From Prosthecobacter algae (lineage in GTDB: Bacteria; Verrucomicrobiota; Verrucomicrobiia; Verrucomicrobiales; Verrucomicrobiaceae), in the NCBI RefSeq assembly GCF_039542385.1, contig NZ_BAABIA010000002.1:186001-250000 (forward strand): a stretch of 64,000 nucleotides of DNA, read 5' to 3'. Shown piece by piece: positions 1-64,000 of this stretch (the first letter of the stretch is position 1; the number at the start of each line of letters is the position of its first letter). Below the pieces are notes generated by a model. The model was not told where the DNA came from and made no database searches. It saw only the letters and a list, made by a program, of their open reading frames with translations. Both the position numbers and the translations under genes were made by a program.

Positions 1-2044
1 CATCGGCATCCATGGCGGCGATCGATTCAATGATGTCATTGAATTCGGAATAGCACATATGCGTGTGGATCTGGGTATCGTCCCGCACACCGCTGGCGCA
101 GAGGCGGAAGGCATTCACGGCCCAGTCCAGGTAAGCTGCCCAGTCGCTGCGGCGTAGCGGCAGGCCCTCTCGGATGGCAGGCTCATCAATCTGAATGGCG
201 GCGATGCCCGCGGTCTCGAGATCCACGACTTCATCCCGAATGGCGAGGGCGATTTGGCGGGTGGTTTCAGAACGAGGCTGGTCATCACGTACAAAGCTCC
301 ACTGCAGGATGGTGACGGGCCCGGTGAGCATGCCCTTCATTGGGCGCGATGTCAGCGACTGGGCATACTGGGACCAGCGGACGGTCATGGGAATGGGACG
401 GCTGACATCGCCAAAGATGATTGGGGGTTTCACATAACGGGAGCCATAACTCTGCACCCAACCGTTTTGAGTGAAGACAAAACCGTCGAGCTGTTCGCCA
501 AAGTATTCCACCATGTCATTTCGCTCGAATTCTCCGTGGACGGGCATGTCCATGCCGATCTCATCCTGAAAAGTTACGCAGTGCTGGATCTCCTGTTGGA
601 GAAAGACTTCGTAGGCTTCCGTGCTGAGTTCGCCTTTCTTCCACCGGCCGCGCATGGCACGGACCTCAGCGGTCTGGGGAAAGGACCCGATGGTGGTGGT
701 TGGGAACTCCGGCAATTTCAACTTGGCCTGCTGCAAGGATTGACGCTGTGCGAAGGGTGATTGGCGATCATAGTCCGTGGCCTTCACTGAGGCTAAGCGA
801 GTCTTCACTTCCGCACGGTGGATGCGTGAGCTTTCACGACGAGCCTGAAGCGCCTCTTGATTGGATCGAAGCAAGCTTTGATCCGCAGTGCCTCTCAACA
901 GACCGCTAAGGGTGGTAACCTCTTCCAGTTTTTGATCGGCAAAGGACATCCAGCCTTTGAGTTCGGCATCTAGAGATGGCTCATTGGCCAAGGTGACGGG
1001 AGAATGCTGAAGGGAGCAGGAGGGGGCGACCCAGAGTCTTTCAGAACCGACTACAGCCTGAGCTTCCGCCAAGATTCGCAAGGAGGCGGTGAAGTCATTT
1101 TTCCAAATATTGCGCCCATCTACCACACCGAGGGAGAGAATCTTGTTCGAAGGGAAACGAGCCAACAAGGCATCCAGTTCTGCCCCGCCGCGCACGGCAT
1201 CGAAGTGCAAGGCTTGAACGGGCAAGGAAAGGAAGAGGGGAAGGTTTTCACGCAGTTCGCCGAAGTAACTCGTGACCATAATTTTTAAGCCTGGAGCAGC
1301 CTTAGCTAAACGCTGCCAAGCAACCAAAACAGCATCCCGCTGAGTCTTGGAAAGATCGAGACCGAAGATCGGTTCATCAATCTGCACCCACTCAGCCCCC
1401 AGCCTTTGCAGACGCTGGAGTATCTGTTCATAGACATCCAAAAGCCCATCGAGAAGGCTGAAGCGGTCGAAGTCAGGGTTCGCTGAATCTTGAACTTTAC
1501 CTAACGAAAGGTAAGTCACAGGACCAGGCAGCACGGGTTTGGCTCGATGACCCAAAGACTGAGCTTCTTCAAATTCACGAAAGACTTTGTCCCCGACCAG
1601 TTTGAACTGGGTGATGGAGCGAAATTCAGGGACGATGTAGTGGTAGTTGGTATCGAACCACTTGGTCATCTCACAGGCAAAGGCGGGCTGCTGGCTACAG
1701 CCATGATCACAGGTGTCATGGGCTTCGCCACGGGAACCGCGAGCCATGAGAAACAGGGTGTCCAGATCCATCGTCTCGCCCTTCCAGCCAAAGCGCGGAG
1801 GGACGTTGCCGATGAGACAGGAAAAATCCAGCATCTGGTCGTAGAAGGTGAAGTCGTTGCAGGGAATGAGGTCCATGCCAGCGGCCTGCTGAGTGGCCCA
1901 ATTTTGCTTGCGCAGGCGGCGGCCCGTGGCCTCCAGGTCCTCGCGAGTGAGGCGTCCGTGCCAGTAAGCTTCCGTGGCTTTTTTGAGTTCGCGTTGCTGC
2001 CCGATCCGTGGGTAGCCCAGATTGTGTGTGTAGATATCGCTCAT
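1..2044 (-). CDS. metE: Cobalamin-independent methionine synthase MetE (3' end cut by window edge)
   Basis: Transfers the methyl group of 5-methyltetrahydropteroyltri-glutamate to homocysteine, the last step of methionine synthesis, in the cytosol. Reading leftward from the ATG at 2044 gives 681 open codons to the window edge. The N-terminus (SDIYTHNLGYPRIGQQRELK) matches the MetE N-terminal barrel. Later the frame holds TTTIGSFPQT (start of the C-terminal catalytic barrel), IQIDEPAIREGLPL and an HTHMCYSEFNDII block carrying zinc-site residues. MetE is usually about 755-770 residues, so roughly 80 codons with the last zinc-binding Cys lie outside. It is divergent from metR, the usual arrangement for MetR-activated metE. 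Family assignment is near certain. Confidence 0.96.
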   Translation of the reverse strand, partial: MSDIYTHNLGYPRIGQQRELKKATEAYWHGRLTREDLEATGRRLRKQNWATQQAAGMDLIPCNDFTFYDQMLDFSCLIGNVPPRFGWKGETMDLDTLFLMARGSRGEAHDTCDHGCSQQPAFACEMTKWFDTNYHYIVPEFRSITQFKLVGDKVFREFEEAQSLGHRAKPVLPGPVTYLSLGKVQDSANPDFDRFSLLDGLLDVYEQILQRLQRLGAEWVQIDEPIFGLDLSKTQRDAVLVAWQRLAKAAPGLKIMVTSYFGELRENLPLFLSLPVQALHFDAVRGGAELDALLARFPSNKILSLGVVDGRNIWKNDFTASLRILAEAQAVVGSERLWVAPSCSLQHSPVTLANEPSLDAELKGWMSFADQKLEEVTTLSGLLRGTADQSLLRSNQEALQARRESSRIHRAEVKTRLASVKATDYDRQSPFAQRQSLQQAKLKLPEFPTTTIGSFPQTAEVRAMRGRWKKGELSTEAYEVFLQQEIQHCVTFQDEIGMDMPVHGEFERNDMVEYFGEQLDGFVFTQNGWVQSYGSRYVKPPIIFGDVSRPIPMTVRWSQYAQSLTSRPMKGMLTGPVTILQWSFVRDDQPRSETTRQIALAIRDEVVDLETAGIAAIQIDEPAIREGLPLRRSDWAAYLDWAVNAFRLCASGVRDDTQIHTHMCYSEFNDIIESIAAMDAD

Positions 2045-2101
2045 GGCGATAAAACAACTATCGCCAGTTTCGATATAAACAATCCACAGAGTTTTGTGGA
2101 T
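2044..2101. promoter_or_regulatory. metE-metR divergent control region with two inverted repeats
   Basis: The 84-bp gap between the divergent starts holds two perfect inverted repeats. TGGCGAT (2044-2050) pairs with ATCGCCA (2060-2066), overlapping the metE start. ATCCACA (2082-2088) pairs with TGTGGAT (2095-2101), six bases apart. LysR-type regulators bind dyads in such gaps, so these are candidate MetR operators. Neither is a clean copy of the enterobacterial TGAA-N5-TTCA MetR site, so the assignment is inferred from position and symmetry. Confidence 0.5.
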
Positions 2102-2117
2102 CATCATTCAAATTGCT

Positions 2118-2123
2118 TATAAT
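2118..2123 (+). promoter_or_regulatory. Perfect -10 hexamer (TATAAT) five bases before metR
   Basis: TATAAT lies only five bases upstream of the metR ATG at 2129. If used, transcription would start at or next to the start codon, giving a leaderless message. A weak -35-like TTGTGG lies at 2094-2099, 18 bases upstream, inside the right half of an inverted repeat. Confidence 0.45.
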
Positions 2124-2128
2124 GGCGA

Positions 2129-3052
2129 ATGCTCGAAGTCCGCCATCTCCAGGCCCTTATCGCCCTTTCTGAAACGGGAAATCTCTCCAAAGCAGGTCGC
2201 CGTCTTCACCTGTCACAGCCTGCTTTATCACACCAAATCAAAGCGGTGGAAGAGCACCTGGGCGTGGAATTGTTTCAGCGAAAAAGCAGCCCGCTACGAT
2301 TGAGCCCGGCGGGTGAGCGTTTGTTAGGCACGGCCTATGAGGTAGTGAAAACCATGCAGCAGTGTGAGCGGGATGTGGCACGCATTGCAGAAGGGAAGGC
2401 CGGGCAACTCAGGATCGCCGTGGAATGCCACTCCTGCTTTGACTGGCTGATGCCTGCGATGGATAGCTTTCGCGAAGCCTGGCCGGAAGTGGAGATGGAT
2501 CTGGTGTCTGGCTTTCAACCGGACCCCACCGGGCTGCTCCTAGAAGATCAGGCGGATCTAGTCATCGTCTCCAAAGCCCCACCCCGTAAGGATGTGGTCT
2601 ATCATCCATTGTTTCGTTATGAGGTGCTGGCGCTGATCGCACGAAAACACCCACTGAGTAGAAAGGCTTTTCTGACAGCACAGGACTTTGCCAAAGAAAC
2701 GCTGATCACCTACCCGATTCCGGATGATCGCATCGACATCATTCGGGAGGTGCTGGGGCCAGTGGGGGTGAATCCGGTGCGGCGCACCGCGATGCTGACG
2801 GTGGCCATTTTACAACTGGTGGCCAGTCACCGGGGTATCGCCGCCATGCCTGGCTGGGCCGTGCAGCCCTACTTGGAAAAAGGCTATGTGGAATATCGCC
2901 CGGTGCGCAAGCAGGGCCTGTTTGCGAATCTGCATGCGGCGACGACACGCAGCCTTTCCCAAACGGCATACATGAAGGAATTCATGAACATCATGAAGCG
3001 GGTGAGTTTTGATTCCCTAAAACGTATCCGACCAGTCGGGGAAGAGGACTGA
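2129..3052 (+). CDS. metR: LysR-type regulator of methionine synthesis, MetR
   Basis: Homocysteine-responsive transcription factor expected to activate metE. The 307-residue length is normal for LysR proteins. Residues 1-60 form the winged helix-turn-helix (LSKAGRRLHLSQPALSHQIK). The effector domain begins near residue 88 with LRIAVECHSCFDWLMPAM, closely resembling the MetR-specific block IAIECHSC-WL-PA of enterobacterial MetR. That block, together with divergence from metE, separates it from a generic LysR regulator. The ATG at 2129 leaves an 84-bp divergent gap, has no Shine-Dalgarno motif and follows a TATAAT by five bases. An ECF sigma factor follows 50 bp downstream on the same strand but need not be co-transcribed. 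Confidence 0.92.
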   Translation: MLEVRHLQALIALSETGNLSKAGRRLHLSQPALSHQIKAVEEHLGVELFQRKSSPLRLSPAGERLLGTAYEVVKTMQQCERDVARIAEGKAGQLRIAVECHSCFDWLMPAMDSFREAWPEVEMDLVSGFQPDPTGLLLEDQADLVIVSKAPPRKDVVYHPLFRYEVLALIARKHPLSRKAFLTAQDFAKETLITYPIPDDRIDIIREVLGPVGVNPVRRTAMLTVAILQLVASHRGIAAMPGWAVQPYLEKGYVEYRPVRKQGLFANLHAATTRSLSQTAYMKEFMNIMKRVSFDSLKRIRPVGEED

Positions 3053-3102
3053 TTTCCTGCAACTTTTCCGCGTACAAAGATCATGATGCCATTATTCTCC
3101 TC

Positions 3103-3864
3103 ATGATGAACTTGCCTGCGGATCCATCGTCTCATCCCCCTGCTCTCGGCGCGATGCAGCAGACTGGTCATTTTTACACCACTCGGTGGACGCAGGTGGT
3201 GCGGGCAAAGGAATCCTCCCATGAAGGACGCGAGGCGCTGAGAGACCTCTGTGACATCTACTACGCGCCTGTAATGGCCTACCTGCGCCGGGAGCTGCGG
3301 GACCCTGATGCCGCGCAGGAACTGGCCCATGAATTCTTCGCCTACATGTTACGAGGTGAAGCCATCCGTACAGCCGAACAAATGCGCGGTCGCTTTCGTT
3401 CCTACCTGCTAGGCGCAGTGAAACATTTTCTCCTTCGCCAGCATGAACTGGAGCAGCGACTAAAGCGTGGGTCAGGGGTGAAACCTGTCTCTATGGATGA
3501 TGATGCGGCGCAGAGCCTGCGGGATGAAGATCAACTTACACCCGATGCAGCGTTTGATCGGCAATGGGCTTTGACCGTGCTGGAGCGCGCCTTAAAGTCA
3601 TTGAAGCAGGAGTGTGATAAGGAAGAACGAGGAGCGCTTTTTGAAAAACTCACGCCGTGGTTGACCGGAAATTCCGATCATGGAGATCAGGCGGCTTTGG
3701 CTCAAAGTCTGGGCATGAACTTGAACTCGCTGAAATCAGCGGTGCATCGGCTGAAACAAAGCTTTCGAATGAAGGTACGAGAGGAGGTGGCCTCCACACT
3801 GGAGGACGGTGCTGATGTGGAAGAAGAGATGCGCGTGCTTTTCGCGGCCCTGAGAAGTCGCTAA
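3103..3864 (+). CDS. ECF-like RNA polymerase sigma factor, kinase-linked type
   Basis: A 253-residue sigma-70 family protein of the large ECF type common in PVC bacteria. The region-2-like part is about residues 40-110 (LRDLCDIYYAPVMAYLRREL, then AAQELAHEFFAYML) and the region-4-like helix-turn-helix is about residues 150-230 (AALAQSLGMNLNSLKSAVHR). Adjacent ATG codons at 3103 and 3106 make the start slightly uncertain; a shorter start at Met 19 (MQQTGHFYTTRW) is possible. It lies 41 bp before a Ser/Thr kinase on the same strand. Sigma factors of this kind often neighbour such kinases, suggesting control by phosphorylation rather than by an anti-sigma factor; that is inference, and no anti-sigma gene is adjacent. 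Confidence 0.85.
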   Translation: MMNLPADPSSHPPALGAMQQTGHFYTTRWTQVVRAKESSHEGREALRDLCDIYYAPVMAYLRRELRDPDAAQELAHEFFAYMLRGEAIRTAEQMRGRFRSYLLGAVKHFLLRQHELEQRLKRGSGVKPVSMDDDAAQSLRDEDQLTPDAAFDRQWALTVLERALKSLKQECDKEERGALFEKLTPWLTGNSDHGDQAALAQSLGMNLNSLKSAVHRLKQSFRMKVREEVASTLEDGADVEEEMRVLFAALRSR

Positions 3865-3905
3865 AATTTTGCAACTGTTGTCAGCAAACCCGTCAGGCAT
3901 TCGGT

Positions 3906-6308
3906 ATGAGCGAACTCAGTCCTTCTTCCCATCCCTGCCCTAAATGTGGTGAACCCATCACTGAGAGCACCCATCATGATCTATGCCCAGTCTGCCTCAT
4001 GGGGGTGGCGATGAATTGGACACAGGCCACCCAACCAGCAACGGCGCCACAAAAGCTGCTGACTCCGGAGGAACTCGCCCCACATTTTCCGCAACTGGAA
4101 GTGTTAGAACTCATTGGCCGGGGGGGCATGGGCGTGGTATATAAGGCCAAACAAAAGAGCCTGGACCGCTTTGTGGCGCTCAAGCTTCTCTCACCGGATA
4201 CTGAGAAGGATCGCGCCTTTGCCCAACGCTTTGCCACGGAGGCCCGGGCACTGGCCCAGATGGTTCATCAAAACATCGTCACGGTGTATGACTTCGGGGA
4301 AAGCGGCGGCTTTTACTACCTGCTGATGGAGTATGTGGATGGGGTGAACCTCCGGCAGGCCATGCAAGCAGGGCGCATCACCCCAGAGCAAGCGCTCGCC
4401 ATCGTACCCCCAGTTTGCGAAGCGCTACAGTACGCCCATGAGCGGGGCATTGTGCATCGTGACATCAAGCCTGAAAACCTGCTGCTGAACAAGCAAGGGC
4501 AGATCAAAATAGCCGACTTTGGCATTGCTAAAATGGTGGGCCATGCGGAGTCAAGTGAGGAGACGGATGGCACTACGCAGGAGACACATGCCACCTTCAT
4601 CGGCGGGACGCCGCCGTACATGGCCCCAGAGCAAAAAGAGTGCGCGGCACCGGATCACCGGGCAGACATTTATTCGCTAGGGGTGGTGCTGTATGAGCTG
4701 CTCACCGGAGAACTTCCCACAGCCAGCCTCCAGCCGCCGTCAGAGCGCATCCAGGTGGATGTGCGTCTGGACGAGATTGTACTTCGGGCGCTGGAAAAAT
4801 CCCCTGAGCTACGGTTTCAAACAGCAGCAGATTTCCGCACTCAATTGGCCACGATTCAACACACGCCCTCGCCTCAAAAACAAACGCTCAAAAACTCGAC
4901 CCGCAAAGCCAGCACCCTGCAAGTTGCCACCCTTTCGGTCATCGGTACCATCATCGCCCTTTTCAGCATCTTCTTGGTCATCCGGGTTTTTTATTCAAAA
5001 CCTGGCCGACCACCTAACAGCAAGTATGGTCAATCCGATATGCGTGGATCGACGGATATGACTCAAGGCAACGTAGAGCCTATTCGTATCCCTCTCCAGT
5101 GGCATGCAGAAGGTGGCGTGCAACGTGTGGGAAGCTACAAACCGACCCTCCTGAAAACGACCCCGACCAAGCCTGATAGCATCACTCGCCTTCCAGACAA
5201 TTTGCTGCGGCCTTTTTATGCTCAGGTGAAGCTAGGATCGAAGGCGCTGTCCAAATTCAGCACCCTCACTTTTTTAGTGGACCGGGCGGTGGGGAAAACA
5301 GAGACGCGAGTAATCCTGGATAGCAATGGCAATGGCGATCTCACGGATGACTCGCCCGCCGAACTTGAGCATATGGGCAGGCTCAAGAACGGTAGCTTCA
5401 GCTTGAGCGGCACTGGCTGGGCGAGTCTTCCTTATGAGGGAGAATACTCCCGAGTGAGTGTGCGTTTCCATACGATGCCACAGTCCCTGGATAGCGAGAG
5501 TCCTCCTACAATCGTTTATTCTTTGGATAGTTATACCGAGGGTAAAATCCAAGGTCCCAAAGGGATCTGGCTGCCAGTTGTTTTGAGAGATTCAGATGGA
5601 GATGGCGACTTTAGTACCGGGGCCTCCATCCATGTGGATACTGATGGCGATGGCGAATACCGACGCACGGGAAAGTACTTTGCCGATGCAACGACGTTTC
5701 AGATCAATCAGGTTAAATTTCTCCTCTCGGATATTTCGCCCTCTGGGAATGCTATGGTTCAAGCGGCGCACATCGAGCCCCAAGAGCCTTTGAAAAATAA
5801 CCCTATCGCCCCGCAAAAGCTACCCCCACAAACCATGCCAAAGACACGTCTTATAGGCGCGAAAATCCTACCAGGAGAAGTGGCACCCGCATTTACGGCC
5901 AGCACGATGAAACATGGCACGGTGGAGATCCCGAAGAGCTACCAGGGCAAGCTTCTGCTGCTGGACTTTTGGGCCACTTGGTGCGGCCCTTGCATCCGGG
6001 AATTGCCAAATGTCTCTGCTGCTTACGATAAGTTTCATGATCAGGGGCTTGAAATTTTGAGCGTCAGCCTAGATACGGAAAAGAGTCTCGATAATCTCCC
6101 AGCGATACTGACAAAGCATCGCATGGTATGGCCGCAGGTGTGTGATGCGGCGGAGTTTGATTCAGCTCTGGTCAAGCTGTATGGAGTCCGCGGTATCCCT
6201 GCCACAGTATTGATTGATGGTGATACCGGTAAGATCATAGCAACGGATCTTCGCGGGGCTACGCTCGAGACCAAGATCGCTGAAGCGTTGGCAAAACGGA
6301 AACGCTGA
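3906..6308 (+). CDS. Membrane Ser/Thr protein kinase with C-terminal TlpA-like thioredoxin domain
   Basis: An 800-residue fusion. Residues 11-30 hold two CPxC pairs (CPKC, CPVC), a probable zinc ribbon. A Hanks-type kinase spans about 67-315: glycine loop GRGGMG at 71-76, Lys 93, Glu 112, HRD at 184-186, DFG at 204-206 and APE at 240-242, so it looks active. One membrane helix lies at about 338-362. The outside part holds acidic segments resembling calcium-binding loops (DSNGNGDLTDD at 472-482, DSDGDGDF at 562-569, DTDGDGEY at 578-585). It ends in a redoxin domain from about 655 with WATWCGPC at 689-696. The plan suggests an extracytoplasmic thiol-disulfide or calcium-binding module joined to a cytoplasmic kinase that may control the preceding sigma factor. 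Domains are secure; the signalling role is inferred. Confidence 0.9.
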   Translation: MSELSPSSHPCPKCGEPITESTHHDLCPVCLMGVAMNWTQATQPATAPQKLLTPEELAPHFPQLEVLELIGRGGMGVVYKAKQKSLDRFVALKLLSPDTEKDRAFAQRFATEARALAQMVHQNIVTVYDFGESGGFYYLLMEYVDGVNLRQAMQAGRITPEQALAIVPPVCEALQYAHERGIVHRDIKPENLLLNKQGQIKIADFGIAKMVGHAESSEETDGTTQETHATFIGGTPPYMAPEQKECAAPDHRADIYSLGVVLYELLTGELPTASLQPPSERIQVDVRLDEIVLRALEKSPELRFQTAADFRTQLATIQHTPSPQKQTLKNSTRKASTLQVATLSVIGTIIALFSIFLVIRVFYSKPGRPPNSKYGQSDMRGSTDMTQGNVEPIRIPLQWHAEGGVQRVGSYKPTLLKTTPTKPDSITRLPDNLLRPFYAQVKLGSKALSKFSTLTFLVDRAVGKTETRVILDSNGNGDLTDDSPAELEHMGRLKNGSFSLSGTGWASLPYEGEYSRVSVRFHTMPQSLDSESPPTIVYSLDSYTEGKIQGPKGIWLPVVLRDSDGDGDFSTGASIHVDTDGDGEYRRTGKYFADATTFQINQVKFLLSDISPSGNAMVQAAHIEPQEPLKNNPIAPQKLPPQTMPKTRLIGAKILPGEVAPAFTASTMKHGTVEIPKSYQGKLLLLDFWATWCGPCIRELPNVSAAYDKFHDQGLEILSVSLDTEKSLDNLPAILTKHRMVWPQVCDAAEFDSALVKLYGVRGIPATVLIDGDTGKIIATDLRGATLETKIAEALAKRKR

Positions 6309-6314
6309 TGCAGA

Positions 6315-7760
6315 TCACTCCCCGGCTGGCAGATGGACCTCAAAGCAGGCACCCTTCCCCAGCGTACTTCGCAAGGTGAGGGTGCCACCGTGATTGTCCA
6401 CAATGGCTTTGGCTATCGCCAACCCAAGGCCTGAGTGCCCGGAGTTGCCCGTACGGGCTTGGTCTGCCCGGTAAAAACGCTCAAAAACATGCGGTTGATC
6501 GGCCTCATCAATGCCAGGCCCATCATCCTCCACAGAAAAGACTGCCTGCTGCCCCTGCGAGGCGCAGGACAGCTTCACATTACCCCCATGCTGCAGGGCA
6601 TTGGCCATGAGATTGGTTGCCAACAGGGAGAGGGTTTCTGCATCGACACGGCAGACAGTGGGGGAAAGGGTAGTCTCAATGCGGAAACCACGTTCTCTCG
6701 CGAGCGGGGTCAAGTGATCGGCTGCCTCTTTGAGGACCCTCGAAAGATCACACACAGAATGATGAGCCGCAGCGGCAGGTGGGTTCTCTTGACGAGCGAG
6801 TAAAAGCAGAGACTCCACCAAGCGTCGCATTCGCTGGGCGGTGGCCTCGCAGGTTTCCAGAGCTTCACGATATTCTTCCGGTGAGCGCTCACGTTTGAGC
6901 AGGCGATGCGTTTCCGAGAGCAAGATGGTAATGGGCGTGCGAAGCTCATGCGAGGCATCGGCAGTAAACTGGCGTTGGCGCTCAAATGCGGCGTGCAGAC
7001 GCTCAAAGGTCTGGTTCAGCACCTGGCTCAGTTCGCCCAGTTCCGTATCCATTTCGCGGATGTCTATGCGCTCCTTAAGGTTGCCCTCCGCGATGCGGGC
7101 AGCGGTTTGGCTGATGGTGCGGATGGGGCGGATGGCGCGACCTGAGAGCCACCAACCGCCTAACAAACCGAATAACCAAACACCGAGACCGATGAATAAA
7201 TGCAGCCAGGCGATGCTGTGCATTTCATGCAACTCAGGGGTGATGTCTCGTCCTACGACGACCTTTAGCCCATGCACCGAACTTCGCAGGGTTTCACGGC
7301 GCGTGCCGACGCTACGCGTCTCCTCAACCAAATCCACGGTCGGCAAAGGCAGAAAAACCAAATCCGTCGGAGCATTCTCGGACTGGAGAATGATTTGATC
7401 GTTTCGGTCCCGGACACTGAAGTAGGCGTAACCTGGCTGGTTGCCACGAAACTGAACCAGGATAGCTTCTGGTAACTGCACAGGTTGGCCGACCAGACGG
7501 CGGACAAAGTCAGCAGGGCCCAAAAATTGGCGTTGCGAAGGCTCTTCAGAAACTGGAGAAGGTGGGCTGGCCTGAACCAAGTCTAACAAGGAGCGCACAA
7601 GATTCCGCTCCAACTGGCTGAGTTCCTTATCCAGCCGCTGCATCTGGTTATCCCTCGCAAGCCGGTAAGCAGGGGCGGTGGACCCTACAACAACGAGTAG
7701 CAGTAGCAGCCCATGCCAGGCCTGCAGCCGCCAGCGTAGTGAGTGAAAAAAGGTCTTCAT
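6315..7760 (-). CDS. Sensor histidine kinase of the efflux operon
   Basis: A 481-residue membrane kinase. TM1 is at about 17-33, followed by a periplasmic sensor of about 150 residues, TM2 at 184-206, HAMP at 207-259, and a dimerisation domain with phospho-acceptor His 271 in DASHELRTP. The ATPase domain has the N-box Asn 383 and Asn 387, DDGPG at 412-416, FERF at 426-429 and GLGLA at 444-448. All catalytic motifs are intact. It overlaps the response regulator stop by four bases (ATGA), so the two are translationally coupled and form a pair. As the last gene of the leftward efflux operon it probably senses a pump substrate or envelope stress. Its 3' end converges on the kinase-thioredoxin gene with only six bases between stops. 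Confidence 0.93.
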   Translation of the reverse strand: MKTFFHSLRWRLQAWHGLLLLLVVVGSTAPAYRLARDNQMQRLDKELSQLERNLVRSLLDLVQASPPSPVSEEPSQRQFLGPADFVRRLVGQPVQLPEAILVQFRGNQPGYAYFSVRDRNDQIILQSENAPTDLVFLPLPTVDLVEETRSVGTRRETLRSSVHGLKVVVGRDITPELHEMHSIAWLHLFIGLGVWLFGLLGGWWLSGRAIRPIRTISQTAARIAEGNLKERIDIREMDTELGELSQVLNQTFERLHAAFERQRQFTADASHELRTPITILLSETHRLLKRERSPEEYREALETCEATAQRMRRLVESLLLLARQENPPAAAAHHSVCDLSRVLKEAADHLTPLARERGFRIETTLSPTVCRVDAETLSLLATNLMANALQHGGNVKLSCASQGQQAVFSVEDDGPGIDEADQPHVFERFYRADQARTGNSGHSGLGLAIAKAIVDNHGGTLTLRSTLGKGACFEVHLPAGE

Positions 7761-8407
7761 ACGATGCAGTAACCGTGACCTCGGCGTGTGGTGATGATGT
7801 CCGAACCTAGCTTCTTACGCAGATTCGAAACATGCACGTCCAGGAGGTTTGATAGCGTGCTGTCTTCCTCATCGAAAAGGTGTTCGTATAGAGTGGTGCG
7901 GGTGACCACCTGCCCACGATGCAGGGCCAGGTACTCCAGCAGTGCGTACTCACGGGCAGTCAGCGGCACTTCCTGCCCAAAGAGTTTCACAAGACGGATC
8001 GCCGTGTCCAGCGACAGAGGGCCAATCTCCAGGACGGGGTGGGTTTGACCTGCTGCCCGCCGAATAAGAGCCCGCAGACGAGCCAGTAGTTCATCAATAT
8101 CAAAAGGTTTGGTGAGGTAATCGTCGGCCCCTTGATCCAAGCCCTTCACGCGGTCTTGAACGGTGTCCTTGGCCGTCAGCATCAGCACCGGAGTTTTACA
8201 GGAGGGACGCAGCCGGGCGAGAACTTCCCAGCCATTCATGCGCGGCATCATCACATCCAGCACCAGGGCATCATAGCTTTCATCCAGGGCTTTGGTTAGC
8301 CCTTCCAGACCATCCATCGCCGTATCCACCGCATAATTTTCCTCTCGCAAATTCGCCGCCAGACTACGGAGGAGGTGCGGATCATCTTCGATGACGAGGA
8401 TTCTCAT
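7757..8407 (-). CDS. OmpR/PhoB-family response regulator
   Basis: A 216-residue DNA-binding regulator. The receiver domain has acidic pocket Asp 8 and Asp 9, phospho-acceptor Asp 51 (VLDVMMPRMNGWE), Thr 78 and Lys 100. The winged-helix output domain covers about 125-216 and ends RKKLGSDIITTRRGHGYCIV, typical of the OmpR/PhoB class. It sits eight bases after the permease stop and overlaps its partner kinase by four bases. The likely target is its own operon promoter upstream of the TolC-like gene, which would be autoregulation; no binding site was identified. Confidence 0.94.
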   Translation of the reverse strand: MRILVIEDDPHLLRSLAANLREENYAVDTAMDGLEGLTKALDESYDALVLDVMMPRMNGWEVLARLRPSCKTPVLMLTAKDTVQDRVKGLDQGADDYLTKPFDIDELLARLRALIRRAAGQTHPVLEIGPLSLDTAIRLVKLFGQEVPLTAREYALLEYLALHRGQVVTRTTLYEHLFDEEDSTLSNLLDVHVSNLRKKLGSDIITTRRGHGYCIV

Positions 8408-8415
8408 GGTGGAGA

Positions 8416-9630
8416 TTATTCGTGGCGCAGGGCTTCGATAGGATCAAGCTTCGCCGCGCGGCGGGCGGGGGTAAAGCCGAACAGCACCCCGACAGCGGTC
8501 GAGAAGAAAAAGGCCACGAGATTGATCTGCGGATCAAAAACAAACGTCACCTGGATGAGCTGAGCCAGCCCGAAGCACAGGGCAAAGGCCGTGAGAATAC
8601 CGACAAGGCCACCGATGGAGGAAAGCGTGATGGCCTCCACTAGGAACTGCAGCAGCACCTCCCTGGCCCGGGCACCGATGGCCAGACGAATGCCAATCTC
8701 CCGCGTGCGCTCCGTCACCGAGACCAGCATGATGTTCATGATGCCGATACCGCCTACCAACAAGCTCACACCGGCGACGGCGGCGAGGAGGGTGGTCATC
8801 ATGCGAGTCGAGGCACTCAACGTCTCCGCGATCTGGCGGGTATCAAAGACATTAAAGTTATCCTCCTGGTTAGGCTGCAAGTTACGCCGCTGGCGCATGA
8901 GAGAAGAAATGTCATCAATGAGAACTTCGCTGTTTGATCCTTCCTCAGCTGAGATGGTTATCTGGCTCACTTCACGTGACGAAGTTTTCCCCGTTAGACG
9001 CCGCTGAAGGGTGGTGAGCGGTACGATGATGGTATCATCCTGGTCCCCCATGCCGGATTGACCTTTGCTGGCCAGCACCCCAATGATCTCACAGGAGGCC
9101 TTGCCCAGGCGGATCTTCATCCCCACGGGATTTTGATTGCCAAAAAGATTGGTCTTCACCGTGTTGCCGATGACGCAGACTGCCTTACCCGCTTTGTAGT
9201 CAGCCTCGTTAAAAAGGCGGCCATCTCCCAGGGTCCATTTATTGATGTAAAAATAAGGTGGCGTCGTTCCCGTAACCGAAGTCATACGCGCATTTTGCAG
9301 ATACACCGTACTCATGGAGGAGCTGCTGACAGGGGCAATCGCCGCGATGTTAGGCACCTGATCTTCGATGGCTTGCACATCCTTTTGGGTAAACTGAGGC
9401 ACCCCGGCGGAGGCGGATCTGGGGCCGAAGCCCATCCCTGGGCGCAGGACGAGAAGGTTACTCCCCAGATTGGAAATCTGATTTTTCACCGCCTGCGTGG
9501 TGGCCTGCCCGAGCGTGACCATGGTGATGACGGCAGCCACCCCGATGATGACACCTAGCACGGTCAAAAACGCCCGCATGAGATTGCGGCGAATTTCGCG
9601 CAGGGCGATGGAGAAGGCATTCCAGAGCAT
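8416..9630 (-). CDS. MacB-type ABC transporter permease (FtsX family)
   Basis: A 404-residue inner-membrane permease of a tripartite exporter. TM1 lies at about 18-40 (MRAFLTVLGVIIGVAAVITM), then a large periplasmic domain, then three C-terminal helices beginning near LLAAVAGVSLLVGGIGIMNI, followed by the MacB signature SVTERTREIGIRLAIGAR. The frame stays open 32 codons further upstream, but that stretch overlaps the ATPase gene and is not MacB-like. I therefore start at the ATG at 9630 (MLWNAFSIALREIRRN), ten bases after the ATPase stop. Unlike E. coli MacB, the ATPase is a separate protein here. Substrate unknown; macrolides, peptides or lipids are all possible for the family. Confidence 0.92.
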   Translation of the reverse strand: MLWNAFSIALREIRRNLMRAFLTVLGVIIGVAAVITMVTLGQATTQAVKNQISNLGSNLLVLRPGMGFGPRSASAGVPQFTQKDVQAIEDQVPNIAAIAPVSSSSMSTVYLQNARMTSVTGTTPPYFYINKWTLGDGRLFNEADYKAGKAVCVIGNTVKTNLFGNQNPVGMKIRLGKASCEIIGVLASKGQSGMGDQDDTIIVPLTTLQRRLTGKTSSREVSQITISAEEGSNSEVLIDDISSLMRQRRNLQPNQEDNFNVFDTRQIAETLSASTRMMTTLLAAVAGVSLLVGGIGIMNIMLVSVTERTREIGIRLAIGARAREVLLQFLVEAITLSSIGGLVGILTAFALCFGLAQLIQVTFVFDPQINLVAFFFSTAVGVLFGFTPARRAAKLDPIEALRHE

Positions 9631-9640
9631 GATCGTGAGG

Positions 9641-10345
9641 TTAAGATTTCGTGCGGATGTCTGACTCGATAAGGCCATCTTTGACCCGCACGATTCGTTT
9701 GGCGTGTGTAGCCACTTCATCCTCATGGGTCACCATGAGCACGGTGATGCCCCGGTCTTCATTCAGCCGGGTCAGTAGCTCCATGATTTCATCCGTGGTG
9801 CGTGTGTCCAGGTTCCCCGTCGGTTCATCGGCAAACAGGGTGCTAGGACGGGTAACGATGGCGCGGGCAATGGCGACACGCTGCTGCTGCCCGCCGGAAA
9901 GCTCCGCCGGCGTGTTGCGCATCTTGTTAGGCAAACCCACGGAAACCAGGGCCTCCTGAGCACGCTCACGACGCTCTTTTTTGGACATGCCGCGATAGAC
10001 GAGGGGCAGCTCCACATTTTCCAAGGAACTGGTGCGGGCCAAAAGATTAAACCCCTGGAAGATAAAGCCCAGGGCATGACGCCGCAGCAAAGAGCGCTGA
10101 TCTGAATTCAGGTTTTCCACCGCAATATCTTGGTAGAGATAGTTGCCAGAGGTGGGGGTATCCAGGCAACCCAGGAGATTCATCAAGGTGGATTTGCCAG
10201 AGCCACTGGGACCCATGACGGCCACAAATTCACCTTTGTTGATTTGCAGATCCACACCGCGCAGCGCCTGGAAAGCGGCGTCACCTTGACCGTAAGTTTT
10301 GGTCAAACGGCGAAGTTGAATCAGGCTGGTGGCAGAGGCACTCAT
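9641..10345 (-). CDS. ABC transporter ATP-binding protein, MacB/LolD type
   Basis: A 234-residue cytoplasmic ATPase. Walker A is GPSGSGKST at 45-53, the Q-loop is in FIFQGFNLL, the signature is LSGGQQQRVAIARA from 149, and Walker B is LFADEPTGNLD at 170-180. The last motif is typical of the MacB/LolD/FtsE subfamily. Its ATG overlaps the stop of the MacA-like gene by four bases, and the permease follows ten bases after its own stop, so it powers that permease. The length is that of a free-standing nucleotide-binding domain. Confidence 0.95.
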   Translation of the reverse strand: MSASATSLIQLRRLTKTYGQGDAAFQALRGVDLQINKGEFVAVMGPSGSGKSTLMNLLGCLDTPTSGNYLYQDIAVENLNSDQRSLLRRHALGFIFQGFNLLARTSSLENVELPLVYRGMSKKERRERAQEALVSVGLPNKMRNTPAELSGGQQQRVAIARAIVTRPSTLFADEPTGNLDTRTTDEIMELLTRLNEDRGITVLMVTHEDEVATHAKRIVRVKDGLIESDIRTKS

Positions 10346-11670
10346 GGAGTCACAGGATTGGCGCGAGTGATGACCGGAAGACCTTCGGTGACACCTTCAC
10401 CCGTGATTTCGGTGTGGCGTCCATCGGTGAGCCCGGTCTTTACAGTTACGGGCTGAGGCCGCCCACCCTTAAGGATCCAAATGCGGGCCTGACCGGGAAC
10501 TTTTTTGGGCACGGGTTCCTGGCTCTCAGCCCCCCCTGGCCCGCCTCCACCACCCGAGCGGCGAGTCGGTCTAGGAATGAGACTTTGCACAAAAGATTTC
10601 TTCGCCTCCCCCCCCTTCGGGCTGTCCGAGGATGATTCGGGGCTAAAACGCAACGCCGCATTGGAAACGATGAGCACCTCCTTGCTTTCTGCCACATTGA
10701 TGTCCGCAGTCGCCGTCATGCCCGGCCGCAGACTGAGGTCCGTATTGGTCACTTCCAACTCGGCCTCATAGGTGACTACATTGTCTGTCACGGCGGAGCC
10801 AAAGGCGACCTTCGTCACGGTGGCATTGTAGGAACGATCCGGCCAGGCATCCACGGTAAAGTTGGCTTTTTGGCCTTTGGCAACGCGTCCGATATCCGCC
10901 TCAGCGACGGCAACTTTCAGTTTCATGTGCTCCAAGTTCTCTGCGATGACAAAAAGCTCTGGAGCGGTGAAACTGGCAGCCACGGTCTGGCCGGGTTCCA
11001 GACTCCGCGTGAGAACAATGCCCTCAATGGGTGAGCGCAAAATCGCATTTTGCTGATCGCTTTCATTGGCTCTCAGTTCAGCCTCAGACTGTTCCACGGC
11101 GGCCTTAGCACTGCCGAGGTCTGCTTGTGCACGTGCCACAGCGGCGGTGGCGGTGACCATGTCCGCCTTGGATGGTGTTCTGCCCCCGCTGAGTTTGTGC
11201 AGTTCTTCGAGACGCGAGAGGCTGGCCTCGTTTTCTTTCAGGGTGGCCTCCACCTGCTTAACTTTGGCTTTGGCAGAATTCACCGCCGCGCGACTGCTGT
11301 CCGTATCCTGGTCCAAACGGCGGATGATGATCTTCGCCAGAGGCTGGTCTTTCTTCACGCGGTCATTGGTGTCTACATAAACCTCATCCGTCGTGCCGGA
11401 AAGCACACTACCAATGGTCACTTCATTGGTCGGCTCCAGATTGCCCGTGGCTGTGATGGTGAGACCGATATCCCCACGAGCGAGAGGTTCCGTCACGTAA
11501 AGGGGAGGTGGGGCGGCAGGCTCGTGAGTTTGAGCCCAAAGAAAATAAGCAGCGTAGGCGATGGCGGCAGATCCGGCGATCCAGGCCATCCAGCCTAGCC
11601 AACTGCGCTTCTTCTTGCTGCCGATCAGCTCGCTTAAATCAACGGGGGGGGTGGCTGATTGTGATTCCAT
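10342..11670 (-). CDS. MacA-like periplasmic adaptor (membrane fusion protein)
   Basis: Bridges the inner-membrane ABC permease and the outer-membrane TolC-like channel. From the ATG at 11670 it has 442 residues: a short cytoplasmic tail, one membrane helix at about 22-42, a biotinyl-lipoyl-like half (GDIGLTITATGNLEPTNEVTIG), a long coiled coil (about 110-200, rich in AKAKVKQVEATLKENEASLS) and a beta-barrel half. The frame is open 26 codons further, into the region before the TolC stop; MESQSATPPVDL is the more natural start. A Gly/Ser-rich insert (RRSGGGGGPGGAESQ) near residue 375 is unusual and probably an exposed loop. It overlaps the ATPase gene by four bases. Confidence 0.93.
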   Translation of the reverse strand: MESQSATPPVDLSELIGSKKKRSWLGWMAWIAGSAAIAYAAYFLWAQTHEPAAPPPLYVTEPLARGDIGLTITATGNLEPTNEVTIGSVLSGTTDEVYVDTNDRVKKDQPLAKIIIRRLDQDTDSSRAAVNSAKAKVKQVEATLKENEASLSRLEELHKLSGGRTPSKADMVTATAAVARAQADLGSAKAAVEQSEAELRANESDQQNAILRSPIEGIVLTRSLEPGQTVAASFTAPELFVIAENLEHMKLKVAVAEADIGRVAKGQKANFTVDAWPDRSYNATVTKVAFGSAVTDNVVTYEAELEVTNTDLSLRPGMTATADINVAESKEVLIVSNAALRFSPESSSDSPKGGEAKKSFVQSLIPRPTRRSGGGGGPGGAESQEPVPKKVPGQARIWILKGGRPQPVTVKTGLTDGRHTEITGEGVTEGLPVITRANPVTP

Positions 11671-11692
11671 AATGAGGGGGGATGAAATGAAA

Positions 11693-13108
11693 CTAACCCT
11701 GGCGCGACCAGCCGCCGCCGAGGGCTTTGTAGAGCTGTATGTGGGCACTGGCGCGATCTCCCTGGGTGAGGGTTTGCTGCTCTTCCAGGCTCAAAAGCGT
11801 GCGTTGTGCGTCTAGCACTTGCAGGAGATCGATTTGCCCGGCTTCATAACTCTGCGCGGCCAGGGTGGCTGCCTCTTTGGCAGAGGTCACCGCGCCATCC
11901 AGCGTGCGTAGCCGCTCGCTGCTACGGCTCACGGCGATGAGGGCATTCTCCACTTCAGACAAGGCCTGCAGCACGGTGGACTCATAAGCGATGAGCGCCT
12001 GCTTTTCCTGGGCACTCTGGACATTGATGGTCTGCCGAATGCGCCCCGCATTGAAGATGGGGGCAGAGAGATTTCCCAGCAGGCTCGCAGCGGCGACTTC
12101 AGGAGAGAGCAGACTGCCCGCCTTCAGAGCATCGACGCCCAAAGAGCCGCTGAGAGTGAAGGTGGGGTAGCGCTCCTTTTCGGCCGATTTCGTGCGTGCC
12201 ACGGCGGCCTCCACACCACGCTCCGCCGCACGCACATCTGGCCGCTGGCGCAGCGTGTCTGCAGGGATGCCCAGAGCCAGAACGGCTGCAGGCACGGGTA
12301 CGCGGCGGGGTGGAGCCAGTAGGGCATTGAGCGCGCCGGGGGTCTTGCCAGACAGCAAGGCGAGGCGGTTTTGAGTCTGCTCGATCGTCTGCTTCAAGCT
12401 GGGCAGGGTGGCGCGTGCCTGCTCCAGGGTACTGGCGGCCTGTTGGGTTTCAAAGGTGGTGCTTTCGCCTGCCTGCTCACGCCAGCGGGTGATCTGGACG
12501 GTATCCCCACGGGTGGAGAGATTTCGTTGATACACTTCCAGTTGGGCCTGGGCGGTGCGGAGGTCCACATAAGCCTCGGCCACTTCGGCGGCTAAAGTCA
12601 CCTGGGCAGCGTGGTAGTTTTCAGTCGCCTGGGCGAGGTCTGCGGAGGCCGCGTTGACGTTTTGACGCAGCTTACCAAATAGATCTACCTCCCAACTCAT
12701 GTCCACACTGGCACTGTAGCTTTCACTCGTGGAAAGGCCCGTCAGCTTGCTATCACTGCGTTCGCCACGGCCTGTGCTGCCAGTAGTGATCGAGGGGAAA
12801 AGCGTGGCTTTTTCCACCCCACGCCGGGCCCGCGATTCGTCGATCCGTGCTAAGGCTGTGCGCACATCAGGGCTGGACTGCAAAGCCTGAGCAAGCACTT
12901 GATTAAGGATTGGATCATTCAACTTACGCCACCACTGTGTCAGGCCTGCGGTATCCAGTGGAACCACACCAGATTTTTTTCCCTTCCATGCGGCAGGGAT
13001 AGCGAGGTCACTCTCATGCCGTGAAACGGAAGTGCAGCCCCCCATCAGCACTGCTAGAGCCAATCCAGTCAGGCCGATGAGGGGGCGGGGGGGGTTGGTG
13101 ATTTTCAT
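11693..13108 (-). CDS. Outer-membrane efflux lipoprotein, TolC/NodT family
   Basis: First gene of the leftward efflux operon. From the ATG at 13108 it has 471 residues. A lipoprotein signal runs to the lipobox LMGGC (Cys 25), followed by the two repeated outer-membrane-efflux halves, visible in LAQALQSSPDVRTALARIDE and again in LALGIPADTLRQRPDVRAAE. This is the NodT-type lipoprotein variant of TolC, which forms the outer channel for MacAB-like and RND pumps. The frame extends 16 codons further upstream (MSEECADGSRPL) without signal-like features, so the inner start is preferred. The adaptor gene begins 22 bases after its stop. Confidence 0.93.
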   Translation of the reverse strand: MKITNPPRPLIGLTGLALAVLMGGCTSVSRHESDLAIPAAWKGKKSGVVPLDTAGLTQWWRKLNDPILNQVLAQALQSSPDVRTALARIDESRARRGVEKATLFPSITTGSTGRGERSDSKLTGLSTSESYSASVDMSWEVDLFGKLRQNVNAASADLAQATENYHAAQVTLAAEVAEAYVDLRTAQAQLEVYQRNLSTRGDTVQITRWREQAGESTTFETQQAASTLEQARATLPSLKQTIEQTQNRLALLSGKTPGALNALLAPPRRVPVPAAVLALGIPADTLRQRPDVRAAERGVEAAVARTKSAEKERYPTFTLSGSLGVDALKAGSLLSPEVAAASLLGNLSAPIFNAGRIRQTINVQSAQEKQALIAYESTVLQALSEVENALIAVSRSSERLRTLDGAVTSAKEAATLAAQSYEAGQIDLLQVLDAQRTLLSLEEQQTLTQGDRASAHIQLYKALGGGWSRQG

Positions 13109-13373
13109 GAAACGCTGGGTCAGAGGTCTGCTCCCGTCCGCACATTCCTCCGACAACCTTTAGAAAAGGTTAAGGCACACAAAAAAAATGAGAGAAAGAT
13201 ACCGAACCCCTTTCTCATGCGTGAGTCAGGGGACGAGAGATCGTTATTTCCTGGCGCAATGAATCGGATCTCTAGGGCTGATCGGCTCCATGATCCCGCC
13301 TTAAAGACGACACGAGATGAGACGAAATAACCTCAATGCTTTGAATGCCGAGGGGCTTAGCAGCCACATTTCA
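13109..13373. other. Intergenic region upstream of the efflux operon
   Basis: This 265-bp stretch must hold the promoter for the leftward six-gene efflux operon and the end of the small cupin gene. I see an eight-A run (13182-13189), a short dyad CTCA-TGCG-TGAG inside CCCC...GGGG flanks (about 13205-13230), and a loose AGAGATC/GATCTCT inverted repeat (about 13237-13274). Any could be a response-regulator site; none fits a consensus I can name. No gene is supported here. Confidence 0.4.
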
Positions 13374-13664
13374 TCAGGCAGCTTTGGGTTTCAGCAGCAA
13401 CATCACATCCGCCTCGCTTGTGGTCAGAAGTCGCAGGGGGCTGGCATGGGGTACTTCCACCTGATCCCCCGCCTGCAACTGATGCATACTACCAGCGATG
13501 CGCGCACTGGCCTCCCCGAACGTGAGGATGACGGTAGCATCCTGGGGAAAACAGGCCTCAAAGGAGAGGCAGCCAGATTTCAGGCCCAACAGATGTGCCT
13601 GTACACAGTCGTTCTGGAACAGGCAGCGGTGGGCGTGGTCGCCAAAATCAAGGGTCCGTCTCAT
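13374..13664 (-). CDS. Small cupin-like protein of unknown function
   Basis: A 96-residue frame from the ATG at 13664. The pattern from about residue 43 (DATVILTFGEASARIAGSMH, then a turn LQAGDQVEVPHASPLRLLTT, then EADVMLLLKP) has the alternating strands and the G(D)xxxxP-like turn of a small cupin barrel. The usual metal-binding His/Glu set is not clearly present, so it may be a non-metal cupin. It lies 78 bp after the GntP permease on the same strand and could be co-transcribed. A competing 134-codon frame on the opposite strand has no recognisable features. No specific function is proposed. Confidence 0.55.
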   Translation of the reverse strand: MRRTLDFGDHAHRCLFQNDCVQAHLLGLKSGCLSFEACFPQDATVILTFGEASARIAGSMHQLQAGDQVEVPHASPLRLLTTSEADVMLLLKPKAA

Positions 13665-13742
13665 GCGCCGGACATCGCTCTTTCTTGCGCTGGATGCTGT
13701 GGCGCAAATGCCCGGCTTTGATGGTGAAATGATGCCCTATTA

Positions 13743-15113
13743 TTAAAAGACCATGTCCAGACCCCAGGCGACAAATAGACCGGTGATGCCCACCAGTGTT
13801 TCCGTCACCGTCCAAGTGCGTAGGGTCTGGCCCACGGTCATGCCGAGAGTCTCCTTCACGATCCAGAAACCAGCATCGTTGAGATGCGAAAGGAAAAGAG
13901 AGCCACAGCCGATACCAACGACGACGAGCTCAGGGTTCACATTCGGGTTGCCGATGACCAAGGGAGCCACCAGACCACTAGCAGCCGTGATGGCCACTGT
14001 GGCAGACCCAGTCGCCACACGCACGAGGGCGGCACAGACCCAGCCAAAAACAAGCGGCGGCAGATGCGCTGCCGAGGCCATCTGGCCGATGGCATCCGCC
14101 GCGCCACAATCCCTGAGCACGCGATTGAAACCACCCCCACCACCGACAACGAGCAAGGTCATGCCCACGGCTGCGATGGCTTTTTCACCGATCTTGAGCG
14201 CCTCGGTTTTGCTGAAGCGAAAGACGATGCCCGCAAAGATCACCGAGATGCCGAGAGCCAAGGTGGGATTTCCAATCACCGTGGTGACACCTCTCACGGG
14301 ATGATCTTTGGTAAAGAAAAGCTCGGCAATCGTCTGGCTGAGCAGCAGTAAGATGGGCAGAGCCAAAACGGCGCTGGTGATAAAAAGGGAAGGCTTTGCA
14401 CGCGCTGCCAAAATAGGGTCCACGGGAGGAGGCTCGGGTGTCTCCACATGCACGTGTTTCACGGCCCAGCGAGCAAAGATAGGCCCCGAGATGGCGGCCA
14501 CAGGAACGGCCGCGAGTAAGCCCCACAGGAGCACTTTGCCGAGATCTGCGCCCAGGGCATCCAGCGCCACGACGGGTCCAGGATGCGGAGGCATGACGCC
14601 ATGCATGATGGACAGCACCGCCAGCATGGGAATGGCTAGCTTTAAAAAGGGTTCCTTCGTCTCGCGTGCTAAGGTCACCAGGATGGGCACCAGCATCACC
14701 AAACCCACGGCGAACCAAGTGGTGAGGCCGATGCAAAGGGCGAGCACCATCAGACACCAATGGACGCGCTTCGGGCCAAAAAGACGGATCAATTCCTTCG
14801 CCAATACTTCTGCCCCACCTGAGGCCGCCAGAAGGCCGCCGAGGATGGTCCCCAGACCCAGAACACCTGCAATGCCACCCAGCGTGGCACCCATGCCGTC
14901 CTGAAAGGAAGTCATCGCCTTGGCAGGCCCCATGCCGGAGCCGAGACCGATCACCAAGCCTGCCATCAGGAGGGCCAAGAAGGCATTCATGCGCAGCCAT
15001 GCGATGAGAACAATCAGCACCGCGACGGCGCCAGCAGAGAGATACAGCAGGTGGATGGATTCAGGAGTCACAGCGAAAAAAGACAGAAAGACAGAAACGC
15101 GCCAGATGGTCAA
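13743..15113 (-). CDS. GntP-family permease (gluconate/organic acid:H+ symporter)
   Basis: An integral inner-membrane transporter of 456 residues with at least 12 hydrophobic segments. GntP-family features include a glycine-rich first half (GLVIGLGSGMGPAKAMTSF), the motif MHGVMPPHPGPVVA near residue 165 and a second-half repeat HLNDAGFWIVKE. Family members import gluconate or related hydroxy acids with protons; the substrate cannot be fixed here because no kinase or dehydratase gene is nearby. The longest frame begins with TTG at 15113, whose TTGA overlaps the stop of the GNAT gene, suggesting coupling. A GTG at 15071 is the alternative start. Confidence 0.9.
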   Translation of the reverse strand: MTIWRVSVFLSFFAVTPESIHLLYLSAGAVAVLIVLIAWLRMNAFLALLMAGLVIGLGSGMGPAKAMTSFQDGMGATLGGIAGVLGLGTILGGLLAASGGAEVLAKELIRLFGPKRVHWCLMVLALCIGLTTWFAVGLVMLVPILVTLARETKEPFLKLAIPMLAVLSIMHGVMPPHPGPVVALDALGADLGKVLLWGLLAAVPVAAISGPIFARWAVKHVHVETPEPPPVDPILAARAKPSLFITSAVLALPILLLLSQTIAELFFTKDHPVRGVTTVIGNPTLALGISVIFAGIVFRFSKTEALKIGEKAIAAVGMTLLVVGGGGGFNRVLRDCGAADAIGQMASAAHLPPLVFGWVCAALVRVATGSATVAITAASGLVAPLVIGNPNVNPELVVVGIGCGSLFLSHLNDAGFWIVKETLGMTVGQTLRTWTVTETLVGITGLFVAWGLDMVF

Positions 15114-15727
15114 TCCTTCAGCACGTTTTCCTCATTCATCCAGGCCCGCACCTGAGTCAAACGAGCCCGCAAGCTGCTGCCTGCCGAGTTATCCTCCAGC
15201 AAAGATTCGTCCAATACCAACGTGGTGAGCCAGTGGCGCGGGGCCTCCTGCTCCGTAGCCCCGAGCGCATCCCACCAAGCACGCATGGCGACGTTTTCAT
15301 GCAGCACATGCCCCACCAAACGCGTGATGCCAAGACTGACCGCATGCTCCCAAAGCACAGCCAGCAACAAAGTAGCCACGCCACGTCCCTGGAATTCATC
15401 GGCCACGGTAAAGGAAACTTCGGCGGCGGTGGCATCCTCTTTCAATCGCCAAAAGGAGGCCCCGCCCACGCCGGGGATGTCATCGCGAGTCTGGTGCCGA
15501 GCCACCCAGGCGACATGGTCTTTCTGATCAGGCGAGCAGATCTCCTCAATAAGGCGGGGGTTTAATTCGCGAACGCGCGTCCAAAAACGAAAGTACCGAG
15601 ACTCCGGCGAAAGACGACGAAAGGCCTCCGTGATGAAATCACGATCCTCTGGCCGGATGGAACGCACACACAGGGGTGTGCCATCCGCCAGGGAAAAGCT
15701 GAGTTCGCGCTCGGGGTCAAAGGCCAT
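15110..15727 (-). CDS. GNAT-family N-acetyltransferase
   Basis: A 205-residue acyl-CoA-dependent acetyltransferase. Residues 20-50 (VRSIRPEDRDFITEAFRRLS, PESRYFRFW) resemble the GNAT module of Pat/AcuA-like protein acetyltransferases. The acetyl-CoA loop appears as VADEFQGRGVATLLLAVLWE, a Q/RxxGxG/A motif, near residue 110. Here GNAT is free-standing rather than fused to an acyl-CoA synthetase domain. The start has an AGGA eight bases upstream, one of the few Shine-Dalgarno-like motifs in the window. The stop overlaps the TTG start of the GntP permease. The substrate, protein lysine or small amine, is undetermined. Confidence 0.88.
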   Translation of the reverse strand: MAFDPERELSFSLADGTPLCVRSIRPEDRDFITEAFRRLSPESRYFRFWTRVRELNPRLIEEICSPDQKDHVAWVARHQTRDDIPGVGGASFWRLKEDATAAEVSFTVADEFQGRGVATLLLAVLWEHAVSLGITRLVGHVLHENVAMRAWWDALGATEQEAPRHWLTTLVLDESLLEDNSAGSSLRARLTQVRAWMNEENVLKD

Positions 15728-15781
15728 GCATCATCCTGTCCCACAGGAAAGGATTTCTCAAGATGATGCAAGACAGGATCG

Positions 15782-18700
15782 CTACTTACCAGACGCCCAT
15801 TTCACGGCATTCGTCAGCAGTTTCTGGAAAGCCTCCATGTCATGAACACGTTGGTCATGCCCCAGCGCAATGCCCACCACTTTCGCCGTCGGATGCTTCG
15901 TGATCCAGATGCTAGGATGCGGTTTGTTGAATTTGTTGCTGGGGCTGGTCTCTGCCAGCACTTCGATGGCAGCGGTGCCTGCGGGGATTTTCTCAGGCTC
16001 CGCATTCATGTAATACAATTCGTCCTCCACCGTAAAGCTGGCGGGCACTCCTTCCATGATGGGGTGTTCCTTTACCGTCTTCACTTCGAAAGGATGAATC
16101 TTGTCGTGCCCCCGTGAGCCACCTCCGACGATCTGCGCGTTCAATTCAGGCCAGCCCGTGAAACCATACCACGTGCCGGGGTGCAGCATGATGATGCCCT
16201 TCCCTGCGGCGGCAAAGTCCATGAGGGCTTTGCGATAAGCCGCTGTATCAAAGAACTTCCGGTTCACACTGACGACAGCCACGTCCGCCTGGGGCAGCTC
16301 GCTGGCGGCCTGATCCCGATCTTCCGTGTAGTGGACGCTATAGCCGGCGGTCTTCAACGTGGCCACATCCGTGCTGCCGAAGAAGGTGGCGAAGTTGTGT
16401 GAGGAGCCTCCGCCAATGACCAGGACCTTGGTCTTGCCCGCTTCCCACTGGGGAGGAGTGGCAGGGACGAGGGGACCATCACCTTTACCGCCTTCTTTGG
16501 GTTCCATTTGAGCGTTGTCTTTACGGCCACCTGAGGCATTCGCAGGCGCGGGGCCTTTGCCCTCGATGTCTGCCGTAATGGCGACGATGACAGGCGCGGT
16601 GGGATTGCGTTCGGGGCTCTCCAGGAGGAGCGTTTTAGCCACGCCTTTTTTGGTGAGGTCCATGGAGATCAAACGCATCTGCTGTCCTTGGGTGATGCCT
16701 TCCACAAAGTTAGACCCCGGCACTTCCACATTCCGAACATAGTCAGAAAAATGGACGCCATTGAGGAAGGTGAATTCCTCTTTCTCACCACTGTCGTAGA
16801 TCACCGTGGCTTTGAGCACAGGCACCTCATTCTTCACAGCGGGGAAACCCCACCCGGCGATGCCGCTGAGCAACTGGAGACGTTTGGTTGCGACATGAAT
16901 GGGCACCTCCACCTTGGCTGGGAACGTCGCACTCTGACTCTTGGGTGGGCCACCTTTCAGCACGATGAGGTTCGCTCCCGTGGCGCTTTTCGCGGCATCT
17001 TGGATGAAGAAAGGCACCTGATTCACCTGCACATTGCCCAGCTTCGCCAGGCGCACCTGCCCCTGATTGGCTGCCGGCCCTGCAAAGACCCCTTCGCGGC
17101 TATCGGCGGTATAAGCCTCAGCGAGGTTTAAGATGCGATAGTGCTTGGACGCATCGCCACAGATAAAGGCGAGGATGTCACGCAAAGCCTCCGGCCCCAA
17201 GGCATCCAGACCCTCCGGCATCAAACTCCGGCGGGTGTTTTCGCGCTTATCAATTTCTGCCTTGGCGACCTCGCGTTTGCCCACCTGCGTGGCCAGAGTC
17301 ACGGTAGCGGTGTTTTCGCTGGTGATCACGCCTTGGAGGGCTTCGCCCTTTTTCGTGGTGATGTTGAAGGCCCAGAAACTGGGGTCCACTTCACGGTTTG
17401 GATCCACGATGTGAATCAGCAATTCCGCCGGGCCATGAGCGCCCATGCCATCCAGCGGCGGACCCACGGCCACGCCAATGTCTCCTAGCTTGTGACACAC
17501 CGCGCAGGCGGCGCTGAAGAGCATCTTGCCATTGGCCACATTACCCGGCTTTTCCACCTCGGGGATCAGCTTGGCGATGATCGCATCCTTCGCGGTGTTG
17601 TTGATTTTAAACAATTCGTTAGCCGTGCGGGCGATCGGCTTGTTCGGGTGCGACCGCAGACGAGCGACATCGCCCGGAGCAAAGAGAGCCCGATCCAACT
17701 GGCCCTCTTTGACAGCGGCCAGCAGAGCACTGGTAGCATCGGCACGTTTAAGGATGGCTTCGAAGGCTTTATTTTGGAGCCCCGCTTTGAGGCGGCTCAT
17801 TGCAGGCACCAGGTCAAGCACCTGCCCGCTATCATCCATGGCAGCGATGATGGCAGATTGCAGCGCTTCGGGAGAGTCAGGAGCGGCTAAAGCTTGGACG
17901 ACAGAACCGCTGGCCTCGCCACCGACAGAAATGAGTGCCTTGGCAGCATTGATGCGTGCCTCAACAGGTGCAGCCTTGTCAGACAGCGTCGTGGTGAATT
18001 GACCGAGTTGAGCTTTCACCTCTGCGGCCAGCGCCCTGTCTTTGTCCCATTTCGTGATCAATGGCAACGTAGCGGCGGCAAGCGAAGGTTGGGCGAGGAG
18101 CTTATTCAGCGAAGCTGTAAGCTCTGGGGTAAACTTAGGAGCTTCATTGACCTGCTGGGAGATGCCACGCAGGAGAGTAATTTTCAAAGCATCCACAGCG
18201 GAGTCAGTAGAGGCACATGCAGTGATGAGTTGGGCAGCGCCCGCAGGCAAAGAAGAAGGCAGTAGCGCGGCTACAAAAGAATCTAGCTTACCTGCCAGCG
18301 GACTGATCAAAGCAGCCTCGACACAGAACTGTGCCTGCGAACCACAGGCCGCGATGATGGCCGAACGAGTCCAGTCATCTTGAGCGCCAGCGAAGTCTTT
18401 GAGCACTTGCTGGCGGCCAGTGTCACTCTGCACAGCCTGTTGAGCGGCCTCGTAGGTTTTCAGGGCAGCACTGCCCTGGGTGCCATTCGAGTTTGTCGAA
18501 ACGTGGGCAGCGACTTGCTTCGCCTGCTTGTGCTGAACTTTCCAGATACGGCCATAATAGTGGTCGCGGTCAGGACGCACAGCGGCATTGGCCGGGCCGT
18601 GTGTGGGGCCACGGGTGTCATTGTGAATGATGGCTTGGTTGCAGAAGTCCACCACGTAGAGCGCACCATCCGGACCGACACGGACCTCGATGGGGCGGAA

Positions 18701-20608
18701 CCAGAGATTGCTGCTGCGGATGAATTCGGTCTGCTCGCGACCAGGTTCGCGTTTGGCTTTGTAAGTGACGCCATCCGGCTCCACCATGAAGTGGCTGACG
18801 ATGTTTAGCGTGGGTTCTGTGGTGAAGTAGCCATAGTTCCATTTCTGCGGCCAGGCACCACCTTCATAGATGGCGCAGCCTGCGGCGGCGGTGTAGCTGC
18901 CCACCTGGTCAATCTGCACATAGGCCTGCTGCTCCCAGTGCATGGCAGGATAGGTGGGCTCCTTCGGCAACATGGCGTTTGTGCCGACAACGCCGGGCAG
19001 CTTACCTTTAGCCAAAACATACTCAGGCAGCACCACGTGGATGAAGTGATTGCCACTGGTAGGCTGGGTATAAAAAACCTGGCCATCGGTGGTGATGTCG
19101 AGGCCCCAAGTATTGCCGCCGCGTGAGGCGTATTGCTCGATGGCGCTGCCATCCGGCTTGAAGCGTACCACGCCGGCACCGATGGGGCCGAAGCCTTTGC
19201 TGCCATCGCCCGATTTTGCATCTTCCGTGCTGGAATAACCATGAGTGGCATACACCCAGCCGTCCATGCCCCAGCGCATGTTGTTGATCACCGCATGGGT
19301 ATCACGATTGCCCAGGTTGGTGTAAATCTTGGTGCGTTTATCGGCCTTGTCATCCCCATCCGTGTCTTCAAAGAACCAAATGTCTGGAGCGGCACAGACG
19401 ATGATGCCATTCTTGTAAAACACGCTGCTGGTAGCCAGTTCGATCTTCTCGGCAAAGACGGTCTTTTTGTCCATCACACCGTCGCCATCGCTGTCTGAAA
19501 GAATGGACACACGATCAAGCGGTTCACGCTCATACTGGCCGGGCTTGATGGAGCCGGAGTCCTTCCAGGCATCCACATTCGCCTGACGCAGACCGTTGGG
19601 ATACTCCGGTGTCTCCACCACCCACAGACGGCCTTTATCATCCCAGTCAATGTTCATGGGCTTATTGATCAGCGGCTCGGCGGCGACCAGGGTCAGGTCA
19701 AATTCTGGGTGTATTTCGAGCTGCTTCGGCATCTCCTGCGGGCGCGGCACGCCGCCTTCGGCGTAACGCAGCGCATCGCCCAGTTCCTCCGGCTTGCAGA
19801 GTTCGTCCACGTTCTCCCGTTTCCCTGCCCAGGCGATGCCGCGCAGGATGGCGGTCTTGATGCCGACATGGGAAAAGTTTTTGTACCAGTGGCCGGGAAT
19901 ACAGGTGAAAGCGCGGTAGTTTTCTTTCTCGTAAGTCCACATCTGCGGCTGGATGTCGTAGATGTTCACGGCTTTCTTTTTGGCGACGGCCTCGGCAGCA
20001 CGCTGCTGGGCCTCCTTGTTGCCTTTGCCTCCCGTGTCTGCGGCTTTAGGGGTGTAGGCGGCGGCGAGGATCTTGGCCTCGGGCAGCATGTCCATGTCAT
20101 AGTAGATCTCGTCATCCAGATCAAAGTTCGAGATGTCCTTCGTGATGGGGTTTTCGTGATCGGTGAAGTAGAGGCTCATGGGCGCCTCCAGCCACTTGGT
20201 GCGGCTAAAGTTCCAGGACCCTCCGATGATCGTCTTGAACCAATCATGATCGCGGGAAACGGCCGCCGCATGGATGACCACGAGGCCACCACCTCGCTTC
20301 AAGAATTCCATGAGGTTCTTGCGTTCCTCGCCGATTTTGATGTTTCCGGCCTCCTGGGCGTGAAGGATGAGCACATCCGTTTTATCCAGTTGCTCCTTGG
20401 TGGGAAATTCCAGCCCACCATCGGCCTGCGCTCCGCGCTCGTTCAGCAGGGGCACCCAGTCTTTGAGAAATTGGGGGAAATCATGGGCCCCAGGGGCATG
20501 TGACTTTTTACCCGCGCGGATAAAAACCCGCAAAGGCTCAGCCGCAGAAGCAATCTGCGAAAGGCTGAAAGAGGAAAGAAAGGCGGCGGCCAGGATGAGA
20601 CGCTTCAT
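15782..20608 (-). CDS. Exported ThuA / propeller / HEAT / cytochrome c / ThuA multidomain protein
   Basis: A 1608-residue exported protein. After a signal peptide (about 1-22), residues 25-270 form a first ThuA glutamine-amidotransferase-like domain (LRVFIRAGKKSHAPGAHDFP). About 290-690 is the PVC-type membrane-bound-dehydrogenase propeller (MNIDWDDKGRLWVVETPEYP, and DSDGDGVMDKK calcium-type loops). About 740-980 is Ala-rich, HEAT-like helical repeat. A single heme site CAVCH lies at 1035-1039, followed by the usual downstream block (EVDPSFWAFNITTKKGEALQ). About 1160-1345 is beta-rich, NPCBM-like. A second ThuA domain covers about 1366-1608 (TKVLVIGGGSSHNFATFFGS). ThuA plus PVC-heme proteins are typical of Verrucomicrobiota and are linked to sugar oxidation; two ThuA domains in one chain is less usual. 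Role in carbohydrate use is inferred. Confidence 0.9.
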   Translation of the reverse strand: MKRLILAAAFLSSFSLSQIASAAEPLRVFIRAGKKSHAPGAHDFPQFLKDWVPLLNERGAQADGGLEFPTKEQLDKTDVLILHAQEAGNIKIGEERKNLMEFLKRGGGLVVIHAAAVSRDHDWFKTIIGGSWNFSRTKWLEAPMSLYFTDHENPITKDISNFDLDDEIYYDMDMLPEAKILAAAYTPKAADTGGKGNKEAQQRAAEAVAKKKAVNIYDIQPQMWTYEKENYRAFTCIPGHWYKNFSHVGIKTAILRGIAWAGKRENVDELCKPEELGDALRYAEGGVPRPQEMPKQLEIHPEFDLTLVAAEPLINKPMNIDWDDKGRLWVVETPEYPNGLRQANVDAWKDSGSIKPGQYEREPLDRVSILSDSDGDGVMDKKTVFAEKIELATSSVFYKNGIIVCAAPDIWFFEDTDGDDKADKRTKIYTNLGNRDTHAVINNMRWGMDGWVYATHGYSSTEDAKSGDGSKGFGPIGAGVVRFKPDGSAIEQYASRGGNTWGLDITTDGQVFYTQPTSGNHFIHVVLPEYVLAKGKLPGVVGTNAMLPKEPTYPAMHWEQQAYVQIDQVGSYTAAAGCAIYEGGAWPQKWNYGYFTTEPTLNIVSHFMVEPDGVTYKAKREPGREQTEFIRSSNLWFRPIEVRVGPDGALYVVDFCNQAIIHNDTRGPTHGPANAAVRPDRDHYYGRIWKVQHKQAKQVAAHVSTNSNGTQGSAALKTYEAAQQAVQSDTGRQQVLKDFAGAQDDWTRSAIIAACGSQAQFCVEAALISPLAGKLDSFVAALLPSSLPAGAAQLITACASTDSAVDALKITLLRGISQQVNEAPKFTPELTASLNKLLAQPSLAAATLPLITKWDKDRALAAEVKAQLGQFTTTLSDKAAPVEARINAAKALISVGGEASGSVVQALAAPDSPEALQSAIIAAMDDSGQVLDLVPAMSRLKAGLQNKAFEAILKRADATSALLAAVKEGQLDRALFAPGDVARLRSHPNKPIARTANELFKINNTAKDAIIAKLIPEVEKPGNVANGKMLFSAACAVCHKLGDIGVAVGPPLDGMGAHGPAELLIHIVDPNREVDPSFWAFNITTKKGEALQGVITSENTATVTLATQVGKREVAKAEIDKRENTRRSLMPEGLDALGPEALRDILAFICGDASKHYRILNLAEAYTADSREGVFAGPAANQGQVRLAKLGNVQVNQVPFFIQDAAKSATGANLIVLKGGPPKSQSATFPAKVEVPIHVATKRLQLLSGIAGWGFPAVKNEVPVLKATVIYDSGEKEEFTFLNGVHFSDYVRNVEVPGSNFVEGITQGQQMRLISMDLTKKGVAKTLLLESPERNPTAPVIVAITADIEGKGPAPANASGGRKDNAQMEPKEGGKGDGPLVPATPPQWEAGKTKVLVIGGGSSHNFATFFGSTDVATLKTAGYSVHYTEDRDQAASELPQADVAVVSVNRKFFDTAAYRKALMDFAAAGKGIIMLHPGTWYGFTGWPELNAQIVGGGSRGHDKIHPFEVKTVKEHPIMEGVPASFTVEDELYYMNAEPEKIPAGTAAIEVLAETSPSNKFNKPHPSIWITKHPTAKVVGIALGHDQRVHDMEAFQKLLTNAVKWASGK

Positions 20609-20806
20609 GGTTGTGAATGGATGCTAGGCGATATCAACGGCCCGAGGGAAGCCTATTCTAGCCACGGGGGACTATCGGGAATGCACATGGCGGAAAGCGC
20701 CCCCAGGTGACATTTCGATTGCCAAGGTGCCCTGGCTAAAGAGAATCGGCGCACGTCGTTTTTCCCGACCCCCATCCCTAAACCAAACCCAAACCTACCA
20801 ATTCCT

Positions 20807-21805
20807 ATGGGCAGACCCGTCACCCTCTTCACCGGCCAGTGGGCCGATCTCTCCTTTGACACCATGCTGCAGAAGGCCAAGGCCTTTGGGTATGATGGTG
20901 TCGAGCTCGCCTGCTGGGGCGACCACTTCGAAGTCGCCAAGGCGGATCAGGCCTACTGCGATGCCAAACGCGCCGCGCTGAAAGCCGCCGGCCTCCAGTG
21001 CCACGCCATCTCCACCCACCTTGTGGGCCAGGCCGTGTGCGACAACATTGATCCCCGCCACGCCCAGATCCTGCCTCCCCACATTTATGGCGATGGTGAA
21101 CCGGAAGGCGTGCGCCAGCGCGCGGCAGAAGAAATCATCAAGACCGCCCATGCCGCCAAGCGTTTCGGCGTGAATGTCGTGAACGGCTTCACGGGCAGCT
21201 CCATCTGGCATCTGGTGTATTCTTTCCCGCCGAACCTGCCAGGCCAGATCGACGCAGGTTATGCCGACTTTGCCAAACGCTGGATCCCCATCTTCGATGA
21301 ATTCCAGAAGCTGGGCGTGCGCTTCGCCCTCGAAGTCCACCCAACGGAAATCGCCTTCGACATCGCCAGTGCCGAGCGTGCCCTCCAGGCCGTGGATTAC
21401 CATCCGGCCTTCGGTTTCAACTATGACCCGAGCCACTTCGGCTACCAGGGCGTGGACTATGTGAAGTTCCTCTACAAGTTCAGCGACCGCATCTATCACG
21501 TACACATGAAGGACGTGGCCTGGAACCTGGGCGTGGACGCAGGCGTCTTCGGAGGTCATGTGGACTTCCACAAGCCTAGCCGCTACTGGGACTTCAAGTC
21601 CGTGGGCCGTGGCAACATCAACTTCGAGAAGATCATCCGCGCGCTGAATGACATCAGCTACGGTGGTCCTCTCAGTGTCGAGTGGGAAGACGGCGCGATG
21701 GACCGCGAGTTCGGAGCCACTGAATCTGCCGCTTTCGTGAAGAAACTCGACTTCCCGCCGTCGAAGATCATCTTCGATGCGCAGTTCGCCGAGAACAGCA
21801 AGTAA
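20807..21805 (+). CDS. Sugar phosphate isomerase/epimerase family protein (TIM barrel)
   Basis: A 332-residue xylose-isomerase-like TIM barrel. Metal-ligand positions are visible in order: [14 protein letters not shown] (Glu), [14 protein letters not shown] (Asp and His), IYHVHMKDV (His) and [15 protein letters not shown] (Glu). Family members epimerise or isomerise ketoses and inositols, or act on oxidised sugars. It has no signal peptide and is divergent from the ThuA/cytochrome gene across 198 bp, so the two may serve one sugar pathway and share regulation. A strong rho-independent terminator follows 14 bases after the stop. Confidence 0.9.
20820..20821. other. Codon-start context of the isomerase gene
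   Basis: The ATG at 20807 is preceded by a C- and A-rich stretch without purine-rich ribosome-binding sequence, typical of the window. This entry only records that the start choice rests on conservation of the N-terminal strand ([17 protein letters not shown]), not on a ribosome-binding site. Confidence 0.4.
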
Positions 21806-21819
21806 GCCCTATCTATCGA

Positions 21820-21856
21820 AAACCGGAAGGTGCCCTGCACCTTCCGGTTTTTTATT
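21820..21856 (+). terminator. Rho-independent terminator of the isomerase gene
   Basis: A perfect 14-bp stem, AAACCGGAAGGTGC (21820-21833) with GCACCTTCCGGTTT (21837-21850), closes on a three-base CCT loop and runs into a T tract. It lies just after the isomerase stop. Because of its A/T flanks it could also act leftward for the convergent TPR gene. Confidence 0.93.
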
Positions 21857-21863
21857 GGGGGGC

Positions 21864-23600
21864 CTAACCGCCACTCTTCAATGCCGCAATGGCAGCCACC
21901 ATAGCACGCGCGAAAATGTAGTTTTGCAGGGGCCGTTTGCGCAGGGACTCCACCTGCTGCGCCCAGGTCTGCTCCAGGTCGGCTGTGGCTGCCGGTGTGA
22001 GGGCGGAGACAGCCTCGGTAAGTTTGACGGTCATCGCATCAATGTCGCGGCGGATCTGAATGTCATCCAGCCCTCCTGCAAAACGGCGCTTGAAATCCTG
22101 GGCCAGCTTTTGAGCCGCAGGTTTGTCTCCCCGGTTCAGCAGAGAAAGCAGACGGGCGTACTCTTCATAGGAGACGGAATTCCGACGCTGGCTGAGAGAT
22201 GAATATTTGACCGCTTCGTCCCATTTTTGAAGCGCCACACAGGCGAGGGCAAGTTTGTAGGTGTCGAAGTTGTAGTTGGGATTCTTTTTCGTCCACTCAT
22301 CCTGCCGCTGCATCGCCAGGGCGACACTGGTGGCCGCTTCGATGGGCTGGTTTTGCGCCATTTGGCAAGCCGCCAGATCCAGGAGAGACTCAATGACATA
22401 CCCATTAAAGTTCGCCGCCTCAGCGCGCTTTTGATTGTCCCCAAATTGCTTTGCTGCCTGGGGGTAATTGCGAAGGCCGAATTCAGCGGCCCCCAAAGCT
22501 TTGTAAAACGCATACGGAATGCGGGCATCGCCCCCCTCTGGAGGCAGGTGTGGAAAGACCTCCGCTAGGGTCACCTTGGCCGACGCAAAGTCGCCTCTCT
22601 CGGCCTGACTTTCGGCCAGATCGGTGCCTATCTCCAAGAGCTTGGCCTTGTCCTGAGCGAAGTTAGCCTTGGTCGCGGCGTAGGCCCGGGCATGCCAGTC
22701 GGCAGCTCGGTCAAAGCTCAGGGCATAACCGCGCAGCTTGCCGATTTCATTATAGGCATAGGTCACCTGCTCGGAGGCCTCGCCATAAATGTTAGCGGCA
22801 TTGTAGAGGGCGTATTGCTCCTGGGCATGGGCCATGGATTCCTGCCTAGCCAACAAAAGAGAGCGAGTGAAATGGGCTGAGCGCAGGGCGAAGTCCGTGA
22901 GCTTACTGCGAAGAAAAGGCCGAAACACCCCGGCAGCCTGCGTGCGAACCCCGCTGCCCAAATGCCTCCCACCGAGGTACCAGCCCCCCGCCCGCTGCCG
23001 AGAGAGAACAGCAAATCCAGCCCCCTTCTCTGGCAGTTTGAGCCCCAGCCCATGGGGAGAAAAAGCGAAGCCCTCATTGGTGGCAAAGGGCGCACCGCTC
23101 TCATCCAACACCTCCATTTTTGCGGCATGTAGACGTGCTTTTTTCCAGTAGGGATGGTCCTTGAAGGTGACTTCCAAAGGCGCATCTGCGGCGGTGGCAG
23201 GCAGCTTCACTCCTGCAATTGCGCCGGGGATGTCGAATTCGCTCATCTCTGACATATTCGCGATCACAAAACTCTGAAGGTCATCGGAAAACGAGAAGAG
23301 CACCACGCCTCCGTTGTTAAATCCCACCCGGATCAGGCCGGGTTCTGGATGCGTGACGTTTTTGAGGGTGCCGGTGATTTTTCCGTCGGAACTGAGAATC
23401 TCAATTTTGTCCGCCCCAAAACGCAGTCGCGGGTAACTGGTGAAGGAGCATTCCCAGTCCGCATTGTTGAGGGCCGTCAAAAAACTTTCTGTACTTTGGA
23501 AAGCGGGATTGGCCCCCTGACCTTCGGCAGGAAGAAAAGCCCCCAGGCAGGCCGTCATAACAGCCACACGAAGGATCAAGGAATAAAATGAAAGTTTCAT
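21864..23600 (-). CDS. Exported TPR-repeat protein of unknown function
   Basis: A 578-residue protein with an N-terminal signal peptide (LILRVAVMTACLGAFLPAEG, cleavage near residue 28). About 30-210 is beta-rich (SFTSYPRLRFGADKIEILSS, then ITGTLKNVTHPEPGLIRVGF) and looks like a lipocalin- or PH-like module that I cannot name. About 240-520 is helical with degenerate tetratricopeptide repeats (ARAYAATKANFAQDKAKLLE, KALGAAEFGLRNYPQAAKQF). It is probably periplasmic and acts in protein-protein contacts. It converges on the isomerase gene and is divergent from the RNA methyltransferase. No enzymatic motif is visible. Confidence 0.8.
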   Translation of the reverse strand: MKLSFYSLILRVAVMTACLGAFLPAEGQGANPAFQSTESFLTALNNADWECSFTSYPRLRFGADKIEILSSDGKITGTLKNVTHPEPGLIRVGFNNGGVVLFSFSDDLQSFVIANMSEMSEFDIPGAIAGVKLPATAADAPLEVTFKDHPYWKKARLHAAKMEVLDESGAPFATNEGFAFSPHGLGLKLPEKGAGFAVLSRQRAGGWYLGGRHLGSGVRTQAAGVFRPFLRSKLTDFALRSAHFTRSLLLARQESMAHAQEQYALYNAANIYGEASEQVTYAYNEIGKLRGYALSFDRAADWHARAYAATKANFAQDKAKLLEIGTDLAESQAERGDFASAKVTLAEVFPHLPPEGGDARIPYAFYKALGAAEFGLRNYPQAAKQFGDNQKRAEAANFNGYVIESLLDLAACQMAQNQPIEAATSVALAMQRQDEWTKKNPNYNFDTYKLALACVALQKWDEAVKYSSLSQRRNSVSYEEYARLLSLLNRGDKPAAQKLAQDFKRRFAGGLDDIQIRRDIDAMTVKLTEAVSALTPAATADLEQTWAQQVESLRKRPLQNYIFARAMVAAIAALKSGG

Positions 23601-23747
23601 TGGTTAGGCCAGGGCCACGAGGATTAATCCGTGAACGTAAAGATTCTGACGCGTTTTCGTCAATCCCTAAACTCCCCTGCCTTCCCCTATCCACATCTGA
23701 TCTCACCCCTCATTTGACCTGCCCGCCGCCTCTGCTACAGGGTAACG

Positions 23748-24956
23748 ATGGTCCCACGCAAGTTTGTCGCCCACCCTTTCGCCTATCACCAGGAGCTCGA
23801 TGTCCGCATCGATAACCTGACCAATGAGGGCAGCGGAGTCGCGCGTGTGGATGGCTGGGTCGTCTTTGTCCCATTTGCCCTGCCTGGGGAGTTAGTGCGC
23901 TGCCGCATCTACCGCAATCACAAGAACTACAGCAATGCCGACTTGGTAGAAGTGCTGGAGCCTTCCAGCGAGCGCGTGGCTGCCCCCTGCCCTCTTTTTG
24001 GCACCTGTGGCGGCTGCCAGTACCAGCACCTCGATTACGCGAAACAGATCGAATGGAAACGGCGGCAGGTGGAAGAGTTGCTGAAGCACATGGCGAAGAT
24101 TGAGCACCCGGTGCTGCCTGTGATTGCCTCGCCCAAGCAATACGAATACCGCTCCAAAATCACCCCGCATTTTCACAAACCGAAGGCGGGAGAAATCGGG
24201 GCCATTGGCTTTCTGCGCGTGGGAACTCGCAATGCGATGGTGGATGTGGAGCAGTGCCCCATCGCCATGCGCCAGCTCAATGAACAACTCACCGTCGTTC
24301 GTGCAGAAGCTCGGGCCAATCAGGAGGCGTTTAAAAACGGAGCCACACTCCTGATGCGAGCTGCCGTGAATGGCGTGCTGACGAAAGCGGACCAAATCGC
24401 CATCGAACAGGTGGGCGACGTGAAGTTCGAATTCCAGGCAGGCGACTTCTTCCAAAACAATCCCTTCATCCTGGCTGACTTCGTGGGTTACGCCGTGGAT
24501 GAAGCCAAATCAGCGGGAGCTCAGTACCTAGTGGATGCCTACTGTGGCAGCGGCCTTTTTGGCATCAGTGCCGCCCGTCATTTCCAGGAAGTCATCGGCG
24601 TGGAACTTTCCGAGAGTGCTGTCCGCAAAGCCGCCCATAACGCTGAAATCAATGGCCTCACCAACTGCCGCTTCCTGGCAGCAGATGCTCGCGAAATCTT
24701 CAAAGAAGTGCCGCACGCCGGCAAGGAAACCGTGGTCATCATTGACCCTCCACGAGCCGGCTGTAGTGAAGAGTTCCTGCAGCAGCTTTTTGCCTTCGAT
24801 CCCAAGCGCGTGGTTTACATCTCCTGCAATCCCGCCACCCAGATGCGCGATCTCGTGCTCTTCACGGAAGCAGGATTCAAGCTGGAAAAGGTCCAGCCCT
24901 TTGATCTCTTCCCCCAGACCAAGCACCTGGAGTGTGTGATGACGCTGAGCCGTTGA
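23748..24956 (+). CDS. 23S rRNA uracil-5 methyltransferase family protein (RlmD/TrmA type)
   Basis: A 402-residue SAM-dependent RNA methyltransferase. Residues 14-72 form a TRAM RNA-binding domain (NEGSGVARVDGWVVFVPFAL). Four cysteines suited to a 4Fe-4S cluster occur at 81, 87, 90 (CPLFGTCGGC) and 170. The SAM loop is DAYCGSGLFG at 263-272, DPPRAGC begins at 333, and the nucleophile is Cys 360 in YISCNPAT. All hallmarks of the RumA/TrmA family are present; the iron-sulfur cysteines favour an rRNA uridine methyltransferase over tRNA-specific TrmA, but the exact position modified is not deducible. Stand-alone gene with its own terminator. Confidence 0.93.
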   Translation: MVPRKFVAHPFAYHQELDVRIDNLTNEGSGVARVDGWVVFVPFALPGELVRCRIYRNHKNYSNADLVEVLEPSSERVAAPCPLFGTCGGCQYQHLDYAKQIEWKRRQVEELLKHMAKIEHPVLPVIASPKQYEYRSKITPHFHKPKAGEIGAIGFLRVGTRNAMVDVEQCPIAMRQLNEQLTVVRAEARANQEAFKNGATLLMRAAVNGVLTKADQIAIEQVGDVKFEFQAGDFFQNNPFILADFVGYAVDEAKSAGAQYLVDAYCGSGLFGISAARHFQEVIGVELSESAVRKAAHNAEINGLTNCRFLAADAREIFKEVPHAGKETVVIIDPPRAGCSEEFLQQLFAFDPKRVVYISCNPATQMRDLVLFTEAGFKLEKVQPFDLFPQTKHLECVMTLSR

Positions 24957-24963
24957 TCCACCC

Positions 24964-24996
24964 TCCCCACCTGGCACTTCGTTAGGTGGGGATTTG
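24964..24996 (+). terminator. Terminator after the RNA methyltransferase gene
   Basis: A nine-base stem, TCCCCACCT (24964-24972) with AGGTGGGGA (24984-24992), encloses an 11-base loop and is followed by TTTG. The T tract is short, so termination may be incomplete, but the position eight bases after the stop fits. Confidence 0.7.
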
Positions 24997-25005
24997 TGCT
25001 GGCTC

Positions 25006-25902
25006 TTATTGAGGAACCAACGCCGCCACGATAACCCGAACGTTGTGGGCCAGCATGGTCTCAAAGGTATGGGCATGGAGAGAGGTGCCATCAGCCACCA
25101 AGGCTTCGCCCGTCTTCACCCCAGTGCTGCGCACGATTTCGGAAAGCACTTTAGGGTTGGCTTGGTCTTCTGGAAACACCGCCTTGATCTTGTTGTCACG
25201 GATCGCCTGGATCGTCTGCGCGATGTATTGGGCCGAGATGTCATCACTGCGGCCGATGCCCAGCATGGGGATGGTCTTAAATCCATACTCCTTGCAAAAA
25301 TAGCCGAAAGCAGCATGCGCGGTCACCAGCTTGCGATCCCCGCGAGGAATGCGCGAAATCTCCTTTTGCGCCCAACTCTTGAGCTGCATGAACTTCTCTC
25401 CTGCGGCCTTGGCCCCGGCCTCATAGGCCGCTTCATTGGCAGGATCCACTGCACTCAGTTCACTGGCGATGACACGGGCGGCCCGCTTCATGTTTTCGGC
25501 ACTGTGCCACCAGTGAGGGTCCACGCTGCTTTTGGCATGGGCCGGGCAGCACACAAAGATTTCATTCTTGGGATCCAGCAGCAAGGAAGGGATCGGCCGG
25601 CCCACCTCCACGATTTTCACCCCGCTGCCCACGCTGTCCCGCAGCTTGTCCAGGTAAGTCTCCAAATGCTTACCGCAGGCCAACACCAGCGGGGCCCCGC
25701 GCATGGAGGCGATATCACGCGCAGACGGTTCAAAATGATGGATGTCACCTCCCGCTTTCATCACCTCCACCACTTCCACATGAGGGCCGCCCACCTGCCG
25801 GGCCACATCCGCCAAAATAGGGTGAAGCGTGGCCACCTTCACAGCAGCCGAGGCACTGAGCCCCCAGGACAGCAGAAAAAAGAGAGAGAGGAAAGTTTTC
25901 AT
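25006..25902 (-). CDS. Zinc/manganese ABC transporter substrate-binding protein, ZnuA-like
   Basis: A 298-residue periplasmic metal-binding protein from the ATG at 25902, with signal peptide MKTFLSLFFLLSWGLSASAA. Candidate metal ligands lie at His 55/56 (GGDIHHFEPS, the cluster A-I hallmark), His 130/133 (DPHWWHS), His 196 (VTAHAAFGYF) and Glu 245/Asp 246 (FPEDQANP). The acidic/His-rich loop of classic ZnuA is short, so zinc and manganese cannot be separated from this gene alone. The frame is open 15 codons further upstream without signal-like sequence. The matching membrane and ATPase genes are absent from the window, so it may use a transporter encoded elsewhere. It follows the His-loop outer-membrane gene at 82 bp and has its own operator-like site. 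Confidence 0.92.
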   Translation of the reverse strand: MKTFLSLFFLLSWGLSASAAVKVATLHPILADVARQVGGPHVEVVEVMKAGGDIHHFEPSARDIASMRGAPLVLACGKHLETYLDKLRDSVGSGVKIVEVGRPIPSLLLDPKNEIFVCCPAHAKSSVDPHWWHSAENMKRAARVIASELSAVDPANEAAYEAGAKAAGEKFMQLKSWAQKEISRIPRGDRKLVTAHAAFGYFCKEYGFKTIPMLGIGRSDDISAQYIAQTIQAIRDNKIKAVFPEDQANPKVLSEIVRSTGVKTGEALVADGTSLHAHTFETMLAHNVRVIVAALVPQ

Positions 25903-25920
25903 ATTGGAGGAAGGAAATGG

Positions 25921-25944
25921 AGGCACCTTGCCACCAAGGTGCCT
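25921..25944 (-). promoter_or_regulatory. Intercistronic hairpin between outer-membrane barrel and znuA-like genes
   Basis: A perfect ten-base stem, AGGCACCTTG (25921-25930) with CAAGGTGCCT (25935-25944), has a four-base loop. There is no T tract on either side, so it is not a standard terminator. It could stabilise or process the message so that the two genes are expressed at different levels. Confidence 0.6.
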
Positions 25945-25957
25945 CATAAGAAACGAT

Positions 25958-25977
25958 TGTTAATGCAAAATTGTTGC
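25958..25977 (+). promoter_or_regulatory. Operator-like site A upstream of the znuA-like gene
   Basis: TGTTAATGCAAAATTGTTGC lies between the barrel gene stop and the znuA-like start. It matches 17 of 20 positions of the site at 27275-27294 on the opposite strand. Duplication before both genes of a metal-uptake pair fits a Zur- or Fur-family operator; the regulator identity is inferred. Confidence 0.55.
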
Positions 25978-25983
25978 TAAAGA

Positions 25984-27261
25984 TCAGCGCACTTCAGGTC
26001 CGCCCCAGGCAAAGCTCACCTGGGCCCACACGGCGTGATCCGTGCCCCGCTCATTGGAGTTGTCATAGTTGTATTGCAGGCGAAAGCGCAGTGTGCGTGC
26101 ATCATTGGCATACCAGGTGACACCAGGGCTGACGCGAAAACGTGAATCCTGGGCCGTGTCGGCATTCCCAGCCACGTATTCACCACGCAGGCCCAATTCC
26201 AGATTGTTCGGCAGACCGTAAAGCAGGCTCAGGTAGGCACCAAAGTCTTGCTGAGTTTCAGGATTACGTCCTTCCACCAACTCGTCTTCCACCTTGAAGC
26301 GATTGAACATGGCCTCCGAGCGCACCCGGAAGTAGCGGCCACCTGGATCAAAACCGTTTTCGCGCCACTGGTACTCCGCATGCACACCATAGATGCTGGT
26401 GCGGTAACCCGAAACATTGTCCGCCCAAGCCCCGGAAATACCGCCACGGAACTGGTGAAAGTCATTGTAGTTGTACACGTTCGTCCAGTTGGCCACGAGC
26501 ATGAACTCATCTTCTCCGAAGAAGGCTTCCTCGGTAGCATAACGCGCCTCCCCTTCATCCTCATGTTCATGACCATGGTCATCCTCACCTTTGGGGGCCA
26601 CGCCTAACGCCACATCAAACTGGGAGGTCCACGGCACTGGGGCCAGCCAGGTGATCTCCGCACCGATCGTCGTCATGGAGTCTTCGCCCAAGATCCGGGT
26701 ATTCACCAAATACTGGTCAATCCAGTCAAACCCGTGCGGGTGGTAAGTATTCTGAATACCAAATCGGTTGTAAACTCGGCCTCCACGAACCTCGAAGCCG
26801 CCTGGGAGATTTTTAAACTTCCAGAACACTTCTTCGAAGATCGGGTCGATGCGCCCGCCCGTCACAGCCGCTGCATAGGTGATGAAAAATTCGTTGTACT
26901 CATCCAGTCGCCCCGAAAGAGAGAACTCGATGTTCTGAAAAGTCACTGCGTCTCTTTCCTCTGGATCATGATGACCAGTTCGCAGTTCTTCCTGCTCGGT
27001 GGAGGCCGTGCCAAAAGCCGTGTCCATGTGAATGTGAGGAAAGATTTTGCCCGCCAGACTCACGTCCAGACCCGTTAGCCAATCCGCCTTACCATCCATC
27101 GGCAGCACTACGGGTGCGGACATCGCACTGAAGGTAGAATACTCGTATTTTTGTTGCTGCTGAGCCTCAAACTGGGCGGAAGTTTGCGCCCAGGCAGCGC
27201 CGGAAACCAAAAGGCTACCGGCCAAGACGAGAGATAAAGAAGAAGCAACGGGAGGATGCAT
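25984..27261 (-). CDS. Outer-membrane beta-barrel protein with His/Asp/Glu-rich loop, probable metal porin
   Basis: A 425-residue exported barrel from the ATG at 27261. It starts with signal peptide VASSLSLVLAGSLLVSGAAW and ends in the alternating aromatic pattern of an outer-membrane strand (DHAVWAQVSFAWGGPEVR). Repeated amphipathic strands run throughout (FRLQYNYDNSNERG, LELGLRGEYVAGN). Residues about 226-238 form a loop with sequence EDDHGHEHEDEGE, and HH/HPH clusters occur at about 97-98 and 174-176. A loop of this kind is expected to bind zinc or similar metals at the cell surface. The gene precedes a ZnuA-like protein, so it probably admits metal through the outer membrane. It is not a TonB-dependent receptor: no plug or TonB box is visible. 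An upstream TTG at 27270 is an alternative start. Confidence 0.85.
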   Translation of the reverse strand: MHPPVASSLSLVLAGSLLVSGAAWAQTSAQFEAQQQQKYEYSTFSAMSAPVVLPMDGKADWLTGLDVSLAGKIFPHIHMDTAFGTASTEQEELRTGHHDPEERDAVTFQNIEFSLSGRLDEYNEFFITYAAAVTGGRIDPIFEEVFWKFKNLPGGFEVRGGRVYNRFGIQNTYHPHGFDWIDQYLVNTRILGEDSMTTIGAEITWLAPVPWTSQFDVALGVAPKGEDDHGHEHEDEGEARYATEEAFFGEDEFMLVANWTNVYNYNDFHQFRGGISGAWADNVSGYRTSIYGVHAEYQWRENGFDPGGRYFRVRSEAMFNRFKVEDELVEGRNPETQQDFGAYLSLLYGLPNNLELGLRGEYVAGNADTAQDSRFRVSPGVTWYANDARTLRFRLQYNYDNSNERGTDHAVWAQVSFAWGGPEVR

Positions 27262-27274
27262 GACGATCAATAAA

Positions 27275-27294
27275 GCAATGAATTTGCATTAACA
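27275..27294 (-). promoter_or_regulatory. Operator-like site B inside the promoter of the metal-uptake pair
   Basis: TGTTAATGCAAATTCATTGC on the minus strand, with AATG/CATT dyad symmetry. Its last 18 bases form the exact spacer between a -35-like TTGATG and a -10-like TTTATT that ends seven bases before the ATG. An operator in that place is the classic position for repression, as expected for Zur when zinc is plentiful. Confidence 0.55.
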
Positions 27295-27307
27295 TCAAGC
27301 CGTTTTC

Positions 27308-27325
27308 ACAACTTTTTTGCATTTG
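27308..27325 (-). promoter_or_regulatory. Third AATGCAAAA motif upstream of the metal-uptake pair
   Basis: CAAATGCAAAAAAGTTGT on the minus strand shares the AATGCAAAA core and the trailing GTTG with site A. It lies about 14 bp upstream of site B and may be an auxiliary operator. The match is weaker than between A and B. Confidence 0.4.
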
Positions 27326-27339
27326 ATCTCACCCCCAGC

Positions 27340-27370
27340 AAAAACCCCACCCTTGATCCAAGAGTGGGGC
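27340..27370 (-). terminator. Rho-independent terminator of wrbA
   Basis: Read leftward, CCCCAC(T)CTTG pairs with CAAG(G)GTGGGG around a GAT loop (27345-27369), with one mismatch, followed by five T. It lies 32 bases after the wrbA stop and separates it from the metal-uptake promoter. Confidence 0.88.
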
Positions 27371-27401
27371 GCCTTCAAAAGAGAGCGATGAATCTGGAAC
27401 G

Positions 27402-28001
27402 TCAGGCTGTCAGCTTGGCTGCAATCCCAGCCACGTGTTTGCCCTGAAAGCGGGCCAAAGACAGCTCCTTTTCACTGGGTTGCCGGGAACCATCGGCCCC
27501 AGCAATGGTGGCTGCGCCGTAAGGGCTGCCACCACGCACTTCACTGATGTCCGTGAGTTCAGGCGCTGAATACGGGAGGCCTACGTAGATCATGCCATGA
27601 TGCAGGAGGGTGGGAATTGTGGTGAGGATTGTGGACTCATTGCCACCGCCCGTACCCGTGCTGGTGAAGACACTGCCTACCTTGCCGATGAGGGCCCCTT
27701 TCATCCACAGGCCGCCAGTTTGATCTAGGAAATTGCGCATCTGAGCTGCCATGTTGCCAAAACGGGTGGGGGTGCCAAAAATGATGGCATCGTAATCTGC
27801 CAGTTCTGCAGGTGTGGCCACCGGAGCACTCTGGTCCAGCTTGGCACCAGCCTTAGCGGCCACGTCGGGCGGCATGGTTTCAGGGACGCGCTTCAGAGTG
27901 ACTTCCACACCGTCAACCGAGCGCGCCCCTTCGGCGATGGCATTGGCCATGGTTTCGATGTGACCATAAGTGGAGTAATAGAGGACGAGGAGCTTGGACA
28001 T
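27402..28001 (-). CDS. wrbA: NAD(P)H:quinone oxidoreductase WrbA
   Basis: A 199-residue flavodoxin-like enzyme that reduces quinones by two electrons, protecting against redox cycling. The FMN-phosphate loop is [10 protein letters not shown] from residue 10. [22 protein letters not shown] (about 78-99) and [14 protein letters not shown] (about 113-126) are the characteristic WrbA blocks, and the length is normal for the family. Stand-alone gene with its own terminator; a GACATT/AATGTC dyad lies upstream. Confidence 0.95.
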
Positions 28002-28302
28002 AATGTTTCGGAGTTAAGATGGCTTCGACATTTGAACAATGTCCGGATGTATGGTGGATGCCAATGCGACGGCGTCAGTCTCAGCCTTACTTTTGGGCAT
28101 ACCCTGAAACTCCCATCTTGGGACCACCTCCTAACCAAGTTTGCCTACGCAGACATGCCCCATCCGCATGCTGAGACCAGCGAGCCTGCATTTTCAGGTT
28201 TTTCATGAACGGCTTAGGATCTGTCCACGACCGAAAAACAACAAGGCCAATCAGGGAATCCCTGACGAACCTAACCATAAGTCATCCAAGCAAGCCATCG
28301 CC
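28002..28302. other. Divergent intergenic region between wrbA and the esterase gene
   Basis: About 300 bp with no supported gene. The open frame reaching from 28141 into the esterase begins with TTG and is not esterase-like until 28303. The only structure I find is the inverted repeat recorded separately at 28027-28043. Confidence 0.5.
28027..28043. promoter_or_regulatory. Inverted repeat GACATT-N5-AATGTC upstream of wrbA
   Basis: A perfect six-base dyad with a five-base spacer, 26 bp before the wrbA start. Position and symmetry suit an operator, for instance for a redox- or quinone-responsive regulator. No regulator can be named. Confidence 0.4.
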
Positions 28303-29274
28303 ATGAACACCATCAACGCTTCCACAGCCCCCGTTCTCGACTCTGCCGCACAGTCCTTTCTCGACACCCTAGTTGCCCAGGGTGGGCCCGCCATCTATGA
28401 ACGCTCCGTCCCCGATGCCCGTGATGTGCTGACTGGAGCGCAAGCAGGTCCGGTGGCGAAGCTCCCCGTGGACATCAAAGAACTCACCATTCCCGCCGGC
28501 CCCAGCGGACAAGTTTCTCTACGCATCGTGCGTCCTCAGGGAAGCCAGGGGGTGCTTCCAGGTGTGCTGTATTTCCACGGCGGAGGCTGGGTGCTGGGCG
28601 ACCAAAATACTCATGATCGTCTCGTCCGGGAAATCGCCCACGGAGCCCAGGCCGCCGTGATCTTTGTCAACTACACTCCTTCGCCGGAAGCACGCTACCC
28701 CGTGGCCATTGAGGAAGCCTACGCAGCCCTGAAATGGGTGGCCGAAAACGCTCACAGCATTCAGATTGACCCGAACCGTCTTGCGGTAGCTGGGGATAGC
28801 GTCGGCGGTAACATGGCCGCCGCCGTGACCTTGCTGGCCAAAGAACGTCAAGGCCCCGCCCTGCGTTACCAGGTGCTGTTTTATCCTGTGACGGATGCGA
28901 ACTTTGACACGGCCTCCTATCACCAGTTTGAGGAAGGTTACTTCCTCACTCGAGAGGCCATGAAGTGGTTCTGGAATCATTACGCTCCCGACCATGCCGT
29001 GCGTGATGAGATCACCGCCTCTCCTCTGCGAGCGACCACTGAACAGCTTCGCGGCCTGCCCCCGGCTCTGGTGATCACGGGTGAGGCCGATGTACTGCGC
29101 GATGAGGGCGAAGCCTATGCCCGCAAGCTGATCGAGGCCGGAGTCAGCGTCACCTCCAGCCGCTACCTCGGCATCATCCATGACTTCGTGATGTTGAATG
29201 TCCTCACGGAAACCCCTGCCGCCCGCGCCGCCATCGCCCAAGCGAATGACCTGCTTCGCAAGGCTCTTGCGTGA
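28303..29274 (+). CDS. Alpha/beta hydrolase, hormone-sensitive-lipase-type esterase
   Basis: A 323-residue carboxylesterase from the ATG at 28303. The oxyanion motif HGGGW is at 92-96. The nucleophile elbow GDSVGG is at 164-169 (Ser 166), the acid is Asp 263 in GEADVLRDEGE, and the base is His 293 in IIHDF. The triad is complete. The HGGG motif and the GDSxGG elbow place it in the hormone-sensitive-lipase family, which cleaves short-chain esters. There is no signal peptide, so it is cytoplasmic. The natural substrate is unknown. Confidence 0.92.
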   Translation: MNTINASTAPVLDSAAQSFLDTLVAQGGPAIYERSVPDARDVLTGAQAGPVAKLPVDIKELTIPAGPSGQVSLRIVRPQGSQGVLPGVLYFHGGGWVLGDQNTHDRLVREIAHGAQAAVIFVNYTPSPEARYPVAIEEAYAALKWVAENAHSIQIDPNRLAVAGDSVGGNMAAAVTLLAKERQGPALRYQVLFYPVTDANFDTASYHQFEEGYFLTREAMKWFWNHYAPDHAVRDEITASPLRATTEQLRGLPPALVITGEADVLRDEGEAYARKLIEAGVSVTSSRYLGIIHDFVMLNVLTETPAARAAIAQANDLLRKALA

Positions 29275-29294
29275 TCCGTTTCCTCCCCTGTCCC

Positions 29295-29326
29295 GCTCGC
29301 AGAAGAGCTACCTTCTGCGGGCTTTT
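29295..29326 (+). terminator. Rho-independent terminator of the esterase gene
   Basis: CGCAGAAG (29298-29305) pairs with CTTCTGCG (29312-29319); the stem can extend three pairs to GCT/GGC including one G-T wobble. TTTTCATTT follows. Confidence 0.85.
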
Positions 29327-29386
29327 CATTTGCAGAAGTCATCGCCCAGCGTCTGGTCCTGAAAGTGCTATCCATCAGCGACGCCT

Positions 29387-30064
29387 ATGCCCATCACACG
29401 CATCTACCTCATCCGCCACGGAGCCACCATCCTGACCGCCGAGGACCGTTTTGCCGGAGCCACCAATGTCCCTCTTTCCGATGAAGGTCGCCATCAGGCC
29501 TCCACACTTTCCCAACGGCTCGCCTCGCTGCACATCGCCGCCGTTTATGCCTCACCGCTGGACCGCACGATGGAGACCGCACGCATTTTGGCTAGCCCCC
29601 ATCATTTGGAAGTGAATCCACGTGAGGGACTGAAGGAGATTTCCCACGGTCACTGGGAACAAATGACCCGCCACGAGGTGGAAGTGCAGTTCCCCGAGGA
29701 AGCTGCAGCCTGGGATGAAGATCCCTACACCTTCGCGCCAGAAGGCGGCGAAAGCGGCCTGGCCGTCACCGCCCGCGCCCTGCCCGCCTTACTCGACATC
29801 GTGCGTCATCACGAAGGGCAGTCCGTGATCGTCGTGTCTCATAAGGCCACCATCCGCCTGCTGCTGAGTTCCCTCCTGGGCTTTGATCCGCGCCGCTACC
29901 GGGACAATCTGGACCAAGACCCCGCAGCCCTGAACATCGTCGATTTCAAGGATGCCGTACGCGCTCGTCTCATGCTCTTCAATGACACCTCCCATTACGC
30001 TGAAAGCAGCCTCAACAAGCCCGAATCGGCCGAGGCCCGCCTCTCCAAATGGTGGACTCACTGA
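29387..30064 (+). CDS. Histidine phosphatase family protein
   Basis: A 225-residue phosphatase of the phosphoglycerate mutase-like superfamily. The phospho-histidine motif is IRHGAT with Arg 10 and His 11. The second core Arg lies in YASPLDRTMETARIL, the Glu in LKEISHGHWEQ, and the second His in VIVVSHKATIRLL. The overall form resembles bacterial CobC/GpmB-type phosphatases. No cobalamin gene is adjacent, so alpha-ribazole phosphatase cannot be claimed. It lies 30 bp before rpiB on the same strand and may be co-transcribed, hinting at sugar phosphates. Confidence 0.88.
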   Translation: MPITRIYLIRHGATILTAEDRFAGATNVPLSDEGRHQASTLSQRLASLHIAAVYASPLDRTMETARILASPHHLEVNPREGLKEISHGHWEQMTRHEVEVQFPEEAAAWDEDPYTFAPEGGESGLAVTARALPALLDIVRHHEGQSVIVVSHKATIRLLLSSLLGFDPRRYRDNLDQDPAALNIVDFKDAVRARLMLFNDTSHYAESSLNKPESAEARLSKWWTH

Positions 30065-30094
30065 TGCCCCAAACCTAACTATCTTTCATTCATC

Positions 30095-30523
30095 ATGAAC
30101 ATCGCCATTGGCTCAGACCACGCTGGCTACCGTTACAAACAAGCCATCATCGCTCATCTGGAGAAAACCGGGCATTCTGTGGCTGACTTCGGCACCCATT
30201 CGGAGGAGTCCACCGACTACCCCAAATTCATCCGCCCTGTGGCAGAAGCGGTGGCCGCTGGAAAATACGAACGTGGCATCGTCCTTGGTGGCTCTGGCAA
30301 CGGAGAGGCCATCGCGGCCAATCGTGTGAAAGGCATCCGCTGCGGTCTTTGTTGGAACCTAGAATCCGCCCTCCTGACCCGGCAGCACAACGACGCCAAC
30401 GTGCTTTCCCTGGGCGAACGCATGATGGATCTGGAGACAGCTTTGGAGATCGTGGATCTTTTTCTCAGCACCTCCTTTGAAGGAGGCCGCCATCTGGCCC
30501 GCATCCAGCAACTGGACGCCTGA
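30095..30523 (+). CDS. rpiB: Ribose-5-phosphate isomerase B family (RpiB)
   Basis: Interconverts ribose 5-phosphate and ribulose 5-phosphate, or a related aldose/ketose phosphate pair. A 142-residue protein with IGSDHAGYRYK at the N-terminus and TRQHNDANVLSLGERM near the C-terminus (His 98). The catalytic position that is Cys in E. coli RpiB is Ser 67 here, in GIVLGGSGNGEAIAANR; that is the actinobacterial form of the enzyme, which uses a different base, so activity is still expected. It sits between the phosphatase and a thioesterase in a same-strand cluster. Confidence 0.92.
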   Translation: MNIAIGSDHAGYRYKQAIIAHLEKTGHSVADFGTHSEESTDYPKFIRPVAEAVAAGKYERGIVLGGSGNGEAIAANRVKGIRCGLCWNLESALLTRQHNDANVLSLGERMMDLETALEIVDLFLSTSFEGGRHLARIQQLDA

Positions 30524-30530
30524 GCCGCCT

Positions 30531-30974
30531 ATGAACGATGACCTCCTGCGCGAAACGGAACGCTTCCTCCATGAGCAGATCCCCCTCACCCGGGCGATGG
30601 GCGTGCAGGTGGAAAGTTACGATGGCGAAACGCTGGTGATCACCGCGCCCCTGGAGCCGAATCACAATCATCTCGGCACAGCCTTTGGCGGCAGCCTGAG
30701 CGCCATTGCCACGCTCACGGGATACAGCTTGCTCTGGCTGATGCTGGGAGATCGCAGTTCCCACATCGTCATTCGGGAAAGCACCATCCGTTACCGACGC
30801 CCAGTGCGCGGGGTGATCCGGGCCATCTGCCAACAGCCCGATCCCACCACGATCCTCGATTTTAAAACGCTCTTTGCCGAAATAGGCAAAGCGCGCATGA
30901 ATCTTCAGGTCATCATCCAGGAAGAAGGTCAGACCTGCGTAGAGTTCAGCGGTGAGTTTGTGGCGCTGAAGTAA
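30531..30974 (+). CDS. Hotdog thioesterase, YiiD C-terminal-domain family
   Basis: A 147-residue protein from the ATG at 30531, seven bases after the rpiB stop. EQIPLTRAMGVQVESYDGET followed by APLEPNHNHLGTAFGGSLSA matches the C-terminal thioesterase domain of E. coli YiiD, here without the acetyltransferase half. The fold hydrolyses acyl-CoA or acyl-ACP thioesters; the substrate is unknown. The frame is open 18 codons upstream, overlapping rpiB, but similarity starts at MNDDLLRE. It converges on the amidohydrolase gene with three bases between stops. Confidence 0.87.
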   Translation: MNDDLLRETERFLHEQIPLTRAMGVQVESYDGETLVITAPLEPNHNHLGTAFGGSLSAIATLTGYSLLWLMLGDRSSHIVIRESTIRYRRPVRGVIRAICQQPDPTTILDFKTLFAEIGKARMNLQVIIQEEGQTCVEFSGEFVALK

Positions 30975-30977
30975 ACC

Positions 30978-32531
30978 TTAGCGCCGCAGCGGACCACCCG
31001 GCCGGGCCTCCGTCAGTTTCCCCGCCCGGATCACGGGCACCCCATCCACCAGCACTTCGCCAAACCCTTCGGCATAGTGATGCGGATCATCGAAGGCCGA
31101 GATGTCCTGAACCTTTTCAGGATCAAAAATCACCAGATCCGCCCAGGCCCCGGCTTTGATCACACCACGGTCCCGAATCCCAAAGGTCTGCGCCGGCAGG
31201 CTGGTCATGCGGCGGATCGCTTCCTCCAACGACAGCACTTTTTGTTCGCGCACATAGCGGGCCAGGATGCGAGCATTGTTGCCATAGCTGCGCGGATGCG
31301 GCACATCCTCGCCCAGCAGGCGCGGCCCGCCGTCACTGGCGATCATGGTCAGCGGATGTTTCAGGAAAAGGCGTAAATCTTCCTCATTCATGCCATGAAA
31401 AACGCCGCTGCCCCCACCGCGCTTTTCAATGTCCAGCAGCAGCTCGATCTGGTCTTCCAGACTGTCGGCACCCCGCACACGCATCGCGGCCTGCGGAATC
31501 GTCAGACCGTTCAGCGAGGGGTCCGCAGCAAAGCGGGCGATCACTGCATAGCTATAATCCGAACGACCGCTGCGCGATAAAATCTCCTGCATGCCAGCGA
31601 TGATCTTCGCCTTCTGCTCAGGCTTGTTAAGCCGGGCAATGAAGTCCTCGCGAGTGCCTTCCAGAGCCGAGTCAGGAATCGTCTGCCGCAAGCCCGTGCT
31701 GGAGGCGGTGTAGGCATACTGATCGTGCGTGATTCGCAGCCCCTCGGCCCGCGCTTTGTCCAGGTAGGCCAGCACCTCCCCGGCCTTTCCCCAGGCACTA
31801 GGTCCAGATAGCTTGATGTGAGAAAGCTCCGTCTTGACCTTCACCTCACGGGCGATGCGCGTCAGCTCATCCAGCGCGGTAAAAATGCGGTTCGTCTCAT
31901 AGCGCATGTGGCTGGCATAGATGCCATCGTAGGCCGCCACCACCTTGGCCAGTTCCAGAATCTCCTCCGTCTTGGCAAAGGAGCCGGGCACATAGATCAG
32001 GCCGGTGCTCATCCCCAGCGCTCCGTCTTTCATGCCTCGGTCCACCAGGGACTTCATGGTCTCCAGTTGAGCCGCATCCGGCGCGCGGATGAACCGGCCT
32101 CCCATGCCCTGTTCCCTCACGGCCCCGTGGCCGATCAGCGTGCCCACATGCAGGCTCACCTTGGCCTTTTCGATCTCTTCAAAAAAGGCCGCCACATCGG
32201 TGCGCGAAGCCCCACAGTTCCCCGTCACAATCGTCGTGACACCCATGCGCAAAAAATTCTCCGCCGCCGGCAGTTCGCAGATCTTTTCAGAGTGCGTATG
32301 CACGTCCATGAAACCCGGAGCCACCACCTGCCCTCGGGCATCAAGCTCCTCTTTCGCTGTGCCTTCCACCTGGCCGAGGCTTGTGATGCGTCCATGCCGG
32401 ATGCCGATGCTGCCCGAGTAAGCAGGCTTGCCTGTGCCATCCACGATGCGGGCGTTTTTGATGATGAGATCATACGCACTGGCCACCCCAGGCAGACAAA
32501 GCAGTGCAACCAGGAAGAGGGGGAGATGCAT
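30978..32531 (-). CDS. Exported D-aminoacylase-like amidohydrolase
   Basis: A 517-residue metal-dependent hydrolase from the ATG at 32531. It has a signal peptide (MHLPLFLVALLCLPGVASA), a small beta domain (YDLIIKNARIVDGTGKPAYS), then the TIM barrel with metal residues in APGFMDVHTHSEK, TGNCGAS, ELSHIKLSG and MIASDGG. The sequence resembles N-acyl-D-amino-acid deacylases. Export suggests a role on D-amino-acid or peptidoglycan-derived substrates in the periplasm. The frame runs 11 codons further upstream, overlapping the SGNH gene; the inner start gives a clean signal peptide and no overlap. Last gene of a three-gene leftward run. Confidence 0.88.
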   Translation of the reverse strand: MHLPLFLVALLCLPGVASAYDLIIKNARIVDGTGKPAYSGSIGIRHGRITSLGQVEGTAKEELDARGQVVAPGFMDVHTHSEKICELPAAENFLRMGVTTIVTGNCGASRTDVAAFFEEIEKAKVSLHVGTLIGHGAVREQGMGGRFIRAPDAAQLETMKSLVDRGMKDGALGMSTGLIYVPGSFAKTEEILELAKVVAAYDGIYASHMRYETNRIFTALDELTRIAREVKVKTELSHIKLSGPSAWGKAGEVLAYLDKARAEGLRITHDQYAYTASSTGLRQTIPDSALEGTREDFIARLNKPEQKAKIIAGMQEILSRSGRSDYSYAVIARFAADPSLNGLTIPQAAMRVRGADSLEDQIELLLDIEKRGGGSGVFHGMNEEDLRLFLKHPLTMIASDGGPRLLGEDVPHPRSYGNNARILARYVREQKVLSLEEAIRRMTSLPAQTFGIRDRGVIKAGAWADLVIFDPEKVQDISAFDDPHHYAEGFGEVLVDGVPVIRAGKLTEARPGGPLRR

Positions 32532-32544
32532 GAGGATGTAATGC

Positions 32545-33363
32545 TTACTTTTTGACCTTCTCACGAATCATCTTGGCCAGATACTTGGCGGTCTCATCGC
32601 CAATGACGTGATACCCTGCCAAGTTCGGATGGCGGTCGCCAAACCAGCCTGGCAGCTTGCCAAAATGAGCGTCAAACTGGTTATCCATCACCACCACTTT
32701 CGGAGGATTCTCAGCCACGAAAGGTTTCACCAACTCATGATACTGGACGGGGATGTTTTTCAGCTCGTAGCGTCGGTAGTTCAGCATGTTAGGCCCATCC
32801 TTCAGGGCCTGCGCATACCTGGGATAGATGTCAAAAAGCGGCAGCCTGTGCTGCACAGCCACTTTCCGGTTGAGGGTATTGATCTCATTGCTCTTTTGCG
32901 AATCCATGTAGGGGATCACCGTCATGATCACAAGTTGGGCACTCGGGTGATCCTTGCGCATCCTTCCGATCAGTTCGGCATAGTCCTTGGTAAAGTTCTC
33001 GGCGAACTTTTCACGCCGTGCATAGTCGTTGATGCCATACCGGATAAAGATGTAATCCACCCCTGGAAGTTTCGCCATCTGCTTGTCATAGCGCCCGGAA
33101 TCCAGCAGCCTGCGGACATACTCACCGCTCAGTCCCAGATTGATCACGTTGCATGGCGGCAGGTCTTTTTCCGCCGCCAACAAAACGCGGATCACCTCTT
33201 CCAAATGAGGCCCTTTAGGGCTGAGCTTGCGTGGGATACTGCCCTCCGTTGTGCTATCCCCCACCAGCAGCACTTGCAGTTTCCCCTCATGCTCAGCCTT
33301 TGCAGGGACGGAGGAAAAAAGCAGCCCCAACAAGACCACACCTAACAATGAATATGTTTTCAT
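32545..33363 (-). CDS. Exported SGNH/GDSL-family hydrolase
   Basis: A 272-residue protein with a signal peptide (MKTYSLLGVVLLGLLFSSVP). Block I is VLLVGDSTTEGS with the nucleophile Ser, block II Gly is in INLGLSGEYV, block III is RYGINDY with the Asn, and block V is a DRHPNLAGY C-terminal Asp/His pair. All four SGNH positions are present, so an active periplasmic esterase is expected, for instance on acetylated glycans. It lies between the Gfo/Idh dehydrogenase (18 bp upstream) and the amidohydrolase (13 bp downstream) on one strand. Confidence 0.88.
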   Translation of the reverse strand: MKTYSLLGVVLLGLLFSSVPAKAEHEGKLQVLLVGDSTTEGSIPRKLSPKGPHLEEVIRVLLAAEKDLPPCNVINLGLSGEYVRRLLDSGRYDKQMAKLPGVDYIFIRYGINDYARREKFAENFTKDYAELIGRMRKDHPSAQLVIMTVIPYMDSQKSNEINTLNRKVAVQHRLPLFDIYPRYAQALKDGPNMLNYRRYELKNIPVQYHELVKPFVAENPPKVVVMDNQFDAHFGKLPGWFGDRHPNLAGYHVIGDETAKYLAKMIREKVKK

Positions 33364-33381
33364 GATGAATGAACCTTAAGC

Positions 33382-34662
33382 TCAGATCTTCCAGGCATCG
33401 CGCATGGGGCGCATCAGCAGGGCATTGGCAGCATCGTCCCCGACAAAGGTCTCGGCTTTCGGGTCAAATTTCAGGCCCTTTTGCAGCTTAGCAGAGATGG
33501 CCCCCAGATGACAGATCGTGGCCGCACGCTGAGCGATCTCTGCCGGAGCCGCCGTGCGTTCCCGGGAAATCATCGCATCAATGAAATTACGGTGATGATG
33601 TTTGGAGACATACAGGCGGGTGTCGCCCTCCTTCATCTTGATGCGCAGAATGTCCAGGGAACTGGCCTTCAGCGTCTCCGCCTCCGTGAACACCCAGCCA
33701 TCGCTGCCGATGAATTTGGTGCCGTAAGTAGCCGCATCCTTCGTGCTGAACATCGAAAGCTTCAGCCCATTGGCATAACGATACTCGATGCGGTACTCCT
33801 CCGGGGCATCGTAGAGACCCTGCGCGCGGCGTTTTACCTCAATCGCCTCCACTTCGGTGGGCGTGGTGTCATCCATGCCTGCGCCCCACTGCGCCACATC
33901 CACAAAGTGGGCACCCCAGTCCGTGATGTAGCCCGGCGCATACTCATCAATCCAGCGGAAGTTAAAATGACAGCGTCCCTCCGTGTAGGGGCGCTCAGGA
34001 GCACTGCCCAGCCACATCGCATAGTCCAGATGTGGCGGCACCTCCTGCGGACCTTCCAGCCCGGTGTAACCGCCCCGGATGGCAAAAGTCCCGGGCACAC
34101 CCACCTGGATTTCTTTGAGTTCACCGATGTAGCCATTGCGCACCAGTTCACAGGCCATACGCACTTTGAGGCCGGATCGTCTCCAGGTGCCACATTGCAG
34201 CACCCGTTTGTTTTCCGACACCGCCCGGCAGATGGCCCGCCCTTCGGCAATGCTGGCACCCAGAGGCTTTTCAGAAAACAGATCCTTGCCCGCCTTCGCC
34301 GCCTCGATGGCCACGTTTGCATGCCAGTGGTCGGGTGTGGCATTCATCACCGCATCCACATCCTTGCGCGCCAGCACTTCGCGGTAGTCATTGTAGCAAT
34401 CTGCGGGCGTCAGCTTGGCCAGATTCATCGCGCGTTCGCGGTGTTTGCCATCCACATCACAGATGGCCACCACCTGCACCCGTTCATCCGCCAGAAAAGC
34501 CTTCAGGTTGGTCGTTCCCTGCCCGCCCACACCGATGCAGGCCAGGCGAATCTTTGAATTCGGTGAAACCGCGCCCGCACGGCCCAAAACAGCGGCAGGC
34601 AGGATCAACGGCGCGGCGCTTTTCAGAAATTGGCGGCGGGAAAAGGAATGGCTGTCAGACAT
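33382..34662 (-). CDS. Tat-exported Gfo/Idh/MocA-family oxidoreductase
   Basis: A 426-residue NAD(P)-dependent dehydrogenase-like protein. The N-terminus SFSRRQFLKSAAPLILPAAV is a twin-arginine signal, so it is exported folded. The Rossmann motif is CIGVGGQGTTNLKAF, and the EKPLG motif of the family follows. C-terminal YGTKFIGSDGWVFTEAE fits the Gfo/Idh substrate domain. Tat-exported Gfo/Idh proteins are abundant in PVC bacteria and generally act on glycans. The ATG at 34662 is preferred over a TTG two codons upstream. First gene of the leftward run with the SGNH hydrolase and the amidohydrolase. Confidence 0.9.
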   Translation of the reverse strand: MSDSHSFSRRQFLKSAAPLILPAAVLGRAGAVSPNSKIRLACIGVGGQGTTNLKAFLADERVQVVAICDVDGKHRERAMNLAKLTPADCYNDYREVLARKDVDAVMNATPDHWHANVAIEAAKAGKDLFSEKPLGASIAEGRAICRAVSENKRVLQCGTWRRSGLKVRMACELVRNGYIGELKEIQVGVPGTFAIRGGYTGLEGPQEVPPHLDYAMWLGSAPERPYTEGRCHFNFRWIDEYAPGYITDWGAHFVDVAQWGAGMDDTTPTEVEAIEVKRRAQGLYDAPEEYRIEYRYANGLKLSMFSTKDAATYGTKFIGSDGWVFTEAETLKASSLDILRIKMKEGDTRLYVSKHHHRNFIDAMISRERTAAPAEIAQRAATICHLGAISAKLQKGLKFDPKAETFVGDDAANALLMRPMRDAWKI

Positions 34663-34876
34663 GAACAAAAAACGGAAGCTAGGAGATCAATTCACCACCT
34701 CTTTGTGACCAACTTTGAAACTGCTATGCTGTATTGAAGGCATCCCGCGCCTTTTTTGCCACTGCCGCGCCAAACAAATCTCGGCCCATTAAACTTCTCA
34801 CCCTCATAAGTTTATCACTTGAAATTGGAGCATCATCTTCGTAGTGAGGTCATTAGGCAGTTAACTCAAAAACTTC

Positions 34877-36274
34877 ATGCCATCGACACAAGAATTTGCT
34901 GAAATCGTCGTCGACGGTTTGCCGTATCGCCTAACCTCCGCAATATTCAAAATTGGACGGAGCGAGGCTAATGATGCCATTATCGATGAGGCCTCAGTCT
35001 CTACCGCGCACGCCATTATCAGCCGAGAAGGTGGGGTCTATGGCCTTACTGATCTTGGGTCATCCAACGGCACGTTCATAAATGGCAAGAAGATCACCAC
35101 AGCACCGTTACACAGCGGGGACATGATTGCAGTTGGAGGAGTGGAAATTCTGTTTCGCAATTTGAGACCGATTTCCACGCCGAAGCCTCCACCATCGCAA
35201 AGCATTCAGCCCTCATCAATTGCCACGTCTCTTGACTCTAATATCAGTGATGTTGCAGGGCATAACCCGCCCACTAATGAGATTGCCGTTGCTATACGCG
35301 ATACGTACAAGCATTTCCGCGAATTGGATTATAACCTCCTGTTTCCATTACGCCGAATATTCAGTCCAAGCTTCATTAGCAAACGCGCTGTAACATGGGT
35401 TCTTACCTTTGGACTTTTCCCAATGTTAATTTCGCTTTGCGTTCTTTTTTTTGGACTACGTTTCGAACAATCTGCTTGGCTTATCGGCGGATACTTTTGC
35501 TATTTTTGGGCTGTCTATTTCAACGGTCTAATTCGGCCCCAACGACCTCTTTGGAAGCGCGGTTTAGGATATTTTATATTTACCTCCTTTGTTGGAATTC
35601 CTTTGCTGCTGGCTTGGAAAGAAATGCCTATTATTGCTGATATTTACCTCGGTTCTGAGAGTGAAAATTTCATTATCAGGGCATTCGGATTCGTAGCTGG
35701 TGTCGGGGTTTTTGAAGAAACCTGCAAAGCACTTCCATTGTTGTTTTTTTCACTACGTAGATCTCTTCCAATTCGAGAAGGAATTTTTCTGGGGCTCATG
35801 TCTGGCCTAGGCTTCGCTTTAGCCGAGGTCGTCCTGTACTCGGTTAACTATTGGCAACAATCCGCTCAACTTAGCGCATTGGTCATTACGGAAGCTGTTG
35901 CTCAGTCCATGAATACCAACGAATTTGTATCCAGGATTGATAGTATCGTTCCAAAGCTCGGTGAGCATTACGGAAGCACGCTGACCATTCAAATAGTACG
36001 ATTTATTCCCCTACCTCTATTGCACGCGGTTTGGGCGGGCACGGTCGGCTGGTTTGTAGCAATTGCGAGCGAGCGCAAATCATCAGGCTGGCCAATCATT
36101 GTTGTGGGCATCGTCTTCATGGCAATCACCCATGGTCTTTATAATGTTTTTTCAAATGGCATCCTTGGCCTTGTCATCGCCGCATTTTCAATCCTTTCTT
36201 TCTTCTGCTACCTACTACACGCAGAGGAAGTTGAACCTAAACCATCCAAACCTGAGCAACCCGTGAACAGCTAA
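34877..36274 (+). CDS. FHA-domain / PrsW-family membrane protease fusion
   Basis: A 465-residue fusion. Residues 10-98 form an FHA phosphothreonine-binding domain (FKIGRSEANDAII; GLTDLGSSNGTFINGKKI at 56-73). A linker rich in Pro and Ser follows, then about eight membrane helices from 170. PrsW protease positions are present: EETCK at 280-284, FALAE with Glu 317, His 383 in LLHAVWAG and His 419 in THGLYN. PrsW-type enzymes cut membrane anti-sigma factors or other membrane proteins. FHA binding implies recruitment by a Thr-phosphorylated partner, for example a Hanks-kinase substrate. The gene and its 5' region are markedly richer in A and T than their neighbours, suggesting transfer. No Shine-Dalgarno motif. 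Confidence 0.85.
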   Translation: MPSTQEFAEIVVDGLPYRLTSAIFKIGRSEANDAIIDEASVSTAHAIISREGGVYGLTDLGSSNGTFINGKKITTAPLHSGDMIAVGGVEILFRNLRPISTPKPPPSQSIQPSSIATSLDSNISDVAGHNPPTNEIAVAIRDTYKHFRELDYNLLFPLRRIFSPSFISKRAVTWVLTFGLFPMLISLCVLFFGLRFEQSAWLIGGYFCYFWAVYFNGLIRPQRPLWKRGLGYFIFTSFVGIPLLLAWKEMPIIADIYLGSESENFIIRAFGFVAGVGVFEETCKALPLLFFSLRRSLPIREGIFLGLMSGLGFALAEVVLYSVNYWQQSAQLSALVITEAVAQSMNTNEFVSRIDSIVPKLGEHYGSTLTIQIVRFIPLPLLHAVWAGTVGWFVAIASERKSSGWPIIVVGIVFMAITHGLYNVFSNGILGLVIAAFSILSFFCYLLHAEEVEPKPSKPEQPVNS

Positions 36275-36287
36275 CAAGAGCAACGCC

Positions 36288-37076
36288 ATGCCCACTGACC
36301 ACCGCGACTGGTACGACACCCCGCTATACTACGACATCATCTTCGATGCCGATACCCCGCGCGAGGCCACCTTCCTGGAAACCGTGTGGACCATCTTTGG
36401 CGAAAAAAGCCGCACCCGTCGGTTGCTGGAGCCCGCCTGTGGCAGCGGCAGGCTGGTCATCGAAATGGCCCGCCGGGGTTGGGACGTGGCCGGGTTCGAT
36501 GGCAACGAGCGGATGCTGGACTTTGCCTGGGAACGCCTCAAAAAAGAAGGCCTCAAAGCCCACCTATGGCCAGACTGGATGCAGAGCTTCACCACCCCCA
36601 AAAAGGACCATTACGATCTCGCCCATTGCCTCGTCAGCACCTTCAAATACCTGCACACCGAGGCCGATGCCATCGCCTGCCTGCAACGGGTCTGCGCCGC
36701 TTTAAAGCCCGGCGGCATCTTCGTTCTAGGGCTGCATCTCAGCAACTACACCACAGCCAAAGAGGAGCACGAACGCTGGAAGGCCAGGCGGGATGACATC
36801 GAAGTCGTGTGCAATACCCACACTTGGCCACCGGACCGCAAGACACGCCTGGAAGCCCTGCGCACCAGGCTTAAAATCAGCCACCAGGGCCGCAGCCACA
36901 TTCAGGAGACCCGCTGGCAGTTCCGCACCTACGACGTCCGCCAAATGAAGGCACTTCTGCGCCAAGTGCCCGAACTTGAACTTCAGATTTGTTATGACTT
37001 CACCTATGAAGTCGAGACCCCGCGCAAGCTGGACGACAGCTACCCCGACATCGTGCTCGTGTTGAAACGGCGGTGA
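36288..37076 (+). CDS. Class I SAM-dependent methyltransferase
   Basis: A 262-residue methyltransferase. Motif I is LLEPACGSGRLVIEMA (Gly-rich loop at 51-54), the acidic residue binding the SAM ribose is Asp 71 in VAGFDGN, and a later strand AHCLVSTFKYL and LKPGGIFVLGLHL (post-motif) complete the fold. It lies 13 bp after the FHA-PrsW gene but returns to high GC, so co-transcription is possible although the origin differs. There is no signal peptide. The substrate, small molecule or other, cannot be deduced. Confidence 0.86.
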   Translation: MPTDHRDWYDTPLYYDIIFDADTPREATFLETVWTIFGEKSRTRRLLEPACGSGRLVIEMARRGWDVAGFDGNERMLDFAWERLKKEGLKAHLWPDWMQSFTTPKKDHYDLAHCLVSTFKYLHTEADAIACLQRVCAALKPGGIFVLGLHLSNYTTAKEEHERWKARRDDIEVVCNTHTWPPDRKTRLEALRTRLKISHQGRSHIQETRWQFRTYDVRQMKALLRQVPELELQICYDFTYEVETPRKLDDSYPDIVLVLKRR

Positions 37077-37150
37077 TTTAAATTTCCCTCACGCGTGAAA
37101 TAGTTCGTTAAATCGGCCCGGCTTCAGGAAAAGACTCTTGAGAGCCCACC

Positions 37151-37684
37151 ATGTCACCAGCCGAAATCGAACAGCACCAGCGTTTCCTGCGCAGCCTAAC
37201 GGCGCATGAACCTGCCGTGCGTGCCTATGTGCGACGATTGGTGCCCTCCCGGGCCGATGCAGATGACGTCATGCAGGAAGTGGCCATCGTGTTGTGGGAA
37301 AAATTCAGCGAGTTCCGGCAAGGAGCCGAGTTTCGCCCCTGGGCCTTTGGCATCGCCCGCTTTAAAGTCCTGTCCTGGCTGCGTGACAAAGGCCGCGACC
37401 GCCTCGTCCTCAGTGAAGAAGTCGTGGACCTCATCGCCGAAGAAACGGCCCTGGATGAGACCCGGCTGGAGCGCCAGCGCCGCGCGCTGGAGACTTGCAC
37501 CCAAAAGCTGGAGCCCGACCACAAGCATCTCCTCATGCAGGCGTATCAGCCGCAGGCGCAGATTCAGCAGGTGGCCGCCACCAGCGGACGTTCCGTCACC
37601 GGTTTTTATCAGTGGCTGCATCGGATCCGCCGCCTGCTGGCCGACTGTGTTCAGCGTGAATTGGCCAAGGAGGATGCGTCATGA
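37151..37684 (+). CDS. ECF sigma factor, Verrucomicrobium/Rhodopirellula type
   Basis: A 177-residue sigma-70 family factor. Region 2 spans about 12-80 ([40 protein letters not shown]) and region 4 about 110-172 ([20 protein letters not shown]). It resembles the small sigma factors expanded in Rhodopirellula and Verrucomicrobium. Its stop overlaps the next gene by four bases (ATGA), so it is translationally coupled to a FecR-type membrane protein that probably holds it at the membrane. It heads a five-gene same-strand cluster. Confidence 0.92.
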
Positions 37685-39135
37685 ACCTGGATGAACGGAT
37701 CCACCGCTACATGGATGGGCTCGCCACTGCCGAGGAGGTGCAGCAGCTCCAAAACATCCTGCTCACCCAGCCTGAAGCACGACGCCTGTTTGCGGATCTG
37801 GCCAATCTGGATGCCGCCCTCGCCGAACAGGCCACTGGCTGGGAATCCCCTGTCCAAGGAAAGTCGGCCAAACCTCAGCGGACAGCCATTCCCCACTTTT
37901 GGTTAGCCGCAGCCGCAGCGCTGACCCTGCTCATCACCGGAACGTGGTGGTGGCAAAGCAACGGAGCCGCTCATGCCACCGTGGCCCGTGGCATTGGCAG
38001 CAGCACTTTTTCTCAAGGTATGCAGATTCACAATGCGGCCTATGAAATGGAAGCTGGCACCGTGGAGTTCATCACCGCACGTGGGGCAAAGGTGGTCATC
38101 GAAGCCCCCGCGAGTTTCCAGTTTGAAAATGGCCAGCGGCTGTGGCTGAAACGCGGCCGGGTGGCGGCGGATGTGCCGCCTTCGGCGAAAGGTTTTACCG
38201 TCATCACCCCGACAGGCCAGGCCGTGGACCTGGGCACCCAATTTGGTGTGGATGTGCCGCAGCAGGGCCAGGCAGAAATCCATGTCTTCAAGGGCGAAGT
38301 CATCGCCCAATCCTTCAAGGGAGGCAAACGCCAGAGCCTGAAGGATGGCCAGGCCTACTCCCTGCAATCCGGGGCAGGAGCCGCGCGAGAGATCCGCTCC
38401 GCAGCTTTTATCCAGCCCGATGAAATGCCTGCCCTGCAGGCGGCCCTCACCTCCGGTCAGCGCAGCCGTTCGGATGCCGCCATGGCCGCACTGCGACAAG
38501 ACCCGACCCTGATCGCCCTGCTCGACTTTGAAAATTCCAAACTACCGCCCGGCACTTTTCGCATGACCCAGGGCCGCTGGCCTGGATCACGCGCCCCCGA
38601 GTTCGTCAATGTGGGCGATCACATGAAGCTCGATGCGGGCGGTGATCACACCTGGCCCCAACTCACACTCGCCGCTTGGGTGCGGCTAGACCGGCTGGAA
38701 GCCCTCTACCAGTCCCTTTATCACACCGATGGTTGGGATGATGACAAGCGAGGTCAAGTCCACTGGATCATTAAGAAGGACGCCACCATGCGCCTCGCGC
38801 TCAAACGCAATACCTTACTTCCCGGCTCCTCTGAGAAAGACGGCTTCCCAGATTCCGCCACCCCGGTCCTGCCTGAGAAAGGGCGCTGGGTGCACGTGGC
38901 CGTGACCTACGATGCCGAGGCCAAACTCATCCGCTTTTACCTCAATGGAAGGTTTGATAAAGAATGCCTTCAAGCCACCGCCCACCCGGCCCTGCTGGGG
39001 CCTGCGCAGATCGGCAACTGGGACTCTCAAGACCGCAAACTAAGCGGTCGCGTGGACGAACTCATTTTGTTAGGCCGAACCATGACCGACGATGAAATCC
39101 GCGCCCTGTTTGACGCCGGCAATCCATACTTATGA
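37681..39135 (+). CDS. FecR/LamG membrane protein, probable anti-sigma factor
   Basis: A 484-residue protein. Residues 1-60 are cytoplasmic and include the anti-sigma-like helix [18 protein letters not shown]. One membrane helix covers about 72-91, a FecR domain about 100-225 ([20 protein letters not shown]), and a LamG/concanavalin-like domain about 285-484 ending [20 protein letters not shown]. The plan fits an outside glycan-binding sensor that releases the neighbouring sigma factor. AAGGAGG lies about seven bases before the ATG, one of the few strong Shine-Dalgarno motifs here. Both ends overlap neighbouring genes by four bases. Confidence 0.9.
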
Positions 39136-42017
39136 ACTCTAGCCTAAAGCTCAAAGCATGGAGTACCCAAGCATGGAGCACAGGCGTCCCGCCTGTGTCT
39201 AAACACCAAGGATGCCTGTCCTCCATAATCAAACATGGAGCGCTCAAGCATGGAGCCCATGCGTCCCGCCTGTGTCTTAAACAGCCAGGATGGATATTCT
39301 CCATACTCTTCACCGCCAACCTTACCGCCGCACCCGTGGACTTTGTCCATGAGATACGCCCGGTTCTGGAAAAACACTGCTACTCCTGCCATGGGCCGGA
39401 CAAGCAAAAATCCGGCCTGCGTTTGGACATCAAGGCCGATGCCCTGCGCGGCGGTGACTCCCATGCGCCTAACATTGTATCCGGCAAAGCCCCAGAGAGC
39501 CCGCTCATCCAGTTCATCACCACAGATGACGAGGACACCCGGATGCCTCCAAAAGGGGAAAGGCTGTCCACCGCCGAGGTGGGCCTGCTCACCCGCTGGA
39601 TCAATGAAGGAGCCATGTGGCCTGAAGGTGTGGACACGGCCAAGACCGTGGACAAACGCGACCACTGGGCCTTCAAACCACTGCCGCCTCAGCAAGGCAG
39701 CCTGGATTCCTTCATCGCGGCCAAGCTTGCCGAAAAAGGTCTTCACCTGTCTCCAGAAGCCGATCGCCGGACCCTCATCCGCCGGCTTCACCTCATCTTG
39801 CACGGACTGCCACCAACTCCCGAAGAAATCGAAGCCTTCGCCGCAAACAACGATCCCAAGGCTTATGAAAAATTGGTGGATCGCCTGCTCGCTTCGCCTC
39901 GTTATGGCGAACGCTGGGCACGCCATTGGCTAGATGTCATCGCCTTTGGGGAAACCCATGGATTTGAGGTAAACACCCCACGCCCCAATGCCTGGCCCTA
40001 TCGAGATTACGTGATCCAGGCTTTCAATGAAGATACCCCATATCCCCAATTCATCCTGGAACAGCTCGCCGGAGACACCGTGGGGAAAGATGCCGCTACG
40101 GGTTTCATCGTCGCCAGCGCCGCCCTGCTTCCCGGCCAGATCGGCAAAGATGAAGAGTCCAAAGCCAAGGCCCGTCAGGATGAACTCAATGACATGGTCA
40201 GCGTCACCGGTGGCGCTTTTCTGGGCCTCACCCTGCACTGCGCCCGCTGCCATGACCACAAGTTCGATCCCGTATCCCAAGCGGACTACTATGGCCTGCA
40301 GGCCATCTTTTCAGGCGTCCGTCATGGGGAGCGTCCGCTGAAGTCAGCCGAGACACGAAAGTATGAGGAAGAAAACGCCACCCTGCTGCCACGTCTAGCC
40401 AAAGCGACTCATCGGCTGATCCAGTTTGAACCACTGGCTAACGCAAGTTCACCGCGACCTCCAATTCACACCCACCGCAACATTGACCGCTTTACCACGG
40501 TCCAAACTCAAAAGTTGCGCTTCACCGTCCTGGCCACTTCAGAGAACAACCGCTACGAGCCCTGCCTTGACGAACTGGAAATCTACAATACCGCCGGGCA
40601 AAACATCGCCCTCACTGGACAAGGGGCCAAGGTCACTGCCTCGCCAAGTTGGGACAGTGGCAAACATCGCCTGATCCATCTCAACGACGGCCAATATGGC
40701 AATGACCGCAGTTGGATCAGCAAGACGAAAGGAGCAGGCTGGGTGCAGGTGGAATTCCCCAAAACGGAAAGCATCGAAGCCATCGTCTGGGGCCGGGACC
40801 GGCTGGATGACTTCAACGATCGCTTGCCTGTGGAGTATCGCGTCGAAATCGCTCGCGCCGATGGCACTTGGCAGCTCGTTGCAGCTTCACAAGATCGCCT
40901 GCCTTATCCAGGCCCCAAAGCCCGCCTCTCTCAGCCAGAGCCGCAAGATGCCAGCAAGGTATCTGCCTGGCATGAGGCCAGAGGAGAAGTCAATGCCTTG
41001 GAAAGCAAACTCAGCACGGCCAAGACAGGCCCAATGGTCTATGCAGGCCGGTTTGAACCTGCTGCCCCCTCGTTCCGGTTGAACCGAGGAGATGTCACCC
41101 AGCCGAAGGAAGAAGTCTCGCCCGGAGCGGTCTCCGCGCTGGGAGCCCCTCTGACCCTAGACAAAAACCTGCCCGAACAAAAACGCCGCATCGCCCTGGC
41201 CCAATGGCTCGCTGATCCTGCCAATCCTCTGCCTGCCCGTGTGCTAGTGAACCGCCTGTGGCAGCACCATTTTGGCGAAGGCATCGTCAACACGCCGAAC
41301 GACTTTGGCCGCAATGGAGCTCTACCCACACACCCGGAACTGCTCTCCTGGCTCGCCACCGAATTCATCCGCAGCGGCTGGAGCATCAAGCACATGCAAA
41401 AACTCATCGTCATGAGCAAGACCTGGAGACAGAGCAGTGCCCCACGCCAGGATGGCCTAACGGCAGATGCGCAAACCCAGCTCCTCTGGCGTTTCCCGCC
41501 CCGCCGCCTGGAGGCAGAGGCCCTCCGGGATGCCATGCTCACCGTCTCAGGCACACTGGATCTCAAAATGGGCGGCCCCGGTTACAGCGCCTTCGCACCT
41601 AACAACAACTACGTTCGTGTGTACGACCCCAAGGCCGACTTCGGCCCCGCCGACTGGCGACGTATGATCTACATGACCAAGGTCCGCGTGGCGCAGGACT
41701 CCACCTTTGGCAGCTTCGACTGTCCCGATGCCGGCCAGTCCCAGCCAAAGCGCCCCCGTTCCACCACGGCCATCCAGGCCCTCAGCCTGTTCAACAGCGG
41801 CTTTGTCAATCAGCAGGCCGAAATCCTCGCCACCCGCCTGGAACGAGACGCAGGCAAGACACCAGCCCAGCAGATCCAGCGGGCCTTTGCCCTCACCACC
41901 CAGCGTCCGCCCTCCTCCGATGAAGTACGCGTGTGTGAATCCCTCATCCAAGAGCACGGCCTGCCCGCCCTCTGCCGCGTGCTGCTGAATGCCAACGAAT
42001 TCATTTTTGTGCCATGA
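39132..42017 (+). CDS. Planctomycete-type cytochrome (PSD1) with DUF1549 and DUF1553
   Basis: A 961-residue protein. The heme site CYSCH is at 83-87 ([20 protein letters not shown]), then DUF1549 ([20 protein letters not shown]), a discoidin-like insert ([17 protein letters not shown]) and C-terminal DUF1553 ([40 protein letters not shown]). The first 53 residues come from two about 77-bp REP-like repeats read in different frames; a signal-peptide-like stretch ([18 protein letters not shown]) only begins at residue 54. The start at 39132 overlaps the previous stop and no closer in-frame ATG exists. Such proteins are paired with DUF1501 proteins in PVC genomes; their reaction is unproven. Export may be affected by the repeat-derived leader. 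Confidence 0.9.
39157..39311 (+). repeat. Two REP-like repeat units inside the 5' end of the cytochrome gene
   Basis: Unit 1 (39157-39233) and unit 2 (39234 to about 39311) both begin CATGGAG, continue with a second AGCATGGAG, carry the palindromic core GCGTCCCGCCTGTGTCT and end CCAT. They are about 77 bp, not a multiple of three, so the two units are translated in different frames and still leave the gene open. Confidence 0.85.
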
Positions 42018-43480
42018 CTGCGCCTCTCTCCACCCACGGCCTGGGTCTGCTGAACCGCCGCAACTTTCTCTCCAGTGCAGCGGGCCTAGGCCTAGCCACC
42101 CTGCTAGGCGAAAACACCTCCTTGGCCAGTACGAGGCCCATCCGCCCGGCCATTGATCCCTCCAACCCACTCGGCGCACGCAGCACTCACTTTGCGCCCA
42201 AGGCGAAGCGCGTACTCGTTCTTTTCTGCTCCGGGGCCGTCAGCCACCTGGATTCCTGGGATTGGAAACCCGAGTTGCTACGCATGGATAGCAAACCTAT
42301 GCCAGGGGCCAAAGAAAACTTCCTCACTTTCCAGGGCGAAAACGGAAACTTGGTTAGACCGCTCTACGACTTCAAGCCTCGCGGCCAGACCGGCAAGATG
42401 GTATCCGATCTCTTCCCCCACCTCGCCTCCATGGCGGATGACCTCACCTTCATCCACTCCATGACGGCCAAGTCCAACACCCATGGCCCGGCGGAAAACC
42501 AGATGAGCACCGGCTTCATCTTCGATGGCTTCCCCAGCCTCGGCTCATGGGTCAGCTACGCCCTCGGTTCCGAAGCAGAAAACCTGCCCGCCTATGTCGC
42601 CATCCCGGATCCGCGCGGCGTCCCCCAGGCAGGCGTAAACAACTGGGGCAATGGTTTCCTTCCTGCCGTCTTTCAGGGCACTGCCTTCAATTCCAGCCGC
42701 CCTATTTACAACCTCGCTCGGCCTGAGAAAGTCTCCGCCGCCAGCGACCTCGCCTCTCGCGATGTCCTGAAGTTCCTCAATGAAAAGCACCTGGAAAAAT
42801 TCCCCGGTGACACGGAACTCGCCGCCCGCATCGCCAGTTACGAACTCGCCGCCAAGATGCAGCTCTCCGTGCCGGAGGTGAGCGACCTTTCCAAAGAATC
42901 CGCCACCACTTTAAAAGCTTACGGCGTGGATGATCCCAATCCCGTCAAAAGCGGCTTTGCGAAAAACTGCCTCCTCGCACGCCGCCTGCTGGAGCGCGGC
43001 GTCCGCTGCGTGAAGCTTTACAATGGAGCCTATGCCATGGGCGAAGGCATCGGCAACTGGGACGGTCACCGAAAGCTGAAGGAGCAGTATGACAAACACG
43101 CGCCCATCTTTGACCAACCTGCTGCTGCACTGATCCACGATCTCCGCCAGCGCGGCCTTTTGGAAGACACCCTCGTCGTCTGGTGTACGGAATTTGGCCG
43201 CATGCCCACCTTTCAAAAAGGCGCGAGCGGCCGCGACCACAATCCCCAGGGATTCACCGTCTGGATGACAGGAGCTGGTGTGAAGCCCGGCGTCAGCTAC
43301 GGAGCCACCGACGAGCTGGGTCACAAAGCCGTCGAAAAGGTCACCACCATCTACGATTTCCACGCCACCATCCTGCACCTACTGGGCCTGGATCACGAAC
43401 GCCTCAGCTACTACCACAACGGCATTGACCGCCGCCTCACCGACGTCCACGGCCATGTGATCAAAGGCATCCTCGCTTAA
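42014..43480 (+). CDS. DUF1501 protein, sulfatase-like fold
   Basis: A 488-residue protein with a Tat-like start ([20 protein letters not shown]). The DUF1501 signature includes [20 protein letters not shown] near residue 66, [12 protein letters not shown] in the middle and a late [20 protein letters not shown] block with the His/Asp positions of the alkaline-phosphatase superfamily. DUF1501 proteins almost always follow DUF1549/DUF1553 cytochromes, as here with a four-base ATGA overlap. It is probably exported and forms a functional unit with its neighbour. The reaction is not known to me. Confidence 0.92.
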
Positions 43481-43547
43481 ACAAGCGCATGCCCTTCATC
43501 ATTCCCCTCTGGACATCCCGCGCCGCATCATCTCCAATACGGGCCGC

Positions 43548-44534
43548 ATGATTCGGACCGCCACCCTCACCGCCGCCCTGGCCTGCCTTTGCAGCGGGAC
43601 GCACCTCCTCGCCCAGGACACGACTCCACCTCCGGCTGCCCCTGCCGCCGCTACCGCTGAGAAAGCAGCCTTTGCGTTTAAGGATGGCGACCGCCTCGTC
43701 CTCATCGGCAACACCGTCATCGAGCGCGAGCAACGCTACGCCACCCTTGAGCCCCGACTGGCCCTCGCCCTTGGCGAAACCAAAGTGACGATCCGCAATC
43801 TCGCCTGGAGTGGCGATACCGTTTACGGCCACGCCCGCTCTTACTTCGGCCCCCCAGAAGAGGGCCTCGAGCGCATGGCCAAGCACCTGGAACTGCTGAA
43901 ACCCACCGTCGTGCTACTCTGCTACGGTTCTGAAATGGCCTTCGAAGGCCTCAGCGATCTCCCTCGTTTCCTCACGGGTTACCGCAATCTCCTCGCCCTT
44001 ATCCGCAAGCAGGCCCCCGGCGTCCGCGTCATCATCGCCACACCGCCACCTCTGGAAAATCTGCCACCGCCGATGCCCGACCTAACGGATGCCAACAAAA
44101 ATCTTTCCAGCTTCCGCGATGCCCTGCGCAAATTCGCCGGCTCCCAGAACACCTACTTCGTGGACTGGTTCGAGCTCATGGGCGGCATGCCCAAACCCGG
44201 CCAGACCGCCAAGCCCCTCACCGAAAACGGCGTCCACTACACCCGCGAAGGCTATCAAAAGCTCAGCACCAAGCTCGTCCAGGGCCTGGGCCTCACCCCG
44301 CCCCAGATCTCCGAGGCGGAACTCGGCGGCCTCCAGAAAGAAGTCCTGAAAAAAGACGAACTCTTTTTCAACCGCTGGCGCCCCCAGAACGAGACCTACC
44401 TCTTCGGCTTCCGAAAGCACGAACAGGGGCAAAACGCCAAGGAGATCCCCATGTTTGATCCCCTGATCGACCAGGCCGACGCCAAGATTCAGGAACTCAA
44501 AGCCGAGCTGCTCTCTAACAAAAAGACACTGTAA
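43548..44534 (+). CDS. Exported SGNH-like protein with altered nucleophile motif
   Basis: A 328-residue protein with a signal peptide (TATLTAALACLCSGTHLLAQ). The SGNH block I reads LVLIGNTVIEREQRYATLEP, so the usual GDS is GNT and no Ser is at the nucleophile position. Later blocks remain: RNLAWSGDTVYG (Gly), LLCYGSEMAFEG in place of GxND, and GVHYTREGYQKL with a His. It may be a non-hydrolytic or Thr-dependent member; similar GNT forms exist in PVC proteins. It lies 67 bp after the DUF1501 gene and is probably the last gene of the sigma-factor operon. Confidence 0.82.
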   Translation: MIRTATLTAALACLCSGTHLLAQDTTPPPAAPAAATAEKAAFAFKDGDRLVLIGNTVIEREQRYATLEPRLALALGETKVTIRNLAWSGDTVYGHARSYFGPPEEGLERMAKHLELLKPTVVLLCYGSEMAFEGLSDLPRFLTGYRNLLALIRKQAPGVRVIIATPPPLENLPPPMPDLTDANKNLSSFRDALRKFAGSQNTYFVDWFELMGGMPKPGQTAKPLTENGVHYTREGYQKLSTKLVQGLGLTPPQISEAELGGLQKEVLKKDELFFNRWRPQNETYLFGFRKHEQGQNAKEIPMFDPLIDQADAKIQELKAELLSNKKTL

Positions 44535-44826
44535 TCAGTTCCCTCCCGGGGTTGCAGCCGAGATGAGGTGACCAAACGCTAGCGAGATTGCCCCCTGCCG
44601 GAGGCAGACGAACCTCCCTGCAAGGCGAGCCCCGGAGGGCGGGAATTCCGCTCATGCGGCGTTTTAGGCCCGTCTTTCCCCTTGCGATTCCGCGATCTCC
44701 CCCGAATATGGCGGCCCTTTTGTCCGGTGGCCCTCTGGCCGCGCGGGACATCAGCCCGACGCAGCCCTCAGGAGTGGGAGGCCGTGTTCGGTTATCAACA
44801 GAACACTCCTAACCCGAAAAACATAC
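44535..44826. other. Leader region upstream of rpsA
   Basis: A 292-bp stretch with no convincing gene. A 74-codon frame (44588-44812) is low-complexity Pro/Arg/Gly and overlaps short inverted repeats such as CCGC-TCAT-GCGG (about 44649-44660), so I read it as noncoding. It should carry the rpsA promoter and a 5' leader. Autogenous control by S1 binding its leader is known in E. coli; nothing here proves it. Confidence 0.4.
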
Positions 44827-46500
44827 ATGAGCGCAGCTACTCTCGCGGAGATGATCGCAGGATCCTTCCGTGAACTCTCCGAAGGATCCATCGTTAAAGG
44901 CCGGATCCTCGAAATCAAACCGCAGATCGTCCTCGTGGACATCGGTTACAAATCCGAAGGCGCCATCCCCGCCAACGAGTTTGAAGATGACGACATCCAG
45001 GTCGGCGACGAAGTCGAAGTCCTCCTCGAACGTCTCGAAAACGATGAAGGCATGGTCGTCCTCTCCAAGGAAAAGGCCGCCTACAAACAGAACTGGGAAA
45101 AAATCGCCTCCGTGTTCCGCGATGGCGGGCTCGTCAAAGGCAAGGTCAAATCCGTCGTCAAAGGTGGCCTCATGGTCAACGTCGGCGTCGAAGCCTTCCT
45201 CCCAGGCAGCCAGATCGACATCATCCCGCCGAAGGATCTCAACGAGTACGTCGGCAAGGTGTTCGAATTCAAGATCGTCAAGATCAACGACGACCGCAAA
45301 AACATCGTCCTTTCCCGCCGCGAAGTCATCGAGGCCGAGCGCGCCGAACAGCGCCAGAAGTTCCTCGATTCCGTCAACCCTGGCGACAAAGTCGTCGGCG
45401 TGGTCAAGAACATCACCGACTTCGGTGTGTTTGTGGACCTCAATGGCATGGACGGTCTCCTCCACATCACGGATATGTCGTGGGGCCGCCTGAACCATCC
45501 TACCGAAATGGTGGGCATCGGTCAGCGCCTGGACGTCGTCATCCTGGAAGTGAACCGCGAGAAAGAGCGCGTCTCCCTGGGCCTCAAGCAGCTCCAGAAC
45601 AATCCTTGGGAAAACATCGAAGCCCGTTACCCTGTTGGCCAGACCGTTCGTGGCAAGGTCACCAAGCTCGTCGCTTACGGTGCATTCTGCGAAGTGGAAG
45701 AAGGCGTCGAAGGCCTCGTTCACGTCTCCGAACTCTCCTGGACCAAGCGCATCGCCCGTCCTTCCGACGTCCTTCAGGTCGGTCAGGAAATCGAAGCTCG
45801 CGTCCTTGGCATCAACAAGGAAGAGCGCAAGATCAGCCTCGGCGTCCGCCAGCTCGAAACCAATCCTTGGGACGATATCGACGTTCGTTACCCGATCGGT
45901 ACCACGATGACCCGTCCGGTCCGCAACCTCACCGCTTACGGTGCGTTTGTGGAACTGGAAGAAGGCATCGACGGCATGATCCACGTGTCCGACCTCTCCT
46001 GGACACGCAAGGTCAACCATCCTTCCGAAATGCTCAAGAAGGGCCAGGAAGTGGAAGCCACCGTGCTCGGTATCGACAAGGCCAACCAGCGCATCAGCCT
46101 CGGCATGAAGCAGCTTGAGACCGACCCATGGTCCGAAATCGACGGCCGCTTCAAAGTCGGCGACGTCGTCAAGGGCAAGGTCGCCAAGATCGCCTCCTTT
46201 GGCGCTTTCGTGGAACTCGAAGGCGACATCGACGGTCTGGTTCACATCTCCCAGCTCAGCGAAGATCATGTGGCCAAGGTCAAGGACGTCATCAACGTCG
46301 GCGACGAAGTCGAAGCCCGCGTCATCAAGGTGGACAAAGTGGAGCGCCGCGTCGGTCTCTCCATCAAGGCCATGAACTACAGCGAAGCCGAAATCCAGAA
46401 GGAAAGCCAAGCTTTCGAAGCCCTCCGCCCAAGCACCGACCTCGTCGGTCTCGAGCAGGCCTTCAAGTTCGCCACCGAAGACTGGCGCCCAGGGCAGTAA
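44827..46500 (+). CDS. rpsA: 30S ribosomal protein S1
   Basis: A 557-residue protein with six S1 RNA-binding domains at about 17-85, 98-168, 185-258, 270-345, 357-432 and 444-517. Domains 3-5 carry the strongest consensus (YGAFVELEEGIDGMIHVSDL). This is the full six-domain form of proteobacterial S1, which brings messages to the 30S subunit. Shine-Dalgarno motifs are scarce in this window, so S1-driven initiation may matter more than usual. There is no Shine-Dalgarno motif before its own ATG. A perfect terminator follows 32 bases after the stop. Confidence 0.97.
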   Translation: MSAATLAEMIAGSFRELSEGSIVKGRILEIKPQIVLVDIGYKSEGAIPANEFEDDDIQVGDEVEVLLERLENDEGMVVLSKEKAAYKQNWEKIASVFRDGGLVKGKVKSVVKGGLMVNVGVEAFLPGSQIDIIPPKDLNEYVGKVFEFKIVKINDDRKNIVLSRREVIEAERAEQRQKFLDSVNPGDKVVGVVKNITDFGVFVDLNGMDGLLHITDMSWGRLNHPTEMVGIGQRLDVVILEVNREKERVSLGLKQLQNNPWENIEARYPVGQTVRGKVTKLVAYGAFCEVEEGVEGLVHVSELSWTKRIARPSDVLQVGQEIEARVLGINKEERKISLGVRQLETNPWDDIDVRYPIGTTMTRPVRNLTAYGAFVELEEGIDGMIHVSDLSWTRKVNHPSEMLKKGQEVEATVLGIDKANQRISLGMKQLETDPWSEIDGRFKVGDVVKGKVAKIASFGAFVELEGDIDGLVHISQLSEDHVAKVKDVINVGDEVEARVIKVDKVERRVGLSIKAMNYSEAEIQKESQAFEALRPSTDLVGLEQAFKFATEDWRPGQ

Positions 46501-46532
46501 TCGCCCCCGGCAACAGCCTCGAAAAAATCACG

Positions 46533-46562
46533 GAGGGACGTCGCAAGACGTCCCTCTTTTTT
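46533..46562 (+). terminator. Rho-independent terminator of rpsA
   Basis: GAGGGACGTC (46533-46542) pairs perfectly with GACGTCCCTC (46547-46556) around a GCAA tetraloop, followed by six T. Confidence 0.97.
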
Positions 46563-46618
46563 GTGCCTGCAAACTAACCTCGCTGCTCGCAAAGTGTCCC
46601 GCCCATTCCTTCCAGCCG

Positions 46619-46731
46619 CTCCCAGCCCCAAAGGGGTGGCACAACAAAGCCCAGGGCAACGCCCTGGGTAAATCCCGACAATACTCCCCTTGCATCAAAA
46701 GCCCTGAAAGGGCGAGGCACCTATTCCCTCC
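46619..46731. repeat. REP-like palindromic element after rpsA
   Basis: Three short hairpins in a row: CCCCAAAGGGG (about 46626-46636), CCCAGGGC-AAC-GCCCTGGG (46650-46668) and GCCCT-GAA-AGGGC (46701-46713). Elements of this look, with GCCCTGAAAGGGC beside CCCAGGGCAACGCCCTGGG, are dispersed repeats in several bacterial groups. No transposase is present here. Confidence 0.7.
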
Positions 46732-46815
46732 ATATACTAGCAATGCTCCATACCACCCCTTGTAAAAACACACGGGCAAGACCCATTGCCAATCTTCCGT
46801 AAACTCCGCCTTCCA

Positions 46816-48345
46816 ATGCGCCCTCTTTTCCGTCTCCTCCCCGCCCTCCTTCTGCTCGCCTTCAGCGCCCCTGCCGCTGAGCCCACCAACGCCACGGAGG
46901 CAGCCGCGCAAAAAGCCGCCGCTGAGAAAAAGGCCGCCGACCAGAAGATCAACGCCGAAAAATTCGCCGCGTGGAAAGCCACCCTTACTCCCGAACAGCA
47001 GGCCTGGGAAACCGTGCTGGAGCAGAACCTCGGCATGGGTTTTTACTTGCCCATTTACCAGGCTGAAAAGCTGGCCGGCAAAGTCACCGCCTGGGACTAC
47101 GTGAAGGACGACCCCAAGCTGCCGCGCGTGCTGCTCATCGGCGATTCCATCTCCCGGGGCTACACCCTCGCCACCCGCAAGGCCCTGGCTGGCGTGGCCA
47201 ATTTGCACCGCGCCCCGGAAAACTGTGGCCCCACCGCCAACGGCCTGAAAAAGCTCCCCGTCTGGCTGGGCACAGGCAAGTGGGACATCATCCATTTCAA
47301 TTTCGGCATCCATGACCGCAAGACTCCCCTGGCCGATTACGAACAGCGTTTGGACAGCCTCGCCACCCAACTCAAGGCCACCGGAGCCAAAGTCGTCTGG
47401 GCCAACACCACCCCCGTCGCCGAAGGCGGCATGAACGACGCCACCAATGCCGACCTCGTCGCCCGCAACGAAGTCGCTGCTCGTGTGATGCAAAAGCACG
47501 GCATCACCATCAACGATCTCTACGCCTGGATCGAGCCCGACCTCGCCAAATTCCAGAACCCCAAGGACGTCCATTTCAGCAGCCCCGGTTACGACCGTCT
47601 GGCCGAGCAAGTGGCCGCAGCCATCACCAAAATCATTCCCACCCTCACCTCCGTCAACACGGCCATCCTGCCCATGAGCAAGCTGGAAAAGGACGGCTAC
47701 GGCTGGGAAGAACGCCACGCAGAAATCCTCAAGATCAAAGACACCCTCAATCCTGAAATCGTCCTCATCGGCGACTCCATCACCCACTTCTGGGGCGGCC
47801 TGCCAGATGGGGCCAAAATGGGCAACCGGGGCAGCGAAACCTGGCAGTCCCTCTTCGGCAGCCGTCCTGTGCTGAATCTCGGCTTCGGCTGGGACCGCAC
47901 CCAGAACGTGCTGAAACGCATCCAGTTAGGCGAGCTCGACGGCCTCAAACCCAAGGCCATCGTCCTCCACATCGGCACCAATAATTTGGCCAAGACCGTC
48001 AACGCCCGCGACAACACCCCCGCCGAGATCGCCGAAGCCATCGGCCTCATCATCGAAAAGGCCCAGGCCAAATGCCCCGGAGCCCAGGTCATCCTCATGG
48101 CCATCTTCCCTCGGGGGAAAACCGCCGCCGACCCGAAACGCGCCATTCTGGCAGACATCAATCAGCGCCTCGCTCCCCTGGGCCAAAAGCCCGGCATTAC
48201 CTTCCTCGACATCACCTCCAAGTGGCTTGAGGCCGATGGCTCCATCTCCAAAGACATCATGCCAGACGCCCTGCATCCTAACCAAAAAGGCTACGCCGTC
48301 TGGGCCGAAGCGCTCAAACCCGTCCTCGATCAAACCACGAAATAG
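46816..48345 (+). CDS. Exported protein with two tandem SGNH hydrolase domains
   Basis: A 509-residue protein from the ATG at 46816, with a signal peptide (MRPLFRLLPALLLLAFSAPA). Domain 1 covers about 100-285: VLLIGDSISRGY with Ser, a FGIHD block, and DVHFSSPGYDRLA with Asp/His. Domain 2 covers about 315-505: VLIGDSITHFWGG, LGFGWDRTQNVLK, HIGTNN with Asn, and DALHPNQKGYAVW with Asp/His. Both sites look complete, so one chain may deacetylate or de-esterify two positions of a glycan. A TTG-initiated longer frame adds ten residues without signal character. Stand-alone gene. Confidence 0.88.
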   Translation: MRPLFRLLPALLLLAFSAPAAEPTNATEAAAQKAAAEKKAADQKINAEKFAAWKATLTPEQQAWETVLEQNLGMGFYLPIYQAEKLAGKVTAWDYVKDDPKLPRVLLIGDSISRGYTLATRKALAGVANLHRAPENCGPTANGLKKLPVWLGTGKWDIIHFNFGIHDRKTPLADYEQRLDSLATQLKATGAKVVWANTTPVAEGGMNDATNADLVARNEVAARVMQKHGITINDLYAWIEPDLAKFQNPKDVHFSSPGYDRLAEQVAAAITKIIPTLTSVNTAILPMSKLEKDGYGWEERHAEILKIKDTLNPEIVLIGDSITHFWGGLPDGAKMGNRGSETWQSLFGSRPVLNLGFGWDRTQNVLKRIQLGELDGLKPKAIVLHIGTNNLAKTVNARDNTPAEIAEAIGLIIEKAQAKCPGAQVILMAIFPRGKTAADPKRAILADINQRLAPLGQKPGITFLDITSKWLEADGSISKDIMPDALHPNQKGYAVWAEALKPVLDQTTK

Positions 48346-48417
48346 ACCCAAGGTTCAAATTCCCCACCCACGACTCACCGCCAAGAATCTTAGGTCGAGA
48401 ACCCTCGCAGGCCAACC

Positions 48418-48443
48418 GGTTCAAGGCGTGATGGCGTCCCGCC
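48418..48443 (+). repeat. REP-like 26-bp repeat, copy 1
   Basis: Begins GGTTCAAGGCGTGATG and continues through the palindrome GATGGCG-TCC-CGCCATC (48430-48446). It matches copy 2 at 24 of 26 positions when copy 2 is read on the other strand, and copy 3 at 23 of 26. Confidence 0.85.
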
Positions 48444-48522
48444 ATCAACCAGGCACCCCCATTTCTCGCCCGCCCGTTCGCCCTCATGCCCACGTGTCGC
48501 ACCCGCCTGGCCGCAAGTGCAC

Positions 48523-48548
48523 GGCGGGACGCCGTCACTCCTTGAACC
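48523..48548 (-). repeat. REP-like 26-bp repeat, copy 2 (inverted)
   Basis: On the minus strand it begins GGTTCAAGGAGTGACG. It includes the palindrome ACGGCG-GGA-CGCCGT (48521-48535). Together with copy 1 it forms a bounded inverted pair about 130 bp across, the usual form of a mobile REP doublet. Confidence 0.85.
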
Positions 48549-48717
48549 CTCAAGCCTTCGATCTGAAAGATCCCAAGGACCTGTTTTCACCCTCACAGAC
48601 GGGAAGCACCGCCTAACAAAAATGGAGATTGACGGCATTCCTCACTTTTTGTTAAAACAACTCGTTCCAGGTGAGTCTTTCCGGGCTTCACTCCACTTTA
48701 ACCTCTCTCCCTCAATC

Positions 48718-51700
48718 ATGCGCCGTGCTCCCCTTTGGATGACAGTGAAAGCCCTGGTGCTCTCCCAGTTGCTCCCCCTGTCCTCGCCGCTTTCAGCCGC
48801 TTCGGACTACAATGGAGACGGCGTTTGCGATGTCTGGCAGCAGCTTCACAATGCCTGGAGCCTCCTGCCTGGTGACGATGAAGATGGCGACGGCAGCAGC
48901 AACATCCTGGAAAGCATCGCCGGCACCGATCCCCGAAACCCGGCTGACGTCCTCCGCATTTCCGAATCCGCCCTGGTGGAAAATGACGTGCGGTTCACGC
49001 TCCCCTCCTCCACGGGCAAACGCTACCAGCTCCTCAGCAGTGACTCCCCGAACGGGCCTGTCTGGACCCCTCAGGGCTCGGCCCTCACCGGCACCGGGGC
49101 GGCCATTCAGTTCACCACACCTAAAGGCGACGGGACCAACCGCAAGTTTTACAAGGTGGAAACGTCCGATCAGGATACCGATGAGGACGGCATCAACGAC
49201 TGGGCCGAAGGAATCACCGGCACCAATCCTGCCCTCGCCACCAGCCCGGGCAATGCCTCCGGTGGCACCGCCTCCGATGCCGATGTGCTTGCCAGCCTCT
49301 TCGCACTCACCACCACCACCCTCCCCAGCACCACCGGAGCCCAGGAAAAGGAAGGCCTCACCTCCCGCATCCGCCTCAGCCGCCCGGCGGACAAAAGCGC
49401 GATGCCCCTCACCCTGGCCTATGCCAGCAGTGGCAATCCCGTCCCCAGCCGTGGCAGCGCCAGCTCTGGGGATTTCACCCTCACCGTGGATCAGCCCTCC
49501 GGCCAGATCACCGGTGCCGCCACCGGCACTCTCACCTTGCCCGCTGGGGCCAGCCAGATGGATGTGATCGTCCATCCCGTCCTGGACAGCACCCCAGAAG
49601 TTCCAGAACTGCTCACCCTGAACATCCTTCGGCCCGGCAGCGGCCCCGCCACCCCGCCCCTCACCGGCACCGCCCTCATCCGCGATGCAGATCCCACCAA
49701 TGAGGACAATCGCACCCTCTTCGTCGCCTACCTGGGCAAGGAGGCAGGCGTCAGCACCACCGCCACCGGCATCGCCACCGCCCTCGTTCAGGGGGACAAT
49801 GACGAGGCCCTCATCAGCCTCACCTTCAGCAACCTCACCTCCCCCCAAAACACCGCTTACCTGCGGGTGGACAGTGATCTGGAGATCATCAATGTCGGCC
49901 TCGGTCAGGTCACCGGCAAGCAGTGGCAGATCCGCGCCGCCCAGACCAAGTTTACCGATCAGGCCATGCTCACCGCCCTGCACGCCGGTCAGCTCTACAT
50001 CAGCATCACCACCGCTGAAAATCCCACCGGCGAAATCCGCGGCTACTTCAACAAAGCCACCGGCTCCACCTCCTTCGCCTATAACCCTGCCCTGCATGAT
50101 GGTCCTGCCTACGGCTCGCCCGAATGGCAGTCCGTCGCCGGGGCAGCCATTGAGCGCGATATCTACCGCTTCCTGGAGCAGTGCACCTTTGGCCCCACCG
50201 CCGAGCTTTATACCGAAGTCCGCGCCGAAGTGGATGCCGCCATGACCGGGGGCCAGACCTATCTCAAGGGCCTGGAAAACTGGTTGGATAAGCAGATGGA
50301 CCCCGCCATCACCCCGAATCCCAGCCTCACCACCCTCACGATGGCGGCGGACAATGAAGAGTTCGTCCTGCGCGGGAACAAACCCCTCTGGAGCGGCAAC
50401 GACCCTCAATACGGCGAAGTGTCCTATGGAGTCAGCTACGATGCCTTTGGCAATCCCACCGTCTCCACCACCAGCAACGGCACCTACAACAACAACCACC
50501 CCTTTCACAACAACCGCCGACGCGAACAGTGGACTCTTGCCCTCCAATCCAAGGCCCAGGTGCGCCAGCGCATGACCCAGGCCCTCAGCGAGATCCTCGT
50601 CATCTCCGAAATCGATGCCACCGTCCAGGGCAAGCACTACGGCGCTGCCGCCTACTGGGACATGCTGGCCGACAATGCCTTCGGCAAGTACCGCGACCTC
50701 CTCCAAAAGGTCACCTACCACCCCATGATGGGCATCTACCTCAGCCATCTGCGCAACCGCGCCACCTACATCAGCGGCGGCGTCACCATCAGCCCGGATG
50801 AAAACTACGCCCGTGAGATCATGCAGCTCTTCTCCATCGGCCTGGTGCTGCGCCATCCCGATGGCAGCCTCGTCCTCGGTCAGGATGGACTCCCCGTACC
50901 CACCTATGACAATGGCGACATCACCGAACTCGCCCGCGTCCTCACCGGCTTCTGCCACGGTGCCCGCCATCTCAATGCTTCAGTTCAACGATTCAACGGA
51001 ATGTATATGGCCGCCTCCAACATCCGCGTCAGCCCCACAATCGAGATTCAGGGCGGAGCTGGGGGAATTAACGGCAACGGAACCACCTTCACGAATTTCA
51101 GCGAAGGCGGTGGCGACTCCTGGTGGCAGGCCCCCTGGATCTATCCGATGAAGGTGCTTGGCAAGGTCGGCACCGTCAGTGCAGCGGCACCCACCCTCCA
51201 CGACTTCGGGGCCAAGACCCTCCTCGCCGGCAAACACGGCCAGACCCTCGTCCCTGCCCAGACAGTCGTCACAGCCACGGCCGACGGCACCAGCCACACC
51301 ATGGCGGAGGCCGACATCACGCTGGCCCACAACTGCCTCGCCGGCAATCCCTCCTCCGGCAGCTACAACGGCCACCAAAACACCCCCATCAACATTTCAC
51401 GCTGGCTCATTCAGCGCCTCACTTCCTCCAATCCCAGCTCCGGCTACCTCTACCGCGTCAGCGAACGCTACCGCCAAACCAATGGCAACCTGGGCAGCGT
51501 GCTCAAGGCCATCATGCTGGATCACGAAGCCCGCAGCATCGAGCTGGCCGACACCACCGTGGGCAATGGCCGCATGAAAGAGCCCATGGTCCACTTCATG
51601 GCCGTCATCCGTGCATTGAAAGGCTACACCGGCATCCCCCTCACCACCCTTCGCGATGTCCCCATCCCCTTCAGCAGCACGGACAGCCCCATGAGCACCC

Positions 51701-53565
51701 CTTATCCACAGGCGGAAGTGGACAAGTTTGTGCCCAATGCCTCCCGCTTCCGTTTTGCCGACACCTCCTCCCAGCTCGGCCAGTCTCCCCTCCGCGCGCC
51801 CAGCGTCTTCAACTGGTTCCTGCCAGATTACAGCGTGCCCGGTGCCATGTCAGAGGCTGGCCTCGTCGCCCCTGAAATGCAGATCGCCACTGAGACCAGC
51901 ATCGTCGCCCGCGTGAACCGCCTGTGGACCTTCACCTGGATGTCCCTCACCGGCATGACCACCTTCCCCGGCGTGGATCTGGAGGATCCCGTGCAGCTCA
52001 CCGGCAATGCAGGCCCCCAGGTCAAGGTCTCCAAGTCCCTGGTTCCCACCGCCACGGAAAACTCCTTCCTCGCCCTGCAAAGCTACACCTTCACGCCTGC
52101 CAACTGGAACACCGCCCAGACCGTCACCGTCGCAGCCGTGGATGACAACATCGCGGAAGGCAGCCACACCACCCGTATCCATCACGCCGTTAGCAGCACC
52201 GATGCCGACTACAGCAATCTCGCCATCCCCAGCCTCAACGTCACTATCAATGACAATGAAACCGCTGGCACCGCCCGCGTGATTATTGCCGAGACCGGCA
52301 GCGAAACTCTCGTCGCCGAAGGTGGCACCACTGACACTTACACCCTCGCTCTCAGTCAGGCCCCTGTCTCGCCAGTCACGGTCAATCTTCAGACTACGGT
52401 CAACAACATCGGTACCTACACCACCGAGGTCACCGTTTCCCCCGCCAGCGTCACCTTCACCTCCGCCAACTGGAGCGCTCCGCAAACGGTCACCGTCACC
52501 GCCGTCAACGACACCACCAGCGAAGTCCTAGAAATCGCCCAGATCGGCCACAGCCTCACCACCGCAGATACCGTTTATCGCCAAGTCGGTGTCGCCTCCA
52601 TCAACGTCCTTGTGGCAGACAACGATCCCACCGGCAGCAATGACGTGAATCTGTTGCAGACTCAAAATGGCACGCTCGCCCTCGAAGGCGGCGCTTCGGA
52701 CAGTTACTACCTCAATCTGCGCCGTGCGCCAACCGCCACGGTCGCCATGGCCATCAACACCAACGCTGACCTGACGGCCACACCGCCCTCCCTCAGCTTC
52801 ACCACCACCAACTGGAACATCCCTCAAAAGGTCCAGATCACCGCCGTGGATGATGCCCTCATCGAAGGCACCGAAGCCTTCACCATCACCAATGTCCCCT
52901 CTGGCGGTGGTTACACAGCCACCAACACCAAGAACGTTGCCGTCACCATCCAGGACAATGACGGCGGCTCAGTCATCATCTCCGAAACCAGCGGCGGCAC
53001 CTCCGTCGTCGAAAGTTCAGCCACCACTTCAGGCAATCCGCAGGCCGCCAACACGGACAGTTACACCCTCCGGCTAGGCTCCCAGCCCGATGCCAATGTC
53101 ACCATCACAGTCACCCCCGAACGGCATCCCACCCCGATGTCAAACTGGGCCAAAGCCTCGGGCTACTTTGGCAACGACACCTCCGGCTCCGCCCTCCAGA
53201 AAGACCGCCTCATCTTCGATTACAGCGAGATCATCAGCATCTACAATGCCGCCTATGTGGCCGCAGGCGGCAATGCCAATGCCTCCACCGCCCACTTCGC
53301 CGGCACCCTGGCCGTGGTGGACAAACTGGATCTCTACCTCTGCGGCGGCAGGCTCAAGGCACAGACTCCAGATCTCTCCCTGGCCGACCTTTCCAACATG
53401 GGCATCACCAACCCTCGCAAGTCGGTCGTCAATGGCGTTTACCGTGGTTACAGCACCACCCGTCTCACCACCGACACGACCAACTACAACAACGAGGTGC
53501 GGGACCGCTGCCGCATCGCTGCCTATCTGGTCAGCATCTCCCCGCAGTCCTTCAGCGCACGCTGA
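48718..53565 (+). CDS. Large exported DUF1800 protein with CHRD-like domain and nested beta repeats
   Basis: A 1615-residue protein from the ATG at 48718, with signal peptide MTVKALVLSQLLPLSSPLSA. Calcium-type repeats follow (DYNGDGVCDVWQ, DDEDGDGSSN, DQDTDEDGINDW). About 334-458 is CHRD-like. The DUF1800 core starts near 478 (IYRFLEQCTFGPTAELYTEV). It is interrupted near 1090 by three Calx-beta-like repeats (NWNTAQTVTVAAVDD, NWSAPQTVTVTAVND, NWNIPQKVQITAVDD), after which a DUF1800-like end resumes near 1475 (VDKLDLYLCGGRLKAQTPDL). The gene pairs with the DUF1501 gene 40 bp downstream, the normal DUF1800 partner. Probably exported to the cell surface; the biochemical role is unknown. Confidence 0.9.
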   Translation: MRRAPLWMTVKALVLSQLLPLSSPLSAASDYNGDGVCDVWQQLHNAWSLLPGDDEDGDGSSNILESIAGTDPRNPADVLRISESALVENDVRFTLPSSTGKRYQLLSSDSPNGPVWTPQGSALTGTGAAIQFTTPKGDGTNRKFYKVETSDQDTDEDGINDWAEGITGTNPALATSPGNASGGTASDADVLASLFALTTTTLPSTTGAQEKEGLTSRIRLSRPADKSAMPLTLAYASSGNPVPSRGSASSGDFTLTVDQPSGQITGAATGTLTLPAGASQMDVIVHPVLDSTPEVPELLTLNILRPGSGPATPPLTGTALIRDADPTNEDNRTLFVAYLGKEAGVSTTATGIATALVQGDNDEALISLTFSNLTSPQNTAYLRVDSDLEIINVGLGQVTGKQWQIRAAQTKFTDQAMLTALHAGQLYISITTAENPTGEIRGYFNKATGSTSFAYNPALHDGPAYGSPEWQSVAGAAIERDIYRFLEQCTFGPTAELYTEVRAEVDAAMTGGQTYLKGLENWLDKQMDPAITPNPSLTTLTMAADNEEFVLRGNKPLWSGNDPQYGEVSYGVSYDAFGNPTVSTTSNGTYNNNHPFHNNRRREQWTLALQSKAQVRQRMTQALSEILVISEIDATVQGKHYGAAAYWDMLADNAFGKYRDLLQKVTYHPMMGIYLSHLRNRATYISGGVTISPDENYAREIMQLFSIGLVLRHPDGSLVLGQDGLPVPTYDNGDITELARVLTGFCHGARHLNASVQRFNGMYMAASNIRVSPTIEIQGGAGGINGNGTTFTNFSEGGGDSWWQAPWIYPMKVLGKVGTVSAAAPTLHDFGAKTLLAGKHGQTLVPAQTVVTATADGTSHTMAEADITLAHNCLAGNPSSGSYNGHQNTPINISRWLIQRLTSSNPSSGYLYRVSERYRQTNGNLGSVLKAIMLDHEARSIELADTTVGNGRMKEPMVHFMAVIRALKGYTGIPLTTLRDVPIPFSSTDSPMSTPYPQAEVDKFVPNASRFRFADTSSQLGQSPLRAPSVFNWFLPDYSVPGAMSEAGLVAPEMQIATETSIVARVNRLWTFTWMSLTGMTTFPGVDLEDPVQLTGNAGPQVKVSKSLVPTATENSFLALQSYTFTPANWNTAQTVTVAAVDDNIAEGSHTTRIHHAVSSTDADYSNLAIPSLNVTINDNETAGTARVIIAETGSETLVAEGGTTDTYTLALSQAPVSPVTVNLQTTVNNIGTYTTEVTVSPASVTFTSANWSAPQTVTVTAVNDTTSEVLEIAQIGHSLTTADTVYRQVGVASINVLVADNDPTGSNDVNLLQTQNGTLALEGGASDSYYLNLRRAPTATVAMAINTNADLTATPPSLSFTTTNWNIPQKVQITAVDDALIEGTEAFTITNVPSGGGYTATNTKNVAVTIQDNDGGSVIISETSGGTSVVESSATTSGNPQAANTDSYTLRLGSQPDANVTITVTPERHPTPMSNWAKASGYFGNDTSGSALQKDRLIFDYSEIISIYNAAYVAAGGNANASTAHFAGTLAVVDKLDLYLCGGRLKAQTPDLSLADLSNMGITNPRKSVVNGVYRGYSTTRLTTDTTNYNNEVRDRCRIAAYLVSISPQSFSAR

Positions 53566-53605
53566 TCCGCCGCCCGCCTCCTTTCCGCCACCCCTACTCC
53601 GAGTC

Positions 53606-55324
53606 ATGAATCCCTTTCTTCGCAAGACCCCGGACCGCAGCCAGCCCAACCGCCGCGACTTCATGCTCCAATCTGGAGCCGCCTCCTTGGGAGTCACCAG
53701 CGTCGTCAACAGCATCGCACAGCTCAAGCTCGTCGGCGCAGCCGCCGCCCAGGGAGCCGGCAGCGACTACAAGGCCCTCATCTGCATCTTCCTCAATGGA
53801 GGCACGGATACGAACAACATCCTCATCCCCGTCTCTGGCGGCGCAGGCACCGCCCGTGGTCATTATGAAAGCGGTCGTGGCATCCCCACCTATGCAGGCG
53901 GCACCGGTGGCATCGCCATCCCCTTGGCCGACATCACCGCCGCAGGCACCCAGCTTAACCCCGACAACCCTCCCTCTGAATACGAGCACGCCTCCGGCTA
54001 CATCCCGGCCGATGGCAATGGCAACCGCTTTGCCGTGCATCCTGGTGCCACCCACCTGAAATCCATTTTCGATGCCGGGCACCTCGCCTTTATCTGCAAT
54101 GTCGGCACCCTCACCCAGCCGAATGTGACGCGTGCCAATTTCAACAGCCTGCCCGCCTCCCAAAAGCCACCCCAGCTTTTCTCCCATTCCGACCAACAGG
54201 TCCAGTGGCAGTCCTCCGTGCCCGACCGCCCCTTCACCAGCGGCTGGGGTGGCCGCATCGCCGACATCCTCGATGGCGTCCATAACATCGATCCCGAGAG
54301 CCTCTCGATGAGCGTCTCCGTCAACGGCATCAACAGCTTCCAAAAAGGCATTCAGCAGCAGCCCTACGTCATGGGCAGCACCGGTGTCTCCTCCTACAGC
54401 GGCTTTGGCTCACCTTATAACAGCGGCCTCACCAACCCCGCTCTGCAGCCCTTCTCAGGCTACAATCCAGCCCTCACCCCGGGCAGCACCAATTCCAACT
54501 ATCAGAACAACAACACTGGCTGGCGTCTCGCCGCCTTCGAGCAGATGATGGCCATGAGCCACGGCAACCTCTTCGATCAGGGGTATGTCAACGTCGCCAA
54601 AAACGCCCGCGTCACCGAAGGCCTCGTCGGCAGCGCCCTCGCCGTCACAGATACCGGCGGAGGCAACACCGCACTCGACACCTTTTTCACCAATGCCTTC
54701 AACGGCACCGGCATCAACGGCCTCACCGAAGACTTCGCCCGCCAGATGAAAATGGTCGCTCGCCTCATCATCGGCAACAGTGTGCTAAAAAACAAACGCC
54801 AGGTCTTCTTCGTCCAGCTCGGCGGTTGGGACACCCACACCTCCCAGATTCCCACCCTCAACGATGTGGCCCGCACCGATCAAAGCTACTACCGCCTCGT
54901 CCGCCTCCTCTCCTGCTCCATCAAAGGCTTCTACGACAGCGTCAACAGCGTGCCCGGCCTCTGGAATGACGTCATGGCCTTCACCGCCTCCGACTTCACC
55001 CGCACCTTCACGCCTAACAAAACAGATGCCACAGGCGGTTCCGATCACGGCTGGGGCGGCCACATGATGGTCATGGGCGGTGCCGTGAAGGGCAAACGCA
55101 TCTTCGGCACCTTCCCGAATCTTACCGTCAATGGCGGCATCGACGTCCAGGGCAACCGCGGCCGCTGGATCCCCTCCACCTCCGTGGACCAGTACGCCGC
55201 CGTCATCGCCAAATGGTTCGGCGTCAGCCCCGGCCAGATGAGCGCCGTCTTCCCCAACCTCGCCCGCTTCACCGATCCCTTCAGCCCCGCCGCCAAGCTC
55301 GACTTTGTGGACTACACGGCCTGA
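53606..55324 (+). CDS. DUF1501 protein, partner of the DUF1800 protein
   Basis: A 572-residue protein from the ATG at 53606. The N-terminus PNRRDFMLQSGAASLGVTSV is a Tat-like signal. The core resembles DUF1501 proteins (KALICIFLNGGTDTNNILIP; VFFVQLGGWDTHTSQ; MAFTASDFTRTFTPN; GSDHGWGGHMMVMGGAVKGK). The His/Asp positions of the alkaline-phosphatase superfamily are kept, so a metal-dependent site is plausible. It differs clearly from the first DUF1501 protein at 42 kb, which pairs with a cytochrome, so the two belong to separate systems. The frame is open 172 codons upstream, but only as a shadow of the DUF1800 gene. Confidence 0.92.
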   Translation: MNPFLRKTPDRSQPNRRDFMLQSGAASLGVTSVVNSIAQLKLVGAAAAQGAGSDYKALICIFLNGGTDTNNILIPVSGGAGTARGHYESGRGIPTYAGGTGGIAIPLADITAAGTQLNPDNPPSEYEHASGYIPADGNGNRFAVHPGATHLKSIFDAGHLAFICNVGTLTQPNVTRANFNSLPASQKPPQLFSHSDQQVQWQSSVPDRPFTSGWGGRIADILDGVHNIDPESLSMSVSVNGINSFQKGIQQQPYVMGSTGVSSYSGFGSPYNSGLTNPALQPFSGYNPALTPGSTNSNYQNNNTGWRLAAFEQMMAMSHGNLFDQGYVNVAKNARVTEGLVGSALAVTDTGGGNTALDTFFTNAFNGTGINGLTEDFARQMKMVARLIIGNSVLKNKRQVFFVQLGGWDTHTSQIPTLNDVARTDQSYYRLVRLLSCSIKGFYDSVNSVPGLWNDVMAFTASDFTRTFTPNKTDATGGSDHGWGGHMMVMGGAVKGKRIFGTFPNLTVNGGIDVQGNRGRWIPSTSVDQYAAVIAKWFGVSPGQMSAVFPNLARFTDPFSPAAKLDFVDYTA

Positions 55325-55334
55325 TTCGTCCGTA

Positions 55335-55340
55335 TATACT
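55335..55340 (+). promoter_or_regulatory. -10-like hexamer TATACT five bases before the pseudopilin-like gene
   Basis: TATACT lies five bases before the ATG at 55346, the same spacing as for metR. It overlaps the end of the previous gene's trailer and could give a leaderless message for the third gene, but chance cannot be excluded. Confidence 0.3.
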
Positions 55341-55345
55341 GGTCC

Positions 55346-55936
55346 ATGTCCGCCTTCCCCAAGCGTCCAGGCCCCTACATCCTTGTCCTGCTTCTCGCCG
55401 TCCTGGTCATCCTCACCTACTGGATGACCAAGGCCCTGACGGACCCCGCCATCCTCCGCGCCGCTGTGCAAAGCAAGGCTGCCCGCGAACGCCAGCCCGA
55501 GCCTGTCGCCCCGCTGCCACCGGCCGCCCCCACACCTCCGCCGAACGAAGAGCTGGACCCCGTCATCGCCTCCATGCACCAGGAGATGACTCAGCCCGAA
55601 ACACCTCCGGAACGCGAACTCGAAATCATCCAAGAGCTCATCTCCCTCCACCAGCGTGGCGTGGGCAATGGCACCTTCGGGGACAATGGCGACGTCACCC
55701 GTTCCCTCATCGGCGAATCCGGCAAAGGCGCCTGGCTCCCCCGCCAGTCTCCCCGCATCCGCGACGGCCTCCTGCTCGACCGCTGGGGCTCCCCCTATTG
55801 GTTCCACCCAAACTCCGGTAACCAGATCGAGATCCGCTCCGCCGGCCCCGACAAAGACCTCTTTTCGCCCGACGACATCATCCTCAACGGCAGCCCCGCC
55901 GGCTTCGGCGCCACACCCACGCAGCCCGAGCCATAG
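55346..55936 (+). CDS. Membrane-anchored protein with GspG-like C-terminal block
   Basis: A 196-residue protein. Residues about 10-30 are one hydrophobic helix (YILVLLLAVLVILTYWMT); a Pro-rich linker (about 50-72) and a helical segment follow. The C-terminal part LLDRWGSPYWFHPNSGN, then EIRSAGPDKDLFSPDDIIL, is very like the C-terminus of GspG-type pseudopilins (DxWGxPY, GPDxxxxxxDDI). The prepilin peptidase motif (G followed by FTLIE) is missing, so it is not a standard pseudopilin. It follows DUF1501 by 21 bp and may be part of that unit, or linked to the PilB-type ATPases at 62-64 kb. Function is inferred only. Confidence 0.78.
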   Translation: MSAFPKRPGPYILVLLLAVLVILTYWMTKALTDPAILRAAVQSKAARERQPEPVAPLPPAAPTPPPNEELDPVIASMHQEMTQPETPPERELEIIQELISLHQRGVGNGTFGDNGDVTRSLIGESGKGAWLPRQSPRIRDGLLLDRWGSPYWFHPNSGNQIEIRSAGPDKDLFSPDDIILNGSPAGFGATPTQPEP

Positions 55937-56039
55937 CCGGCAGAACTGCCCTGGGATCAAAGATCCCAAGCCAGCCAAAGCACCTTCGATTCATACCTTC
56001 CCCCGATAAGCTTCGGTGGAAAATCTGCCCAGGCCAAAC

Positions 56040-56065
56040 GGTTCAAGGCGCGATGACGTCTCGCC
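56040..56065 (+). repeat. REP-like 26-bp repeat, copy 3
   Basis: Begins GGTTCAAGGCGCGATG. Differs from copy 1 (48418) at three of 26 positions, and is preceded by the same AGGCCAA as copy 1. It is a single copy here, without an inverted partner. Confidence 0.8.
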
Positions 56066-56130
56066 ATCTTCATGGCCCCACGCTCTCGCGGCCTCCATTG
56101 AGATAGAGATCCCCCTACCCCAAACTCAAA

Positions 56131-56163
56131 TGCCCCGCTCCCATTTAACAAGGAAACGGGGCA
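56131..56163 (-). terminator. Probable terminator of proS
   Basis: TGCCCCG (56131-56137) pairs with CGGGGCA (56157-56163). Read leftward, it lies 17 bases after the proS stop and runs into TTTGAGTTT, a weak T tract. Confidence 0.6.
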
Positions 56164-56179
56164 CTCAAAAAACTTCGGA

Positions 56180-57694
56180 TCAGTAGCTCTTCGCAAAGAC
56201 CACGCGCTTCTGGCTCGGCTTGCCCGTCAGGAAGCACTTCCCTTCTTCGGCAAACTCGTCGCTCAGCGGCACGCAGCGGATCGTGACTTTCATCTCCTTC
56301 GCGATCTTGTCCTCCTCCTCATTGCTGCCTGCCCAGTGCATCAGCGCAAAGCCGCCCGGACCGCTGTCGGCAAAGAAAGCCTGGAATTCTTCAAGCGTGT
56401 CCATCTTCTTCATGTTCGCATCGCGCATCTCCGTAGCACGAGCCAGTAACGCGTCCTGGATCTCCTGCAGCTTCTCGGTCACATCGCGGAGGAAGTCTTC
56501 CTTGCCCACGATCTCCTTCGCCTTCGGCCCCTGGTCGCGGCGGCACACCGCCACGCTGCGGCTGGTGATGTCCCGCGGCCCCATTTCGACACGCAGAGGC
56601 ACGCCTTTTTTGATCCATTCCCAGTTCTTCGCCCCGCCCTGCAGATCGCGTTTGTCCACATGCACGCGCAGCGACTCGCCGTGGAAGGTCTGCGTGCGCA
56701 GCGTCTTCGCCAGCGCCTCGCAGGCATCGATGACTTCCTGGCGCGTGTCCGGCTTCGGCGTAACCGGAAGGATGACAATCTGGTAAGGCGACATCCGCGG
56801 CGGCATGATCACCCCGTCATCATCGCCATGCGCCATGATCAGCGTGCCGATCAGGCGCGTGCTCATACCCCAGCTCGTCGTGTGGGCAAACTGGCGCGTG
56901 TTGTCACGGCCCAGGAACTGAATGTTCGCCGCCTTGGCAAAGTTCTGCCCCAGGTAATGCGAAGTGCCAGCCTGAATGGCCTTCTTGTCCTGCACCATCG
57001 CTTCCACCGTGAAGGTGTTCACCGCGCCAGGGAAACGCTCGTTCTCCGTCTTCTCCCCAGGGATCACCGGGATGGCCAGATGGTTGCGCAGGAAGTCGGC
57101 ATACACCTTGTGCATCAGCTTCGTCTCTTCCATGGCTTCTTCATGGGTCTCATGCGCCGTGTGGCCTTCTTGCCACAGGAATTCCGCCGTGCGCAGGAAC
57201 AGACGCGGGCGCATCTCCCAGCGCATCACGTTGGCCCACTGGTTGATCAGCAAAGGCAGGTCACGGTAGCTCTGCACCCAGCGGGCAAAGGCCGCGCCGA
57301 TGATGGTCTCAGAAGTCGGGCGGATCACAAAAGGCTCTTCCAGCTTGCCCGTCGGAATCATCTTCGTCGTCCCGTCCGGCTGCTTCTGCGCTTCCAGACG
57401 ATGATGCGTCACCACCGCACACTCCGTAGCAAAACCTTCCGCATGCTGCGCTTCCTTCTCCAGATAGCTCAGCGGGATCAGCAAAGGAAAGTAGGCATTC
57501 ACATGCCCGGTTTCCTTGAACTTCACATCCAGTTGTTTCTGAATGTTTTCCCACAGGCCATAGCCCCACGGCTTGATCACCATGCACCCGCGCACCTCCG
57601 AATTTTCGGCCATGTCGGCGGCACGGACAACTTGCTGATACCACTCAGGAAAATCTTTCTCTCGGGTTGGGGAAATAGCGGGGGCTTGGCTCAT
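56180..57694 (-). CDS. proS: Prolyl-tRNA synthetase, archaeal/eukaryal-type
   Basis: A 504-residue class II synthetase that charges tRNA-Pro. The motif 2 region is VMRWEMRPRLFLRTAEFLWQ, followed by EGHTAHET, and the motif 3 region is FAHTTSWGMSTRLIGTLIMA. A C-terminal anticodon-binding domain follows, then the extra domain of the archaeal-type enzymes ending VVFAKSY. It lacks the long editing insert of the common bacterial ProS. This type occurs in a minority of bacteria. Start ATG at 57694 is followed by a short tail. Monocistronic by its context. Confidence 0.95.
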   Translation of the reverse strand: MSQAPAISPTREKDFPEWYQQVVRAADMAENSEVRGCMVIKPWGYGLWENIQKQLDVKFKETGHVNAYFPLLIPLSYLEKEAQHAEGFATECAVVTHHRLEAQKQPDGTTKMIPTGKLEEPFVIRPTSETIIGAAFARWVQSYRDLPLLINQWANVMRWEMRPRLFLRTAEFLWQEGHTAHETHEEAMEETKLMHKVYADFLRNHLAIPVIPGEKTENERFPGAVNTFTVEAMVQDKKAIQAGTSHYLGQNFAKAANIQFLGRDNTRQFAHTTSWGMSTRLIGTLIMAHGDDDGVIMPPRMSPYQIVILPVTPKPDTRQEVIDACEALAKTLRTQTFHGESLRVHVDKRDLQGGAKNWEWIKKGVPLRVEMGPRDITSRSVAVCRRDQGPKAKEIVGKEDFLRDVTEKLQEIQDALLARATEMRDANMKKMDTLEEFQAFFADSGPGGFALMHWAGSNEEEDKIAKEMKVTIRCVPLSDEFAEEGKCFLTGKPSQKRVVFAKSY

Positions 57695-57784
57695 GATCGG
57701 ACGCGCACAGTAAGACCATTCGGCCCACGGTCAATCAGGGCGTGCAAGCAAGCCCCCAAACCCACCACCTTACCCCTGCCCCGA

Positions 57785-57804
57785 AAACTGAGCACTGAGC
57801 ACTG
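57785..57804. repeat. Short tandem repeat CTGAGCACTGAGCACTG
   Basis: Two copies of CTGAGCA in tandem between dipeptidase and proS genes. A related ACTGAGCACTG occurs at 60315-60325, so this is a short dispersed motif, not a gene feature. Confidence 0.4.
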
Positions 57805-57814
57805 TCCCGCCCCT

Positions 57815-58885
57815 TCACGCCCACGCCTTCTTCAGCAGCCTCAAAAAGTTCCCGTGCATCACATTCTCGATGTCCGTCTGCGTGTACCCCCGCTTCGCCA
57901 GCATGTCCGGAATGCGCGTGAGATCCGCGATCGTATCCAGGTCCTCCGGCGTCTGCTCGATCCCGTAGCCCCCGTCCAGATCTGTACCGATGCCTGAATG
58001 CAGCGTATTCCCCGCGAGCTGGCACACGTGGTCGATGTGATCGCAGATCACCTCCAGCTTCAGCCCGGCGCTCTGCGGCGTCGTCTTCCCGCGGATCCAG
58101 CCCGGCACCATCATCCACGCATCCAGTGCCGCGCCCAGCACCGCCCCTCGCTCGATCAGCGCCTTGATCTGCTCATCGCTAAACTGGCGCACATCCGGCA
58201 CCAGCGCCCGGCAGTTGCTGTGGCTCGCCCAGATCGTCCCCTGGAAAAGATCCAGTGCCTCCCAAAAACACCCATCAGACAGATGCGTCACATCCAGGAT
58301 CATGCCCAGCCGGTCCATTTCCTGGATCAGCTCCTTGCCGACCGCAGGCAGCCCGCCCACCTGGTCATGCCCCAGTGCATATCGGCACACCCCATAGTGC
58401 GCCGGCCCCATCGCCCTCAGCCCCTGCTCCCAGTGCCGCTCCAGGTGCCCCACACTGCGGATGCTGTCCGCCCCTTCCAGGCTCAGGATGTAGCCGATGG
58501 GCTTGCCCTCATTCGGCTTCCCGTCTGTCCACAGATCAATCATCGCCTCCAGCCCACGCAGATCCTTGATCTGCCGCATCTGGCCATCCTCCTCCATCGC
58601 ACGATACCAGGTCAGTTGCCCCTGCGTCTGCGCATAGGCCTGTTCCGGGGACATCCAGTTCGCCATGGGCCGCGCACCCACCATGCACCCGGCCAGTTGC
58701 GTCGCCACGCACAGCCCCATCTCCGCCTGGCGCATCTCCGGAAACGCCGTCGTCCCCGCCGCACGCCCCTTGATGTCCGTCATCCCCGCTTCCCGGCGGC
58801 GGATCTCATGCACAGGCAGGCGCAGGTCGCGGTTGTATTCCAGGGCATTGAGACTCAGATCAAGGTGGGCGTCAAAAGTAAGCAT
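57815..58885 (-). CDS. Membrane dipeptidase (renal dipeptidase family)
   Basis: A 356-residue metallopeptidase from the ATG at 58885. The first zinc pair is His 7 and Asp 9 (FDAHLDLS). The bridging Glu is in YILSLEGADSI, two later His are in LDVTHLSDGCF and WASHSNCRAL, and the Asp is in SGIGTDLDGGYG. All ligand positions of the family are present. Substrates are dipeptides, often with D-residues. No signal peptide is visible from this start, so it is likely cytoplasmic. The frame is open 62 codons upstream without domain similarity. It lies 121 bp before proS on the same strand. Confidence 0.92.
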   Translation of the reverse strand: MLTFDAHLDLSLNALEYNRDLRLPVHEIRRREAGMTDIKGRAAGTTAFPEMRQAEMGLCVATQLAGCMVGARPMANWMSPEQAYAQTQGQLTWYRAMEEDGQMRQIKDLRGLEAMIDLWTDGKPNEGKPIGYILSLEGADSIRSVGHLERHWEQGLRAMGPAHYGVCRYALGHDQVGGLPAVGKELIQEMDRLGMILDVTHLSDGCFWEALDLFQGTIWASHSNCRALVPDVRQFSDEQIKALIERGAVLGAALDAWMMVPGWIRGKTTPQSAGLKLEVICDHIDHVCQLAGNTLHSGIGTDLDGGYGIEQTPEDLDTIADLTRIPDMLAKRGYTQTDIENVMHGNFLRLLKKAWA

Positions 58886-59168
58886 GGGTAGGACAGGAAC
58901 GTGCGCAGCTCCGTCATTTATGCGCACGGAAAGCACCGTCTTCCATATTGAAATACCCGCTGGATAAATAGCTCCCCAGGTAGCCCGCTCAGTCCCTGAG
59001 CGGAAAGCAATCTCGAAGCCCAGCCCTACCCCGCGCTTCCAAGCACCCACCCGAATCCCACATAACATCATCTCCCCGCTGCAACCTCATCGCTCATCCA
59101 CTCCGCAGAAGAACCCCGCTCCCGCATTGACCGCTGCCTTCTCCTGCGAATGGTTCCCCTCCCCCGCC

Positions 59169-59939
59169 ATGCTGACTTCCCTCACCGATCTCCCCCTGAA
59201 AAAACAAGCCGGCGAACGCGTCACCGTCCTCACCGCTTACGACTACCCCACCGCCCGCCTTCTCGATGAAGCCGGCGTCGATCTCCTCCTCGTCGGCGAT
59301 TCCCTCGGCATGGTCGTCCTCGGCCTGCCAGACACCACCGGCGTCACCCTCGACATGATGCGCCACCACACCGCCGCCGTCCGCCGGGGCGTCAAGCGCG
59401 TGCCCGTCATCTCCGACCTGCCCTTTCACACCTACGACACGCCCGAGCAAGCCCTGGCCAGCGCCCGCCTGCTCATGGAGGCTGGGGCCGATGCCGTGAA
59501 ACTAGAAGGCGGCGTTGCCTTCATCCCCCAGGTGCGCGCCATCGTCCAGGCAGGCATCCCCTTCGTCGGCCACATCGGCATGCTCCCCCAGAGCGTCGTC
59601 CTCGAAGGCGGTTATAAGAAAAAAGGTAAAACCCCCGCCCAGGCCGAACAGCTCATCGCCGATGCCCTCGCCCTCGATGCCGCCGGAGCCTGCGCCATGG
59701 TCCTGGAAAGCGTCGTCGCCGAGGTCGCCACAGAAATCACCCGTCAGGTCAAAGCCACCACCATCGGCATCGGCGCTGGCCCAGGCACCGATGCCCAGGT
59801 CCTCGTCACCCCCGACCTCATCGGCAGCTTCCCCTGGTTCCGCCCCCCCTTCGCCAAAGCCCGCGCCGATGTCGCCAGCGAAATCCAGCGCGCCGTGAAG
59901 GAATGGATGACCGACGTAACAGCGAAACCAGCCCCTTAA
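59169..59939 (+). CDS. panB: 3-methyl-2-oxobutanoate hydroxymethyltransferase PanB
   Basis: First committed enzyme of pantothenate synthesis: adds a hydroxymethyl group from 5,10-methylene-tetrahydrofolate to alpha-ketoisovalerate. 256 residues. Magnesium and catalytic residues align with the family: Asp 44 (LLLVGDSLGMV), Asp 83 (PVISDLPFHTY), Glu 113 (VKLEGG) and Glu 180 (MVLESV). IGIGAGPGTDAQVLVTPDLI is the C-terminal signature. The ATG at 59169 is chosen over an upstream TTG because the alignment starts at MLTSLTDL. No panC is adjacent. The gene lies alone, divergent from the dipeptidase over 283 bp. Confidence 0.96.
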   Translation: MLTSLTDLPLKKQAGERVTVLTAYDYPTARLLDEAGVDLLLVGDSLGMVVLGLPDTTGVTLDMMRHHTAAVRRGVKRVPVISDLPFHTYDTPEQALASARLLMEAGADAVKLEGGVAFIPQVRAIVQAGIPFVGHIGMLPQSVVLEGGYKKKGKTPAQAEQLIADALALDAAGACAMVLESVVAEVATEITRQVKATTIGIGAGPGTDAQVLVTPDLIGSFPWFRPPFAKARADVASEIQRAVKEWMTDVTAKPAP

Positions 59940-59979
59940 TTGAGGCTCATTAACTCCGCTCGATTCATCCGCTGATAAA

Positions 59980-60075
59980 GGCACCCGTGTCTTAGCCTGG
60001 CCTTTCAAGCCGGGTCTCATCCCCCAACGCACACCTCACCGCCAAACGTCACAGCGCGACTCACACCCCTCGACC
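59980..60075 (+). repeat. Two-hairpin repeat, copy 1 (degenerate)
   Basis: Runs from GGCACCCGTGTCTTAGCC to CACCCCTCGACC. It aligns over its whole length with copy 2 (60144-60243), at about 80-85 percent by eye. Its palindromes have decayed (GGCCTTTCAAGCCGGG; CGTCACAGCGCGACT). Confidence 0.75.
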
Positions 60076-60143
60076 GCAGCAACGGATTGCTCCCTCTCGT
60101 CCAAACCCACCATCGGGTTGATCCCCTACCTCTGCCGCAGAGC

Positions 60144-60243
60144 GGCAACCGTGTCCTAGCCCGGCCTTTCAAGGCCGGGTCTCATCCACTCACCGCACGC
60201 CTCACCGCCTGGCGTCGCAGCGCGACGCACGAACCCCTCGACC
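60144..60243 (+). repeat. Two-hairpin repeat, copy 2
   Basis: Runs from GGCAACCGTGTCCTAGCC to AACCCCTCGACC. It contains two intact hairpins: CCCGGCCTT-TC-AAGGCCGGG (60160-60179) and GCGTCGC-AGC-GCGACGC (60212-60228). Two hairpins with a conserved spacer are the usual form of REP-type elements. Confidence 0.78.
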
Positions 60244-60282
60244 TCATCGGCAGCTCCCCCCTTCGCCAGAGCCCACTATCCC

Positions 60283-60323
60283 GTGCTCAGTTCACAGAAA
60301 ACTGAACACCGGATACTGAGCAC
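60283..60323. repeat. Long-arm hairpin next to the DUF3500 stop
   Basis: GTGCTCAGT (60283-60291) pairs with ACTGAGCAC (60315-60323), with an inner CAGTT/AACTG pair. It lies nine bases beyond the DUF3500 stop, so it could help end that transcript, but there is no T tract in either direction. Confidence 0.5.
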
Positions 60324-60332
60324 TGCCACACC

Positions 60333-61370
60333 TCACTTCCCGTGAGCTTCCTTGTAGTGCTCCGCCAGCAGGTCGCGGCCAAAGTCACCATCAAAGCTGC
60401 GCAGCACGCTGTGCGGGTGGTTGGCATTGCCCTGCACATTGTCATACTCGATCAGGAAGGTCTTACCCTGCACCCGGTAGTAATGCGGCTCACCGCGCTC
60501 CTTGCCTCCTGCCCAGGCGAAATAAACCGGGCCATTCTTTTCAATCTCAGCCCAGGTTTCCGCCGCGATCTCCGGGCGCAGGCGGGTCAGGTATTCGTCG
60601 ATGATCTCGCGCAGCTTCGCCTTCTGCGTCGCATTCAGGGCCGTGTCGGCCAGGCCTTCAGGCTTCAGCGGGTCCACCTTCTTGGCCGCTTCCGTCAGCA
60701 TCTCCTTCGGAGCCACAGCATCAAAAAGCGCGGTTTTGAACTGGGCCTCATCCAGCGACTTCACCAGCTCGCGTCCCAGGTCTTCTTCCTTGCCCAGCAC
60801 CCGCAGGCCCGTCAGCGGCCCCTGGCGCAGTTCGCCCGGATTCGTCCCCATGAAGGAAGGCGTCGCACGCAGCAACTGGCCGTCCTTGATCGTGAAATTC
60901 AGGGACATGTGATGCCCCTCGATGCGCCAGCCCCAGGTCCCCTTCGGGTCCGGCGTGCCGAAGATGCTCACGAAATACTTCTCAGGATCGCGCTTCTCAC
61001 GGGCTGCGGCCCGCTTGGATTCCTCCGCCCCCTCCATCTGGAAGAGCACTTCCTCCAGGGACATGATCGTCACCGCCTTGGCCGCCCCACGGAATCCCAA
61101 GCCCGTATTCATCAAAGCATGGGCCAGCAGGCGCTGCTGCGGGGTCATCTCCTTCATCGGCAGCCCCTTGCGCTCACGCGGGATGAAGTGCCAGTTGACC
61201 CGCTCCTCATCGTCAAACTTGAAGGTGGCTTTGGCTTTCTGCTCCTCATTCAGAGACAGCAGAAACACATCCGCCACCTCCGCCATCTGGATACCCGCCT
61301 CATGGGCCTGCCCCGTGGAAAGAGAAAAGAGAACGGCGCAGGCGAGCGAGGCAAGGGATGGGCGAAACAT
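60333..61370 (-). CDS. Exported DUF3500 protein
   Basis: A 345-residue protein from the ATG at 61370 with signal peptide MFRPSLASLACAVLFSLSTG. DUF3500 features include FLLSLNEEQKAKATFKFDDE and WHFIPRERKGLPMKEMTPQQ near the start, GTWGWRIEGHHMSLNFTIKD in the middle and GEPHYYRVQGKTFLIEYDNV with HPHSVLRSFDGDFG at the end. Conserved His residues hint at metal binding, but the function of the family is not known to me. The frame is open 22 codons upstream without signal character. Stand-alone gene. Confidence 0.9.
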   Translation of the reverse strand: MFRPSLASLACAVLFSLSTGQAHEAGIQMAEVADVFLLSLNEEQKAKATFKFDDEERVNWHFIPRERKGLPMKEMTPQQRLLAHALMNTGLGFRGAAKAVTIMSLEEVLFQMEGAEESKRAAAREKRDPEKYFVSIFGTPDPKGTWGWRIEGHHMSLNFTIKDGQLLRATPSFMGTNPGELRQGPLTGLRVLGKEEDLGRELVKSLDEAQFKTALFDAVAPKEMLTEAAKKVDPLKPEGLADTALNATQKAKLREIIDEYLTRLRPEIAAETWAEIEKNGPVYFAWAGGKERGEPHYYRVQGKTFLIEYDNVQGNANHPHSVLRSFDGDFGRDLLAEHYKEAHGK

Positions 61371-61639
61371 AAGAAGGTGAGGAATGGCAGTAACGAACGC
61401 ACCAGACAAGGCAAGTTTGTCATTCATCCTGCCCAACCCCTCATTTTAAGGACCCGCCAGCCCCGCCATGGCAGCCCCGAAAACCATCAGACGGCTTGAT
61501 ATCCCCCATTTTCAGGATATCATTAAATAATGTCTAGCGCAGCCCGAGTCGCCTTCTCCTTCCACCTTCACAGGCACCCGCGTGACAGCCCCCAGCCCGC
61601 ATCCCGCCCTTTCCAACGGCCACTCCCCCCTCCCCAAAC

Positions 61640-61752
61640 ATCCCCACATGGGGATTTTCTCCCCAGATGGGGATGGCATGGGGAAATCATCCCCATCCGC
61701 AAACCCTTGTCGCTCAATGCGTTGCGACTCAAAATCCCCACATGGGGAAAAT
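61640..61752. promoter_or_regulatory. Cluster of CCCCA/TGGGG palindromes upstream of the pilB-like gene
   Basis: ATCCCCACATGGGGA occurs exactly twice (61640-61654 and 61734-61748). Between them GATGGGGAT (61666-61674) pairs with ATCCCCATC (61689-61697). Further TCCCCA words follow. Repeated dyads in front of a promoter fit cooperative binding of a regulator; a dispersed repeat is the alternative. Confidence 0.5.
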
Positions 61753-61858
61753 CGCATTTTTTCTCCCCATCCCCCACCGGTGACAACCTCGGTCACTCAT
61801 CCCCGCCCCGCCTTCCCCCACCCTTTCAAAAGAAATCAGGGGCAATCTCCCACGATGA

Positions 61859-61888
61859 TTGACACTCGGCTCCAAAATCCTCTACTTT
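61859..61888 (+). promoter_or_regulatory. Promoter-like TTGACA-N18-TACTTT before the pilB-like gene
   Basis: A consensus -35 (TTGACA, 61859-61864) is followed after 18 bases by TACTTT (61883-61888), a weak -10. The start codon lies 39 bases further on. No sigma-54 type GG-N10-GC element is obvious. Confidence 0.5.
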
Positions 61889-61926
61889 GATTATTCTCAA
61901 AAAAATTCCGCGAATCCCCCCGCTGC

Positions 61927-63570
61927 ATGTATTCAAACGAAGAGTATCTCCTGGAACTGCTCACCGAGTCAGGGCTGATTTCCAATCCTGACATCCAAAA
62001 GGCCAAGACGACCAAGAAGCCCAACGAAAGCTTGTTGGACTGCTTGATCAAAACGGGGGTGGTGAGCGATGAACAAGTGGCCCAAACCGTGGCCGTCAAC
62101 TCCGGCATGGAGTACATGGACCTTCACGGTTTCCCTGGCAATCCGGCCCTCAAAGGCCTCATCCCCATGGAAGTCGCCAAGCGCTACAAGGTGGCCCCCA
62201 TCGGCATGAACGGCAGTTCCATGCAGGTCGTCGTCGCCGATCCCTACGACTTCGAGACGCTCGACGCCCTTCCCCACGTCTTGCAGCCAGACATCGAATT
62301 TTACTGCTCCACCCCGGCGCTCATCCAGCTCCTGCAGACCAACATCTACGGCAATGAGTTTGTCACCCCGGCCCCAGGCTCGGGTGGTTCCGACGGCGAT
62401 GCCCCGATCATCAAGCTGGTGACCAACATCCTGCTGGAAGCCTTCAAAAACCGCGCTTCCGACATTCACATTGAACCGCTGGAAAAAGACGTCCGCGTTC
62501 GCCTCCGCATCGACGGCGTGCTCCACGATGTGGAGCACCACCCAAAACGTCTCCACTCCTCCATCATTGCCCGCATCAAGATCATGTGCGGATCCATGAG
62601 CATCGATGAAAAGCGCGTCCCCCAGGACGGCCGTATCACGATGGCCTTCAATGACAAGGAGCTGGACATGCGTGTCTCCATCATCCCTACCAACAACGGA
62701 GAGAGCGTGGTCATGCGTGTGCTCGACAAGAGCAGCCTCCGCCTCGGTCTCGCAGACCTGGGCTTCCTTTCGGATGACCAAGACACCTTTGAAAAGCTGA
62801 TCACTCTCCCGGACGGCATCGTCTTGGTGACGGGGCCTACCGGCTCCGGTAAAACAACGACGCTTTACGCCTGCCTTAACTTCATCAACCGCCCTGATCG
62901 CAAGATCATCACCGTGGAAGACCCGGTGGAATACGAGCTCGCCGGGATCAACCAAGTCATGGTTCGCGAAGATGTCGGCATGAGCTTCGGCGCAGCCTTG
63001 AAGGCCATCCTCCGTCAGGCGCCCAACATCATCATGATCGGGGAAATTCGAGATCTCGAGACCGCCTCCATCGCCATCAACGCCTCCCTCACAGGTCACT
63101 TGGTCTTCAGCACCCTGCATACCAATGACGCACCCAGCTCCGTGGCCCGTCTCGCAGACATCGGCGTCAAACCCTTCCTCATCGCCTCCGCCGTCCGCGG
63201 CATTCTCGCCCAGCGTCTCGTCCGCAAACTCTGCGGCGAGTGCAAGCAGCCTTCCGGCCTCAGCGAGCGCGAACTCCGCAGCCTCGGCCTCGAAGCCAGC
63301 CAGCTTTTCAACGCCAACATCATGGGGCCCAAAGGCTGTAACAAGTGCCGCCAGTCCGGCTTCAAAGGCCGAATGGTCATCGCCGAAATCTTCAAGATTG
63401 ACGACGAAGTTCGCAACATGGTCAACCAGCAGCTCACCACCCCGCAGATCCGCAAGCGCGCCCGTGAACTGGGCATGCGCACCCTGCGCGAAGACGGCGT
63501 GCGCAAGGTCCTCGCCGGCCTGACCACCGCCGAAGAAGTGATCGAGGCCACCATGGCAGATGCTGACTGA
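61927..63570 (+). CDS. GspE/PilB-type secretion or pilus assembly ATPase
   Basis: A 547-residue hexameric motor ATPase for type IV pili or type II secretion. The N-terminal MshEN-like domain covers about 1-140 (LLELLTESGLISNPDIQKAK), Walker A GPTGSGKTTT is near 303-312, the Asp box VEDPVEYEL near 331, Walker B IIMIGEIRDLETA near 369, and a four-Cys zinc site is CGEC near 436 with CNKC near 472. All motor motifs are intact. It is followed 49 bases later by a second protein of the same type, a duplicated arrangement. Whether it is pilB or gspE cannot be told without the rest of the locus. Confidence 0.93.
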   Translation: MYSNEEYLLELLTESGLISNPDIQKAKTTKKPNESLLDCLIKTGVVSDEQVAQTVAVNSGMEYMDLHGFPGNPALKGLIPMEVAKRYKVAPIGMNGSSMQVVVADPYDFETLDALPHVLQPDIEFYCSTPALIQLLQTNIYGNEFVTPAPGSGGSDGDAPIIKLVTNILLEAFKNRASDIHIEPLEKDVRVRLRIDGVLHDVEHHPKRLHSSIIARIKIMCGSMSIDEKRVPQDGRITMAFNDKELDMRVSIIPTNNGESVVMRVLDKSSLRLGLADLGFLSDDQDTFEKLITLPDGIVLVTGPTGSGKTTTLYACLNFINRPDRKIITVEDPVEYELAGINQVMVREDVGMSFGAALKAILRQAPNIIMIGEIRDLETASIAINASLTGHLVFSTLHTNDAPSSVARLADIGVKPFLIASAVRGILAQRLVRKLCGECKQPSGLSERELRSLGLEASQLFNANIMGPKGCNKCRQSGFKGRMVIAEIFKIDDEVRNMVNQQLTTPQIRKRARELGMRTLREDGVRKVLAGLTTAEEVIEATMADAD

Positions 63571-63619
63571 TGCGCCTGCGCCCCTGCGAATTAAAACTTA
63601 GAACGACTGACTCCCCCCT

Positions 63620-64000
63620 ATGACTCCCCAGAATGTGGTAGATATGCTCGAAGCCCGGGGCCTGATTGACAATGGCCAGGCTTATGACATTACCCAGGAC
63701 GCCGTCCACAATGGCAAAGAAATCCTCCAGGTGGTTCTCGATTACGGCATCTTCACGGGTGAAGATGAATTTTGGGCCCTCGTCGCCGAAGAACTCGGTG
63801 CCGACCACTTTGACCTGACCGAATTCGAACCGCCATCCTCCGTCATCGGCCTCATCCCCGCCGGCATGGCCCGCCTTTATGGGGCTTTTCCGATCACCCT
63901 CGATGGCCGCGGCCTTCACGTCGCCTTTACCGACCCGCTCAATCCCCAGTTGGTCGAGGACCTCCGCTTCGGTCTGGACAAGACCGTCGTTCCCGTCGTT
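63620..64000 (+). CDS. Second GspE/PilB-type ATPase, N-terminal part (cut by window edge)
   Basis: 127 codons from the ATG at 63620 to the window edge. The sequence NVVDMLEARGLIDNGQAYDI, then VVLDYGIFTGEDEFWALVAE and IPAGMARLYGAFPITLDGRG, is an MshEN-type N-terminal domain (two-part helical plus beta layout, with the LHVAFTDPLNPQLVEDLRF end). It aligns with the N-terminus of the preceding ATPase but is clearly diverged. The ATPase core must lie outside the window. Co-transcribed with the preceding gene by spacing. Confidence 0.85.
   Translation, partial: MTPQNVVDMLEARGLIDNGQAYDITQDAVHNGKEILQVVLDYGIFTGEDEFWALVAEELGADHFDLTEFEPPSSVIGLIPAGMARLYGAFPITLDGRGLHVAFTDPLNPQLVEDLRFGLDKTVVPVV

Follow-up and report, generated by a model that had tools for sequence, protein, structure and literature searches.

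Fusion of a Hanks-type Ser/Thr kinase to a thioredoxin-fold ectodomain has a precedent in PknE of M. tuberculosis, in which the kinase is linked by a transmembrane (TM) segment to a DsbA-like domain with a CPPC motif (PMC3792642); the accessible part of that paper mentions no sigma factor partner. Such an ectodomain on a Hanks kinase is thus not new, which weakens the claim, made in a preliminary description of the present locus, that this is not a common plan. Beyond the 'extracellular compact domain' of PknE, redox ectodomains are absent from the available text of three other publications (PMC3140968, PMC2877116, PMC6213207). As for sigma factors, the kinase-activated EcfP and EcfK are precedents for kinase-to-sigma control. 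Vibrio EcfP has STTA in place of DAED and is phosphorylated at the second Thr, and Xanthomonas EcfK has QATE there and also uses the linker residue T106; the accessible portions of the same two papers report that the extracytoplasmic kinase domains of ECF43 systems vary widely (PMC8999054, PMC13147305). For the STPK-linked groups ECF59, 61, 62 and 217, with examples from Planctomycetes, regulation by phosphorylation is predicted (PMC8999054, part of the text). A survey of the kinases of Planctomycetota and an outgroup counts 307 architectures and 105 accessory domains, and the words redoxin, AhpC and thioredoxin are absent from its main text, supplements aside (PMC11032199). The openly accessible main texts consulted describe no Hanks kinase that carries a TlpA-type redoxin and adjoins a sigma factor gene.

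The window (the whole stretch of DNA analysed here, 64,000 nucleotides) encodes a protein that, like PknE, combines a Hanks kinase, one TM helix and a thioredoxin-fold CxxC ectodomain. Unlike PknE as described in the available text, its ectodomain consists of a domain denoted E and a TlpA/ResA-type redoxin with a CGPC motif, and it is sigma-linked. As in the ECF43 pairs EcfP/PknT and EcfK/PknS, to the extent that the accessible accounts describe them, an ECF-type sigma gene adjoins that of a transmembrane Hanks kinase, and the DAED motif is altered. Like EcfK, the window sigma keeps one acidic residue at this position but, unlike the ECF43 systems, it has no Thr or Ser at sigma-2.2. It also resembles ECF59, 61, 62 and 217 in the proximity of a sigma gene and a Ser/Thr kinase gene, a likeness to their partial published descriptions rather than to group models. 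The redoxin aligns with ResA, TlpA and Bacteroides oxidoreductases (PDB 1st9, 4grf, 3fw2) over 132-144 residues at Z 19.4-20.9; unlike the window protein, these are not fused to a kinase. What is new with respect to known kinases is therefore the TlpA/ResA-type redoxin together with the E domain and a conserved sigma partner, the kinase-TM-thioredoxin plan itself being known.

Domain anatomy of the fusion protein

3906..6308, + strand: kinase-TM-E-redoxin fusion gene, 800 aa, frame open without stops
3936..3995, + strand: zinc-ribbon-like CPKC...CPVC, residues 11-30; Pfam DZR E 0.019, below the cut-off
4098..4733, + strand: Hanks Ser/Thr kinase domain, residues 65-276; Pfam Pkinase E 2.9e-52, catalytic motifs intact
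4926..4982, + strand: one membrane helix, residues 341-359, with a Kyte-Doolittle average of 2.53 in this 19-residue stretch
5079..5762, + strand: E domain, residues 392-619; E 1.3e-82 with its own profile, which includes the window protein
5871..6233, + strand: TlpA/ResA-type redoxin, residues 656-776; Pfam AhpC-TSA E 3.4e-18
5979..5993, + strand: redox active site WCGPC, residues 692-696; WCGPC in 12/13 and WCPPC in 1/13 aligned proteins

The kinase motifs (GRGGMG, residues 71-76; HRD, 184-186; DFG, 204-206) and the WATWCGPC of the redoxin (689-696) lie where the preliminary description had placed them, and the one membrane helix that it had assigned to residues 338-362 coincides with the only peak of the hydrophobicity profile, between the kinase and the ectodomain. 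The glycine loop, VALK, HRD, DFG and APE of the kinase domain are invariant across five sigma-linked fusions, as are all four cysteines of the ribbon, a feature absent from the preliminary description. With E values up to 1, Pfam matches in the fusion include the AhpC-TSA, redoxin and thioredoxin families and none to the DsbA family. Positive charges flank the membrane helix on both sides, so that charge alone leaves the topology undecided; we infer that the kinase is inside and the redoxin outside.

The best reading of the protein is that of a single-pass receptor Ser/Thr kinase of a widespread sigma/kinase module, whose E-redoxin ectodomain is a captured cassette otherwise present in secreted-looking proteins. 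We propose as most likely that redox input at the CGPC motif controls the adjacent sigma factor, and we hold this reading as a whole with middling confidence. The CGPC dithiol would react with or report the periplasmic thiol-disulfide state, or would react with a thiol partner protein. In response, the cytosolic kinase would associate differently or change conformation, and it would then control the adjacent sigma factor, its presumed phosphorylation target, as EcfP and EcfK are controlled in the systems described so far (PMC8999054, PMC13147305, in part). The redox input to the kinase is likewise presumed, and we regard the redox-to-sigma account as a reasonable proposal. The inputs of bacterial Hanks kinases are mostly unknown. 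Redoxin chemistry is easily assayed and mutated, and the input of this kinase can therefore be probed with two point mutations.

The sigma/kinase module

3103..3864, + strand: gene for a 253-aa ECF-like member of the sigma-70 family; matches below the cut-offs to TIGR02937 (E 1.1e-5) and Pfam Sigma70_r2 (E 0.0021)
3310..3321, + strand: position of the sigma-2.2 core-binding motif, sigma residues 70-73; AAQE in place of DAED
3532..3546, + strand: sigma2-sigma4 linker QLTPD with Thr146 as candidate phosphosite, a putative function
3865..3905, + strand: gap of 41 bp between the sigma and kinase genes

The gene said in the preliminary description to encode an ECF sigma factor 41 bp upstream of the kinase does end at 3864, and its product, a divergent ECF-like protein, aligns over its full length with kinase-linked sigmas that bear DAED or DAQD; the stated position is right, and the profile matches stay below their cut-offs. 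Searched against PDB sequences, the sigma protein gave four matches (E 0.17-0.84), none of which is a sigma factor.

We found the pair of sigma and kinase-E-redoxin genes in five genomes of the genus, the window's included, and in at least two genomic contexts. The whole kinase protein shares 49-86% identity with its counterparts in the four other genomes, and the presence of the same two-gene arrangement in all of them is more than chance. A homologous sigma gene lies directly upstream in 5/5 fusions of the window's kinase lineage, with gaps of 41 bp in the window, 6 bp in G004, -4 bp in G026 and 43 bp in both G034 and G001, lengths that depend on which start codons the script assigned. One neighbourhood is common to the window and G004, and a different one to G034 and G001. 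Between both contexts the sigma and the kinase match, and otherwise the frames compared share a weak (25-26%) histidine-kinase similarity. That the pair stays while its other neighbours differ argues for the receptor-kinase reading. The G026 pair is on a 4.9-kb contig and is uninformative on context.

The pairing extends beyond the redoxin-bearing proteins. When 387 genomes from the phylum were searched with the full-length profile, two candidates being scored per genome so that rare fusions may be missed, 33 matches were obtained besides three fusions, and 27 of the 33 are given as loci. Among these 27 other close kinases, 18 have a sigma gene directly upstream on the same strand; as for the rest, the sigma gene is found just after the kinase in two and 613 bp upstream in one, and there is none within the 1.5-kb flank in six. 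By comparison, a sigma gene is directly upstream of 2/20 other kinases of the window's genome and divergent from two more (these are 20 of 21 kinases found, one having scored below the profile cut). The C-termini of ten scanned chassis kinases harbour an M23 peptidase, TPRs, an ExbD-like part and DUF1648, one each; the remaining six have no further named domain, several of them being cut by the locus end. The 18/27 close kinases with a sigma gene and their varied C-termini indicate that sigma/kinase pairing is not confined to kinases with a redoxin, and that one chassis bears different ectodomains. The earlier suggestion that such kinases are placed beside sigma genes is supported, as the two form a conserved unit. 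Of the kinase-E-redoxin fusions, 5/6 are sigma-adjacent; such adjacency does not depend on the presence of a redoxin.

How the kinase might act on the sigma factor was considered in an alignment of the window sigma with 24 other kinase-linked sigmas. At the DAED position the five fusion-linked orthologs have AAQE, AAQE, AGRE, AARE and VARE. None of these includes a Ser or Thr, and the five consequently lack the phosphosite known from EcfP. Six chassis sigmas bring the non-DAED set to 11, in which the sole Ser/Thr at the four places is one Thr (TARD in L246); the remaining 14 sigmas have DAED (7), DAQD (6) or EALD (1). All five fusion-linked sigmas share a QL(S/T)PD linker. Ser/Thr-Pro is present in the linker of 11/11 non-DAED sigmas, and 6/14 of the others have a Ser/Thr there, five of them before Pro. 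This contrast (11/11 vs 6/14, Fisher p 0.003, chosen post hoc and ignoring relatedness) is a lead only, since the non-DAED sigmas cluster in one part of the kinase tree. If the sigma factor is the substrate, the best candidate site, as a lead from these alignments, would be the linker Ser/Thr-Pro rather than the sigma-2.2 threonine of ECF43; the linker resembles the second site of EcfK as reported in the accessible text, again as a lead only. The DAED/DAQD-keeping and DAED-lost sigmas beside the same chassis offer a natural series for sigma switching outside ECF43. A promoter scan near the sigma and kinase genes found 2 vs 2.0 expected and is uninformative.

Alternatively, the kinase phosphorylates another protein and has no direct action on the sigma factor, whose gene would merely be co-regulated. 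We consider this possibility somewhat unlikely, though it deserves serious attention. The lack of Ser/Thr in sigma-2.2 of all five orthologs fits with it, as does the existence in G036 of a fusion with no sigma gene nearby. Nevertheless, the sigma pairing is tight (5/5 and 18/27), and no other neighbour is common to the two contexts, the weak (25-26%) histidine-kinase similarity aside.

The E-redoxin ectodomain

5319..5351, + strand: acidic loop 1, DSNGNGDLTDD, residues 472-482; kept in 13/13 aligned proteins
5589..5624, + strand: acidic loop 2, residues 562-573; Dx(D/N)xDGDF only in the five sigma-linked fusions
5637..5672, + strand: acidic loop 3, residues 578-589; D-x-(D/N)-x-(D/N) core in 12/13 aligned proteins

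Motif conservation was assessed in an alignment of 13 proteins, the window fusion and 12 relatives. WCxxC is present in all 13, which makes a redox role plausible, and the single WCPPC is that of G036. A third redoxin cysteine, Cys746, is retained in 11/13 proteins. The redoxin has also kept the IP motif around its cis-Pro. In comparisons with PDB, the first 13 matches listed for the redoxin model are to oxidoreductases of the ResA kind and score Z 19.1-20.9 over 132-144 residues, the best being ResA and Bacteroides oxidoreductases. The redox signal proposed in the preliminary description is plausible on these grounds; its passage to a sigma factor is less general, as the same cassette occurs in G036 with no sigma match in 36 kb.

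As for the E domain, it appears beta-rich in the predicted model and is perhaps distantly GEVED-like. Pfam matches to GEVED were obtained with 6/13 E domains (best E 4.1e-5), none of them in the window protein. The structure of E plus redoxin, predicted from 7 rows, has a mean pLDDT of 71.8 and a pTM of 0.44, and the matches shown for it are to redoxins; E predicted alone is too poor (mean pLDDT 53.5). A search of PDB sequences with the E-domain profile gave a single match at E 0.77, taken as chance. The calcium-type loops noted earlier do exist as three acidic loops, starting at residues 472, 562 and 578, but there is no match to an EF-hand or dockerin profile in the window protein, and loop 2 is variable. 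EF-hand_5 was matched in 2/13 E domains, the window's not among them (best E 0.55), and the Gly at the sixth place of a full calcium-type loop is found in loop 3 of 5/13 proteins. Calcium binding by the E domain, perhaps structural, is possible from these residues, and two of the acidic loops are conserved enough to leave open a Ca2+ or ligand input.

The E domain might thus be the receptor proper, binding a glycan, a peptide or Ca2+, with the redoxin as a stabilising passenger. This view, which we find doubtful, is consistent with the presence of E without redoxin on the G050 kinase and in L262-L264, and with the conservation of loop 1 (13/13) and of the acidic core of loop 3 (12/13). However, WCxxC in 13/13 proteins is unexpected of a passive passenger, loop 2 varies, and the window protein has no EF-hand or dockerin match.

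The redoxin might also work as a reductase in its own right instead of sensing. As an effector, it would be a membrane-anchored thiol reductase with periplasmic substrates, the kinase serving mainly as an anchor or having a separate activity. The retention of WCGPC and of the IP motif would agree with catalysis. The cassette also exists without a kinase, one group having a trypsin-like protease after it, and the window's genome encodes a DsbD_TM protein, a possible electron source for the redoxin that is equally compatible with a sensing role; VKOR was looked for in the same genome and not found. We nevertheless deem an effector role unlikely, as the periplasmic parts of transmembrane Ser/Thr kinases are commonly sensory, according to the accessible text of PMC13147305, and the E domain of G050 is borne by a kinase without redoxin.

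Distribution of the cassette and two kinase lineages

A match that covers most of residues 377-800 at E 4.5e-56 or better is present in 13 of 48 genomes of the genus, the window's included. Six of these 13 have kinase fusions (window, G004, G034, G001, G026 and G036), and these orthologs, together with the open frame, refute the idea that neighbouring genes were joined by chance or through mis-assembly, the probability of which is negligible. The other seven proteins lack the kinase and have similar C-terminal extensions, identified as Trypsin_2 in both that were scanned. No kinase-profile match was found in L249-L254, six long frames from the genus that contain a redoxin (three of them were also scanned with Pfam). 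Farther afield, kinase-less proteins with E and redoxin are present in Planctomycetota, Spirochaetota and Armatimonadota (L056, L057, L059, L063, L082 and L127), and several kinase-less homologues begin with signal-like N-termini, as judged by eye.

Matches to the E profile are rare, being present in 17/288 genomes sampled across the order (10 candidates scored in each) and in 6/337 of a phylum draw (eight scored in each), both counts including the window's genome. In L262-L264 the E domain is present and no redoxin-profile match was found. Among the best 80 of 395 confirmed loci, a selection from which close records may be missing, no frame combines kinase and redoxin at E 1e-5. The tblastn span of L058 (Nocardia) had suggested a fusion, which was rejected as its kinase frame has no redoxin match. 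Altogether, 81 distinct kinase frames include six with redoxin and one with E alone, 28 of the frames being cut C-terminally by the locus end.

The G036 protein carries kinase, E and redoxin on another kinase lineage; its ribbon is absent, and no sigma-profile match was found in 36 kb around it. In the tree of E(-redoxin) sequences (24 rows), the seven kinase-borne members form one group with a moderate support of 94/91, G050 being represented by E only. In the kinase tree, which has long branches, the five sigma-linked fusions fall inside the chassis clade; G036 and G050 are elsewhere and group with a neighbour kinase of G036 (96/89). Monophyly of all seven E-bearing kinases is rejected (p-AU 3.4e-6). 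As the E domains group and the kinases do not, the plainest reading of the two trees is that the cassette was placed on two distinct kinase lineages.

A more detailed version of the redox-to-sigma reading would have a portable redox-sensing E-redoxin cassette, otherwise a secreted oxidoreductase, recruited by two receptor-kinase lineages of one family. Periplasmic disulfide stress, read by CGPC, would be converted to Ser/Thr phosphorylation and, in one lineage, passed to a charge-altered sigma factor activated at the sigma2-sigma4 linker and not at sigma-2.2. We offer this full scenario tentatively and think it rather improbable in all its parts.

Among the observations that run against a redox-to-sigma reading are the G036 fusion without a sigma match in 36 kb, the G050 kinase without redoxin and the sigma-2.2 motif without Ser/Thr. 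G050 indicates that the redoxin is dispensable on some E-bearing kinases; its protein is an 1109-aa kinase in which the E domain lies beside a 3-keto-disaccharide hydrolase-type domain.

Genes flanking the sigma/kinase pair

On either side of the pair lie the following genes of the window:

2-3052: a MetE gene and a LysR-type gene in divergent orientation, resembling a MetR/MetE pair
6315-13156: genes for a histidine kinase, a response regulator carrying Trans_reg_C, a MacB-type permease, an ABC ATPase, and HlyD-type and outer membrane efflux proteins

The LysR-type gene, on the upstream side, ends 50 bp from the sigma gene, and the genes at 6315-13156 form a single cluster, in convergent orientation to the kinase gene.

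Sigma factors without the DAED motif

The core-binding motif of sigma region 2.2, DAED, has been lost and replaced by xxR(E/D)..H in the kinase-linked sigmas of six loci of the phylum's sigma/kinase module (L222, L223, L225, L245, L246 and L247). Relatives of these sigmas retain DAED or DAQD.

E and redoxin domains in other proteins

Seven loci of the same genus encode kinase-free E-redoxin proteins with an added C-terminal part (L141:5913-8165, L142:8313-10535 and L143-L147), which matched trypsin-like proteases in both of the two proteins scanned. It is conceivable that they are redox-controlled proteases.

Redoxins also occur in a single frame with a metallophosphatase and a 5'-nucleotidase C-terminal domain (L251:1277-3940), and at the C-terminus of two long frames of the genus, L249:3205-6450 (1081 aa) and L253:478-3849 (1123 aa). 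Frames of similar size were numerous among the genus-search matches to residues 377-800 of the window's kinase. In a Pfam scan of the L249 frame, no domain other than thioredoxin-type ones passed its cut-off.

As for kinases, that of genome G050 (L197:5949-9278, 1109 aa) combines a 3-keto-disaccharide hydrolase-type domain with an E domain, without redoxin; its neighbours are a 539-aa frame and one that looks sulfatase-like by eye. In a Planctomycetota genome, a Hanks kinase gene (L056:8797-11181) lies approximately 1.6 kb downstream of a kinase-free E-redoxin gene, to which it may be unrelated.
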